A stretch of DNA of 41,853 nucleotides from NCBI GenBank assembly GCA_902573865.1, contig CACGLI010000006.1:1-41853 (forward strand), given 5' to 3'. This document shows positions 1 through 41,853 of this stretch, one piece after another. Made by a program: the position numbers and the translations under genes. Below the pieces are notes generated by a model that worked only from the letters and a program-made list of their open reading frames with translations, was not told the DNA's origin and made no database searches. Within the stretch, counting starts at the first letter, position 1; the number at the start of each line of letters is the position of its first letter. Origin of the DNA: an uncultured Pelagibacteraceae bacterium. Lineage in GTDB: Bacteria > Pseudomonadota > Alphaproteobacteria > Pelagibacterales > Pelagibacteraceae.

Positions 1-2
1 AA

Positions 3-710
3 AAGAAACTATATATAATTTTCCTACCAGGTTTTATGTCTGATATCGAAGGGGAAAAACCAACCACTTTTCTGAGATTTGCTATTAAAAGAAGATTGGG
101 ATTTTTAACATTAGAATACTCTGGTCACGGAAAATCCTCTGGAGATTTTACTAAAGGAAATATTTCTGAATGGACTGGTGATACTAAAAACTTGATTAAA
201 AAAATTGTTAAAAAGAATAATTTTATTTTAATAGGTTCAAGTATGGGGGCATGGATTGCTCTAAATCAATTTAAATATTTTAAAAAACAAATTAAAGGTT
301 TTATTGGTATTGGTTCGGCTCCAGAATTTTTAGATAGATTAATGTGGAAAAAATTTCCAAAAAAAATAAAAAAAGAAATAATGGAAAAAGGTGTGAGTAT
401 TATTAAGCATGGAAACTCAAAATTAAAGCAACGACAATATGAATATCCCGTGACTTATCAATTAATTAAAGATGGTAGAAAAAATAAAGTTTTATCTAAA
501 AAGATAAATTTAAAAATAAATTTAACAATGTTTCATGGGCAGAAAGATGAAGTAGTGCCAATATCATTTTCAAGAAAAATACTCAATTTATTTACAAAAG
601 CAGAAAAAAAATTAGTTATAATTAAAAACGGTGATCATAGTTTGTCACAAAAAATAAATTTAAAAAAGATAACCAAAGAATTAGACAGATTAATTTCTCA
701 AATCTCTTAA
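3..710 (+). CDS. alpha/beta hydrolase, 5'-truncated by the window edge
   Basis: Serine hydrolase of the alpha/beta fold, substrate unknown. The reading frame is open to the window edge, and the residues before the first Met (position 36) spell a typical first beta strand and oxyanion turn (FLPGF), so the real start lies upstream and the Met at 36 is internal. Numbering from that Met, the nucleophile elbow GSSMG puts Ser69 at the active site. GQKDEVVP supplies the acid (Asp171) and GDH the histidine (His201), so the triad is complete. The C-terminus overlaps the convergent SDR gene by 21 bp. Family members act as esterases or lipases or have no known substrate; nothing here narrows it further. 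Confidence 0.85.
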   Translation, partial: KKLYIIFLPGFMSDIEGEKPTTFLRFAIKRRLGFLTLEYSGHGKSSGDFTKGNISEWTGDTKNLIKKIVKKNNFILIGSSMGAWIALNQFKYFKKQIKGFIGIGSAPEFLDRLMWKKFPKKIKKEIMEKGVSIIKHGNSKLKQRQYEYPVTYQLIKDGRKNKVLSKKINLKINLTMFHGQKDEVVPISFSRKILNLFTKAEKKLVIIKNGDHSLSQKINLKKITKELDRLISQIS

Positions 711-1553
711 ACCCTCTTTGTAAGATGGATATCTCAACTTTATTTTAAGAATTTTTTTCATTTTCAAATTATCTACTTTCTTTGAATCTTTGTAAAAATC
801 TTTAATTGGACCTTGAAGCTTATTGGAATTTACTGGGCTTAAATAATTTATATTTAATAATTTTGCTGCATATTTCGTGATCTCTTCATTTGAAGCTGGA
901 AAATCATCTGAAATATTAAATATTTCTCCTTTAATCTTGTTGTTTTTTAGAACTTTATCTAAAACTCTTGCTATGTCTTCTACTCTTATTCTAGAAAAAA
1001 ACTGATTATTTTTTTTAATATAAATTCTTGGACCATTTTTCAATCTTTTTAATGCATTATTCTCTTTTGAATATATCCCAGACAATCTTAGAATATTTAA
1101 ATTTAATTTATAATTTAAAAAAAGTTTCTTCCAAGATTTTTCAGCTCCCAAACGTCCTCTCCCCATACTTGTCTTTGTTTTTAATTGTGATTTTTCTGAA
1201 ACCCATTTTCCATTATGATTTCCGTACACACTTGTTGCAGACAAATAAACAATTTTCTTATTTGAATCAAGGCTTAGTAAAGGCCCAAAATTTTCTACAA
1301 CAAGATCCTTATAATTGTTTGGAGGTATAGATACTACAATATAATCTGAACAAAGAATTTCATAATATATATTCTTATCAAATATATAATCTTTAAATTT
1401 AAAAGATGTATATTTTTTTCCTCTAAAAAATTTTAATGATGTTTTTGATGTTGAGGTGGTATTAAAGCTAAATTTTTTTTTCTTTTTGATTAAATGGTCA
1501 ATATAATATTTTGCAACTTGGCCAAACCCGAAGAAAAAGTATTTTTCTGTCAT
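690..1553 (-). CDS. NAD(P)-dependent epimerase/dehydratase-like SDR protein (YeeZ type)
   Basis: 287-residue atypical extended short-chain dehydrogenase. An N-terminal Rossmann motif is visible (GFGQVAKYY, about residues 9-17), and a YLSATSVYG stretch sits where extended SDRs carry the catalytic Ser/Tyr. A later LRLSGIYS segment matches the nucleotide-sugar-epimerase-like fold. The classical YxxxK pair is not clear, as in YeeZ-type members, so catalysis is uncertain. The start codon overlaps the gltB stop by one base (TAATG), so it is probably the third gene of the gltD-gltB operon. Its 3' end runs 21 bp into the convergent hydrolase. Substrate unknown. Confidence 0.8.
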   Translation of the reverse strand: MTEKYFFFGFGQVAKYYIDHLIKKKKKFSFNTTSTSKTSLKFFRGKKYTSFKFKDYIFDKNIYYEILCSDYIVVSIPPNNYKDLVVENFGPLLSLDSNKKIVYLSATSVYGNHNGKWVSEKSQLKTKTSMGRGRLGAEKSWKKLFLNYKLNLNILRLSGIYSKENNALKRLKNGPRIYIKKNNQFFSRIRVEDIARVLDKVLKNNKIKGEIFNISDDFPASNEEITKYAAKLLNINYLSPVNSNKLQGPIKDFYKDSKKVDNLKMKKILKIKLRYPSYKEGLRDLRN

Positions 1554-4500
1554 TAAGCACTTATAGCTTTATTTTCTCTCAATGTAATTGGATTATCAAG
1601 TTTATCTAGCATTTCTTTTGGACACACTTGTTTAAAATTACTTATCTCGCTTTCAAAATTATTCAAAATTTTCTCTGTGATTTTTGAACTTGTGTCTTTG
1701 TGAAATTCATTAAGCAAATTTTTCAAATATTCTTTCCAGAATTTAGTTTCGGGACTTAACCATACAACTGATTGAGGATTAACATAATTTTCAAAAATAT
1801 TTTTAGGATCATATATAAATGCCATACCGCCTGTCATACCGGCAGCAAAATTATCTCCTACCTTACCAAGAATTACAGTAGTTCCTCCGGTCATGTACTC
1901 ACATCCATTAGAGCCGCAACCCTCAACTATTCCAGTTGCTCCTGAATTTCTCACTGCAAATCTCTCGCCTGCTTTTCCTGAAGCAAACATTTTTCCCGAA
2001 GTTGCTCCGTACATTACAGTGTTCCCAATAATAACATTATCATTTGATGTTAAGTTACTTTTGGATGAGGGCCGTACAATAATTTTACCACCAGATAATC
2101 CTTTACCTACATAATCATTAGAGTCTCCATTTACTATAATTTTAATTCCTTTAGATAAAAAGGCTCCTAATGATTGACCTGCTGAACCATTTAGGTTTAT
2201 GGTAATAACATCGTTATTAAGTGCGTTATTTCCAAATTTGCTATGAAGATAATGTGATAGCCTTGTACCAATAGCTCTTTGAGTGTTCTGAACATCATAG
2301 GAAAGATTAATTTTTTTATCTAACTGAAATGACTCTTGAATTTCACTCCAAATTTTCTTATCCAAAGTATCAGGTACGGGATTAATAGCCCTTTTTTCAC
2401 AATATCTCGGATTTTCACCTGGGTCTGTTTGTACTAATAAAGGATTAAGGTCAAGGTCATCTAGATTTGGTGAGCCTCTGCTTACTTGAGTTAATAAATC
2501 CGTTCTTCCGATAATTTCATTTAAATTTTTGTAACCAAGTGAAGCTAATATTTCTCTTACTTCCTGGGCAACAAAGTTGAAAAAATTTACTACTTTTTCT
2601 GGAGTTCCAGTAAATTTTTTTCTAAGCTCATCGTCTTGCGTACAAACTCCAACAGGACAAGTGTTTGAATGACACTGTCTTACCATGATACATCCCATTG
2701 CAATCAGTGATGAAGTACCCATTCCAAATTCTTCAGCACCCATCATTGCGGCTATAATTACATCTCTGCCGGTTTTCAAACCTCCATCTGTTCTTAATGT
2801 AACTTTGTGCCTCAAGTTATTTAGAGTTAAAATTTGGTGTGCTTCTGTTAGTCCCATTTCCCAAGGTATTCCCGCATACTTAACACTCGTTTGAGGGCTT
2901 GCTCCCGTTCCTCCAGAATGACCTGAAATTAAAATTACATCAGCTTTAGCCTTGGCTACTCCAGCAGCAATAGTTCCAATACCAGTAGATGCAACTAGCT
3001 TTACTCCAATTCTTGCTTTGGGGTTAACTTGTTTAAGATCGTAAATTAGTTGCGCTAAGTCTTCTATAGAATAAATATCATGATGAGGTGGAGGCGAAAT
3101 TAAGGTTACTCCAGGGGTTGAGTGTCTTAATCTAGCAATATCTTTTGTAACTTTAAATCCAGGTAGCTGTCCTCCTTCTCCTGGCTTAGCCCCCTGAGCT
3201 ATTTTGATTTCGATTTCATTACAATTATTTAAATAGTTTACTGTCACACCAAATCTTGCAGAAGCAACTTGTTTTACTCTTGAATTGGCGGAGTCGCCAT
3301 TGTTTAAAGTTTTAAATCTTCTTTCATCTTCACCGCCCTCTCCACTGCATGACGCTCCTTTAACTCTATTCATTCCTATTGCTAAAGTTTCGTGAGCTTC
3401 TTCCGAAAGTGCTCCATGAGACATACTTCCACTTCCAAATCTAGTTGTCAGAGCCTCCTTAGGCTCAACTTCGTTTATATTGATGGGACTTTTGTCACTC
3501 TTAAAATTAAGTAAATCTCTTAAATTAATAGGTGGTAAATTATGTATACCATCAGAATATTTTTTGTAAGCTTCGTAAGATCCAGTACCCACAGCATGCT
3601 GAAGAGTATGAATTAATTTACCTTGAAATTGATGATCCTCTCCAGTTTTTCTATATTTATATATACCTCCAATGGGAAGTATTATTACATCTTTTTTGTA
3701 CGCTTTCTCATGTAAAGATTTGATTTTTTCTTCAATTCCCTTGATTCCAATACCTGAAATTCTGGAAACCATGCCGGGGAAATAATCTGAAACTAATGCT
3801 CTGCTTAAACCAACAGTTTCAAAATTGCATCCACCTCTATAAGCACTTATAACTGAGATGCCCATTTTAGACATAATTTTTAACAGGCCATTTTCAATAG
3901 ATCTTTTGAACCTTTCGACACATGTATTAAATTCTAATTTTCCAAATAATTTTTTTTCATATCTTTGGTAGATACTGTCTATTGTTAAATAAGGATTAAT
4001 AGTTGTTGCTCCAACTCCAATTAAAACTGCAAACGAGTGAGTATCTAGTGTCTCTGAGGTTTCAATATTTAAAGAGCAATAACCTCTTAGTCCCATATTT
4101 ACTAGATGAGAATTTATAGCCCCCACCGATAAAGCCATAGGAATATTAGCTCTATTTTCAGATATATTTTTATCACTTAAAATAAGAGTGGTAAAACCTT
4201 CACGTACCGAAATTTCTGCGTCATTTTTAATTCTCTCTAAACTTTCTTTCAAACCTTCATTCATGCTAAAAGTGCAATCAACTATTTTAATCTTTTTTGA
4301 AAAAATTTTTTTAAACTTCTTAAGCTGTGAATTTGATAAAATTGGACTATCTAAAACATAAATATTTTCCTCAGTAAGGTTGTCAAAATCTAAAATATTT
4401 CCTAAATTTCCAAATCGAGTTTTTAAACTCATTACTTTATTTTCTCTTAAAGAGTCTATAGGTGGGTTTGTGACCTGGCTAAAATTTTGCCTAAAATAAT

Positions 4501-6055
4501 GAGACAAAGGTCTAAAATGGCTTGATAATACAGCTACTGGAGTATCATCGCCCATTGAGCCAGTTGCTTCTTTGCCTTCCTCGACCATGGGATGTAAGAT
4601 CAATTCTAGATCTTCAATACTATAGCCTGACAGGTATTGTCTTTTTCTTAATTCACTTCCTTTAAAATTTACCTCTTCGGAGTCAGATGTTATTTTTTTA
4701 TCAAGATCTACTATTTGGTTGTTAAATTTTTTATAATTTTTGGATAAGTAATCTTTTAACTCGCTATCTTTGTAAAACTTTCCCTCTTTAAGATCTACTG
4801 CAATAATTTCTCCGGGGCCAAGTCTTCCTTTTTTAATTATTTTCTCCTCTGGTAAGGCGATCATTCCTGTTTCTGAACCTGCAAATAATAAATTATCTGA
4901 TGTAACTGTATATCTTAAAGGTCTTAAGCCATTTCTATCTACAGCAGCTAAAACCCATTTCGAGTCAGTTGCACAAATTGCAGCTGGTCCATCCCAAGGT
5001 TCGATAGCACTATTAAGAAAATTAAAGAGTTGTTGGTGATTTTTTGGTACGGTTTTGCTTCTTTTAGACCACGCATCGGGTATCATCATTAATTTAATCA
5101 GAGGAGCCAATTTTCCCGAATGTGTTAGTAGCTCAAACACATTATCTAGTGAGGCGGAGTCAGAATTTCCCGGTACTATTACTGGTTTTAGATCTTCAAT
5201 ATTTTTAAATAAATGATTCGACATATCCTGCTCATGAACTCTCATCCAATTAATATTACCTTTCACAGTGTTGATTTCTCCATTATGAGCTAAAGTTCTA
5301 AATGGTTGAGCTAAATCCCAACTTGGGAAAGTATTTGTAGAGTATCTTTGGTGGAATATCGCAAATCTTGACTTAAAATTTTTATCTTTTAGGTCTGGAT
5401 AAAAGTCTGATAAAGCTTCAGCTAAAAACATACCCTTGTAAACGATTGATCTTGAGCTCAAAGAACAAATATAAAATTCATTTAGTTGATCTTCTCTAGC
5501 GATTTTTTCAATTTTTTTTCTAGCCTCGTAAAGATCCCTTTCAAGATCATTAGTTTGTATTTTCTCTGTTTTTCTAAAAAGAACTTGAGCGATTTCAGGC
5601 CTATTAGTTTCAGCGATTAACCCTAATACTTTTGGATTTACGGGCACTTGTCTCCAACCGTAAATGTAATAATCTTTGTTCAATAAAACTGTTTCAATGA
5701 TTGATCTACACTTTTCTTGTTTCGAATAATCATTTCTTGGCATAAACACCATACCAACACAAATTCTCTTATCTTCATCATGTTTATGACCTGTCTTATT
5801 AATTTTATCTTTGAAAAAATCTGGAGAAATTTCTAATTTAATTCCAGCTCCATCACCTGACTTTCCATCTGCGTCCACGGCTCCACGATGCCAAACAGCC
5901 TTTAGAGCATTGATACCATATTCAACTACTTTTCTGCTTTTTTTACCATCTGTCGTTGCTATTAATCCCACACCACATGCTTCATGCTCCATCTCCGGAA
6001 AGTAGGAATAATTTTTTAATAATTTTTGTTTATTTGAGAGATATCTTTTCTTCAT
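1553..6055 (-). CDS. gltB: glutamate synthase (NADPH) large subunit
   Basis: GOGAT alpha subunit, 1500 residues, the normal length. It transfers the glutamine amide to 2-oxoglutarate, giving two glutamates in the cytoplasm. The N-terminal class II glutaminase has EHEACGVG; Cys27 would be the N-terminal nucleophile after removal of a 26-residue propeptide, as in known GltB. The central and FMN-binding domains follow (for example GEGGEDERR and SGHSGGTGASP). A [3Fe-4S] cysteine cluster lies near residues 1120-1136 (CxxxxxCxxxxCPVGVC), and the C-terminal beta-helix GXGXG-type domain is present. It overlaps gltD by 4 bp (ATGA) and lies downstream of it, so the two are co-translated. With glutamine synthetase this is the main ammonium assimilation route at low ammonium. 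Confidence 0.98.
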   Translation of the reverse strand: MKKRYLSNKQKLLKNYSYFPEMEHEACGVGLIATTDGKKSRKVVEYGINALKAVWHRGAVDADGKSGDGAGIKLEISPDFFKDKINKTGHKHDEDKRICVGMVFMPRNDYSKQEKCRSIIETVLLNKDYYIYGWRQVPVNPKVLGLIAETNRPEIAQVLFRKTEKIQTNDLERDLYEARKKIEKIAREDQLNEFYICSLSSRSIVYKGMFLAEALSDFYPDLKDKNFKSRFAIFHQRYSTNTFPSWDLAQPFRTLAHNGEINTVKGNINWMRVHEQDMSNHLFKNIEDLKPVIVPGNSDSASLDNVFELLTHSGKLAPLIKLMMIPDAWSKRSKTVPKNHQQLFNFLNSAIEPWDGPAAICATDSKWVLAAVDRNGLRPLRYTVTSDNLLFAGSETGMIALPEEKIIKKGRLGPGEIIAVDLKEGKFYKDSELKDYLSKNYKKFNNQIVDLDKKITSDSEEVNFKGSELRKRQYLSGYSIEDLELILHPMVEEGKEATGSMGDDTPVAVLSSHFRPLSHYFRQNFSQVTNPPIDSLRENKVMSLKTRFGNLGNILDFDNLTEENIYVLDSPILSNSQLKKFKKIFSKKIKIVDCTFSMNEGLKESLERIKNDAEISVREGFTTLILSDKNISENRANIPMALSVGAINSHLVNMGLRGYCSLNIETSETLDTHSFAVLIGVGATTINPYLTIDSIYQRYEKKLFGKLEFNTCVERFKRSIENGLLKIMSKMGISVISAYRGGCNFETVGLSRALVSDYFPGMVSRISGIGIKGIEEKIKSLHEKAYKKDVIILPIGGIYKYRKTGEDHQFQGKLIHTLQHAVGTGSYEAYKKYSDGIHNLPPINLRDLLNFKSDKSPININEVEPKEALTTRFGSGSMSHGALSEEAHETLAIGMNRVKGASCSGEGGEDERRFKTLNNGDSANSRVKQVASARFGVTVNYLNNCNEIEIKIAQGAKPGEGGQLPGFKVTKDIARLRHSTPGVTLISPPPHHDIYSIEDLAQLIYDLKQVNPKARIGVKLVASTGIGTIAAGVAKAKADVILISGHSGGTGASPQTSVKYAGIPWEMGLTEAHQILTLNNLRHKVTLRTDGGLKTGRDVIIAAMMGAEEFGMGTSSLIAMGCIMVRQCHSNTCPVGVCTQDDELRKKFTGTPEKVVNFFNFVAQEVREILASLGYKNLNEIIGRTDLLTQVSRGSPNLDDLDLNPLLVQTDPGENPRYCEKRAINPVPDTLDKKIWSEIQESFQLDKKINLSYDVQNTQRAIGTRLSHYLHSKFGNNALNNDVITINLNGSAGQSLGAFLSKGIKIIVNGDSNDYVGKGLSGGKIIVRPSSKSNLTSNDNVIIGNTVMYGATSGKMFASGKAGERFAVRNSGATGIVEGCGSNGCEYMTGGTTVILGKVGDNFAAGMTGGMAFIYDPKNIFENYVNPQSVVWLSPETKFWKEYLKNLLNEFHKDTSSKITEKILNNFESEISNFKQVCPKEMLDKLDNPITLRENKAISA

Positions 6056-7497
6056 GCTGCAACAACACCAATTTTTTTATTTCTTTTTGATGAAAGGTAT
6101 TTATCAATCTGCGTTGCTACATCTCTACCATCTCGTATTGCCCATACAACAAGTGAAGCTCCTCTAACGATATCCCCTGCCGCAAAGACACCTTCAAGGT
6201 TAGTTTGCATAGTTTTGAGATCAATTTTTAAAGTCCCCCATTTTGATACAGCTAATTCTTCTACATCAAATAATTTTGGTAAATCCTCTGGATCAAACCC
6301 TAAAGATTTAATAACAAGATCAGCATCTATTTTAAATTCAGACCCTTCTTTAAAAATAGGCTTTCTTCTTCCAGACTGATCTGGTTCCCCAAGAATCATT
6401 TTACTTACCTCAACTTGACTTACTTTATCTTGACCGATAAATTTTTTTGGACTAGTAAGCCAAACAAACTCAACGCCCTCTTCTTCCGCATTTCCAACCT
6501 CTCTTGCGGAACCAGGCATATTTTCTTTATCTCTTCTATACAGACATTTAACTGACTTTGCTTCTTGCCTGATTGCGGTTCTAACACAATCCATTGCTGT
6601 GTCTCCCCCGCCTATGACTACTACATTTTTACCACTAGCATTTAAAGTACCGTTATCGAAAAGTTCAACTTTATCACCTAGACCTTTTTTATTTGAAGCT
6701 GTCAAAAATTCCATTGCTGGAAATATGTTTTTAAGACCCGACCCTGAAATGTCAATTTCTCTTGGCTTGTAGACTCCTGTAGCAATTAAAACTGCATCAT
6801 GTTTTTCTCTAAGTTCCATTAAACTTTTATCTCTTCCAACTTCAAAGTTAAGTACAAATTTAATGCCTGAGTCTTTTAGTAATTTTGTTCTTCTCTCGAC
6901 AACTTTTTTTTCTAATTTGAAATTAGGAATTCCGTAAATTAATAGACCACCTGGTCGATCGTAGCGATCGTAAATTGTAATTTTGTAGCCAAATTTTCTT
7001 AATTCTTCCGCACAAGCTAACCCAGCCGGACCTGAACCTATTATTCCAATGCTTTGTTTTTGCTCTTTTGCAATTTTAATCGGTTTTACCCAACCCTTTT
7101 CCCAAGCAGTGTCTGTAATATATTTTTCAATAGAACCTATAGTAACTGTTCCGTGGCCTGATTGTTCTATTACACAATTGCCTTCACATAATCTATCTTG
7201 CGGGCAAATTCTTCCGCAAACCTCAGGCATATTGTTTGTGCTTTGTGAAAGTTTATATGCCTCTTCAAGTCTTCCCTCTGCAGTTAATTTTAACCAATCC
7301 GGAATATTATTGCTGAGTGGACAGTGAATTTGACAAAATGGAACTCCGCATTGAGAACACCTGCTAGACTGCTCCTTAGCTTTATCGTTAATATACTCAT
7401 TATATATCTCTTGAAAATCCTGCTTACGTTTCTTTGTAAGTCTTTTTTCTGGGGTCTCTTGTTGGAGATCAGTAAATTTTAACATTTTATTTGTCAT
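6052..7497 (-). CDS. gltD: glutamate synthase (NADPH) small subunit
   Basis: GOGAT beta subunit, 481 residues. It oxidises NADPH and passes electrons through FAD and Fe-S centres to GltB. The N-terminus holds the conserved cysteine-rich region for two [4Fe-4S] clusters (CSQCGVPFC...C and CGRICP...CEGNC). The FAD site is GSGPAGLACAEE, about residues 150-161, and the NADPH site is GGGDTAMDC, about residues 296-304. First gene of the operon; gltB starts within its stop. A second Met at residue 5 is an alternative start. The 172-bp upstream gap is shared with divergent uppP and probably holds both promoters. Confidence 0.97.
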   Translation of the reverse strand: MTNKMLKFTDLQQETPEKRLTKKRKQDFQEIYNEYINDKAKEQSSRCSQCGVPFCQIHCPLSNNIPDWLKLTAEGRLEEAYKLSQSTNNMPEVCGRICPQDRLCEGNCVIEQSGHGTVTIGSIEKYITDTAWEKGWVKPIKIAKEQKQSIGIIGSGPAGLACAEELRKFGYKITIYDRYDRPGGLLIYGIPNFKLEKKVVERRTKLLKDSGIKFVLNFEVGRDKSLMELREKHDAVLIATGVYKPREIDISGSGLKNIFPAMEFLTASNKKGLGDKVELFDNGTLNASGKNVVVIGGGDTAMDCVRTAIRQEAKSVKCLYRRDKENMPGSAREVGNAEEEGVEFVWLTSPKKFIGQDKVSQVEVSKMILGEPDQSGRRKPIFKEGSEFKIDADLVIKSLGFDPEDLPKLFDVEELAVSKWGTLKIDLKTMQTNLEGVFAAGDIVRGASLVVWAIRDGRDVATQIDKYLSSKRNKKIGVVAA

Positions 7498-7669
7498 AAT
7501 CTCGAAGGGTATATTTGAAATGGACTAAAATATAAAGCAATTAAAGGTAACTAACGTTGACCTAATTCAAAAAACCTTTAAATATATTGAGTTTTTTTCC
7601 TCATATCAGGTATGCAAAAATCTAATATCGTTGGTAATAAGTGTGAATTTTTTATAAATATAGTTATTC
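7498..7669. promoter_or_regulatory. divergent gltD / uppP intergenic region with nested inverted repeats
   Basis: The gap holds a perfect 8-bp inverted repeat, TTAAAGGT at 7541-7548 and ACCTTTAA at 7574-7581. Nested in it is an imperfect dyad, AGGTAAC-TAAC-GTTGACCT, at about 7545-7563. A TTGACC at 7557-7562 could be a -35 for uppP, but the -10 is poor at 17 bp spacing (AAATAT); a better TATATT lies 20 bp away. The dyad is a candidate operator for nitrogen control of gltBD. I infer this from position only; no regulator-specific motif was recognised. Confidence 0.35.
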
Positions 7670-8428
7670 ATGTTAGAAATATTTATCCTTTCCATTGTCC
7701 AAGGAATCACTGAATTTTTACCAATTAGTTCATCAGCTCACATAAATTTAATTTCAAAATTAACTAACTTTTCCTTTTCAGGTTTATTATTAGATATAAG
7801 TTTACACATCGGATCATTTTTCGCAGTTTTAATTTATTTCCGAAACGAAATTTTTGTGATGATCAAAAATTTAAGAAAATTAAGTTATTTAATTGTGGCA
7901 GTTTTACCAATTCTTGTTCTTGGGTTTTTAGTAACAAAAATGGACTTTTCAGATAATATAAGAAGTCTGAAAATAATTGGATGGATGACTATAATTTTTG
8001 GAGTGTTATTATTTTTAAGTGACAAATCTAAAGTAAAAAAAAGTTACCAAAATCAATTTAATATGAAAGACGCAATTATAATTGGTTTAATTCACTCTAT
8101 TGCGATAGTACCTGGTGTTAGTAGATCTGGAGTAGCAATGACAGCTTGTAGGTTCTTATCTTATAGCAGAATAGACTCGGCTAAAATATCGTTTCTAATT
8201 TCGATCCCAACTCTATTAGCAGTCAGCATTTATGGAATTTATAGCTTAAATTCAAATTCAGACATAAACATACAGTCTATAAATATTTTATCAATCTTAT
8301 TTTCTTTTTTCTTTTCATATATTACAATTAAATTCTTTTTAAAATTTTTAAAAAAATTTTCTTTAAATTTTTTTGTTTATTATAGAATAATAATTGGATT
8401 AGTAATTTTATACTATGGCTATAATTAA
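7670..8428 (+). CDS. uppP: undecaprenyl-diphosphatase
   Basis: Integral membrane phosphatase of the BacA/UppP family. It recycles undecaprenyl diphosphate to the monophosphate lipid carrier for peptidoglycan and surface polysaccharide. 252 residues, slightly shorter than E. coli UppP (about 273). Both signature motifs are present: ITEFLPISSSAH (residues 13-24) and PGVSRSG (148-154), which form the active site. About eight hydrophobic segments are visible. Its last 14 bp overlap the next gene, an O-antigen-ligase-like protein, which also works with lipid-linked glycans, so a functional pairing is likely. Confidence 0.95.
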   Translation: MLEIFILSIVQGITEFLPISSSAHINLISKLTNFSFSGLLLDISLHIGSFFAVLIYFRNEIFVMIKNLRKLSYLIVAVLPILVLGFLVTKMDFSDNIRSLKIIGWMTIIFGVLLFLSDKSKVKKSYQNQFNMKDAIIIGLIHSIAIVPGVSRSGVAMTACRFLSYSRIDSAKISFLISIPTLLAVSIYGIYSLNSNSDINIQSINILSILFSFFFSYITIKFFLKFLKKFSLNFFVYYRIIIGLVILYYGYN

Positions 8429-9806
8429 AAAAAAAATTCAACCTAATTTTTTAAATATTTTATTAGCTTTGTACCCATTGGTTTATCTTCTAGGTAACTT
8501 CGCCATAAATTTGTTGACAGCTATTATCATAATTTTTGCTATATACATATTTAAAGGAAAAATCATACCTTCGGATAATAAAAATTTATCACTAGCCCTA
8601 ATTTGTTTTTTTTCTTACCTAATTATAATTACTTTTTTTAGTTATTGGTTTGCGGAAAAAGAAGTGGAAAATTTTTTAAATAATTTTTGGAAATCACTTT
8701 TATATTTAAGATACCTATTTTTATTTTTTATAATTTCTCTGATGATAGAAAAAGGTCATTTAAATTTAAAATATTTTTATATTTTAGCAGCTTCACTTTC
8801 ATTTATTTTAGGTGCAGACTTAATTGTTCAATATAACCTTGGTGTTGATTTATTTGGTTTTGAACAACCAGAACATTTAGGAAATAGAAGATTCTCGGGA
8901 TTTCTAGGGGACGAATTAATTGCTGGAGGATACCTATTTAGATTTTGCTTTTTTGGTATTTTCATTTTTTTTATTATAAAAAGTTTCTCAAAGAAATTTG
9001 GAATAATTTTTTTTTCAGTAACTTTAATTTTTTTTCTTGTAAGTATTTTTATAGCAGGAAACAGAATGCCTCTTTTTTTATTTATTCTTGTTTTATTAAT
9101 TTTCTCCTTAGTTGAAAAAAAATTACGAAAAATTGCACTTACAATTTCTTTGTGTTCTTTGATATGTATATTTGCAATATATAAAAATTTTTCAATCGAT
9201 AAACCAAGTGGTCCTTATACCAAAGTTGAACAGTTTGCTTTTCATATAGGAAATTTTTACAATAATGCAGAGGAGATTGCGCTAAGGAGTTGGGATATAA
9301 TTTCTGGCAATCCTGAATACCAGCATGAAATGGTTTACGATGATGAGAAAAAAGATTTATTTTTAGAACTTACAAAGGATAAGAAAGAATTTAAGTCCGG
9401 TCATCTTAAAATTTTCAATGCTGCATTTGAAACATGGAAAAAAAATAAAATTTTTGGAGGAGGGTTAAGATCATTTCGAATAAATTGTGACTTTAAATTC
9501 AATGTTTACTGTGCTCCCCATGCTCATAATTACTACGGAGAAATTCTTATAAGCATGGGTGCTTTGGGTCTTGCTTTATTTTCTTTAATTGTATTTTTAT
9601 CATTATTCAAATTTTTAAATTTTTATTTAAAAACTGAAAATTCTTTTGATTTCAGAGTTTTGTTATTGCCTTTTTTCTTAGTATTTTTTGCAGAAATTTT
9701 TCCTTTCAGGAGCTCTGGTAATTTTTTTTCAACATTTAATTCTACAATATTTTTTGTTTATTTAGCAATTTTAACTAATGCGAATAAAATAAGTAAACCT
9801 GTTTAA
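8415..9806 (+). CDS. O-antigen ligase/polymerase-like polytopic membrane protein (Wzy_C superfamily)
   Basis: 463 residues, with about ten to twelve hydrophobic segments and one large hydrophilic loop (about residues 260-370), the plan of WaaL ligases and Wzy polymerases. The conserved AGNRMP turn before a membrane helix is seen near residue 217, and a histidine motif HAHNYY at the end of the long loop (about residues 374-379), matching the catalytic-loop histidine of the family. It probably transfers or polymerises glycan from undecaprenyl diphosphate in the periplasm. Ligase versus polymerase cannot be told from sequence alone. It overlaps uppP by 14 bp and is probably co-transcribed. Composition is extremely A/T-rich. 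Confidence 0.8.
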   Translation: MAIIKKKIQPNFLNILLALYPLVYLLGNFAINLLTAIIIIFAIYIFKGKIIPSDNKNLSLALICFFSYLIIITFFSYWFAEKEVENFLNNFWKSLLYLRYLFLFFIISLMIEKGHLNLKYFYILAASLSFILGADLIVQYNLGVDLFGFEQPEHLGNRRFSGFLGDELIAGGYLFRFCFFGIFIFFIIKSFSKKFGIIFFSVTLIFFLVSIFIAGNRMPLFLFILVLLIFSLVEKKLRKIALTISLCSLICIFAIYKNFSIDKPSGPYTKVEQFAFHIGNFYNNAEEIALRSWDIISGNPEYQHEMVYDDEKKDLFLELTKDKKEFKSGHLKIFNAAFETWKKNKIFGGGLRSFRINCDFKFNVYCAPHAHNYYGEILISMGALGLALFSLIVFLSLFKFLNFYLKTENSFDFRVLLLPFFLVFFAEIFPFRSSGNFFSTFNSTIFFVYLAILTNANKISKPV

Positions 9807-9913
9807 AAATAAAGCTATATTGTAATACTTAGAAGATAAAGAATTACTAAGGTTATTAAAAAAAAAACTATTACAGCATTTTTTAAAGACATAGATTATA
9901 ATAACACAGTTTT

Positions 9914-9990
9914 TGGTGCGCCTGCTAGGATTTGAACCCAGAACCTCCTGGTCCGTAGCCAAGCGCTCTATCCAGTTGAGCTACAGGCGC
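9914..9990 (-). tRNA. tRNA-Arg (anticodon ACG)
   Basis: The reverse complement folds as a complete cloverleaf: 7-bp acceptor stem GCGCCTG/CAGGCGC, D arm GCTC/GAGC, anticodon stem CTTGG/CCAGG around loop CTACGGA (anticodon ACG at 34-36), and T arm with GTTCAAATC. Discriminator A and a genomically encoded CCA end at 9914-9916. It decodes CGN codons through inosine at position 34 and so depends on TadA. A 63-codon frame across this region is only the tRNA read as protein. Confidence 0.97.
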
Positions 9991-10051
9991 TTAATTATGA
10001 GATATCAAAGAAAGTATTGTATTTAAAGGTTTAACATCTATATAATAAATT

Positions 10052-11230
10052 ATGTCAGGAAAATCTGTTGTAATAACATCCGCTACTAGGACAGCTGTTG
10101 GGTCTCTCAATAGAAGTCTTAAAAATGTACCAGGTTTTGAGCTTGGTTCTGCTGTGATTTCTGAGTCAATTACAAAATCTAAATTAAAAAAAGATGAAGT
10201 AGACGAAGTAATCATGGGTCAAGTGTTGACTGGTGGAGCCGGACAAAATCCCGCAAGACAGGCTTCGATTCATTCGGGAGTTCCAAAAGAAAAACCAGCT
10301 TTTATAGTTAATCAAGTTTGCGGCTCAGGTATAAGATCGATTGCATCAGGATTTCAAAGTATAAAATCTGGGGACTCAAAAATAGTAATTGCTGGTGGCC
10401 AAGAAAATATGTCTCTCGCTCCTCATGCAATTCATTTAAGGGAAGGAAAGAAACTTGGAGATGCTGAAGTGATTGATACGATGATAAAAGATGGTTTATG
10501 GGATGCTTTTCATGGTTATCACATGGGAATAACAGCCGAGAATGTCGCTACTAAATTTCAAGTTACTAGAGATCAACAAGATAAGTTTGCATTAAGCTCC
10601 CAACAAAAGGCTTTAAAAGCCCAGAAAGAAAATAAATTTAAAAATGAAATTATTAATTTTAAAATTAAATCAAAAAAGGCTGAAGTGAATTTTAATCAAG
10701 ATGAACATCCTCGAGAAGGTATAAATTTAGAGGCGCTAAAAAGATTAAAACCTGTGTTCAAAAAAGATGGAACTGTTACAGCTGGAAATGCCTCTGGGAT
10801 CAATGATGGCGCTGCTGCAGTTACTTTAATGTCAGCTGAAGATGCTGAGAAAAGAGCTTTAGAGAAATTGGTTACGATTAAATCTTGGGCTAGTTGTGGA
10901 GTTGATCCAGCATTAATGGGTACTGGGCCAATACCATCTTCAAAAAAAGCTTTAGAAATAGCTGGTTGGTCAATAAAAGATTTAGATCTATTAGAAGTAA
11001 ACGAAGCTTTTGCAGCTCAAAGTCTTGCGGTTTTAAAAACTTTGGGGGTTCCAGAGGAAAAAGTAAATGTAAATGGAGGTGCAATTGCATTAGGTCATCC
11101 TATCGGAGCTTCTGGGACAAGAATACTTGTGACACTCATTCACGAGATGATTAGAAGAGACGTAAAAAAAGGCTTAGCGACTCTATGTATCGGAGGTGGA
11201 ATGGGCATTGCAATGTGTATTGAAAGATAA
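10052..11230 (+). CDS. acetyl-CoA C-acetyltransferase (thiolase)
   Basis: 392 residues, the usual length of biosynthetic-type thiolases (AtoB/PhaA). It interconverts acetoacetyl-CoA plus CoA with two acetyl-CoA. Visible catalytic residues are Cys90 in NQVCGSG (acyl acceptor), NEAF of the oxyanion region, His349 in GHPIGASG, and Cys379 in CIGGGMG. It is followed 14 bp later by an HDAC-fold gene, and an acetoacetyl-CoA synthetase lies convergently downstream, suggesting acetoacetate or C4-acyl breakdown to acetyl-CoA. It could equally serve PHB-type or fatty-acid chemistry, but no phaB or phaC is in the window. Confidence 0.95.
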   Translation: MSGKSVVITSATRTAVGSLNRSLKNVPGFELGSAVISESITKSKLKKDEVDEVIMGQVLTGGAGQNPARQASIHSGVPKEKPAFIVNQVCGSGIRSIASGFQSIKSGDSKIVIAGGQENMSLAPHAIHLREGKKLGDAEVIDTMIKDGLWDAFHGYHMGITAENVATKFQVTRDQQDKFALSSQQKALKAQKENKFKNEIINFKIKSKKAEVNFNQDEHPREGINLEALKRLKPVFKKDGTVTAGNASGINDGAAAVTLMSAEDAEKRALEKLVTIKSWASCGVDPALMGTGPIPSSKKALEIAGWSIKDLDLLEVNEAFAAQSLAVLKTLGVPEEKVNVNGGAIALGHPIGASGTRILVTLIHEMIRRDVKKGLATLCIGGGMGIAMCIER

Positions 11231-11244
11231 AGCATTATCCTAAA

Positions 11245-12138
11245 ATGGAACTGCCAGTAGTAAATCATCCCGACTATGTCGCGAAAATAAATGATGATAA
11301 CAAGTTTCCTATTAAAAAATTTGGGGCTTTAGCAAATCATCTTTTAAATGAGAAGATAATCAAGAAATTTCATATTCCAAAAGAATGTTCTGTTGAAACA
11401 ATGAAAACTTCACACTCTTTAAAATATATAAATGACATTAAAAATAAAACATTAGATATTAAAGCACAAAAAAAAATTGGTTTCCCCATTAATGATAGCG
11501 TTGTAAGAAGATCTTTTGTAGCTACAGGAGGTACAGTTTTAGCAAGTAGACTTGCACTTGACTCAAGGCTAGCTTGTAATACTGCTGGAGGTAGTCACCA
11601 TGCCACTTTTAATAACGGTGCAGGGTATTGTGTTTTTAATGATACCGCTGTTGCAGCAAACTATTTAAAAAAAAAGGGCTATGCAAAAAAAATTTTAATA
11701 TTAGATTTAGATGTTCATCAGGGGAATGGTAATGCTGAAATATTTCAAGGTGATAAAGATGTGCTAACTTTTAGTATGCATTGTGCTTCAAATTATCCAG
11801 CTAAAAAATCTAGAAGTGATATTGATGTTGAACTGCAAGATAACATGGAGGACAGTGAATATCTTAAGATTTTGAAAAATAATTTGAAGAAATTAAATGA
11901 AAATATCTATGATTTTGTTTTCTATGTTGCTGGTGTTGATATCCATCACGAAGATAGGTTGGGTAAACTCAAGATCACTGATGAGGGTATAAATAAAAGA
12001 GACCAAATAGTAATTGATAACTTTTACTCAAAAAAAACTCCATTATGCGGTGTGCTTGGTGGAGGATATAACAAAAGCTTTGAGAAGCTCATACAACTTC
12101 ATTCAATGTTACATAAAAATTGTGCGGAATATTTTTGA
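11245..12138 (+). CDS. histone-deacetylase-fold (HDAC superfamily) deacylase
   Basis: 297-residue zinc-dependent amidohydrolase of the arginase/deacetylase fold. Catalytic features are intact: tandem His118-His119 in GGSHHA, zinc ligands Asp156 and His158 in DLDVHQGNG, a third zinc ligand Asp232 in AGVDIHHEDRLG, and the catalytic Tyr275 in GGGYN. Bacterial members remove acyl groups from polyamines, acetoin-pathway proteins (AcuC) or other amides. The substrate here is unknown, but the gene follows a thiolase by 14 bp inside an acetyl-CoA gene block, which is compatible with reversing protein or small-molecule acetylation. Its 3' end faces the acetoacetyl-CoA synthetase, with a long hairpin between them. 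Confidence 0.9.
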   Translation: MELPVVNHPDYVAKINDDNKFPIKKFGALANHLLNEKIIKKFHIPKECSVETMKTSHSLKYINDIKNKTLDIKAQKKIGFPINDSVVRRSFVATGGTVLASRLALDSRLACNTAGGSHHATFNNGAGYCVFNDTAVAANYLKKKGYAKKILILDLDVHQGNGNAEIFQGDKDVLTFSMHCASNYPAKKSRSDIDVELQDNMEDSEYLKILKNNLKKLNENIYDFVFYVAGVDIHHEDRLGKLKITDEGINKRDQIVIDNFYSKKTPLCGVLGGGYNKSFEKLIQLHSMLHKNCAEYF

Positions 12139-12188
12139 TAAGTCCTGGCCTTAGATGGAATAAACTCAGGGACTAAAGCCAAGACTTA
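12139..12188. other. 16-bp-stem intergenic hairpin between convergent genes
   Basis: The arms at 12139-12154 and 12173-12188 pair over 16 positions with an 18-nt loop. In plus-strand RNA two positions are C-A mismatches. In minus-strand RNA the same two positions become G-U wobbles, so the minus transcript has an unbroken stem. No proper U-tract follows on either strand, so it is not a textbook intrinsic terminator. It could be a processing or termination site for the acetoacetyl-CoA synthetase mRNA, or a small structured RNA. Confidence 0.55.
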
Positions 12189-12238
12189 GTGTTATTTTAA
12201 ACTTAGAAATTATTTAATTAACTCATAATACTGACGCG

Positions 12239-14167
12239 CTACAATTTTAGCTGCGACAGATTTTCAAAAAATCTTAGAGATTCAGGATTTGCGATCGCTT
12301 CTTTATTATCTATTTTTTCACCATTAATTATCTGCTTTACTGCCAACTCTACTATCTTTCCACTTTTTGTTCTTGGAATCTCTGGGACTTTTATAATTAT
12401 CGCAGGCACATGCTTAGGGGAGCAGTTTTTTCTGATCTTTGATTTAATTAATTTAATTTTTTCATTATCTATTTCTTGATTATTTTTTGTGGTAACAAAT
12501 AAAACAATTCTTACATCATCGTCAAAGTCTTGACCAACAACTAATCCCTCAGTGATAAAATCTATATCCTCAACTTGCTGGTAAATTTCAGAAGTTCCAA
12601 TTCTTACTCCCCCTGGATTTAATGTAGCGTCTGATCTACCACGCATAATGAAACCATTATTTTCAGTTCTCTCAATAAAATCACCGTGGTGCCATATATT
12701 TTTAAATTTTGTGAAATAGGCTTTATAATATTTTTGACCATCATCGTCTCCCCAGAACTTTACTGGCATAGAGGGAAAAGGTTGTTTAACAACTAACTCT
12801 CCTTTATCTCCATCTTTTGTACTTTTTCCATCATCGGAAAAAACATCGATATTAATACCCAAACTTTGCCCTTGAATTTCTCCTTTATAAACATTTGAAA
12901 AAAGATTTCCAAGCACTAGACACCCAACCAGATCTGTTCCTCCAGCAATCGAGGCAAGATGAACATCTCTCTTAATATTGTTGTATACATATTTAAAACT
13001 CTCCTCCGCTAAAGGGGAGCCAGTTGAAGTTATAATTTTAATAGAATTTAAATTTAAATTTTTGCTGCTATATTTTTCATTCTTTAGGTGATCTATATAT
13101 TTTGCGCTTACACCGAATAAATTAATTTTTTTATTCTGACAATATTCAAGTAGAACATCTATCTTTGGGTAAACTGGGGCTCCGTCAAAAAGAAAAATTG
13201 ATGATCCCGTTGCTAATCCACCTACTAACCAATTCCACATCATCCAACCTGTTGTTGTGTAATAAAATAATTTTTCGTTATCTCTAATATCACAATGGAG
13301 CATAAACTCTTTATTGTGCTCAATTAATACATTCCCTGTTCCATGAGTAATACATTTTGGTTTTCCAGTCGTACCACTAGAAAAAAGAATATAAATAGGG
13401 TGATTAAATTCAAATCTTTCAAAAACCTCATCAAGACCACTCATTAATGTTTCTTCAAAATTAATAAAATCTTTTATGTTTTCATTATCTTTTTTATTAT
13501 AATTATATGTAATTACTTGTTTTATTGATGGTATCTGTTTAAGGATTTCTTCAACTTTGTTTAAAATATTAATTTTTTTACCATTGTAATAATAGTAATC
13601 ACAAGTAATAAAAACTTTTGGTTCAATCTGTTTAAACCTGTCCACAACGCCTTGAACACCAAAATCCGGCGAGCAAGAAGACCATATAATTCCATTTTTC
13701 GCGCAAGCTAAAAAACAAATTATACTCTCAATTTTATTAGGTACATAAGCTGCAACTCTATCTCCTTTCTTAAGATTTAGTTTTTTGAGATAAGATGAAA
13801 ATCTACATACTTTTTCAAATAACTCATTCCAAGTAATATTTTCTTCAAAACCCTTTTCGGATAGAAAATTAATTGCTAGTTGATCAGACTTTTTTTTAAG
13901 GATATTTTCTGCGTAGTTTAATTTTGAGTCGTAAAAAAATTTTGTTTTATTAAAAACTTGATTTTTTTTTATTACCTCGGCTCCTTTATCCCCGATAATT
14001 TTTGAGTAATCCCAAAACTTTGACCAAAATTCATAAGGATTATCAATCGACCATTGCCAAATTTCTTTAAAATTATTTGAAGATTTTAAATTTATAAATC
14101 TGCAGAAATCTCTCAGTAATGAATTTTCTTTTAACTTTTCTGAAGGTTGCCAGAGTGGTTTTTTCAT
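12239..14167 (-). CDS. acetoacetyl-CoA synthetase (acetoacetate-CoA ligase)
   Basis: 642-residue adenylate-forming ligase. It activates acetoacetate with ATP and CoA via an acyl-AMP. The N-terminus (LWQPSEKL, then a YEFWSKFWDYS-like region) is typical of the acetoacetyl-CoA synthetase branch rather than acetyl-CoA synthetase. The AMP-binding P-loop FSSGTTGKPK sits at about residues 257-266, NPGGVRIGTSEIY near 525, and the C-terminal catalytic lysine in RTKSGK near 606. With the thiolase this would turn acetoacetate into two acetyl-CoA. It is transcribed toward the thiolase/HDAC pair; a 13-bp perfect palindrome lies just upstream of its start. Confidence 0.92.
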   Translation of the reverse strand: MKKPLWQPSEKLKENSLLRDFCRFINLKSSNNFKEIWQWSIDNPYEFWSKFWDYSKIIGDKGAEVIKKNQVFNKTKFFYDSKLNYAENILKKKSDQLAINFLSEKGFEENITWNELFEKVCRFSSYLKKLNLKKGDRVAAYVPNKIESIICFLACAKNGIIWSSCSPDFGVQGVVDRFKQIEPKVFITCDYYYYNGKKINILNKVEEILKQIPSIKQVITYNYNKKDNENIKDFINFEETLMSGLDEVFERFEFNHPIYILFSSGTTGKPKCITHGTGNVLIEHNKEFMLHCDIRDNEKLFYYTTTGWMMWNWLVGGLATGSSIFLFDGAPVYPKIDVLLEYCQNKKINLFGVSAKYIDHLKNEKYSSKNLNLNSIKIITSTGSPLAEESFKYVYNNIKRDVHLASIAGGTDLVGCLVLGNLFSNVYKGEIQGQSLGINIDVFSDDGKSTKDGDKGELVVKQPFPSMPVKFWGDDDGQKYYKAYFTKFKNIWHHGDFIERTENNGFIMRGRSDATLNPGGVRIGTSEIYQQVEDIDFITEGLVVGQDFDDDVRIVLFVTTKNNQEIDNEKIKLIKSKIRKNCSPKHVPAIIIKVPEIPRTKSGKIVELAVKQIINGEKIDNKEAIANPESLRFFENLSQLKL

Positions 14168-14170
14168 AAA

Positions 14171-14183
14171 AGCTAATTTAGCT
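14171..14183. promoter_or_regulatory. 13-bp palindrome abutting the acetoacetyl-CoA synthetase start
   Basis: AGCTAATTTAGCT is a perfect 6+1+6 dyad, 3 bp upstream of the minus-strand start codon. With a one-base centre it cannot form an RNA hairpin, so if functional it would be a DNA operator. In 70% AT sequence short palindromes arise by chance, so confidence is low. Confidence 0.25.
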
Positions 14184-14347
14184 CTTATGAAATTATCTTA
14201 ATAGGTATTTTTTTAATAGAAATTTCTGAACAATTTGACCTTGATTGCCTCTTATTTCTTTCTTTTTAAACAACAAATTAATTAGCCATTTCATAGCTTA
14301 CAAAAACATGCTTAGGTGACAAAAAATAGCAAAAAATGTGTCAAAAT

Positions 14348-14376
14348 TTGAACTATTCAACTAATAAGCGTTATTC
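14348..14376 (+). promoter_or_regulatory. candidate sigma70-type promoter for the pyruvate dehydrogenase genes
   Basis: TTGAAC (14348-14353), a 17-bp spacer, then TTATTC (14371-14376), inside the 268-bp leader between the acetoacetyl-CoA synthetase start and the E1 gene. The -35 overlaps a small dyad TTGAA-CTA-TTCAA. The rest of this gap shows no ORF or stable GC-bearing hairpin. Confidence 0.35.
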
Positions 14377-14435
14377 TTTCTAGTTTATTATTCAATAACT
14401 TTTTTATATGTTCCAACCAGTTTATAATAAGAAAT

Positions 14436-17400
14436 ATGGCTCAAAATATTGCAGTTCCTGATATAGGTGATTTTAAAGACGTAGAGGTAATAGAAATACT
14501 AGTCAAACCTGGCGATCAAATAAATAAAAATGATCCGATAGTTACAATAGAAAGTGATAAATCTAGTGTAGAGATTCCTTCTCCTTCATCGGGTCAAATT
14601 AAAGATTTAAAGGTGAAAATTGGAGACAAAGTATCTGAAGGAAGTTTATTAGCAACTATTGAAAATGGTCAAGCAGCCTCCGCGTTAAAGCAAGAAATTA
14701 AAAAAGAAGTTGTTAAAAAAGAATTATCTCAAGAAACTTTAAAAAAAAACGGCAACCTAAATCCTGTAAAACAAGTTAAAAAAGTTTTTGCGGAGCCGGC
14801 TTCAAAAGATGACATCGATCCAATTGAAACTAATGAATGGATAGAGTCATTAAATTCTGTCATTGAATCTGATGGTGCGCCAAGAGCTAGTTACTTGCTT
14901 AATAAAGTTATTGATCAAGCTTATAAATCAGGATTAGTTTTACCTGATACTAGAACAACTCCTTATATAAATACTATACCACCAGAGGCAGAGGCTAAAT
15001 CCCCTGGTGACCAAAACATTGAAAAAAAATTAAGAGCAATCATCAGATGGAATGCCGCTGCTATGGTAGTAAAAGCAAACAAAAAAAGCTCTGAACTTGG
15101 CGGACACATAGGGACTTTTGCGTCAGCAGCAACATTATATGATGTAGGTATGAATCATTTTTGGAGAGCTAAAAATAATAAATTTGGTGGAGACTTAGTT
15201 TATTTTCAAGGTCACTCAGCTCCAGGTATGTACGCCAGAGCCTTTTTAGAGGGAAGACTTACAGCAAAACAGTTGGATGGATTTAGACAAGAAGTTGGCA
15301 AAGATGGACTTTCTTCTTATCCTCACCCTTGGTTGATGCCTGACTTTTGGCAGTTTCCAACGGTGTCCATGGGTCTTGGCCCTATCATGGCAATTTATCA
15401 AGCGAGGTTCCTAAAATATTTAATCAATAGAGGTTTAGTTAAAGATGAAGGTAGAAAAATTTGGGTATTTCTAGGAGATGGAGAGATGGATGAACCAGAG
15501 TCTATGGGCGCAATTGGTTTAGCTGCAAGGGAAAAATTGGATAATTTAATATTTGTAATTAATTGTAATCTTCAAAGACTTGATGGGCCTGTTAGGGGTA
15601 ATGGAAAAATTATTCAAGAACTCGAGGGAAGTTTTAGGGGAACCGGTTGGAATGTTATCAAAGTTATCTGGGGATCATATTGGGATAAGCTTCTTATGAA
15701 AGATAAGTCTGGCCTTCTTGTAAAGAGAATGAACGAATGCTTAGATGGAGAGTATCAAGCTTTTAAAGCAAAGGATGGTTTATATGTAAGGGAAAAATTT
15801 TTTGGTAAATATCCTGAATTAAAAGAAATGGTATCAACAATGACAGATAAAGATATTTGGAGACTAAATAGAGGTGGTCACGATCCTCACAAAGTTTACG
15901 CTGCCTATCATTCGGCTATGCAACACACTGGCTCTCCAACTGTCATTCTTGCAAAAACAATAAAAGGTTACGGTATGGGAAAATCCGGTGAAAGTATAAA
16001 TACGACCCATCAACAAAAAAAATTGGATGAAGAAGATTTGCTTTACTATAGAGATAGATTTGGCGTTCCTCTTACTGATAAGCAGGTTAAAAATATTGAG
16101 TATTACAAACCTGATGAAAGCTCTGAAGAAATAAAATATTTAAAAAATCAAAGAGTAAAGCTTGGTGGTTTTATTCCTGAGAGATCTTCATTTGCAAAAC
16201 AAATTAAAGCTCCCCCAAAAGAAATTTTTGATAATTTTATGAAGTCTACAGGGGATAAAGAAATGTCAACTACAATGGCATTAGTAAGAATGCTCACTGC
16301 TTTACTACGAGATAAAAATATATCACCAAGACTGGTGCCTATTATTCCAGACGAAGCAAGGACTTTTGGGATGGAAGGCTTCTTCCAAAAGATAGGAATA
16401 TATGCTCACGAGGGTCAAAAGTATGAGCCTGTGGACTCAGAGCAGTTGAGCTCTTACAGAGAAGATAAAAGTGGGCAAGTGTTAGAAGAAGGTATAAATG
16501 AGTCTGGAGCAATGTCATCTTGGATTGCCGCTGGAACTTCTTACACCAATCATGATTTAGAGATGATACCTATTTATATTTTTTACTCTATGTTCGGATT
16601 TCAAAGGGTTGGTGATTTGGCGTGGGCTGCTGGTGACTCTCAAGCAAGAGGTTTTTTAATTGGAGCTACCGCTGGTAGAACGACTTTAGCAGGTGAAGGC
16701 CTCCAGCACCAAGATGGTCATAGTCATTTATTAGCATCCAATATTCCAAATTGTATAAGTTATGATCCTACATTTGCATACGAGATGGCTGTTATACTTA
16801 GAGATGGATTGAAACGAATGCACGAAAAAAAAGAAAACATTTTCTATTATATTACTGCAATGAATGAAAATTATTCCCACCCGGAAAAACCAGAGGGTTC
16901 GGATGGGGGTATTCTCAAGGGAATGTATTTGTTTAAAGAGAATAACAATAAGAATAAAACTAAAGTACAGCTTTTAGGATCAGGAACAATTTTAAGAGAA
17001 ATAATTGCAGCTGCAGAAATTTTATCAAAAAGTTATGGTGTAGACTCTGATATTTGGAGTGTAACAAGTTTCAACGAATTAAGAAAAGATGGTATGGAAA
17101 CTGAAAGATGGAACCTTTTAAACCCTAATGAAAAAAGAAAAAAATCTTATGTTCAAAAGTGTTTAGAAAAAAGAGATGGACCAATTATTGCAGCATCAGA
17201 TTATACAAGATCATTTTCTGATCAAATAAGACCTTACACCGAAAAACCATTTTATTCACTTGGTACAGATGGATATGGAAGAAGTGATACAAGAAAAAAT
17301 CTAAGGAAATTTTTTGAAGTCGATAAAGAACATATAGTCGCTTATACTTTAAGTGCCTTGGCAAAAGAGCAATTGATTGAAACGAAGAAAGCTGAAAGTG

Positions 17401-17453
17401 CAATCAAAAAATTTAAGATTGATAAAGATAGAGATTTCCCAACAAACTTATAA
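14436..17453 (+). CDS. aceE: pyruvate dehydrogenase E1, homodimeric type, with N-terminal lipoyl domain
   Basis: 1005 residues: a biotinyl/lipoyl domain (about 1-75, lipoyl lysine Lys42 in ESDKSS), a charged linker (about 76-135), then a full AceE-type thiamine-diphosphate E1 (about 136-1005; E. coli AceE is about 887). The ThDP motif starts GDGEMDEPES near residue 347 and ends near N376 (NLQRLDGP). It decarboxylates pyruvate and reductively acetylates lipoyl groups. A lipoyl domain on E1 is unlike E. coli, where only E2 carries them. The domain is about 60% identical by eye to the one on the adjacent E2, suggesting duplication. E2 starts 3 bp after the stop; no E3 (lpd) gene is nearby. Confidence 0.95.
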   Translation: MAQNIAVPDIGDFKDVEVIEILVKPGDQINKNDPIVTIESDKSSVEIPSPSSGQIKDLKVKIGDKVSEGSLLATIENGQAASALKQEIKKEVVKKELSQETLKKNGNLNPVKQVKKVFAEPASKDDIDPIETNEWIESLNSVIESDGAPRASYLLNKVIDQAYKSGLVLPDTRTTPYINTIPPEAEAKSPGDQNIEKKLRAIIRWNAAAMVVKANKKSSELGGHIGTFASAATLYDVGMNHFWRAKNNKFGGDLVYFQGHSAPGMYARAFLEGRLTAKQLDGFRQEVGKDGLSSYPHPWLMPDFWQFPTVSMGLGPIMAIYQARFLKYLINRGLVKDEGRKIWVFLGDGEMDEPESMGAIGLAAREKLDNLIFVINCNLQRLDGPVRGNGKIIQELEGSFRGTGWNVIKVIWGSYWDKLLMKDKSGLLVKRMNECLDGEYQAFKAKDGLYVREKFFGKYPELKEMVSTMTDKDIWRLNRGGHDPHKVYAAYHSAMQHTGSPTVILAKTIKGYGMGKSGESINTTHQQKKLDEEDLLYYRDRFGVPLTDKQVKNIEYYKPDESSEEIKYLKNQRVKLGGFIPERSSFAKQIKAPPKEIFDNFMKSTGDKEMSTTMALVRMLTALLRDKNISPRLVPIIPDEARTFGMEGFFQKIGIYAHEGQKYEPVDSEQLSSYREDKSGQVLEEGINESGAMSSWIAAGTSYTNHDLEMIPIYIFYSMFGFQRVGDLAWAAGDSQARGFLIGATAGRTTLAGEGLQHQDGHSHLLASNIPNCISYDPTFAYEMAVILRDGLKRMHEKKENIFYYITAMNENYSHPEKPEGSDGGILKGMYLFKENNNKNKTKVQLLGSGTILREIIAAAEILSKSYGVDSDIWSVTSFNELRKDGMETERWNLLNPNEKRKKSYVQKCLEKRDGPIIAASDYTRSFSDQIRPYTEKPFYSLGTDGYGRSDTRKNLRKFFEVDKEHIVAYTLSALAKEQLIETKKAESAIKKFKIDKDRDFPTNL

Positions 17454-17456
17454 AAT

Positions 17457-18716
17457 ATGACTAGTACAAAAATTTTAGTTCCAGATATGGGTGACTTCAA
17501 GGATGTTGAGATTATTGAAGTTTTAGTCAAAGAAGGCCAGCAAATAAAAAAAAATGATTCTCTTATCACTTTAGAAAGTGACAAATCAAGTGTTGAGGTG
17601 CCGTCCTTATACGAGGGAGTTATTGAAAAGATAAAAGTTAAAGTTGGTGATAAAGTTAACAAAGGAGACTTAATTCTTAGTCTGAAAGCTGAGAGTGCTA
17701 CTAAGGAAAAAAAAGAAGCAGTCAGTGAGCAAAAAAAAGTTGAGAAGACAGAAATAAAAAAAACCAAAACTCAGAAACCAAAAGAAATTATTCCTGTAGT
17801 GCCTACATCACAATCAGGTAGTAAGTCTGCTAGTCCAAAAGTTAGAAAATTTGCAAGAGAGTTAGGTGCCAATGTAGTTGAAATACCGGGTTCTCAAAGG
17901 GGTGGTAGAGTTTCTGAGGAAGATGTTAAAAATTTTGTAAGATCCCAAGTAACAGTCAGCGGTGGGAAAGTAGAAAAGAAAGTTCATAAAGAAGAGTACC
18001 CACACGAAGAGTTTGGTGAAATCGAATTAAAAGATATACCAAGAGTGAAAAGATTATCCGGTCCTCACTTAGTAAGATCTTGGACCGAAATTCCCCATGT
18101 AACACAGCATGATGAAATTGATATTACAGAAATGGAACAATTTAGATCCTCATTATATGACTATTATACTGGTGAGAAAATAAAAGTAACACCTCTCGCT
18201 TTTATAACAAAAGCACTTGTAAGTTCTTTAAAACAATTTCCAAATTTTAATGCCTCAATTGACCCTATTAACGAGAAGATTATTTATAAAAAATATTTTC
18301 ATGTGGGCTTTGCTGTTGATACTCCCCATGGATTAATGGTGCCAAAAATTAGAGATGTAGACAAAATGGGTATAAAGGAGATTGGTAACGCTCTTAGAAA
18401 AACAAGTAGGCTATGTAGAGATCTTAAGATTGACAAGAAAGAATTTTTTGGTGGCTCGATGACTATATCTAGCTTAGGAGGTATTGGAGGAACTTTTTTT
18501 ACTCCGATTATAAATCCTCCTGAAGTAGCAATTTTAGGAGTTGGAAAAAGTTTTGATAGATTGGTAAAAGTCAAAGATAAGTTTGTTTCAAGAAAAATTT
18601 TACCTATTTCACTTTCATATGACCACAGGATAATTGATGGAGCTGAGGGTGCTAGGTTTTGTGTTTATCTAGGACAATGTCTGGGCAAAGACTTTGCTTT
18701 TAAACTTGCCGTTTAA
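17457..18716 (+). CDS. aceF: dihydrolipoamide acetyltransferase (pyruvate dehydrogenase E2)
   Basis: 419 residues with three domains. A single lipoyl domain (about 1-78, Lys43 in ESDKSS) is followed by a Lys/Glu-rich linker, a peripheral-subunit-binding domain (about 122-165, starting SPKVRKFARELG), and a C-terminal acetyltransferase core ending near the catalytic DHRIIDG (about residue 388). It transfers acetyl from lipoamide to CoA. One lipoyl domain, against three in E. coli AceF, may be offset by the extra lipoyl domain on the neighbouring E1. Gap to E1 is 3 bp, so they are co-transcribed and probably translationally coupled. Confidence 0.95.
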   Translation: MTSTKILVPDMGDFKDVEIIEVLVKEGQQIKKNDSLITLESDKSSVEVPSLYEGVIEKIKVKVGDKVNKGDLILSLKAESATKEKKEAVSEQKKVEKTEIKKTKTQKPKEIIPVVPTSQSGSKSASPKVRKFARELGANVVEIPGSQRGGRVSEEDVKNFVRSQVTVSGGKVEKKVHKEEYPHEEFGEIELKDIPRVKRLSGPHLVRSWTEIPHVTQHDEIDITEMEQFRSSLYDYYTGEKIKVTPLAFITKALVSSLKQFPNFNASIDPINEKIIYKKYFHVGFAVDTPHGLMVPKIRDVDKMGIKEIGNALRKTSRLCRDLKIDKKEFFGGSMTISSLGGIGGTFFTPIINPPEVAILGVGKSFDRLVKVKDKFVSRKILPISLSYDHRIIDGAEGARFCVYLGQCLGKDFAFKLAV

Positions 18717-18739
18717 TCAATTATAAAATAGTACATAGC

Positions 18740-19633
18740 ATGAATAAAAAAGCTTTCTCTCTTATTTGTGCAGTAAGTTGTTCGTTAATTTGGGGATCAG
18801 CTTTTGTTGCTCAAGAAATGGGTATGGATTATAATGGTCCATTCACTTTTACTTTCGGTAGACTATTTCTTGGATTTCTTACTCTAGTCCCATTTTTATT
18901 CATCTTTGAATATAAACAAGTTAATTCTATAATTTTTAAGAGGGTGAATATATTAAATCTTTTACTAATTGGATTTCTTCTTTCAATGGGGAATGTTTTG
19001 CAACAATACGCCCTTCTCTATACAGACGTAGCTAACACGGCAGTATTTACAATTTTTTATGTAATTTTAGTTCCATTTGTTGCGTACTACTTTTTTTCAA
19101 AAAATATTCATAAATCTGTTTGGCTATCTATTATTATTTGTTTATTTGGAGGAATACTTTTAACTGAGTTTGATAACATTCGAGTGAGAATAGGAGATAG
19201 TATTGCAGTTTTTAATGCGTTGTTTTGGGCGTTTCATATTGTTTTTATTTCAAGATTTTTAAGAATATTTAATTATCCAATTACTATTGCATGCCTTCAA
19301 TGTCTGATCGCATCAATATTTGCATTAATGCCAGCTTTTGTTTTCGAAAGTGTTAAGTTTTCGAATATGGTTCTGGATGGAAAAGAAATGTTATACGCTG
19401 GAGTTCTATCAAGTGGTGTAGCCTTTCTTTTACAAATTTATGGTCAGCAAAACCTATCGCCTGCTCCTGTAGCTATTATTTTTTCACTTGAAGGTGTATT
19501 TGCTTCAATTTTTGGATGGATTATTTTAGGCCAGTTTTTAAATGAAATAAAAATTGTCGGAATAATACTTATTTTATTTGCAGTTATTTTTTCACAATTA
19601 GCTCCGTTATATGATAAAAAAAAGTATGGATGA
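18740..19633 (+). CDS. EamA/DMT-family transporter
   Basis: 297 residues with ten predicted hydrophobic helices in two repeated EamA halves. The first contains WGSAFVAQEMG near residues 19-29; the second has a conserved proline-rich turn before helix 9 (NLSPAPVAIIFSLEGVF). Members export or import metabolites such as amino acids, nucleotides or S-adenosylmethionine; the substrate cannot be read from sequence. It follows aceF by 23 bp and overlaps the next hotdog gene, so it may belong to the same transcript, without implying a shared function. Confidence 0.85.
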   Translation: MNKKAFSLICAVSCSLIWGSAFVAQEMGMDYNGPFTFTFGRLFLGFLTLVPFLFIFEYKQVNSIIFKRVNILNLLLIGFLLSMGNVLQQYALLYTDVANTAVFTIFYVILVPFVAYYFFSKNIHKSVWLSIIICLFGGILLTEFDNIRVRIGDSIAVFNALFWAFHIVFISRFLRIFNYPITIACLQCLIASIFALMPAFVFESVKFSNMVLDGKEMLYAGVLSSGVAFLLQIYGQQNLSPAPVAIIFSLEGVFASIFGWIILGQFLNEIKIVGIILILFAVIFSQLAPLYDKKKYG

Positions 19634-20003
19634 GTCTAAAAAAGGATTTATAAAAAGTTTGGGAGGGATCTCTTTTGAAAAAAAAGATGAAAAAAACTTT
19701 GAGTTTTCCTCCACAGTTAAAGAGACACATTTAAACACTGGGGGTATCGCCCATGGGGGTTTTTTGGCATCTATCGCCGACGCTGGAATGGGATCAGCAG
19801 CTCATATGATATCCGAAGATAGAAGATGTGTGACTATAAACTTAGAACTCAAGTTTATTTCTGCAGGGAAGTTAAACGACAAATTAATCGGAAAAGTGAA
19901 AATATTAAAAAAAACCAAAACATTGATATTTATTTCATGCGAAATATCTGGAAGTACAGAAATTGTTGCTTCAGCTACTGGAACTTGGAAGATTTTGAAT
20001 TAG
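19626..20003 (+). CDS. PaaI-type hotdog-fold thioesterase
   Basis: About 125 residues. The hotdog core contains NTGGIAHGGFLASIADAGMG, the PaaI/4HBT signature in which HGG and the following Asp position an acyl-CoA thioester. It hydrolyses some acyl-CoA in the cytosol; the specific acyl group is unknown. I prefer the ATG at 19626, which overlaps the transporter by 8 bp. An in-frame ATG at 19611 would add five Lys-rich residues and overlap more. The stop overlaps that of the convergent 50-residue ORF by 3 bp. Confidence 0.85.
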   Translation: MDESKKGFIKSLGGISFEKKDEKNFEFSSTVKETHLNTGGIAHGGFLASIADAGMGSAAHMISEDRRCVTINLELKFISAGKLNDKLIGKVKILKKTKTLIFISCEISGSTEIVASATGTWKILN

Positions 20004-20152
20004 TTTCTTTTTTGTCTTATTTTTCTTATACCACAATCTTTACATTTTATCGTTTCAGTTGAGCTTGCAGGTCCAAAACCGTATTGAGTATCGATGATTT
20101 CGTATCTATGCCAGCCTAATTTGCACAATAATTTATACAACCGGTCAATCAT
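20000..20152 (-). CDS. small zinc-finger-like protein (resembles DUF1660)
   Basis: A 50-residue ORF, starting at the ATG complementary to 20150-20152 and ending in TAA. It has Cys10, His15 and a Cys37-x2-Cys40 pair, which could bind one zinc, and a basic tail (RKIRQKRN). The pattern of an N-terminal C-x4-H in a GWHRY-like context followed by KCKDCG resembles the small DUF1660 family, often found in prophages. No Shine-Dalgarno sequence is visible. Its stop overlaps that of the convergent thioesterase. No mobile-element context is present, so prophage origin is not supported here. Function unknown. Confidence 0.6.
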   Translation of the reverse strand: MIDRLYKLLCKLGWHRYEIIDTQYGFGPASSTETIKCKDCGIRKIRQKRN

Positions 20153-20168
20153 AATTTTGACAACAAAT

Positions 20169-20195
20169 TAATTACCATAGAATTGGAGGTAATTA
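20169..20195 (+). promoter_or_regulatory. inverted repeat enclosing the Shine-Dalgarno of the 19-residue ORF
   Basis: TAATTACC (20169-20176) and GGTAATTA (20188-20195) are a perfect 8-bp pair with an 11-nt loop. The GGAGG Shine-Dalgarno (20185-20189) spans loop and stem, 8 nt before the ATG. Folded, the hairpin would partly hide the ribosome site. A TTGACA (20157-20162) and TAGAAT (20178-20183, 15-bp spacer) could instead start transcription inside the repeat, in which case the dyad would act as DNA. Confidence 0.45.
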
Positions 20196-20197
20196 GT

Positions 20198-20257
20198 ATG
20201 ACAGGCGTCGAAGTAATTGTTTTGTCTTTTATTGTATTCGCATTTTTAAACCAATAA
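20198..20257 (+). CDS. putative 19-residue single-helix membrane peptide
   Basis: The ATG at 20198 opens a 20-codon frame: a short polar start (MTGVE), about 12 hydrophobic residues (VIVLSFIVFAFL), then NQ and TAA. What makes it more than noise is the strong GGAGG Shine-Dalgarno 8 nt upstream, rare among the starts in this window. It lies divergent from the 50-residue zinc-finger-like ORF, 45 bp away. The hydrophobic stretch is short for spanning the membrane, so peripheral insertion is also possible. No family recognised. Confidence 0.45.
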   Translation: MTGVEVIVLSFIVFAFLNQ

Positions 20258-20273
20258 AAGGCCAAAATTAATA

Positions 20274-21614
20274 TTATAGTTTAATTAGCGCAATTGATGG
20301 AGTGAGTTCAAAAATTGCGATTAGGGACTGACTTTCTTTATCGTATTTTAAATCTCTAATTCTCTGGTTTTTAAAATAGATTCTGTCCTCAGTAAGAATT
20401 TTTTCATTTTGTAAATCAACTTCAAACACATATATCGACCCAGCTCTTAAAGAGGATGCGTATAAGAAACTTTTTCCCTTGCTATCTTCTGTTGTATGGA
20501 TGATCTCACTTATACCAATAGATGGTGTAAAGTTTTTAAAAGGTTCAATAAATCCAAATTCTTTATGGGATTTTTTATAAGGATCTGTTCCATCATATTC
20601 GATACCATACGAGGAAACATTCCATCCAAAATTTTGTAATTTTTTAAAAGATTTATTTAAATTTATTTCATCGCCACCTTTAGGGCCATGCTCTGAATTA
20701 AGAATTATATTTTTTTCAGGAATATATGCTAAACCTTGTGGGTTCCGGTGACCAAAAGATATAATTTTAGCATCACCATTTTTTTTATTTACTGATAAAA
20801 TTTTACCAAATGATGATTTTAAATCTTGAGCTTTTTCCTGATTAGTAAATGTTCCTACAGAGAATAAAATTTTATCATTTTTGAATTTTTCTATTCTGCC
20901 TCCGGTCTGAACAGAGTAATTTTGATGGTATTCATTTAAGTCAAATAATCTTTCAAAAACAAGATTGTCTTTATTAAATTTTGCTTTAAAAATATTAAGT
21001 GTAGTTCCTTTTGTATTTTTAATTACTGTTGTTATATATATATGTTGTTCAAGTTCATCGTAATATAAATCTCTAACTCCTAAAAATTTATTATTTAAAC
21101 TTTCAATTTTAGTCACTAAGTTATTCGGGATAATTTTTTGATCTAATTTTTTATTTTGTAGATTATTTTTTTTAAAAATTATAATTTCTCCCAATCCTGA
21201 TAGGGCAATTATATTTTCTTCGATAATTTCAACATAATGAGCTCTTTTTGAGTTTTCATTAGCTTTCCAACCTAAATTTACATCCAATCTTTTAAATGGT
21301 AAAAAAAATTCTTTAATTAAGTATTTACGCCCTAAATCCTCAGATTTTATTTTTTTTTCTGAAATTAAAAGACCTTGATACCCTTGTGACTCTTTTTTTT
21401 CAATAAGTCTATTATTTTTAATTTCATAATACTTTGACCGCAATTCACTCAAAAAATTATTCTTAATACCCTCTTTAATGTTTTGTGGAATTAGCTCTTT
21501 TACAAAAAGATAAAACTTATTTTGTTTATCATACTGATTTGTTAGTAAAGGCCATGATATAAATAAAATAAAAACAAAAACTATAAAAACAGCTATAAAA
21601 CCCTTTTTTTTCAT
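20274..21614 (-). CDS. membrane-anchored glucose/sorbosone dehydrogenase-like beta-propeller
   Basis: 446 residues. An N-terminal signal anchor (about residues 5-25) precedes a periplasmic domain with the family marks FGHRNPQG, SEHGPKGGDEIN and NFGWNVSSYGIEYDG. These match the PQQ-dependent sugar dehydrogenase (GSDH) six-bladed propeller, whose active site uses the His/Arg and Glu/His of these motifs. Whether it binds PQQ or oxidises sugars is not known. It starts 5 bp after the TRAP permease stop on the same strand, which suggests it is produced with, and possibly serves, that transporter, for example by acting on a periplasmic substrate. Confidence 0.8.
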   Translation of the reverse strand: MKKKGFIAVFIVFVFILFISWPLLTNQYDKQNKFYLFVKELIPQNIKEGIKNNFLSELRSKYYEIKNNRLIEKKESQGYQGLLISEKKIKSEDLGRKYLIKEFFLPFKRLDVNLGWKANENSKRAHYVEIIEENIIALSGLGEIIIFKKNNLQNKKLDQKIIPNNLVTKIESLNNKFLGVRDLYYDELEQHIYITTVIKNTKGTTLNIFKAKFNKDNLVFERLFDLNEYHQNYSVQTGGRIEKFKNDKILFSVGTFTNQEKAQDLKSSFGKILSVNKKNGDAKIISFGHRNPQGLAYIPEKNIILNSEHGPKGGDEINLNKSFKKLQNFGWNVSSYGIEYDGTDPYKKSHKEFGFIEPFKNFTPSIGISEIIHTTEDSKGKSFLYASSLRAGSIYVFEVDLQNEKILTEDRIYFKNQRIRDLKYDKESQSLIAIFELTPSIALIKL

Positions 21615-21619
21615 TTTGA

Positions 21620-23965
21620 CTAATTAGATTTTCTTTTGTAATTCATAAAACCAAATAATATTAAAAGTATTACAGAAAAAGGATAAATTATAGATTTATT
21701 TGGCCGCATCAAATTTTCTGTTTTAACTTCAGTTATAATATCCCCAGTTTCAAAACCGCTCTTTTTTGCTAAACCATTCCATTTAAGCGTATCTACTCTT
21801 AAGATTTGATCCTCTTCACTCAAATTTATTCCATAATCTTCTAAATTAAACTCATTCTGAAATGAAGATTTTTTGATAACAATTAATTTATACCTGTCAC
21901 CATATTCTGTTTGTCTGGTGATTTTTATATGAGTTTCTTTATTTGGATTAAATTTTGAGATTAAAAGCTCATTTTTAGCTAAATTTATATTTTCAAATTC
22001 TGGGTAAAACTTATCTAAAATATATCCTGGTCTAAACAGTGACATTGAGATAGCTAAAAATATAATTATCTCATACCACTTTAATTTATTAAACAACCAA
22101 CCCTGTGTTGATGCAGTAAAAACTAAAATTGCGATTAAAGATGTTATCACTACAGTTAATCCGTGCCAAAAATTTTCTATGCCTATCAACAGCAACTCTG
22201 GATTAAAAATAAAAACGATAGGTAATATGCCTGTTCTTAAACTATACCAAAAAGCTTGAATACCAGTTTTAATTGGATCAGCTTTTGATATCGCGGCTGC
22301 AGCATATGAGGCGAGACCTACTGGTGGGGTAACATCTGCCATCAAACCATAGTAGAAAACATACAAATGAATGGCTATTAAAGGAAAAACATATCCAGAC
22401 GCACTTCCCACTTCTACTACTACCTGGGCCATTAAAGCTGCAACCACCAAATAGTTTGCTGTTGTTGGTAGACCCATTCCAAGTATAATGCAGAGCACTG
22501 CTGTCAATAAAAGAAGTGTAATTACATTTCCTCCGGAGATAGCTTCAACAATAACTATCAAATTGTTACTCAAACCAGTTGATGCAACTGCACCAACAAT
22601 TATACCAGCTGTTGCTATAGCAATTGCAACACTTATCATATTTAGAGCACCTTTTTCTAAACCAGTAATAACTTTGTTATAACCCTCTCTTAGTCCATTT
22701 AAAAATCCCTCATTCAATCGAATAGCAGTAAGAACCTCTTTTATAATTATAATAATAAACAATGATAAAATTGAATAAAATACTGCTGAAGCTGCTGTCC
22801 AACGCTCAACTAGCAATAAGTAGACTAAAATAAAAATTGGTATTAAAAAATGAATACCACTTATAAATGTTTTTCCTAGTTCTGGTATTTGATCATCTGG
22901 TAGTCCTTTGATATTTAATTTTACTGACTCTAAGTGTGAAATATAAAACAAGGCTATGTAAGAAATAATAGCGGGTAAAAAAGCGTGAGTAATAACTGTA
23001 AAATATGAGATACCAAGCAGTTCAGCCATTACAAACGCAGCAGCGCCCATAATTGGTGGCATAATCTGTCCATTAACTGATGCCGCAACTTCAATGGCAC
23101 CTGCTTTCGTAGGTGTGAGACCAGTTCTTTTCATTATTGGAATCGTGAAAGTTCCAGTTGTTACAGTATTTGCAACTGATGATCCAGATATCAATCCAGT
23201 CAATCCAGATGCTAAAATTGCAGCCTTTGCTGGACCACCTCTCATTTTACCTACTAATGCAAAAGCCAGATTGAGAAAATATTTACCACCACCTGCTGCA
23301 TCTAATGTGGCTCCAAACAAAACAAAAAGAAAAATAAAACTAACTGAAACACTAATAGGTATTCCAAAAATTGCTTCTCCTCCAAACCAATGATAACCAA
23401 CCAGTCTTGTTAACGATAAACCTTGGTGAGATATTAAATCGGGCATTTTTTGACCAAAAATTGAAAACAGTAAAAAAATTAAAGCTATAACTACTAATGG
23501 AATTCCAATAGCCCTTCTTGTAGCTTCTAAAAGAAGTAAAATACCTAAGCTTCCAAGAATTAGTTCGTAAGGGACCTTAAAACCAAATAAATCAAATGAA
23601 GCTAGGATACCCTGCCTGTAAACTAAAGCTTCGTACTCCGTTACTAAATAGAGTGTAGCTAAAATTGAAATTAAAGCTAAAAAAAAGTCAAAAAAATTTA
23701 TCGGCGAATTCCTTTTTGTTTTAAAGACTGGGTACGCTAAAAAACAAAGGCCCATACCAAAAGCCAGATGAATTGCTCTTGCAGGTACGTCAATGAATTT
23801 ACCAAAATCTAATAAGAATGGAAGCGGTGAGGCATACCACAATTGAAATAATGACCAGCTTATAGCTATAAATCCAACGAGTTTTAAATTCCAATTTTTA
23901 AGGATTCTTCTAGAGCCACCTTCTTCATCGTGTTGCTTAAAGAAATTTTCTTTAACTTCTGGCAT
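21620..23965 (-). CDS. TRAP-TAXI transporter fused 4TM/12TM permease
   Basis: 781 residues. The small (4-helix) and large (12-helix) TRAP membrane subunits are fused in one chain, as is standard for TAXI systems. The large-subunit half has GLISGSSVANTVTTG and GLPTTANYL, typical of DctM-like proteins. A C-terminal extension (about residues 640-781) lies outside the transport core. It includes a PDZ-like stretch (WNGLAKKSGFETGDII) and a final helix, matching the DUF3394 extension of many TAXI permeases. Uptake uses an ion gradient; the substrate is unknown. A strong terminator separates it from the binding-protein gene upstream, so its expression depends on readthrough. GSDH follows after 5 bp. 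Confidence 0.95.
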   Translation of the reverse strand: MPEVKENFFKQHDEEGGSRRILKNWNLKLVGFIAISWSLFQLWYASPLPFLLDFGKFIDVPARAIHLAFGMGLCFLAYPVFKTKRNSPINFFDFFLALISILATLYLVTEYEALVYRQGILASFDLFGFKVPYELILGSLGILLLLEATRRAIGIPLVVIALIFLLFSIFGQKMPDLISHQGLSLTRLVGYHWFGGEAIFGIPISVSVSFIFLFVLFGATLDAAGGGKYFLNLAFALVGKMRGGPAKAAILASGLTGLISGSSVANTVTTGTFTIPIMKRTGLTPTKAGAIEVAASVNGQIMPPIMGAAAFVMAELLGISYFTVITHAFLPAIISYIALFYISHLESVKLNIKGLPDDQIPELGKTFISGIHFLIPIFILVYLLLVERWTAASAVFYSILSLFIIIIIKEVLTAIRLNEGFLNGLREGYNKVITGLEKGALNMISVAIAIATAGIIVGAVASTGLSNNLIVIVEAISGGNVITLLLLTAVLCIILGMGLPTTANYLVVAALMAQVVVEVGSASGYVFPLIAIHLYVFYYGLMADVTPPVGLASYAAAAISKADPIKTGIQAFWYSLRTGILPIVFIFNPELLLIGIENFWHGLTVVITSLIAILVFTASTQGWLFNKLKWYEIIIFLAISMSLFRPGYILDKFYPEFENINLAKNELLISKFNPNKETHIKITRQTEYGDRYKLIVIKKSSFQNEFNLEDYGINLSEEDQILRVDTLKWNGLAKKSGFETGDIITEVKTENLMRPNKSIIYPFSVILLILFGFMNYKRKSN

Positions 23966-23976
23966 TTACATAGAAT

Positions 23977-24009
23977 AAAAAAAAAGGCCCAGTTTTTCAA
24001 CTGGGCCTT
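23977..24009 (-). terminator. intrinsic terminator between TAXI binding protein and permease
   Basis: Perfect 11-bp stem AAGGCCCAGTT/AACTGGGCCTT (23984-23994 with 23999-24009) with a 4-nt loop. On the minus strand it is followed by nine U residues (23977-23985). It starts 13 bp after the binding-protein stop and ends 11 bp before the permease ATG. Partial readthrough would give much more binding protein than permease. Confidence 0.9.
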
Positions 24010-24022
24010 AAGTTTTTTAGAC

Positions 24023-25021
24023 TTACATTAAGCCTTTTTCTTTATAGTATTTGACTGCACCAGGATGTAACGGAGCAGAAAGACCATCAACGATCATTTT
24101 CTTTGGATCTAAATTTGCAAAAGCTGGATGTTGTTTTTTAAAATCATCAAGATTTTCAAAAACAGCTTTTGTAACTGAATATACTAGGTCCTCAGAAACA
24201 TCTGCGCTCGTCACGAATGATGCCATAACACCAAAAGTTGTTACATCTTTTTTAGAAGTTTTGTAAGTTCCTTTTGGAATAGTTGCAAATGCATAAAAAG
24301 GATTATCAGCTACCAGTTTTTTAACTGGGTCCGTATTTAAATTAATTATACTTGCGCCACATCCATCTGTTGACTGTGCAACACCTGCGTTTGGAACACC
24401 TACTGTGTAACCAAATGCATCGATTTTTTTATCACAAAGAGCTCCTGACTGTTCAGAAGAAGTAAGTTCAGAAGTAGCACCAAAATAACCAGTGTCTACA
24501 CCGTGAGCTTCCATAAGAACTTCAAAAGTCCCTCTTTGACCAGAACCAGGATTACCTATGTTAACCTTTTTACCTTTTAAGGATTTCCAGTCTTTAATCT
24601 TTGAACCTTTTCTAGCTATTATTTGAAATGGCTCTGGATGAGCTGAAAAAACAGCTCTTAATTTGTCATAAGGTTTTACTTTGTCAGGTCTTGTTCCATT
24701 ATAAGCATGATATTGCCAATCTGATTGAGCTACTCCAAATTGTAACTCGCCTTGCATGATCTGACCTATGTTATAAGTTGAACCACCCGTAGATGGAGCA
24801 GAGCATCTGTATGCTTTATCTGTTCCTTTTTTTCTACCATGTTCTGCAGATTGTATTTTTGCTACCATTTTGCAAACAGCATTTCCTACTTGGAAATAAA
24901 CTCCTGTAGGTCCGCCAGTTCCTATTGAAAAGAACTCAGCCGATTTAGCTATTGAGTTAAATGGGCTTGAAACCGCAAATAATACTAATGCAGCAGAGAT
25001 TGTTGTTATTATTTTTTTCAT
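24023..25021 (-). CDS. TAXI-family TRAP transporter solute-binding protein
   Basis: Periplasmic binding protein, 332 residues from the chosen start: a signal peptide (MKKIITTISAALVLFAVSS, cleavage near residue 28), then SIGTGGPTGVYFQVGNAVC, the diagnostic TAXI N-terminus. Later motifs include GNPGSGQRGTFE and a QSGALCDKKIDAF stretch. I chose the Met at 25021 because AAAGGGAG lies just upstream and a signal peptide starts there; a longer frame from 25075 would add 18 unlikely residues. It has its own promoter and terminator, so it is probably highly expressed. TAXI ligands known elsewhere include glutamate and other carboxylates; this one is undetermined. Confidence 0.95.
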   Translation of the reverse strand: MKKIITTISAALVLFAVSSPFNSIAKSAEFFSIGTGGPTGVYFQVGNAVCKMVAKIQSAEHGRKKGTDKAYRCSAPSTGGSTYNIGQIMQGELQFGVAQSDWQYHAYNGTRPDKVKPYDKLRAVFSAHPEPFQIIARKGSKIKDWKSLKGKKVNIGNPGSGQRGTFEVLMEAHGVDTGYFGATSELTSSEQSGALCDKKIDAFGYTVGVPNAGVAQSTDGCGASIINLNTDPVKKLVADNPFYAFATIPKGTYKTSKKDVTTFGVMASFVTSADVSEDLVYSVTKAVFENLDDFKKQHPAFANLDPKKMIVDGLSAPLHPGAVKYYKEKGLM

Positions 25022-25046
25022 TGTATCTCCCTTTGTTAGTTGGATT

Positions 25047-25075
25047 ATTAAACTACTTTGACACTGCAAGGTCAA
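25047..25075 (-). promoter_or_regulatory. sigma70-type promoter of the TAXI binding-protein gene with overlapping dyad
   Basis: On the minus strand TTGACC (25070-25075), a 17-bp spacer and TTTAAT (25047-25052) precede the start codon by about 25 bp. A 6-bp inverted repeat TTTGAC-CTTGCAGT-GTCAAA spans the -35 and spacer, a plausible repressor or activator site. A Shine-Dalgarno AAAGGGAGAT follows. Confidence 0.6.
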
Positions 25076-25084
25076 AGAGATTCT

Positions 25085-26323
25085 TTAAAATTTTTTTGTC
25101 CAATTTGATAGTTTTTGTACACCTTCAACTACATTTGGTGCGTATTTTGAGATTAAGGCATCATCTATAATCGTGTTGTTTTGAATATTTCTTAGGAACA
25201 AAGAGCCGTCAAAATCTGTATAGCTTAATCTAACTATCATTTTTTTTGAATTAAAACCAAAATCACTTCCTGGCAACAAAGCCACACCTGTATCTTTCAA
25301 AATTGACTCACATAATTTTGCAGAATTCGTAAAATTGGTGTTTAGAAATTCGGGCATTAAGTAAAAGCCACCTTGTGGTTTATTTAAAATTACATTATTA
25401 GATTTCAAATTTCTATAAACATATTCTCCAACTGATTTTAGAATATTTATCGTACTTTTCAAATAATCATCGTAGTTTCCACTATAAGCTTCGACAGCGG
25501 CAAATTGAGTTGGGGTATTTACTGTTGAAAATGTTTCACTTGCCAAAACTTTCATACTTTCTAAGAAATTTTTATGTTTTTTAGGAGCAGCTATAAAACC
25601 AATTCTCCATCCACCAGCACCACACCATTTACTAAGTCCACTACTTATAAATGTATTTTCTGGATAATACTTTGAAATAGACTCGTACTTTTTATCAAAT
25701 GATAACTCAGTATAAATTTCGTCTGATAATATTATAAGATTATTTTTTTTTGCCGCATCTGCTAATTCTCTTAGATTATTACACTTTGTGCCGGAGGGAT
25801 TATTTGGAGAGTTAATAATCAAAATATTATTTTTGCTTTTTGACTTTTTGATTATTTTTTTGATCTGTGATGTTGTTGGAAACCAATTCTCATCTCTAGA
25901 AGTTTGAATCCAGTATACTTTATTTTCTGCTATTTTTGCTTGAGGATTGTAAGAAACCCAGCTTGATTCAGGTAATAATATATTTCCCTTAAAAGCTAAA
26001 TGCATTAAGTACATTGCTTCTTTCGATCCAGGAGTAATTAAAATATTTTCGGCAGGGTAATCGTTTCCTGTTCTTTTTAAAAGATATCTTGATATAGCCT
26101 CTCTTAAATCTAATAATCCTTTAACTGGTAGATAATCTTTTTTGGCAGCATTCAATTTTAAACATTCTACAATTTGCTCCGGAACTGGAAATGGTGATTG
26201 CCCAAAACCAAATCTATAAATCTTTTTACCTTTTTTAATTAAATCTTTTGATTTCTCGTTAATAGCTAGAGTAGATGAAGGTCTTAAGTTTTTTATTTTA
26301 TTTTTAATTGGGATTTTGCTCAT
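25085..26323 (-). CDS. PLP-dependent class I/II aminotransferase
   Basis: 412 residues, fold type I aminotransferase of the aspartate/aromatic group. The NSPNNPSGT motif and the PLP-lysine segment SSGLSKWCGAGGWRIG (Lys near residue 231) are present, with an Arg near the C-terminus (VRLSY) that would hold the substrate carboxylate. Amino donor and acceptor are not predictable. It sits 63 bp upstream of the TAXI binding-protein gene on the same strand, but that gene has its own promoter, so co-regulation is only possible, not shown. Confidence 0.88.
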   Translation of the reverse strand: MSKIPIKNKIKNLRPSSTLAINEKSKDLIKKGKKIYRFGFGQSPFPVPEQIVECLKLNAAKKDYLPVKGLLDLREAISRYLLKRTGNDYPAENILITPGSKEAMYLMHLAFKGNILLPESSWVSYNPQAKIAENKVYWIQTSRDENWFPTTSQIKKIIKKSKSKNNILIINSPNNPSGTKCNNLRELADAAKKNNLIILSDEIYTELSFDKKYESISKYYPENTFISSGLSKWCGAGGWRIGFIAAPKKHKNFLESMKVLASETFSTVNTPTQFAAVEAYSGNYDDYLKSTINILKSVGEYVYRNLKSNNVILNKPQGGFYLMPEFLNTNFTNSAKLCESILKDTGVALLPGSDFGFNSKKMIVRLSYTDFDGSLFLRNIQNNTIIDDALISKYAPNVVEGVQKLSNWTKKF

Positions 26324-26373
26324 GCACTAATTAAACGCTTTTTCGGTTATTTAAAATAATAAAATTGGAACAT

Positions 26374-26402
26374 TTGACATATTGATTCGGTCATGTTTTA
26401 AT
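26374..26402 (+). promoter_or_regulatory. sigma70-type promoter for the helicase-carD operon
   Basis: A consensus TTGACA (26374-26379), exact 17-bp spacer and TTTAAT (26397-26402) lie in the 138-bp divergent gap, about 60 bp before the helicase ATG. It is the best promoter match I found in the window. Confidence 0.6.
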
Positions 26403-26461
26403 CATATTTTGTTCTCTAAACTGATCTATATATAGTGTTAAATTAAAATTCAGACATAATT

Positions 26462-28930
26462 ATGGAAAATGTAAAAAATAGAATTATAGCTCTTTTAGGT
26501 CCTACAAATACAGGTAAAACTCATGTAGCCATAGACAAAATGCTAACCTACGAGAGTGGTATATTTGGATTGCCTCTTAGATTACTCGCAAGAGAAATTT
26601 ATGATAAGTGCTTGAAAAAGGTAGGTTCTGACAAAGTTGCTCTAATTACAGGCGAAGAAAAAATTATTCCAAGCAATGCACAGTATTTTATCTGTACAGT
26701 AGAGTCTATGCCGATTGATAAAGAAGTTGAATTTATAGCCATAGACGAAATTCAAATGTGTGCTGATAAGGAAAGAGGACACGTATTTACAGATAGACTT
26801 TTGAATTTGAGAGGGAAAAAATTAACAATGTTTCTCGGCTCACAAATAATGAAAAATATTATAAGCGAGCTTATTGATAATGTAGAATTTGAAAAAAAAG
26901 AAAGATTTTCGAAATTAAGTTACGGGGGTTATAAAAAAATCTCAAGATTAGATAGGAAAGTTGCAATTATAGCTTTTTCAATTGAAGATGTTTACGCTTT
27001 AGCGGAGTTAATAAGAAGACAAAAAGGCGGGGCAGCAGTAATTATGGGATCTTTAAGTCCTAAAACAAGAAACTCACAAGTAGAGTTATACCAATCTGGT
27101 GATGTCGATTATTTAGTGGCTACTGACGCAATTGGAATGGGATTAAATATGGATATAAATGAGATATATTTTTCTAATCTCAAAAAATTTGATGGAAAAA
27201 AAACTAGAAGATTAAACACAATTGAAATCTCACAAATTGCTGGAAGAGCAGGAAGATTTAAAAATGATGGTGTTTTTGGAACTACTGGAGAGTGTAGCAA
27301 CTTGAATTCTGATGAAATTGAAAACATAGAGAAGCACACGCTACCAGACTGCAAAACAATATATTGGAGAAATAATAATCTCGTATTTGACAGCACTAGC
27401 AAGTTAATAAATTCATTAGAACAAAAGCCTAATAGACGATCACTTATCAGGACGCAAGACTCTTTGGATGAAACAGTCCTTAGATATTTTGTGAAAAAAA
27501 GCGATAATAATAATTTATATACAAAAAATTTAGAATTATTATGGGAGTGTTGTCAAATACCAGACTTTGAAAAAAAAGCTTATGGACAACATATTAATAT
27601 AATTGATAAAGTTTTTAAATTTCTCTCTACTAGAAAAGGAAAAATACCTAATGAATATATGAGAGAACAATTAAAAGGTTTAGAAAAGCAGCATGGTAAT
27701 ATTGATGTTTTGTCTCATAGAATATCCAATGTTAGAACTTGGTCATATGTTGCAAATAAAAAAAATTGGGTAGAAAACTCAGATTACTGGGTGCAGCTTA
27801 CAAAAAGTATTGAAGATCAATTATCTGATAAACTTCATGACGAACTAACTAGAAGTTTCATTGACAAAAAAATTAGTGTTTTATCCAAAAGTTTAAAACA
27901 AGATTTACAACTAAAAACTACTATTGACGCAGAAAACAAAATCATTATTGACAACCATACAATTGGAGAGCTTAAAGCTTTAAAATTTAATATAGCTCTA
28001 ACAGCAAAAACACTAGACACTGATATTAAGTCAATAAAGAAAGCAGCAAGGAAAAGTATAGGAGAGGAATTATCAAAAAGAATCGAGGAAATAATCGAAA
28101 AGAAAGAAATCCATATTAATGAAAAAAATTATATTGTTTGGAAAGATAATCCTATTGCCAGATTAAAAAAAGGGCATGATTATCTCAACCCAATAGTTGA
28201 GTCTATTGCTGACGAAGCGATTAGTAATGATTTAAGGCTTAAATTAGACAGTTTTTTAAAAGAATGGTTACATCATTATATGAAAGAAATCTTGGGAGAT
28301 TTAATAAATTTAACAGATGCAAAAATCGAAAACCAATATTTAAGAGCTTTAGCATTTCAACTTTTTGAAAAAAATGGTGTGATAAAAAGAGATGAAATAA
28401 ATAATATTATAAAAAAAATACCAGAAGCTGAAAGAAAAAAATTACGGGGAATGGGCATAAAGATTGGAAGATACCATGTTTACTTACCCAAAATGTTAAA
28501 GCCTAAAGCAGTTACATTTAGAGTATCTCTTTGGAACTTATTTAATAATTTTCAAACAAGCTTTGATATACCGAAGTTCGGATTAAATTTTTTGGAAAAA
28601 TCGAGAATTAGTCAAGAATTATTACTTTTATGCGGTTTTGAAAAATTTAGAGAATTTTTTGTAAGAATAGATATATTGGAAAAATTATTCCTAAAAATTA
28701 TTGAAAAAACAAAAGAAAATAAATTTCAGGTTGACTCCTCCATGATGAATTTACTTGGATGTTCAAAGGAAAATTTTTATAAATTAATGATTTTCATGAA
28801 TTATAAAAAAGATAAAGACTTAGATACTTATAAATATATCGGATTACGAAAAAATAAGTTGAAAAAAGATAAATTAAATAATAAAGATAACCCTTTTAAC
28901 AAGCTTCTTGAATTAAAGTTAGGTCACTAA
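26462..28930 (+). CDS. SUV3-like superfamily 2 RNA helicase
   Basis: 822 residues. Helicase motifs in order: Walker A GPTNTGKTH (about 14-22), DEIQM as motif II (about 97-101), a motif III-like LGSQ, then ATDAIGMGLNM and QIAGRAGRF as motifs V and VI (about 222-265). This set matches the SUV3/alphaproteobacterial helicase family that acts in RNA turnover; mitochondrial Suv3 pairs with an exoribonuclease. A long helical C-terminal region (about 370-822) is poorly defined. It leads a tight plus-strand run with TerB-like, ferredoxin and CarD genes (gaps 1, 2 and -4 bp) and has a good promoter. Confidence 0.9.
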   Translation: MENVKNRIIALLGPTNTGKTHVAIDKMLTYESGIFGLPLRLLAREIYDKCLKKVGSDKVALITGEEKIIPSNAQYFICTVESMPIDKEVEFIAIDEIQMCADKERGHVFTDRLLNLRGKKLTMFLGSQIMKNIISELIDNVEFEKKERFSKLSYGGYKKISRLDRKVAIIAFSIEDVYALAELIRRQKGGAAVIMGSLSPKTRNSQVELYQSGDVDYLVATDAIGMGLNMDINEIYFSNLKKFDGKKTRRLNTIEISQIAGRAGRFKNDGVFGTTGECSNLNSDEIENIEKHTLPDCKTIYWRNNNLVFDSTSKLINSLEQKPNRRSLIRTQDSLDETVLRYFVKKSDNNNLYTKNLELLWECCQIPDFEKKAYGQHINIIDKVFKFLSTRKGKIPNEYMREQLKGLEKQHGNIDVLSHRISNVRTWSYVANKKNWVENSDYWVQLTKSIEDQLSDKLHDELTRSFIDKKISVLSKSLKQDLQLKTTIDAENKIIIDNHTIGELKALKFNIALTAKTLDTDIKSIKKAARKSIGEELSKRIEEIIEKKEIHINEKNYIVWKDNPIARLKKGHDYLNPIVESIADEAISNDLRLKLDSFLKEWLHHYMKEILGDLINLTDAKIENQYLRALAFQLFEKNGVIKRDEINNIIKKIPEAERKKLRGMGIKIGRYHVYLPKMLKPKAVTFRVSLWNLFNNFQTSFDIPKFGLNFLEKSRISQELLLLCGFEKFREFFVRIDILEKLFLKIIEKTKENKFQVDSSMMNLLGCSKENFYKLMIFMNYKKDKDLDTYKYIGLRKNKLKKDKLNNKDNPFNKLLELKLGH

Positions 28931-28931
28931 T

Positions 28932-29324
28932 ATGTCAAAATTGAATAAAGAAGAAATTGTAAAAATCGCTGCTTTAATGATTCATGCATCGAAATTAGAC
29001 GAACATTTTACCGAAAAAGAAAAAAAACTTGTAATTAACTTTGTAAAAAATAATTGTTCTGAAAATAGTGATGAATTGAATATTTTTCGGGAAGCTGAGA
29101 AACTTGAAAATGATACAAATCAACTTTTAAATTACACGAGAATTATAAAAGAAAAATCAAATGAATTTAAAAGTGAAATTATAGAAGAGTTATGGAAAAT
29201 TATAATTTCAGATGAAAAAGAAGATGAATATGAGTCTAATTTTATGAGAAGACTTTGTGGTTTGATTTATTTTAGTGATAAAAGTTGTGGAGAGATTAAA
29301 TTAAGGGTAAAAAATAAAAATTAA
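28932..29324 (+). CDS. TerB-like alpha-helical protein
   Basis: 130 residues, all-helical, with the two-fold TerB pattern: [20 protein letters not shown] near the N-terminus and [22 protein letters not shown] near residues 90-111, each an Asp/Glu-bearing motif that in TerB binds metal. TerB-domain proteins occur in tellurite resistance and phage or stress systems, but stand-alone chromosomal members are common and their role is unknown. No other ter gene is nearby. The gene sits 1 bp after the helicase and 2 bp before ferredoxin, so it is in the operon. Confidence 0.75.
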
Positions 29325-29326
29325 AA

Positions 29327-29665
29327 ATGACTTATTATGTAAAAGATGAATGTATCAAATGTAAACTAACAGACTGTGTTGAAGTATGTCCAGTTGATTG
29401 TTTTTATGAAGGTGAAAATATGTTAGTTATAAATCCTGACGAATGTATTGATTGTGGTGTATGTGAACCTGAGTGTCCTATTGATGCTATAAAACCAGAT
29501 GTTGATGATATTAAAGATAAAGAAAAATGGGTATTGATAAATAAAAAGTATTCTGCAATATGGCCGAATATTACTAAAAAAAAAGACCCTATGAAAGATC
29601 ATGAAAAATTTAGGAAAATTAAAGACAAATTTAAAAACCACTTTTCAGAAAAACCAGGAACATGA
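29327..29665 (+). CDS. fdxA: seven-iron-type ferredoxin
   Basis: 112 residues. The N-terminal [14 protein letters not shown] and the later [12 protein letters not shown] give the cysteines for one [3Fe-4S] and one [4Fe-4S] cluster, as in FdxA of Azotobacter and alphaproteobacteria. The C-terminal extension (about 60 residues) is usual for this group. A soluble low-potential electron carrier; partners unknown. Its stop overlaps the carD start by 4 bp (ATGA). Confidence 0.92.
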
Positions 29666-30333
29666 TTAAGAAACGGAAAAAAACTAAAAAAAAATTAAAA
29701 AAAAAAATTAAAGCTAATGTTAAGAAAAAAATTGCATCACAAGTATCGCAAGCTAATACCGAAAAAAAGACAGCAGCAGATACAGATCAAAAACCCGTAA
29801 TCACCAAAATTAAGAAGCAAGCTACAGAAAAGAGAATATATAATTTAAAAGACTTTGTAGTTTATCCAAAACATGGGGTAGGTAAGATTATTGCAATAGA
29901 AAAAGCAAAAATTGGACAAATAGATATTCAGTTCTATAAAATACTAATAGAAAAAGAAAAATTGACTTTAACTATTCCGATAAATCAACAAAGTAATTTA
30001 AGACCAATTTCATCAATAAATCAAATTAATAAGTGTATATCTATATTAAAAACAAAACCGAAAATTAAAAGGACTATGTGGAGCAGAAGAGCTCAAGAGT
30101 ATGATCAAAAAATCAACTCTGGAAAAATTTATGAATTAGCTGAAGTGGTTAAGGATCTAAATAAAAATAGTGACATAATTGCCGATCAGTCTTATTCGGA
30201 AAGACAACTTTTTGAAAAAGCTTATGAAAGACTTAAATCTGAATTTGAAGCTGTTCTTGCTGTAACTTCAGATGAAGTTAAAAAGAAAATGGATAAGGCT
30301 TTGGGTAGATTAAATCTTGCAGAGGAGCAATAA
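29662..30333 (+). CDS. CarD/CdnL family transcription factor with long Lys-rich N-terminus
   Basis: 223 residues. Residues 1-60 are highly basic and low-complexity ([10 protein letters not shown] type), followed by the CarD RNA-polymerase-interacting Tudor-like domain starting at [13 protein letters not shown] (about residue 67) and a helical DNA-binding C-terminal domain with the expected Trp (MWSRRAQEY). CarD binds the RNA polymerase beta subunit and stabilises open promoter complexes. The basic extension makes it longer than typical CdnL (about 165-170 residues). Last gene of the helicase operon; the bidirectional terminator begins at its stop. Confidence 0.92.
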
Positions 30334-30335
30334 AA

Positions 30336-30369
30336 AAACGCCCTTTTAACAATCATTAAAAGGGCGTTT
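30336..30369. terminator. bidirectional intrinsic terminator between carD and the small basic ORF
   Basis: Perfect 14-bp stem AAACGCCCTTTTAA/TTAAAAGGGCGTTT (30336-30349 with 30356-30369), 6-nt loop. In the minus direction it is followed by a long U-tract; in the plus direction only by the stem's own UUU. So it serves the minus-strand gene best and carD more weakly. Confidence 0.9.
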
Positions 30370-30382
30370 CTAAAAAGAAAAA

Positions 30383-30448
30383 CTATCTTCTTCTTCTTCT
30401 TTTTTTAGCTTTTTTCTTTTTTTTAGCTTTTTTTCTTCTTTTAGCCAT
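30383..30448 (-). CDS. 21-residue Lys/Arg/Ala-only basic peptide
   Basis: The ATG complementary to 30446-30448 opens a 22-codon frame ending in TAG. After Met the product contains only Ala (3), Lys and Arg (17), in repeats of the A-K-K type ending in five Arg. A Shine-Dalgarno AGGGAG lies 6 nt before the ATG, and the intrinsic terminator at 30336-30369 lies 14 bp past the stop, so this looks like a complete small transcription unit. The -35-like TTGACA at 30521-30526 (minus) has no good -10. Likely nucleic-acid-binding, like histone H1-type tails; that is an inference from charge only. Low-complexity A-runs could mislead, hence moderate confidence. Confidence 0.6.
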   Translation of the reverse strand: MAKRRKKAKKKKKAKKRRRRR

Positions 30449-30536
30449 CTTATCTCCCTGTTGTAAAACAAATCTTTGTGATTCGTTTTGTTATTTAAGC
30501 TTTAATTTTTTTTTCTTTAATGTCAAACACAAATTA

Positions 30537-30613
30537 ATTGCTTAATTTTTTTAAAAAATTTAATTTTTATTTATTTTTTAATAATTTTTTAAAATTTAAA
30601 AAAAATAAGCAAT
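30537..30613. repeat. 19-bp imperfect inverted repeat in AT-rich spacer
   Basis: Arms ATTGCTTAATTTTTTTAAA (30537-30555) and TTTAAAAAAAATAAGCAAT (30595-30613) match at 18 of 19 positions across a 39-nt, almost pure A/T, spacer. A further TTAAGCAA plus AATTAATT at 30626-30640 can pair with the same left arm extended outward (30531-30545). It lies between the acyl-CoA ligase stop and the small basic ORF start, both on the minus strand. This could be a weak terminator or leader structure; the rest of the gap (30449-30657) shows nothing else. Confidence 0.5.
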
Positions 30614-30657
30614 ATCAATGTTTATTTAAGCAAATTAATTAAGTTTTAATTTAATTT

Positions 30658-32334
30658 TTAGTAAAGATTTTCAAGTTGTTGTTTATAATTTTTAATTATT
30701 TCTTTTCTTTTTAACTTTAAAGTTGGTGTCAACATTCCGTTTTCAACTGTAAATTCTTCATTAATTATTACAAATTTTTTAATTTTTTCTATTAAAGTTA
30801 AACTTTTATTTGTATTTTCAATTGTAAGTTTAATTTTTTCTTTAGTAATTTCCTTTTCACTTACAATTAATGCGACTAAATAATTTTTTTTATCTCCATA
30901 CACAAAAGATTGCTTAATATTTTCATTTAAACATAAAATATTTTCAACTTTGCTTGGAGATATGTTATCTCCACCAAGATTTACAATAATATCTTTTTTT
31001 CTATCAGTAATTTTTAAATAATTATTTTTATCTAGTTCCCCTATATCTCCAGTATGAAGCCATCCATCTTTAATTGCTTTTTCTGTCTCTTCTTTTAAAT
31101 TCCAATATCCCAACATAACGTTTTCACCTTTTATAAGAATTTCTCCATCTTCTGCTATTTTCACTTTATTTGTTCTAAATGGTGGTCCCACCGATTCGAC
31201 TTTAACTAAATCTGGTAAATTGCAGCTTACTACCGGGGAAGCTTCAGTTAATCCATAACCTTGAAGGGTGGGTAGACCTACAGCATTTAAAAACTCTCCA
31301 ATATTTTGATCTAGAGCCCCTCCCCCAGATACAAAAGCCTGGAGATTGCCACCGAATTGATCTCTGATTTTTTTTCTTACTAATTTTTCACATAAAAGAT
31401 TTATGATTTTTTCACCCAAACTTAATTTTTCCTTTTTGAGGATTTTTTTTCCTAAATTTAAAGTTTGATTTATAAGTTTCCTTTTAAGTCCTGATTGTTT
31501 CTCAAAATTCATATTTATTTTTGTAAAAAGGTTTTGATAGAATCTTGGTACAGCAGTCATGATTGTGGGTTTTGCAACTCCCATATTAGAAATAAGTTTT
31601 TCTAAACTTTCAGCATAGAAAACTTTTGCTCCAACTATAATTTGTATAAATTGAACTGTATGCTCATAAGAATGTGATAAAGGTAACCAAGTCAAGAATA
31701 CTGGATTTTTTTTTGAAGTTAATGTTTCTAATAATTCAACTGCACCCTCACAGTTTGATAAAATACCTCCATGGCTTAAAACAACACCTTTAGGATTTCC
31801 TGATGTTCCTGAGGTATAAATTATGCAAGCAGGCATATTTCTCTTTAAATCTTTATTTACTATTTTGTCATTAATTGCTTCATCTAATATTTCTTTAATT
31901 AATAAACTTTCTGTATCTATTTTTTCAAAGGATATTATTTTTTTAATATCACTATTAATAAACTTTTTAATTTTATTGAATTGATCTTGATTTGAAACAA
32001 ATATTAATGAGGGCTTACAATCATTTAGGATATATTCATAATCGTTTGCAGAATAAGTTGTAAAAATAGGAACTGAAATTCCCCCAGCATTCATAATAGC
32101 AATATCTGTCATTAACCAATATGGTCTATTCTCAGAAAGTATTAAACATCTATCACCTTGTTTTATTAGCGATTTAATCTTTGTGGTAAGTTTAAAAATT
32201 CTTTCAGTTATATCTTCCCAATTATAAGTTTGCTTATCTGGTTTTAACCATTTTAAGAATGGTCTTTTGCCGTCAACTTCTTCTGTTTTTCTGAAATAAA
32301 GTTCAACTAAGCTATTTAATTTTTTTATTTCCAT
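30658..32334 (-). CDS. long-chain fatty acyl-CoA ligase (AMP-forming)
   Basis: 558 residues, adenylate-forming family. Motifs: YTSGTSGNPKG (P-loop, about residues 173-183), GYGLTEASP (about 350), GWLHTGDIG (about 420) and DRKKDIIVNLGGDNISPSKVEN, typical of long-chain acyl-CoA synthetases. It uses ATP to join a fatty acid to CoA at the membrane surface, feeding beta-oxidation or phospholipid synthesis. The length and C-terminal form fit the FadD15-like group. No beta-oxidation genes besides the thiolase are in this window. The tRNA-Leu lies 4 bp upstream of the start codon region. Confidence 0.92.
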   Translation of the reverse strand: MEIKKLNSLVELYFRKTEEVDGKRPFLKWLKPDKQTYNWEDITERIFKLTTKIKSLIKQGDRCLILSENRPYWLMTDIAIMNAGGISVPIFTTYSANDYEYILNDCKPSLIFVSNQDQFNKIKKFINSDIKKIISFEKIDTESLLIKEILDEAINDKIVNKDLKRNMPACIIYTSGTSGNPKGVVLSHGGILSNCEGAVELLETLTSKKNPVFLTWLPLSHSYEHTVQFIQIIVGAKVFYAESLEKLISNMGVAKPTIMTAVPRFYQNLFTKINMNFEKQSGLKRKLINQTLNLGKKILKKEKLSLGEKIINLLCEKLVRKKIRDQFGGNLQAFVSGGGALDQNIGEFLNAVGLPTLQGYGLTEASPVVSCNLPDLVKVESVGPPFRTNKVKIAEDGEILIKGENVMLGYWNLKEETEKAIKDGWLHTGDIGELDKNNYLKITDRKKDIIVNLGGDNISPSKVENILCLNENIKQSFVYGDKKNYLVALIVSEKEITKEKIKLTIENTNKSLTLIEKIKKFVIINEEFTVENGMLTPTLKLKRKEIIKNYKQQLENLY

Positions 32335-32338
32335 AATA

Positions 32339-32425
32339 TGGTGGGCGAAGAGAGACTCGAACTCTCACAGTATTGCTACCACCGGATTTTGAGTCCGGCG
32401 CGTCTACCAGTTCCACCATTCGCCC
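32339..32425 (-). tRNA. tRNA-Leu (anticodon CAA)
   Basis: The reverse complement is an 87-nt class II tRNA: acceptor GGGCGAA/TTCGCCC, discriminator A and encoded CCA. The anticodon stem CCGGA/TCCGG surrounds loop CTCAAAA (anticodon CAA, reading UUG), with a long variable arm and T arm with GTTCGAGTC. It lies 4 bp upstream of the acyl-CoA ligase ATG on the same strand, so processing of the tRNA would generate that mRNA's 5' end if co-transcribed. Confidence 0.97.
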
Positions 32426-32438
32426 TTTATTAAATAAT

Positions 32439-33284
32439 CTAATCGATTTTTCTTACTATGAGAACAAAAAATATCGAGGTTACAAACATTATTAAAGCAT
32501 ATGCAGCTGTTGGATACAAAAATACTATATCATTAAACAATTGGGTAGCTACAACAACTGCCAATGTTCCATTTTGTAAGCCGCATTCTAACGATATACA
32601 TTTTCTTTGTGGAATACCTGACGCAAAGAATTTTGCTAAAAAATATCCAACAAAAAGCATTATTATGTTGAGCGTTAAAGCTATAAGACCAGAAGAAGTT
32701 ATAAAAGAAAGAAGTCTATCCCACTCCTCAACCCAAATAGATATAAATACTATTAAAAATAAAATTATTGAGGTTCTTTGAATAAATAAAGTTTTAGAAA
32801 TGACAAAATTAGTCATTAAACTTCTTGTAATCATACCAAAAAAAACTGGGACGGTTACAACAAAAAACATCTTTAAAGCAACTGTAATCATCGATATTTC
32901 CTTTATAATCTCAATACCAATCAAACTTGCAGATTTAAAAACTATAAATGGAACTGTAATAATACTAAGCAAACTAATAATTGCAGTTAAGCTTATAGAT
33001 AAAGCTACATCTCCACCTGCAAACTTGGTTAATACATTAGAAGTTACTCCGCCCGGTGCTGAAGCTATTATCATTATACCTAGAGCAATTTCTGGAGAGA
33101 CATTGATAAATTGTACTAATCCAAAAGCAATAATTGGGAGTAAAACAACCTGGCCAATGAAACCTACGAAAAAATCTTTTGGAAAACTTATAACTCTTTT
33201 AAAATCATGAGATGTTAAACCAAGGCCTAAACCAAACATGATTATTGCAAGCGCAATAGGAGCTATCTGTTTTGCTATTTCCAT
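32439..33284 (-). CDS. bile acid:sodium symporter (SBF/BASS) family transporter
   Basis: 281 residues, about nine to ten hydrophobic helices. Family features are APGGVTSNVLTKFAGGDVALS (about residues 81-101, the crossed helix with sodium ligands) and ECGLQNGTLA (about residues 233-242). Bacterial members import organic anions such as pyruvate, taurine-type compounds or bile-acid-like molecules with Na+. Substrate unknown. The gene lies 21 bp downstream of the double winged-helix regulator and could be its target or operon partner. Confidence 0.9.
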   Translation of the reverse strand: MEIAKQIAPIALAIIMFGLGLGLTSHDFKRVISFPKDFFVGFIGQVVLLPIIAFGLVQFINVSPEIALGIMIIASAPGGVTSNVLTKFAGGDVALSISLTAIISLLSIITVPFIVFKSASLIGIEIIKEISMITVALKMFFVVTVPVFFGMITRSLMTNFVISKTLFIQRTSIILFLIVFISIWVEEWDRLLSFITSSGLIALTLNIIMLFVGYFLAKFFASGIPQRKCISLECGLQNGTLAVVVATQLFNDIVFLYPTAAYALIMFVTSIFFVLIVRKID

Positions 33285-33305
33285 ATTTATTTATAAAGTA
33301 AAATA

Positions 33306-34382
33306 TTATTTAGATTTTGGTATTTTGTCTCGGTTATTGTATAGATCAAAAAAAGTACCGATAAAATTGTAAATTCTAAATTGAACAGATTTACCAGCAT
33401 CGAAAAATTGTTTAAGCTTAACAACTTTTAACTTTTTCATTATATAAAGTTGGTTTTTATCTTTATCTAAAACTCCCATCTTCATTCCTTGTTTAAGTTT
33501 TCTAATCACTGTCGCACGTGGTATACCTGATATTTCAGAAATAGAGGATGCATTTACTCCTGTAATTTCATTTCCTTTAGATAACGCTGTCTCATAAACT
33601 TTTTTAAATTTTTCATCATTGCTCAATTTGTCCGAGTCAAATATCACTCCTTTGCCTTTATATTTGTCTCTAATTTTATGCATTTGATTAGTTAAAACAG
33701 TTCCTGCTACTGCCCAGGTCTCAAGATCTCCATAAAAATTTCTCCAGTCTACTAAATTTGGAATTTGAGCCCTAAAATAAAACTTCCAAACTAATGTAAA
33801 ATTACCTTTTATGAAATTTTCAAGTTCTTTAGACTGGACAGGAGAATTAATAATGTTTCTATTTTCTTCAGAAAGAATACGTGAAATGACAGACAAAAAA
33901 TTTGCTAAGAGCCTGATTGTTTTATAAGGTCTTTGTTTTGCAAAAGCTTCTGTGTGGAGAATAATCTTTTTTCCTGATCTTTCAATTATACCACTATTAT
34001 TGAGCTCATTGATTTTTCGTCTTACAGTTTCTTTTGCTATATTAAGTTCTTCGGATATTTCGATTAAGTTAATTTTCTCTATTTCAAATTTTTCTTGATT
34101 ATAAATTGACTCCTCAGATATTATCAAAAACATATCTGAATAATGTTTGAATGTTTTTTGAATCAAATAAATAAGAATTAAATATTTGTCTAAGTCTTTA
34201 AGAGTTTTATACGCATTATAAGTCCATTCGGATTGAAATCTAAACCAGTGATTTGCAACAAAGGACATGTTATTTACTAAAATATTTTCAATATCGGAGT
34301 TTTGCGTAAATTGTAAAGGAAAAGATGAACTTGTATTTGATGGATGTATTCTGGTGACATTATCTTTTATAGTTTCAGACAT
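33306..34382 (-). CDS. putative transcription regulator with two winged-helix domains
   Basis: 358 residues from the chosen start. Two helix-turn-helix segments stand out: INLIEISEELNIAKETVRRKINEL (about residues 104-127) and VNASSISEISGIPRATVIRKLKQG (about 276-299). Each is followed by a short basic wing, and each half is preceded by an aromatic helical stretch, so the protein looks like a fused dimer. I chose ATG at 34382 because it overlaps the upstream gene's TAA by one base (TAATG); an ATG at 34394 would add four residues. Family not recognised beyond MarR/Crp-like wings. Upstream partner: a 61-residue membrane protein; downstream: SBF symporter. Confidence 0.7.
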   Translation of the reverse strand: MSETIKDNVTRIHPSNTSSSFPLQFTQNSDIENILVNNMSFVANHWFRFQSEWTYNAYKTLKDLDKYLILIYLIQKTFKHYSDMFLIISEESIYNQEKFEIEKINLIEISEELNIAKETVRRKINELNNSGIIERSGKKIILHTEAFAKQRPYKTIRLLANFLSVISRILSEENRNIINSPVQSKELENFIKGNFTLVWKFYFRAQIPNLVDWRNFYGDLETWAVAGTVLTNQMHKIRDKYKGKGVIFDSDKLSNDEKFKKVYETALSKGNEITGVNASSISEISGIPRATVIRKLKQGMKMGVLDKDKNQLYIMKKLKVVKLKQFFDAGKSVQFRIYNFIGTFFDLYNNRDKIPKSK

Positions 34383-34567
34383 TATTTTTTCCAAGTTACA
34401 CTGCTAGATATTAAAAGTGCCATTAACAGCCATATAACGAATGACTCTCCATGCGTAAATTCGTAATTGGCTCCAAATATTTTAGCTAATAATAGAACTG
34501 CATATACAGCTAAAGGAGATAAAATTAGACTTGCTAAGAACTTAAGTATTGTGCATTTTATGTTCAT
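34382..34567 (-). CDS. small two-helix membrane protein of unknown function
   Basis: 61 residues with two hydrophobic helices (about 8-30 and 40-57) separated by a short loop (GANYEFTHGES), ending in Lys-Lys. No family recognised. Its stop overlaps the start of the double winged-helix regulator by one base, so they are probably translationally coupled; a membrane-sensor/regulator pair is possible but unproven. Its start codon lies only 9 bp from the divergent YqaA gene. Confidence 0.7.
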   Translation of the reverse strand: MNIKCTILKFLASLILSPLAVYAVLLLAKIFGANYEFTHGESFVIWLLMALLISSSVTWKK

Positions 34568-34576
34568 AAATTTAAA

Positions 34577-35182
34577 ATGATTAAAAAGTTATACGATAGA
34601 TGCGTTGAATTGGCTAGACATAAATTTTCTAAGCCTATTTTAGGTTTTGTATCTTTTATTGAAAGTTCCTTTTTTCCAGTTCCACCAGATGTAATGATAA
34701 TTCCAATGGTTGTAGCAAAAAAAAATGATTATGTGGTTATAGCTACAGTCGCCACAGTATGTTCTGCTTTAGGAGCTCTATTTGGATATTTAATTGGAGT
34801 TTTATTTTTTAATGAAATTGGTGTTAAAATTTTTCAAATTTATGGATATGAAGATGTCAATTTTTTGAAGGAGAAATTTTCTGAAAGTAAAAGTATGTTA
34901 CCATTTATCATAACATTATTTATAGCAGGTTTTACTCCTGTCCCTTTCAAATTGTTGACCATCACTAGTGGTTTTGTCCAATTTAATTTAATAATCTTTT
35001 TTATAACTTGTGTTGTTACCAGAGGTTTAAGATTTTTTTTAATCGCTTACCTCACAAACAAATTTGGTAGAGCATTCGGTCCATTTCTTGAAAAAAAAGG
35101 TGCTAAGTTCTCATTTTTTTTGGTGTTGGGACTATGTATAATTTTATTCATCGCTTATATTTTAATAAAAAATTATGTTTAA
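34577..35182 (+). CDS. YqaA/DedA-type (VTT domain) membrane protein
   Basis: 201 residues with four to five membrane segments. ESSFFPVPPDVMIIPM near residues 29-44 and AGFTPVPFKLLTITSG near residues 118-133 are the paired re-entrant-loop motifs of the DedA/VTT superfamily, YqaA branch. Members act in lipid-carrier or phospholipid flipping and envelope maintenance. It overlaps dsbB by 8 bp; the run continues to coq7. Confidence 0.88.
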   Translation: MIKKLYDRCVELARHKFSKPILGFVSFIESSFFPVPPDVMIIPMVVAKKNDYVVIATVATVCSALGALFGYLIGVLFFNEIGVKIFQIYGYEDVNFLKEKFSESKSMLPFIITLFIAGFTPVPFKLLTITSGFVQFNLIIFFITCVVTRGLRFFLIAYLTNKFGRAFGPFLEKKGAKFSFFLVLGLCIILFIAYILIKNYV

Positions 35183-35660
35183 TTTATCACCTAATACAAT
35201 TTTAAAATTCATTTTACTATTAAGTTTTTTTGCATTAAGTGCTGCTTATTTTATTGAATTTGCGTTAGGTCATTTACCTTGTGCGTTATGTAAAATTCAA
35301 AGAATTCCTTACATTGCTGCTTTAGTTTTAATTTCTTTATTCTTTCTGTTTAATTCTCCAAATAAATATATCTTGATAATGTTGATAGTTGTGTTTTTTC
35401 TAGGAACAATTGTGTCCTTATATCATGTGGGTATAGAGCAAGGTATTTTTAATGAAAGCTTTCTATGTAAATTACAAGGTAACTCTGATGCGAACAGTGC
35501 CGCTGAACTTTTGTCTCAACTTAAAACTATTAATGTAAGTTGTAAGGAAGTTCCAATCACTTTTATGGGTTTTTCACTTGCTACATTTAATGCTCTTTTA
35601 TCTTTTACAATATTTGCTATTTTAATCAAAAATTTTAATAAATATGAAAAAAACAAATAA
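35175..35660 (+). CDS. dsbB: disulfide bond formation protein B-like
   Basis: 161 residues, four membrane helices. The periplasmic CALC pair (Cys36, Cys39) in GHLPCALCKIQR is the DsbB quinone-proximal active site, and a second pair, Cys98 and Cys123, forms the loop disulfide that oxidises DsbA. It passes electrons to quinone. It overlaps the start of coq7, a ubiquinone biosynthesis gene, by 17 bp: a logical pairing, since DsbB reduces ubiquinone. No dsbA is in the window. Confidence 0.92.
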   Translation: MFNLSPNTILKFILLLSFFALSAAYFIEFALGHLPCALCKIQRIPYIAALVLISLFFLFNSPNKYILIMLIVVFFLGTIVSLYHVGIEQGIFNESFLCKLQGNSDANSAAELLSQLKTINVSCKEVPITFMGFSLATFNALLSFTIFAILIKNFNKYEKNK

Positions 35661-36177
35661 AAAAGCGCTAGAAGAAATCATAAGAGTTGATCATGCAGGA
35701 GAACGTGGGGCGATTAAGATCTACGAGGGGCAGCTATTGGCTCTAAAAACATTTAAACAAAATGAGCCCCTTAAAAGAAAAATTGAAGAGATGAGAGAAC
35801 ATGAGGCTGAACATTATGAATTTTTTAGGGATGAAATAAAAAAAAGAAATATTAAACCAACAAAATTTCTTCCGTTATGGGACTTGATGGGTGTGACACT
35901 TGGTTTTGGGACTGCTATGCTTGGAGAAAAAGCTGCAATGCTTTGTACTGCTTCGGTTGAGGAAGTAATTGACGAGCATTACAAAAACCAAACCTTTAAG
36001 TTAAAAGACGATGAAAAAGAACTAAAAAAGAAAATAGAAAAATTTAGGGCAGATGAAATAGAGCATAAAAATATTGCATATGACTCTGGAGCAACCAAAA
36101 AAGGGCCCTATGGTTTATTAGACAAAATAATTAAAACTTCGTCAAGAATTGCAATTACTATTTCTGAAAAAATTTAA
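35644..36177 (+). CDS. coq7: 3-demethoxyubiquinol 3-hydroxylase
   Basis: 177 residues, ferritin-like diiron monooxygenase. It hydroxylates demethoxyubiquinone near the end of ubiquinone synthesis. Metal ligands are visible in RVDHAGERGA (Glu20), the ExxH pair Glu54/His57 in HEAEHYE, Glu in VEEVIDEHY (about 106-107) and the second ExxH, Glu138/His141, in DEIEH. The N-terminal amphipathic region is short, as in bacterial Coq7. Its TAA directly abuts the stop of the convergent HNH gene with no gap. Confidence 0.95.
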   Translation: MKKTNKKALEEIIRVDHAGERGAIKIYEGQLLALKTFKQNEPLKRKIEEMREHEAEHYEFFRDEIKKRNIKPTKFLPLWDLMGVTLGFGTAMLGEKAAMLCTASVEEVIDEHYKNQTFKLKDDEKELKKKIEKFRADEIEHKNIAYDSGATKKGPYGLLDKIIKTSSRIAITISEKI

Positions 36178-36747
36178 TTAAGGTTCTAACTCTATATCCC
36201 AGTATAGATAATCCATCCAACTTTCATGAAGAAAGTTGGGAGGAAAGTTTCTCCCATTTTTATGTAAATCATCAACTGTCGGAATAAAAGGTTTATTAAA
36301 CAGTTTCATTCCACTATTTTCGAATAGTTTTCCACCCTTTTTAACATTACATGTAGAACAAGCTGTAACAACATTTTCCCAGTCTGTAACTCCACCTTTC
36401 GATTTTGGTAGCAAATGATCAAAGGTTAAATCTTTTTTGTCACCACAGTACTGACAAGTAAATTTATCTCTTAGAAAAACATTAAATCTTGTAAAGTTTG
36501 GGTTTTCGGACGGCTTGATAAAATTTTTTAGTGCGATAACGCTAGGCAAATTCATTTCAAATGAAGGACTTCTTATTTTTCTCTTATAGTTTGATACAAT
36601 ACTTACTCTGTTTAAAAAAACTGACTTGACTGCATCTTGCCAGCACCAAAGTGATAAAGGATAATAGCTTAACGGTCTAAAATCAGCATTTAAAACTAAT
36701 GCAGGACACTTCTCTAATGGAACTTGTTTGTTCGCAGATATAATCAT
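36178..36747 (-). CDS. HNH endonuclease family protein
   Basis: 189 residues. The C-terminal HNH/beta-beta-alpha-metal core has CQYCG (Cys98, Cys101), DH (Asp110, His111), WENVV (Asn125) and CSTCN (Cys130, Cys133): a zinc-stabilised nuclease site. An N-terminal domain (PALVLNADFRPLSYYPLSLW) is conserved in a widespread chromosomal family, so this is a housekeeping-type HNH protein rather than a restriction or mobile enzyme. No toxin or phage neighbours. Specific function unknown. Confidence 0.88.
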   Translation of the reverse strand: MIISANKQVPLEKCPALVLNADFRPLSYYPLSLWCWQDAVKSVFLNRVSIVSNYKRKIRSPSFEMNLPSVIALKNFIKPSENPNFTRFNVFLRDKFTCQYCGDKKDLTFDHLLPKSKGGVTDWENVVTACSTCNVKKGGKLFENSGMKLFNKPFIPTVDDLHKNGRNFPPNFLHESWMDYLYWDIELEP

Positions 36748-36811
36748 TGTTAAAAGCTATCTGAAAGTAAAAATTTAATCAAGTTATTAATTTGTCTTAA
36801 AATAAGTTTAA

Positions 36812-37465
36812 TTAATATAAGTTTTTTTTTATAAATTCCAAACCTAAACTTGATCCCTCTTGAGGAATTCTATGTTCACAATTCTTGAATATTTTTGCCT
36901 CTATTGAATAATTATTTTTAAAAAAAAATTCTTTAGCCTCAAGAAAAGATTCGATTGGTACCACCTCATCTTTATCGCCATGCATCAAAATAACCTCGGG
37001 TCTTGAGTTAATATTTCTTGAGAGATGATCTGTGCTTATAATTCTCCCAGAATATCCAATTATTGCTTTTATTTTATCAGTTCTTTTTAACCCAGTTTGA
37101 ATGGATATCATGCACCCTTGGCTAAATCCTCCTAGTATAATATTATTTGATTTCAAATTTAGATTGTCTTTTACTTCATCAATTAACTTATTTAGTTTAA
37201 TTTCAGCTACCAAAGATTTCGTTAAAATTTCATCTTTAGTTTGGTCCATTAGATCAAACCACTGAAATCCTGTTGCACTTACCGCACATTTCTCCGGTGC
37301 ATCCGGACAAATAAAAATAGTTTCGGGTAAATAATTTTTCCAGTAATTGGCTAAAATTGAAATATCCTTTCCATCTCCTCCATAGCCGTGGCAAAGTATT
37401 ACAGCGTTTTTAGGTTTTTGACTTGATTTTGGATTTATAATTGTTGTGTTTAGTGTGTACGTCAT
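36812..37465 (-). CDS. phospholipase/carboxylesterase (YpfH-like alpha/beta hydrolase)
   Basis: 217 residues. HGYGGDGKD (about 26-34) gives the oxyanion hole, GFSQG has nucleophile Ser115, HGDKDEVVP gives Asp166 and CEHRIP gives His198: a complete triad in the carboxylesterase/lysophospholipase (AB_hydrolase_2) order. It cleaves short acyl esters or lysophospholipids in the cytoplasm; the natural substrate is unknown. Only 21 bp separates its start from that of the divergent HIG1 gene, so each promoter must lie partly in the other's coding DNA, or the genes share one. Confidence 0.9.
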   Translation of the reverse strand: MTYTLNTTIINPKSSQKPKNAVILCHGYGGDGKDISILANYWKNYLPETIFICPDAPEKCAVSATGFQWFDLMDQTKDEILTKSLVAEIKLNKLIDEVKDNLNLKSNNIILGGFSQGCMISIQTGLKRTDKIKAIIGYSGRIISTDHLSRNINSRPEVILMHGDKDEVVPIESFLEAKEFFFKNNYSIEAKIFKNCEHRIPQEGSSLGLEFIKKNLY

Positions 37466-37486
37466 GTTAATAAAGTTTGTTTTGTT

Positions 37487-37687
37487 ATGTCAGAATTTTT
37501 TTTCAATTTAATAGGATTTACTTTATTGGGAGCTGTAGCCATAGTTCTAATTATGGGTATTTATACTTTATTTAAAGGTGGGAACACCAGTAAAAAATAT
37601 TCCAATAAATTAATGCAATTAAGAGTTCTTTTGCAGTTTATAGCAATAATTGTTCTTGTTGTTATCGCGTACTTTTTTAAAGATTAA
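37487..37687 (+). CDS. HIG1-domain twin-transmembrane protein
   Basis: 66 residues with two membrane helices around a conserved linker: LFKGGN...SNKLMQLRVLLQF. The basic-hydrophobic MxxRVxxQ motif is the HIG1 signature. Homologues in mitochondria (Rcf1) associate with cytochrome c oxidase; bacterial members are thought to act in the same way. The last 4 bp (TTAA) are shared with the stop of the convergent tlpA-like gene. No cox genes in the window. Confidence 0.8.
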   Translation: MSEFFFNLIGFTLLGAVAIVLIMGIYTLFKGGNTSKKYSNKLMQLRVLLQFIAIIVLVVIAYFFKD

Positions 37688-38211
37688 GAATTTTTTCTAA
37701 TTATTTTTTTGAAATCTTTAGTGTCAAAATCAATTTCTCCAATTATTCTGGCAAATTCATTACCATTCTTGTCAATTAATATTGTAGTTGGCAGACCTCT
37801 CATTTTAAATTTTTTTGCTAAATTGAATTTGGGGTCAAAATAGATGTCTAGATTATCAATATTTAGATCATCAAAAAATTTTTTTGCTTTGGTTTGATTG
37901 GGTTTCTCCATATTAATTGCAAAAATCTTCAGTTCAGGCATATCCTTTGCCAGTCGGCTAAGGGAGGGCATTTCCTTTTTACATGGAGCACACCATGTAG
38001 CCCAAAAATTTAAAATCATGATCTTGCCTTTATTTTCGCTTAAGTCGACATCTTGAAGATTAAAATCTTTAAATTTTAGATTTTCAATGGGTTTGGGATT
38101 ATCGTAAAAAATTATATTTTTATTAAGATTTGTTACCGCTTTAACATTACCTATAAAGAAAATCACAATTAGGGTGTGAATATAAGTTTTAAAAGATTTA
38201 CTAATTTTCAT
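37684..38211 (-). CDS. TlpA-like thiol:disulfide oxidoreductase
   Basis: 175 residues: signal peptide or anchor (about 1-25), a short linker, then a redoxin-type thioredoxin domain with active site WCAPC (Cys74, Cys77) and cis-Pro motif RGLPTT (about 143). Exported, it would act as a reductant in the periplasm, for example in cytochrome c maturation or copper-site assembly in oxidase. In other alphaproteobacteria a tlpA gene is commonly beside argH, as here (30 bp apart, divergent). Confidence 0.9.
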   Translation of the reverse strand: MKISKSFKTYIHTLIVIFFIGNVKAVTNLNKNIIFYDNPKPIENLKFKDFNLQDVDLSENKGKIMILNFWATWCAPCKKEMPSLSRLAKDMPELKIFAINMEKPNQTKAKKFFDDLNIDNLDIYFDPKFNLAKKFKMRGLPTTILIDKNGNEFARIIGEIDFDTKDFKKIIRKNS

Positions 38212-38241
38212 ATTAATTTAAATTAAAAATAACATAGTGAA

Positions 38242-39624
38242 ATGAAAAATAAAACTGTTTGGTCAAATAGATTTAAAGGAGAGACTTCGATATCTCTTCA
38301 AAAAATTGGCTCATCCATTAATGTCGATAAAAGACTTTATGAGCAAGACATAGCTGCGTCTATTATTCACGCTAAAATGCTCATGAAACAAAAAATAATC
38401 AATAGTTCTATTGGAAATAAAATTATTAATGGTCTTAAAAAAATTAAAATTCAAATTGATAAAGATAATTTTAATTTTCAAGAAAAATATGAAGACATTC
38501 ACTTAAATATAGAAAAAAAATTATTTGAAATTATAGGACCTGCAGCAGGATATTTGCATACAGCTAGATCTAGAAATGATCAAGTTGTAACAGATTTTAA
38601 GCTTTGGGTTAAACAAGCTTCAAAAAGCTTAAATAAAAAAATTATATTATTAATGAAAAGTATAATAAAAAAAGCTGAAAAAAATACAGGAACTATAATG
38701 CCAGGCTTGACGCATTTAAAGAATGCTCAACCTGTTTCGTTTGCTCATTATCTTCTATCGTACTATGAAATGTTCAAAAGAGATAAACAAAGATTTGAAA
38801 ATAATATTGATCTTTTAAATGAATGTCCTCTTGGATCTGCTGCGCTTTCAGGCACCTCATATAAAATAGATAGAAAATATACTGCAACAAAACTTGGTTT
38901 CAAAAAACCAACTGACAATTCAATTGACTCGGTTTCGGATAGAGATTTTGCTATAGATTTTTTATATGCATCTGCTTTAAGTGCAATGCATTTATCAAGA
39001 TTAGCTGAAGATTTTGTTATCTATAATTCTGATGCCTTTAATTTCATATCCTTCGAAGATAATATGCTGACTGGTTCTTCTATTATGCCACAAAAAAAAA
39101 ATCCTGATCCTGCAGAAATTATTAGAGGTAGAGTTGGACTAAATTATGGATATTTGAATTCAATGCTAACTATCATGAAAGGCCTTCCAATGTCTTACTT
39201 CAAAGATTTACAAGATGACAAAGAATTAGTCTTCAATGGATTTGATACTTTAAACGACTCTCTGACTTTAGGTATTGAGCTAATAAATTCTGTAAAACCA
39301 AATAAATCTCAAATGTTAGTAATGGCGAATCAAGGGTTCACAACAGCAACAGATTTTGCAGATTATCTAGTTAAAGAAAAAAATTTATCATTCAGAGAAT
39401 CTCACTCATTGTCAGCAAAGCTAGTGGGTCTGGCAGAGAAAAAAGGTGTTGCTTTGAATGAACTGTCATTACAGGAATTAAAAAAAATTAACAAAAATTT
39501 GGACAGAGATGTCTTAAAAATTTTTGATTTAAAAAACTCCGTGAATTCCAAAAAATCATATGGTGGAACTGCAGAAGCTAATGTAAAAATGATGATTAAA
39601 AAATATAAAAAGGAGACAAAATGA
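38242..39624 (+). CDS. argH: argininosuccinate lyase
   Basis: 460 residues, normal length. Cleaves argininosuccinate to arginine and fumarate, the last step of arginine synthesis. Motifs are TARSRNDQV (about 110-118), LTHLKNAQPVS (about 156-166) and the fumarase/lyase signature GSSIMPQKKNPDP (about 278-290), with catalytic Ser in SSIM. The stop overlaps the lipoprotein start by 4 bp (ATGA). Start is the first ATG, with weak Shine-Dalgarno. Confidence 0.97.
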   Translation: MKNKTVWSNRFKGETSISLQKIGSSINVDKRLYEQDIAASIIHAKMLMKQKIINSSIGNKIINGLKKIKIQIDKDNFNFQEKYEDIHLNIEKKLFEIIGPAAGYLHTARSRNDQVVTDFKLWVKQASKSLNKKIILLMKSIIKKAEKNTGTIMPGLTHLKNAQPVSFAHYLLSYYEMFKRDKQRFENNIDLLNECPLGSAALSGTSYKIDRKYTATKLGFKKPTDNSIDSVSDRDFAIDFLYASALSAMHLSRLAEDFVIYNSDAFNFISFEDNMLTGSSIMPQKKNPDPAEIIRGRVGLNYGYLNSMLTIMKGLPMSYFKDLQDDKELVFNGFDTLNDSLTLGIELINSVKPNKSQMLVMANQGFTTATDFADYLVKEKNLSFRESHSLSAKLVGLAEKKGVALNELSLQELKKINKNLDRDVLKIFDLKNSVNSKKSYGGTAEANVKMMIKKYKKETK

Positions 39625-39731
39625 AAATATTAGCTTCTATATCTATTTTAGTTTTGATTATCTCCGGCTGCGGGAAAAAGTCAGAACCTAAATATAGTGG
39701 AAAACCCACACAAATACAAATAACTATATAA
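39621..39731 (+). CDS. lptM: LptM-like small lipoprotein
   Basis: 36 residues: a Lys start, hydrophobic stretch and lipobox ISGC with Cys17 as the lipidation site, then GKKSEPKYSGKPTQ. Position between argH and lysA, size and the CG-K-x-P-x-Y-like start of the mature part match the LptM/YifL family, an outer-membrane lipoprotein that in E. coli helps LptD mature. A GGAG Shine-Dalgarno lies inside the end of argH, which it overlaps by 4 bp; lysA begins 4 bp later. Too short for routine gene calling. The LptM name rests on position and lipobox, not on a strong motif. Confidence 0.75.
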   Translation: MKILASISILVLIISGCGKKSEPKYSGKPTQIQITI

Positions 39732-39735
39732 TTAT

Positions 39736-40965
39736 ATGCAAAGTTTAAGATATGTAGGTAAAAATCTATTTTTAGAAAAAATTTCTTTAAAAAATTTTTT
39801 GAGGAAAAATAAATCTCCCTTTTATATCTATTCTGAAAACCAGATTATTTATAATTTTATAAAATTTAAAAATATTTTCAAAAAAACTGATCCTTTAATC
39901 TGCTTTGCTGCTAAATCTAATAGCAATGTTCAAATACTTAAAGTTTTAAGTAAATTAGGAGCAGGCGTGGATGTTGTATCAGGCGGTGAATTATTAAAAG
40001 CTCTTAAGGCGGGCATAAAACCAAAAAAAATTGTTTTCTCTGGTGTGGGAAAAACAGAGGAAGAATTAAAAGTTGCAATAAATAAAAATATTTTATTAAT
40101 TAATTGTGAGTCTGAAAGTGAAGCACTATTAGTCAATAATATCGGAAAAAGATTAAAAAAACATGTGTCTATTGGATTTAGGTTAAATCCAAATATTGAT
40201 GCAAAAACGCATAAAAAGATATCAACTGGAAAAGCAGAAAATAAATTTGGATTATCAATCAAATCTTTCAAATCTTTTTTGAAAAAAATTAATTCTTTAA
40301 AAAACATAAGGTTGAATGCCTTAAGCGTACACATTGGTAGTCAGATTTTAAGTGAAACACCTTTTAAAAGGACGCTAGGTGTTATGCAAAAATTAATAAT
40401 GGAATTGAAATTAAATCTTAATTTTGTAGATTTTGGTGGAGGTTTTGGTATTGACTATAGCGGAAAAGACAAAACCTTAAATCTTACTAATTATTCTAAA
40501 TTGGTAGAAAAATTTGCAAAAAAAATAAATTGTAAAATTATTTTTGAACCGGGACGGTCTATTATTGGGAATGCTGGAATACTTATAAGTAAAGTTCAAT
40601 TTATCAAAAGAGGAAGTAAAAAAAGCTTTATAATTTTAGATGCTGGAATGAACGATTTTATGCGACCAGCTTTATATGATGCATTTCATAAAATCATTCC
40701 TATATCTAAAACTTCATCAAGAATGACAGGAGCAATAGAATTTGTTGGTCCTATTTGTGAAAGTACATGTAAATTTGGAGTTTATAAAAAATATCAAAAA
40801 TTAAACGAGAACGACTATATCGCAATTACAAATGTAGGTGCTTACGGTTCTTCTTTGTCTTCTAATTATAATACAAGACCTTTAATCGCTGAAATTTTAA
40901 TCAATAAAAATAAATATAGATATATTAGAAAAAAACAAAATATACTTAAATTGATTAATTCTTAA
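39736..40965 (+). CDS. lysA: diaminopimelate decarboxylase
   Basis: 409 residues, PLP enzyme of fold type III. It decarboxylates meso-diaminopimelate to lysine. The PLP lysine is Lys60 in CFAAKSN; GGGFGIDY (about 235) and EPGRS (about 274) bind the phosphate; CEST (about 343) and GAYGSSLSSNYNTRP near the C-terminus provide the catalytic Cys and the substrate site. It follows the lipoprotein by 4 bp and overlaps plsC by one base (TAATG). dapF does not follow here. Confidence 0.96.
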   Translation: MQSLRYVGKNLFLEKISLKNFLRKNKSPFYIYSENQIIYNFIKFKNIFKKTDPLICFAAKSNSNVQILKVLSKLGAGVDVVSGGELLKALKAGIKPKKIVFSGVGKTEEELKVAINKNILLINCESESEALLVNNIGKRLKKHVSIGFRLNPNIDAKTHKKISTGKAENKFGLSIKSFKSFLKKINSLKNIRLNALSVHIGSQILSETPFKRTLGVMQKLIMELKLNLNFVDFGGGFGIDYSGKDKTLNLTNYSKLVEKFAKKINCKIIFEPGRSIIGNAGILISKVQFIKRGSKKSFIILDAGMNDFMRPALYDAFHKIIPISKTSSRMTGAIEFVGPICESTCKFGVYKKYQKLNENDYIAITNVGAYGSSLSSNYNTRPLIAEILINKNKYRYIRKKQNILKLINS

Positions 40966-41672
40966 TGCAGTTTATCAAATCTTTAATTTTTAATATTTTT
41001 CTTTATTGTGGGCTTGTTTTAATTTTTATTTTAGCAATACCTACCTTAATTCTTCCTGATAAATTTACAATTTTTTTTGGAAGGATGTCTGCAAAATACA
41101 TTGTCTTCATTTTAAAACTTGTATTAAATACCAAGGTAATTTTTCATGGAGAAGAAAACTTAAAAAAGGTTGATCGTTTTTTTGTTGCCTCTGCACACCA
41201 GTCAATGTTTGAAACTTTTGCTTTGCAAATTCCTCTAGATGGTCCAATTTTTATTTTAAAAAAAGAGCTTATGAATATTCCTTTATTTGGTTGGTATCTT
41301 AGAAAAATCGGCGCGATAGCGATTATAAGAGAGACAACGACTAAAGAAAATTTAAGTTTTTTTGATAAAATAAAAGAAAAGTTAGAGGAAAATAAAAGAC
41401 CTCTTCTAATATTTCCTCAAGGCACCCGGGTCAAACTAGATGAGCACCCGCCTTTCAAAAAAGGTGTTGGTAGAATATACAATGCACTAAATTTGCCATG
41501 TATACCAGTTGCATTAAATACAGGAAAAGTTTGGCCAAAAAATAGTTTTATGAAGTATTCAGGAGATATGCATATTTCATTTTTAGAACCAATAATGCCT
41601 GGAAAAGAAAAAGATGAATTTACCAAAGAAATTGAAAATAAGATTTATAATGAAATAAAAAAATATTATTAG
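40965..41672 (+). CDS. plsC: 1-acyl-sn-glycerol-3-phosphate acyltransferase-like
   Basis: 235 residues with an N-terminal membrane helix (about 8-30), then the LPLAT/PlsC core. Motif I reads HQSMFE (His78 to Glu83), an HX4E in place of the textbook HX4D. Motif III reads FPQGTR (149-154) instead of FPEGTR. Both are conservative and I believe they recur in an alphaproteobacterial subgroup. It acylates lysophosphatidate at position 2 in phosphatidic acid synthesis, or acts on another lyso-lipid. Its TAG abuts the stop of the convergent tyrA. Confidence 0.9.
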   Translation: MQFIKSLIFNIFLYCGLVLIFILAIPTLILPDKFTIFFGRMSAKYIVFILKLVLNTKVIFHGEENLKKVDRFFVASAHQSMFETFALQIPLDGPIFILKKELMNIPLFGWYLRKIGAIAIIRETTTKENLSFFDKIKEKLEENKRPLLIFPQGTRVKLDEHPPFKKGVGRIYNALNLPCIPVALNTGKVWPKNSFMKYSGDMHISFLEPIMPGKEKDEFTKEIENKIYNEIKKYY

Positions 41673-41853
41673 TTATTTTCTACCAAAGTCTGGTTTTTCA
41701 GTATCCTGCCCTGCTTCAATAATTTCTTTTCTAACTTTTTTGGTTGAAGCAAAGATTTCAAGGAGTTTTTTGCTATCTTTATTTTTAATAGCATTTTTAA
41801 TTTCATCAAGATTTTTTGAGTAGTTATCTAAAACCTTTAAGATATTGTCGCTA
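41673..41853 (-). CDS. tyrA: prephenate/arogenate dehydrogenase, C-terminal end only
   Basis: Minus-strand frame of about 60 codons, open to the window edge, ending in TAA at 41673-41675. It reads SDNILKVLDNYSKNLDEI, then a Lys-rich helix (KKLLEIFASTKKVRKEIIEAGQDT) and ends DFGRK. The helical C-terminus and placement beside plsC match the alphaproteobacterial prephenate/arogenate dehydrogenase (TyrA/TyrC) of tyrosine synthesis. The NAD-binding domain is outside the window, so the call rests on this tail and on gene order. Confidence 0.65.
   Translation of the reverse strand, partial: SDNILKVLDNYSKNLDEIKNAIKNKDSKKLLEIFASTKKVRKEIIEAGQDTEKPDFGRK

Follow-up and report, generated by a model that had tools for sequence, protein, structure and literature searches.

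A peptide of 21 residues, rich in Lys and Arg, is very probably the product of a real and strongly conserved small gene of SAR11 bacteria, as judged from comparison of the locus across relatives. The gene was analysed in a stretch of 41,853 nucleotides (referred to as the window) from an uncultured member of the Pelagibacteraceae, the SAR11 family, of which the assembly measures 846 kb and is 70% complete. It appears to constitute a transcription unit of a single gene, with a disordered polycation as its product, most likely a sequence-independent coat of DNA, a reading to which about half of our confidence is assigned.

The locus and its product

The small open reading frame (ORF) is located between two larger genes, and the following features were recognized.

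29662 to 30333, forward strand: carD, the convergent neighbour, with the Pfam domains CarD_TRCF_RID and CarD_C and a Lys-rich N-terminal tail
30334 to 30371, reverse strand: intrinsic terminator, T run on the strand of the small ORF
30383 to 30448, reverse strand: small ORF, translating to MAKRRKKAKKKKKAKKRRRRR, with a TAG stop
30454 to 30459, reverse strand: Shine-Dalgarno sequence AGGGAG, 5 nt before the ATG
30465 to 30489, reverse strand: 5'-leader hairpin of 10 pairs, AAAACGAAUC-CACAA... GAUUUGUUUU
30521 to 30526, reverse strand: TTGACA, a -35-like box
30658 to 32334, reverse strand: AMP-binding ligase (Pfam), upstream of the small ORF on the same strand

The original prediction described a 21-residue peptide composed of Met, Ala, Lys and Arg only, preceded by an AGGGAG Shine-Dalgarno sequence, and both agree with the reverse-strand translation of 30383-30448 and with the signal at 30459-30454. 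The peptide MAKRRKKAKKKKKAKKRRRRR carries 10 Lys and 7 Arg residues, and thus 17 positive side chains, and has a mass of 2.74 kDa. The predicted terminator is likewise present and its U-tract is oriented for the ORF, but it begins 11 bases past the stop and not 14. The ligase and the small ORF are separated by 209 bp, a gap that contains the TTGACA box, and the ligase was matched in all 58 ORF-bearing loci of at least 5 kb.

Survey of relatives

Orthologues were sought with carD as anchor, by taking the stretch downstream of this gene in related genomes. Among 118 family genomes searched, 95 gave a carD match and one place was read in each, including G030 and G060, which have two carD places each; the 23 genomes that had no carD match, six of which belong to the same genus as the window, fell outside the ORF survey. 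The ORF was intact in 92 of the 95, cut by a contig end in two (G055 and G014) and frameshifted in one (G006), which amounts to 92 intact copies in 93 complete family genomes. The 92 include L208, which starts with GTG and has GGGGG in place of GGAG as its signal; L214, like L208, has an intact ORF on a retrieved piece without carD. Sister-family genomes with carD numbered 24, of which 23 were read (G139 was left out), yielding 20 intact and 3 cut copies. Named carD loci kept for comparison numbered 80, the best of which is 95% identical.

All collections together, which overlap, comprise 207 loci, and the ORF is intact at 197 of these, or 176 when counted as distinct by sequence; the other ten are nine contig-end cuts and one frameshift. 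Each of the 197 intact ORFs has an ATG start and an upstream GGAG, extended to GGGAG in 189, and the distance from the ORF stop to the carD stop is 35-70 nt. Frameshifts in close relatives had been named beforehand as evidence against a coding function, and the single frameshifted copy among 198 complete loci is that of G006 (L115). Its frame from the ATG encodes 47 aa, of which the first 20 are basic, and then runs past the usual stop; inspection by eye points to one base in an A run, and this frameshift may be either a sequencing error or a true loss.

Codon-level selection

The pattern of substitutions among relatives shows the ORF to be under codon-level selection. The 41 nearest ungapped ORF pairs differ by 93 substitutions, 58 of which are at third codon positions, and 60 of the 93 are synonymous compared to 23.7 expected from random placement. 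None of 20,000 simulations reached 60 synonymous changes or more, and when the reading frame of these 93 changes is shifted by +1 or +2, 1 and 25 of them, respectively, count as synonymous. Synonymous-biased change with a kept start, Shine-Dalgarno sequence and frame was what the original prediction had proposed to look for in related genomes, and it is borne out by these values and the 197 intact loci. A chance ORF is ruled out, since ORF and Shine-Dalgarno sequence are intact at 197 of 207 loci and synonymous changes are in excess. Among 24 loci that encode one identical protein, 22 also have identical DNA.

Codon choice within the ORF is also distinctive. The longest A run has a mean length of 7.2 (maximum 9) versus 10.1-10.9 in random synonymous recodings, with the Lys codons placed so that A runs are broken. 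AGG is used for none of 543 Arg codons in the small ORFs, versus 40 of 323 across 15 larger ORFs from the window and 25 of 217 in a ribosomal-protein stretch of G036, a genome of the same genus, and the count for GCT is 199 of 225 in the small ORF versus 101 of 216 in the ribosomal-protein stretch. The latter is a 12-kb stretch with 24 ORFs, for which L2 served as anchor and the others were named by eye, at least two of them looking non-ribosomal; an L2 search of the window's own incomplete genome did not find the gene. The codon bias was initially considered as a general signature of high expression, an explanation that was dropped because the bias is absent from the G036 stretch. For the same reason, the bias looks like a guard that shields an A/G-rich message from slippage or false Shine-Dalgarno sites.

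Putative promoter, leader hairpin and terminator

The original prediction proposed a real transcription unit, and in agreement with this the -35 box, leader hairpin, Shine-Dalgarno sequence, start, frame and terminator appear conserved across the order. TTGACA is encountered in 148 of 163 distinct upstream regions, compared to 5.0 expected by shuffling, and in 158 of the 163 TTGAC lies 39-41 nt before the CGAATC of the leader hairpin; this constant distance suggests that the hairpin and the expected 5' end are only a few bases apart. The -10 region departs from the E. coli consensus, and a promoter scanner applied to the locus found no promoter, with 2.0 expected in shuffles.

The 5' arm of the hairpin is the nearly invariant CGAATCA, found at most 60 nt from the ATG in 156 of the 163 distinct upstream regions, while the 3' arm varies along with the paired side; the ATC of CGAATC is paired in 156 of the 163. 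For 88 distinct arm pairs the native mean is -8.30 kcal/mol, versus -6.87 when arms are swapped between loci (sd 0.16 over 200 shuffles, the best reaching -7.31), which supports, but does not prove, compensation between the arms, as relatedness contributes to the contrast between native and swapped pairs. A shifted stem, ATCACTTAA/TTAAGTGAT or ATCACATAA/TTATGTGAT, is found in loci of genera g5, g7, g9, and g12, with CGAATCA unmoved.

The hairpin is a possible protein- or RNase-facing element. Its pattern has a single match in the 70%-complete assembly, at the small ORF, and the hairpin was rejected as the mark of a shared regulon on this basis. A search of 12 relatives with a less strict pattern yielded 14 matches, spread over 8 genomes; 8 of them are at the small-ORF locus in 6 genomes, where two nearly palindromic sites were each scored once per strand, and the remaining 6 are elsewhere. 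The latter, of the form ACGAATCA...TGATT and away from carD, are L252 (G040), L255, L261, and L262 (G026), L256 (G027), and L257 (G003); L257 and L255 are identical in sequence.

Downstream of the ORF, at 30371-30334, a terminator-like stem of 17 pairs is followed by a T tail, and one such stem was found versus a mean of 0.1 in shuffles. Scoring of exact stems performed poorly across relatives, as 53 of 153 distinct spacers lack an exact stem of at least 6 pairs, and T-run lengths were used instead: of the 153 spacers, 144 carry a T run of at least 5 on the strand of the ORF and 49 on that of carD. Leader hairpin and terminator would bracket and protect an mRNA of approximately 165 nt.

These RNA features raise the alternative that the RNA itself, as a small regulatory RNA or a stable leader, is the functional product and the ORF incidental. 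The conserved leader hairpin and strong terminator are consistent with such a role, and the 166-nt strand folds better than its shuffles (z -5.63), a value for which the two hairpins alone may account. A conserved RNA structure accompanied by no codon bias had been named in advance as evidence against the coding reading; the hairpin, however, is not part of the ORF, which itself is under codon-level constraint. The synonymous excess, the avoidance of long A runs, the single frameshift in 198 complete loci and the Shine-Dalgarno sequence before every intact ORF, as well as the lack of an Rfam family at gathering score in the small-ORF region when the whole window was searched, render this alternative highly improbable. 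The 30300-30700 region gave 20 sub-threshold Rfam matches, most of them over the terminator. The only Rfam matches in the window at gathering score are two tRNA genes on the reverse strand, at 9917-9990 and 32342-32425.

Length variation and origin of the short form

Among 90 family genomes, six genera encode proteins of 19-25 aa and five further genera proteins of 20-58 aa, distributed as follows.

g1: 21-24 aa, 15 genomes
g2: 22-23 aa, 15 genomes
g3: 19-23 aa, 11 genomes
g6: 20-21 aa, 4 genomes
g8: 24 aa, 1 genome
g13: 22 aa, 1 genome
g4: 23-35 aa, 18 genomes
g5: 20-32 aa, 10 genomes
g7: 29-32 aa, 2 genomes
g9: 29-41 aa, 8 genomes
g12: 34-58 aa, 5 genomes

The 76 intact named loci encode 20-25 aa. 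In the sister family (20 genomes) the protein has 40-91 aa with AAPKKK and KPAKK repeats and reads MEELKVIFAKARKKAKKKAAPKKKRKAAKRKPAKKK..., and the forms of g12 are of the KPAAKKKAPAKK type. Seven long forms of at least 40 aa contain 48-53% Lys, 20-26% Ala, and 5-9% Pro. At the same convergent place, the longer forms thus read as Lys/Ala(/Pro)-rich proteins of 30-91 aa that resemble the tail of histone H1, and they are expected to be disordered. Short and long forms are likely one orthologous gene on the basis of position, leader and terminator, as low-complexity sequence alone is no proof of orthology. With the sister family as outgroup, at 40-91 aa, the short form would be the derived one, and together with the composition of the long forms the length series makes the 21-mer look like a miniaturised H1-tail-like polycation.

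Small basic ribosomal proteins such as eL41, bTHX, bS22, and bL37 are of fairly fixed length and sequence. The peptide is likewise short and strongly basic, and could be a ribosome- or RNA-bound mini-protein, i.e., a SAR11-specific ribosomal peptide or an RNA chaperone. Its length of 20-25 aa in the window's own genus, its Lys/Arg/Ala composition, the conserved head and tail of an ORF intact in nearly every complete family genome, and the very little change in DNA among loci with the same protein are in line with such a function. The family spans 19-91 aa, however, with repeat-like expansion that is unusual at a fixed ribosomal site, its codon usage is unlike that of the ribosomal-protein stretch, and the 21-mer matched none of the solved chains with E-values up to 10, although phmmer is weak on such composition. 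We consider a ribosomal or RNA-binding role unlikely, but still a serious competitor. Such variation in length would be easier to reconcile with a disordered polycation than with a component that occupies a single fixed site.

Database and literature searches

No Pfam or NCBIfam model matches the 21-mer, and three long forms had no match in either collection with E-values up to 1; the composition correction of HMMER disfavours such Lys/Ala-rich sequences. An 85-mer gave one match to the solved chains, called L29, at chance level (E 0.57) in a phmmer search that is weak on this composition.

In other Alphaproteobacteria, a composition filter near carD yielded no convincing ORF in 37 loci (28 and 9) drawn from 121 non-SAR11 genomes with carD. 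Two Arg/Pro-rich ORFs that passed the filter, L161 and L163, were rejected as they lack a Shine-Dalgarno sequence and the Lys/Ala character. A pattern combining the Shine-Dalgarno sequence with MAKxRKKA matched 3 of 385 alphaproteobacterial genomes, all Pelagibacteraceae, and none of the 380 others; this pattern is strict enough to overlook diverged forms, and 2 of the set's 5 SAR11 genomes, in which the ORF begins with MPK, escaped it. Among the matches listed in a search of the open-access literature by title and beginning of the abstract there was no paper on the small ORF, and the available parts of two SAR11 papers (PMC2704228 and PMC5069720) do not mention the locus.

Putative function

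A peptide of 21 residues that bears 17 positive side chains should bind polyanions, and nucleic-acid binding is predicted from its composition. It would stay unfolded and neutralise phosphate backbones; its most likely role would be that of a nucleoid peptide which, alongside HU, coats DNA irrespective of sequence. SAR11 strain HTCC1062 carries hupA (PMC2704228, Table 1). The original prediction held that the product could coat nucleic acid or ribosomes; the longer H1-tail-like orthologues would make nucleic acid the natural target, and it is these relatives that favour DNA coating. The favoured order of preference is therefore a DNA coat beside HU, followed by a ribosome- or RNA-bound role, followed by other polyanions or a partnership with CarD.

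Hc1 and HC2 are bacterial histone-H1-like proteins rich in Lys, Ala, and Pro. The forms of the sister family and g12 (AAPKKK, KRKPAKK) are likewise Lys/Ala/Pro-rich, a property they share with these two proteins and with the C-terminal domains of AlgP and PhaF as described in the available part of PMC9239181, where the AlgP C-terminus is reported to be KPAA-rich, DNA-binding, disordered and likened to histone H1. Disorder and charge would be alike in the long forms and the H1-like proteins. In contrast to the latter, the small-ORF family lacks a folded N-terminal domain, measures 19-58 aa in the Pelagibacteraceae and has no Pfam or NCBIfam match, and the 21-mer is proline-free and rich in Lys, Arg, and Ala. 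The product may thus resemble an H1-tail-like protein in its mode of working, but it is not filed as a member, because no profile matches it and its DNA binding is putative. Protamines are also very short Arg/Lys polycations with a terminal Arg run; in contrast, the gene described here is bacterial, the first part of its product is Lys-rich and condensation is not indicated, and no homology is claimed.

Binding of other polyanions (polyphosphate or membrane), or a partnership with CarD or RNA polymerase, would be a further explanation. AlgP, which is H1-tail-like, localises to polyphosphate granules (PMC9239181, available part), the small gene adjoins carD in both sampled families of the order, and SAR11 CarD also has a Lys-rich N-terminal tail in the five proteins read, such that carD and the small ORF would both encode H1-tail-like polycations. 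As the argument is one of neighbourhood only and the small ORF is convergent with carD, not co-transcribed with it, this explanation is considered improbable.

CarD of the window has 223 aa and a shorter Lys-rich tail than five other SAR11 CarD proteins of 255-298 aa (L132, L133, L134, L155, and L157; e.g., MPKKTKAKSKKVVKKKVTKKVVKK...). Elsewhere in the assembly, an ORF that looks acetyl-CoA-synthetase-like by eye (L266:1-1530, reverse strand; G000:C11 near 20111) has a GTG start preceded by GGGGGGA and an in-frame Lys/Arg-rich beginning, MPKRKKRKKKAKPKKRKSQRNKTKKRKFKRLKLKKKS, which is the only run of 8 ARR codons found by pattern in this assembly.

Biological significance

The peptide may be hard to see for gene finders as well as for trypsin-based proteomics. 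Trypsin undercounts the Lys-rich AlgP and PhaF (PMC9239181, available part), and would cut the small-ORF peptide into fragments of few residues, so that standard proteomes could not have excluded the peptide.

SAR11 bacteria rank among the most abundant in the ocean and serve as a model for genome streamlining. A gene kept in nearly every SAR11 genome examined, whose product consumes the nitrogen-rich residues Arg and Lys where the ocean is poor in nitrogen, must pay for itself. Returning to the preferred reading of a DNA-coating peptide, streamlining would have cut the protein to a near-bare charge block of which the MAKRRKK-type head and Arg-rich tail were kept. We tentatively propose, with clearly less than even confidence, that it is a bacterial protamine of approximately 21 residues, streamlined step by step from an H1-tail-like protein and made from a hairpin-capped mini-mRNA of its own, which would be the smallest dedicated chromosome-packing protein so far described in a free-living cell. 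From 91 down to 19 residues, the family would provide a graded natural series in which an H1-tail-like polycation is pared towards its minimum, by which the minimal sequence for a nucleic-acid-coating protein becomes testable.
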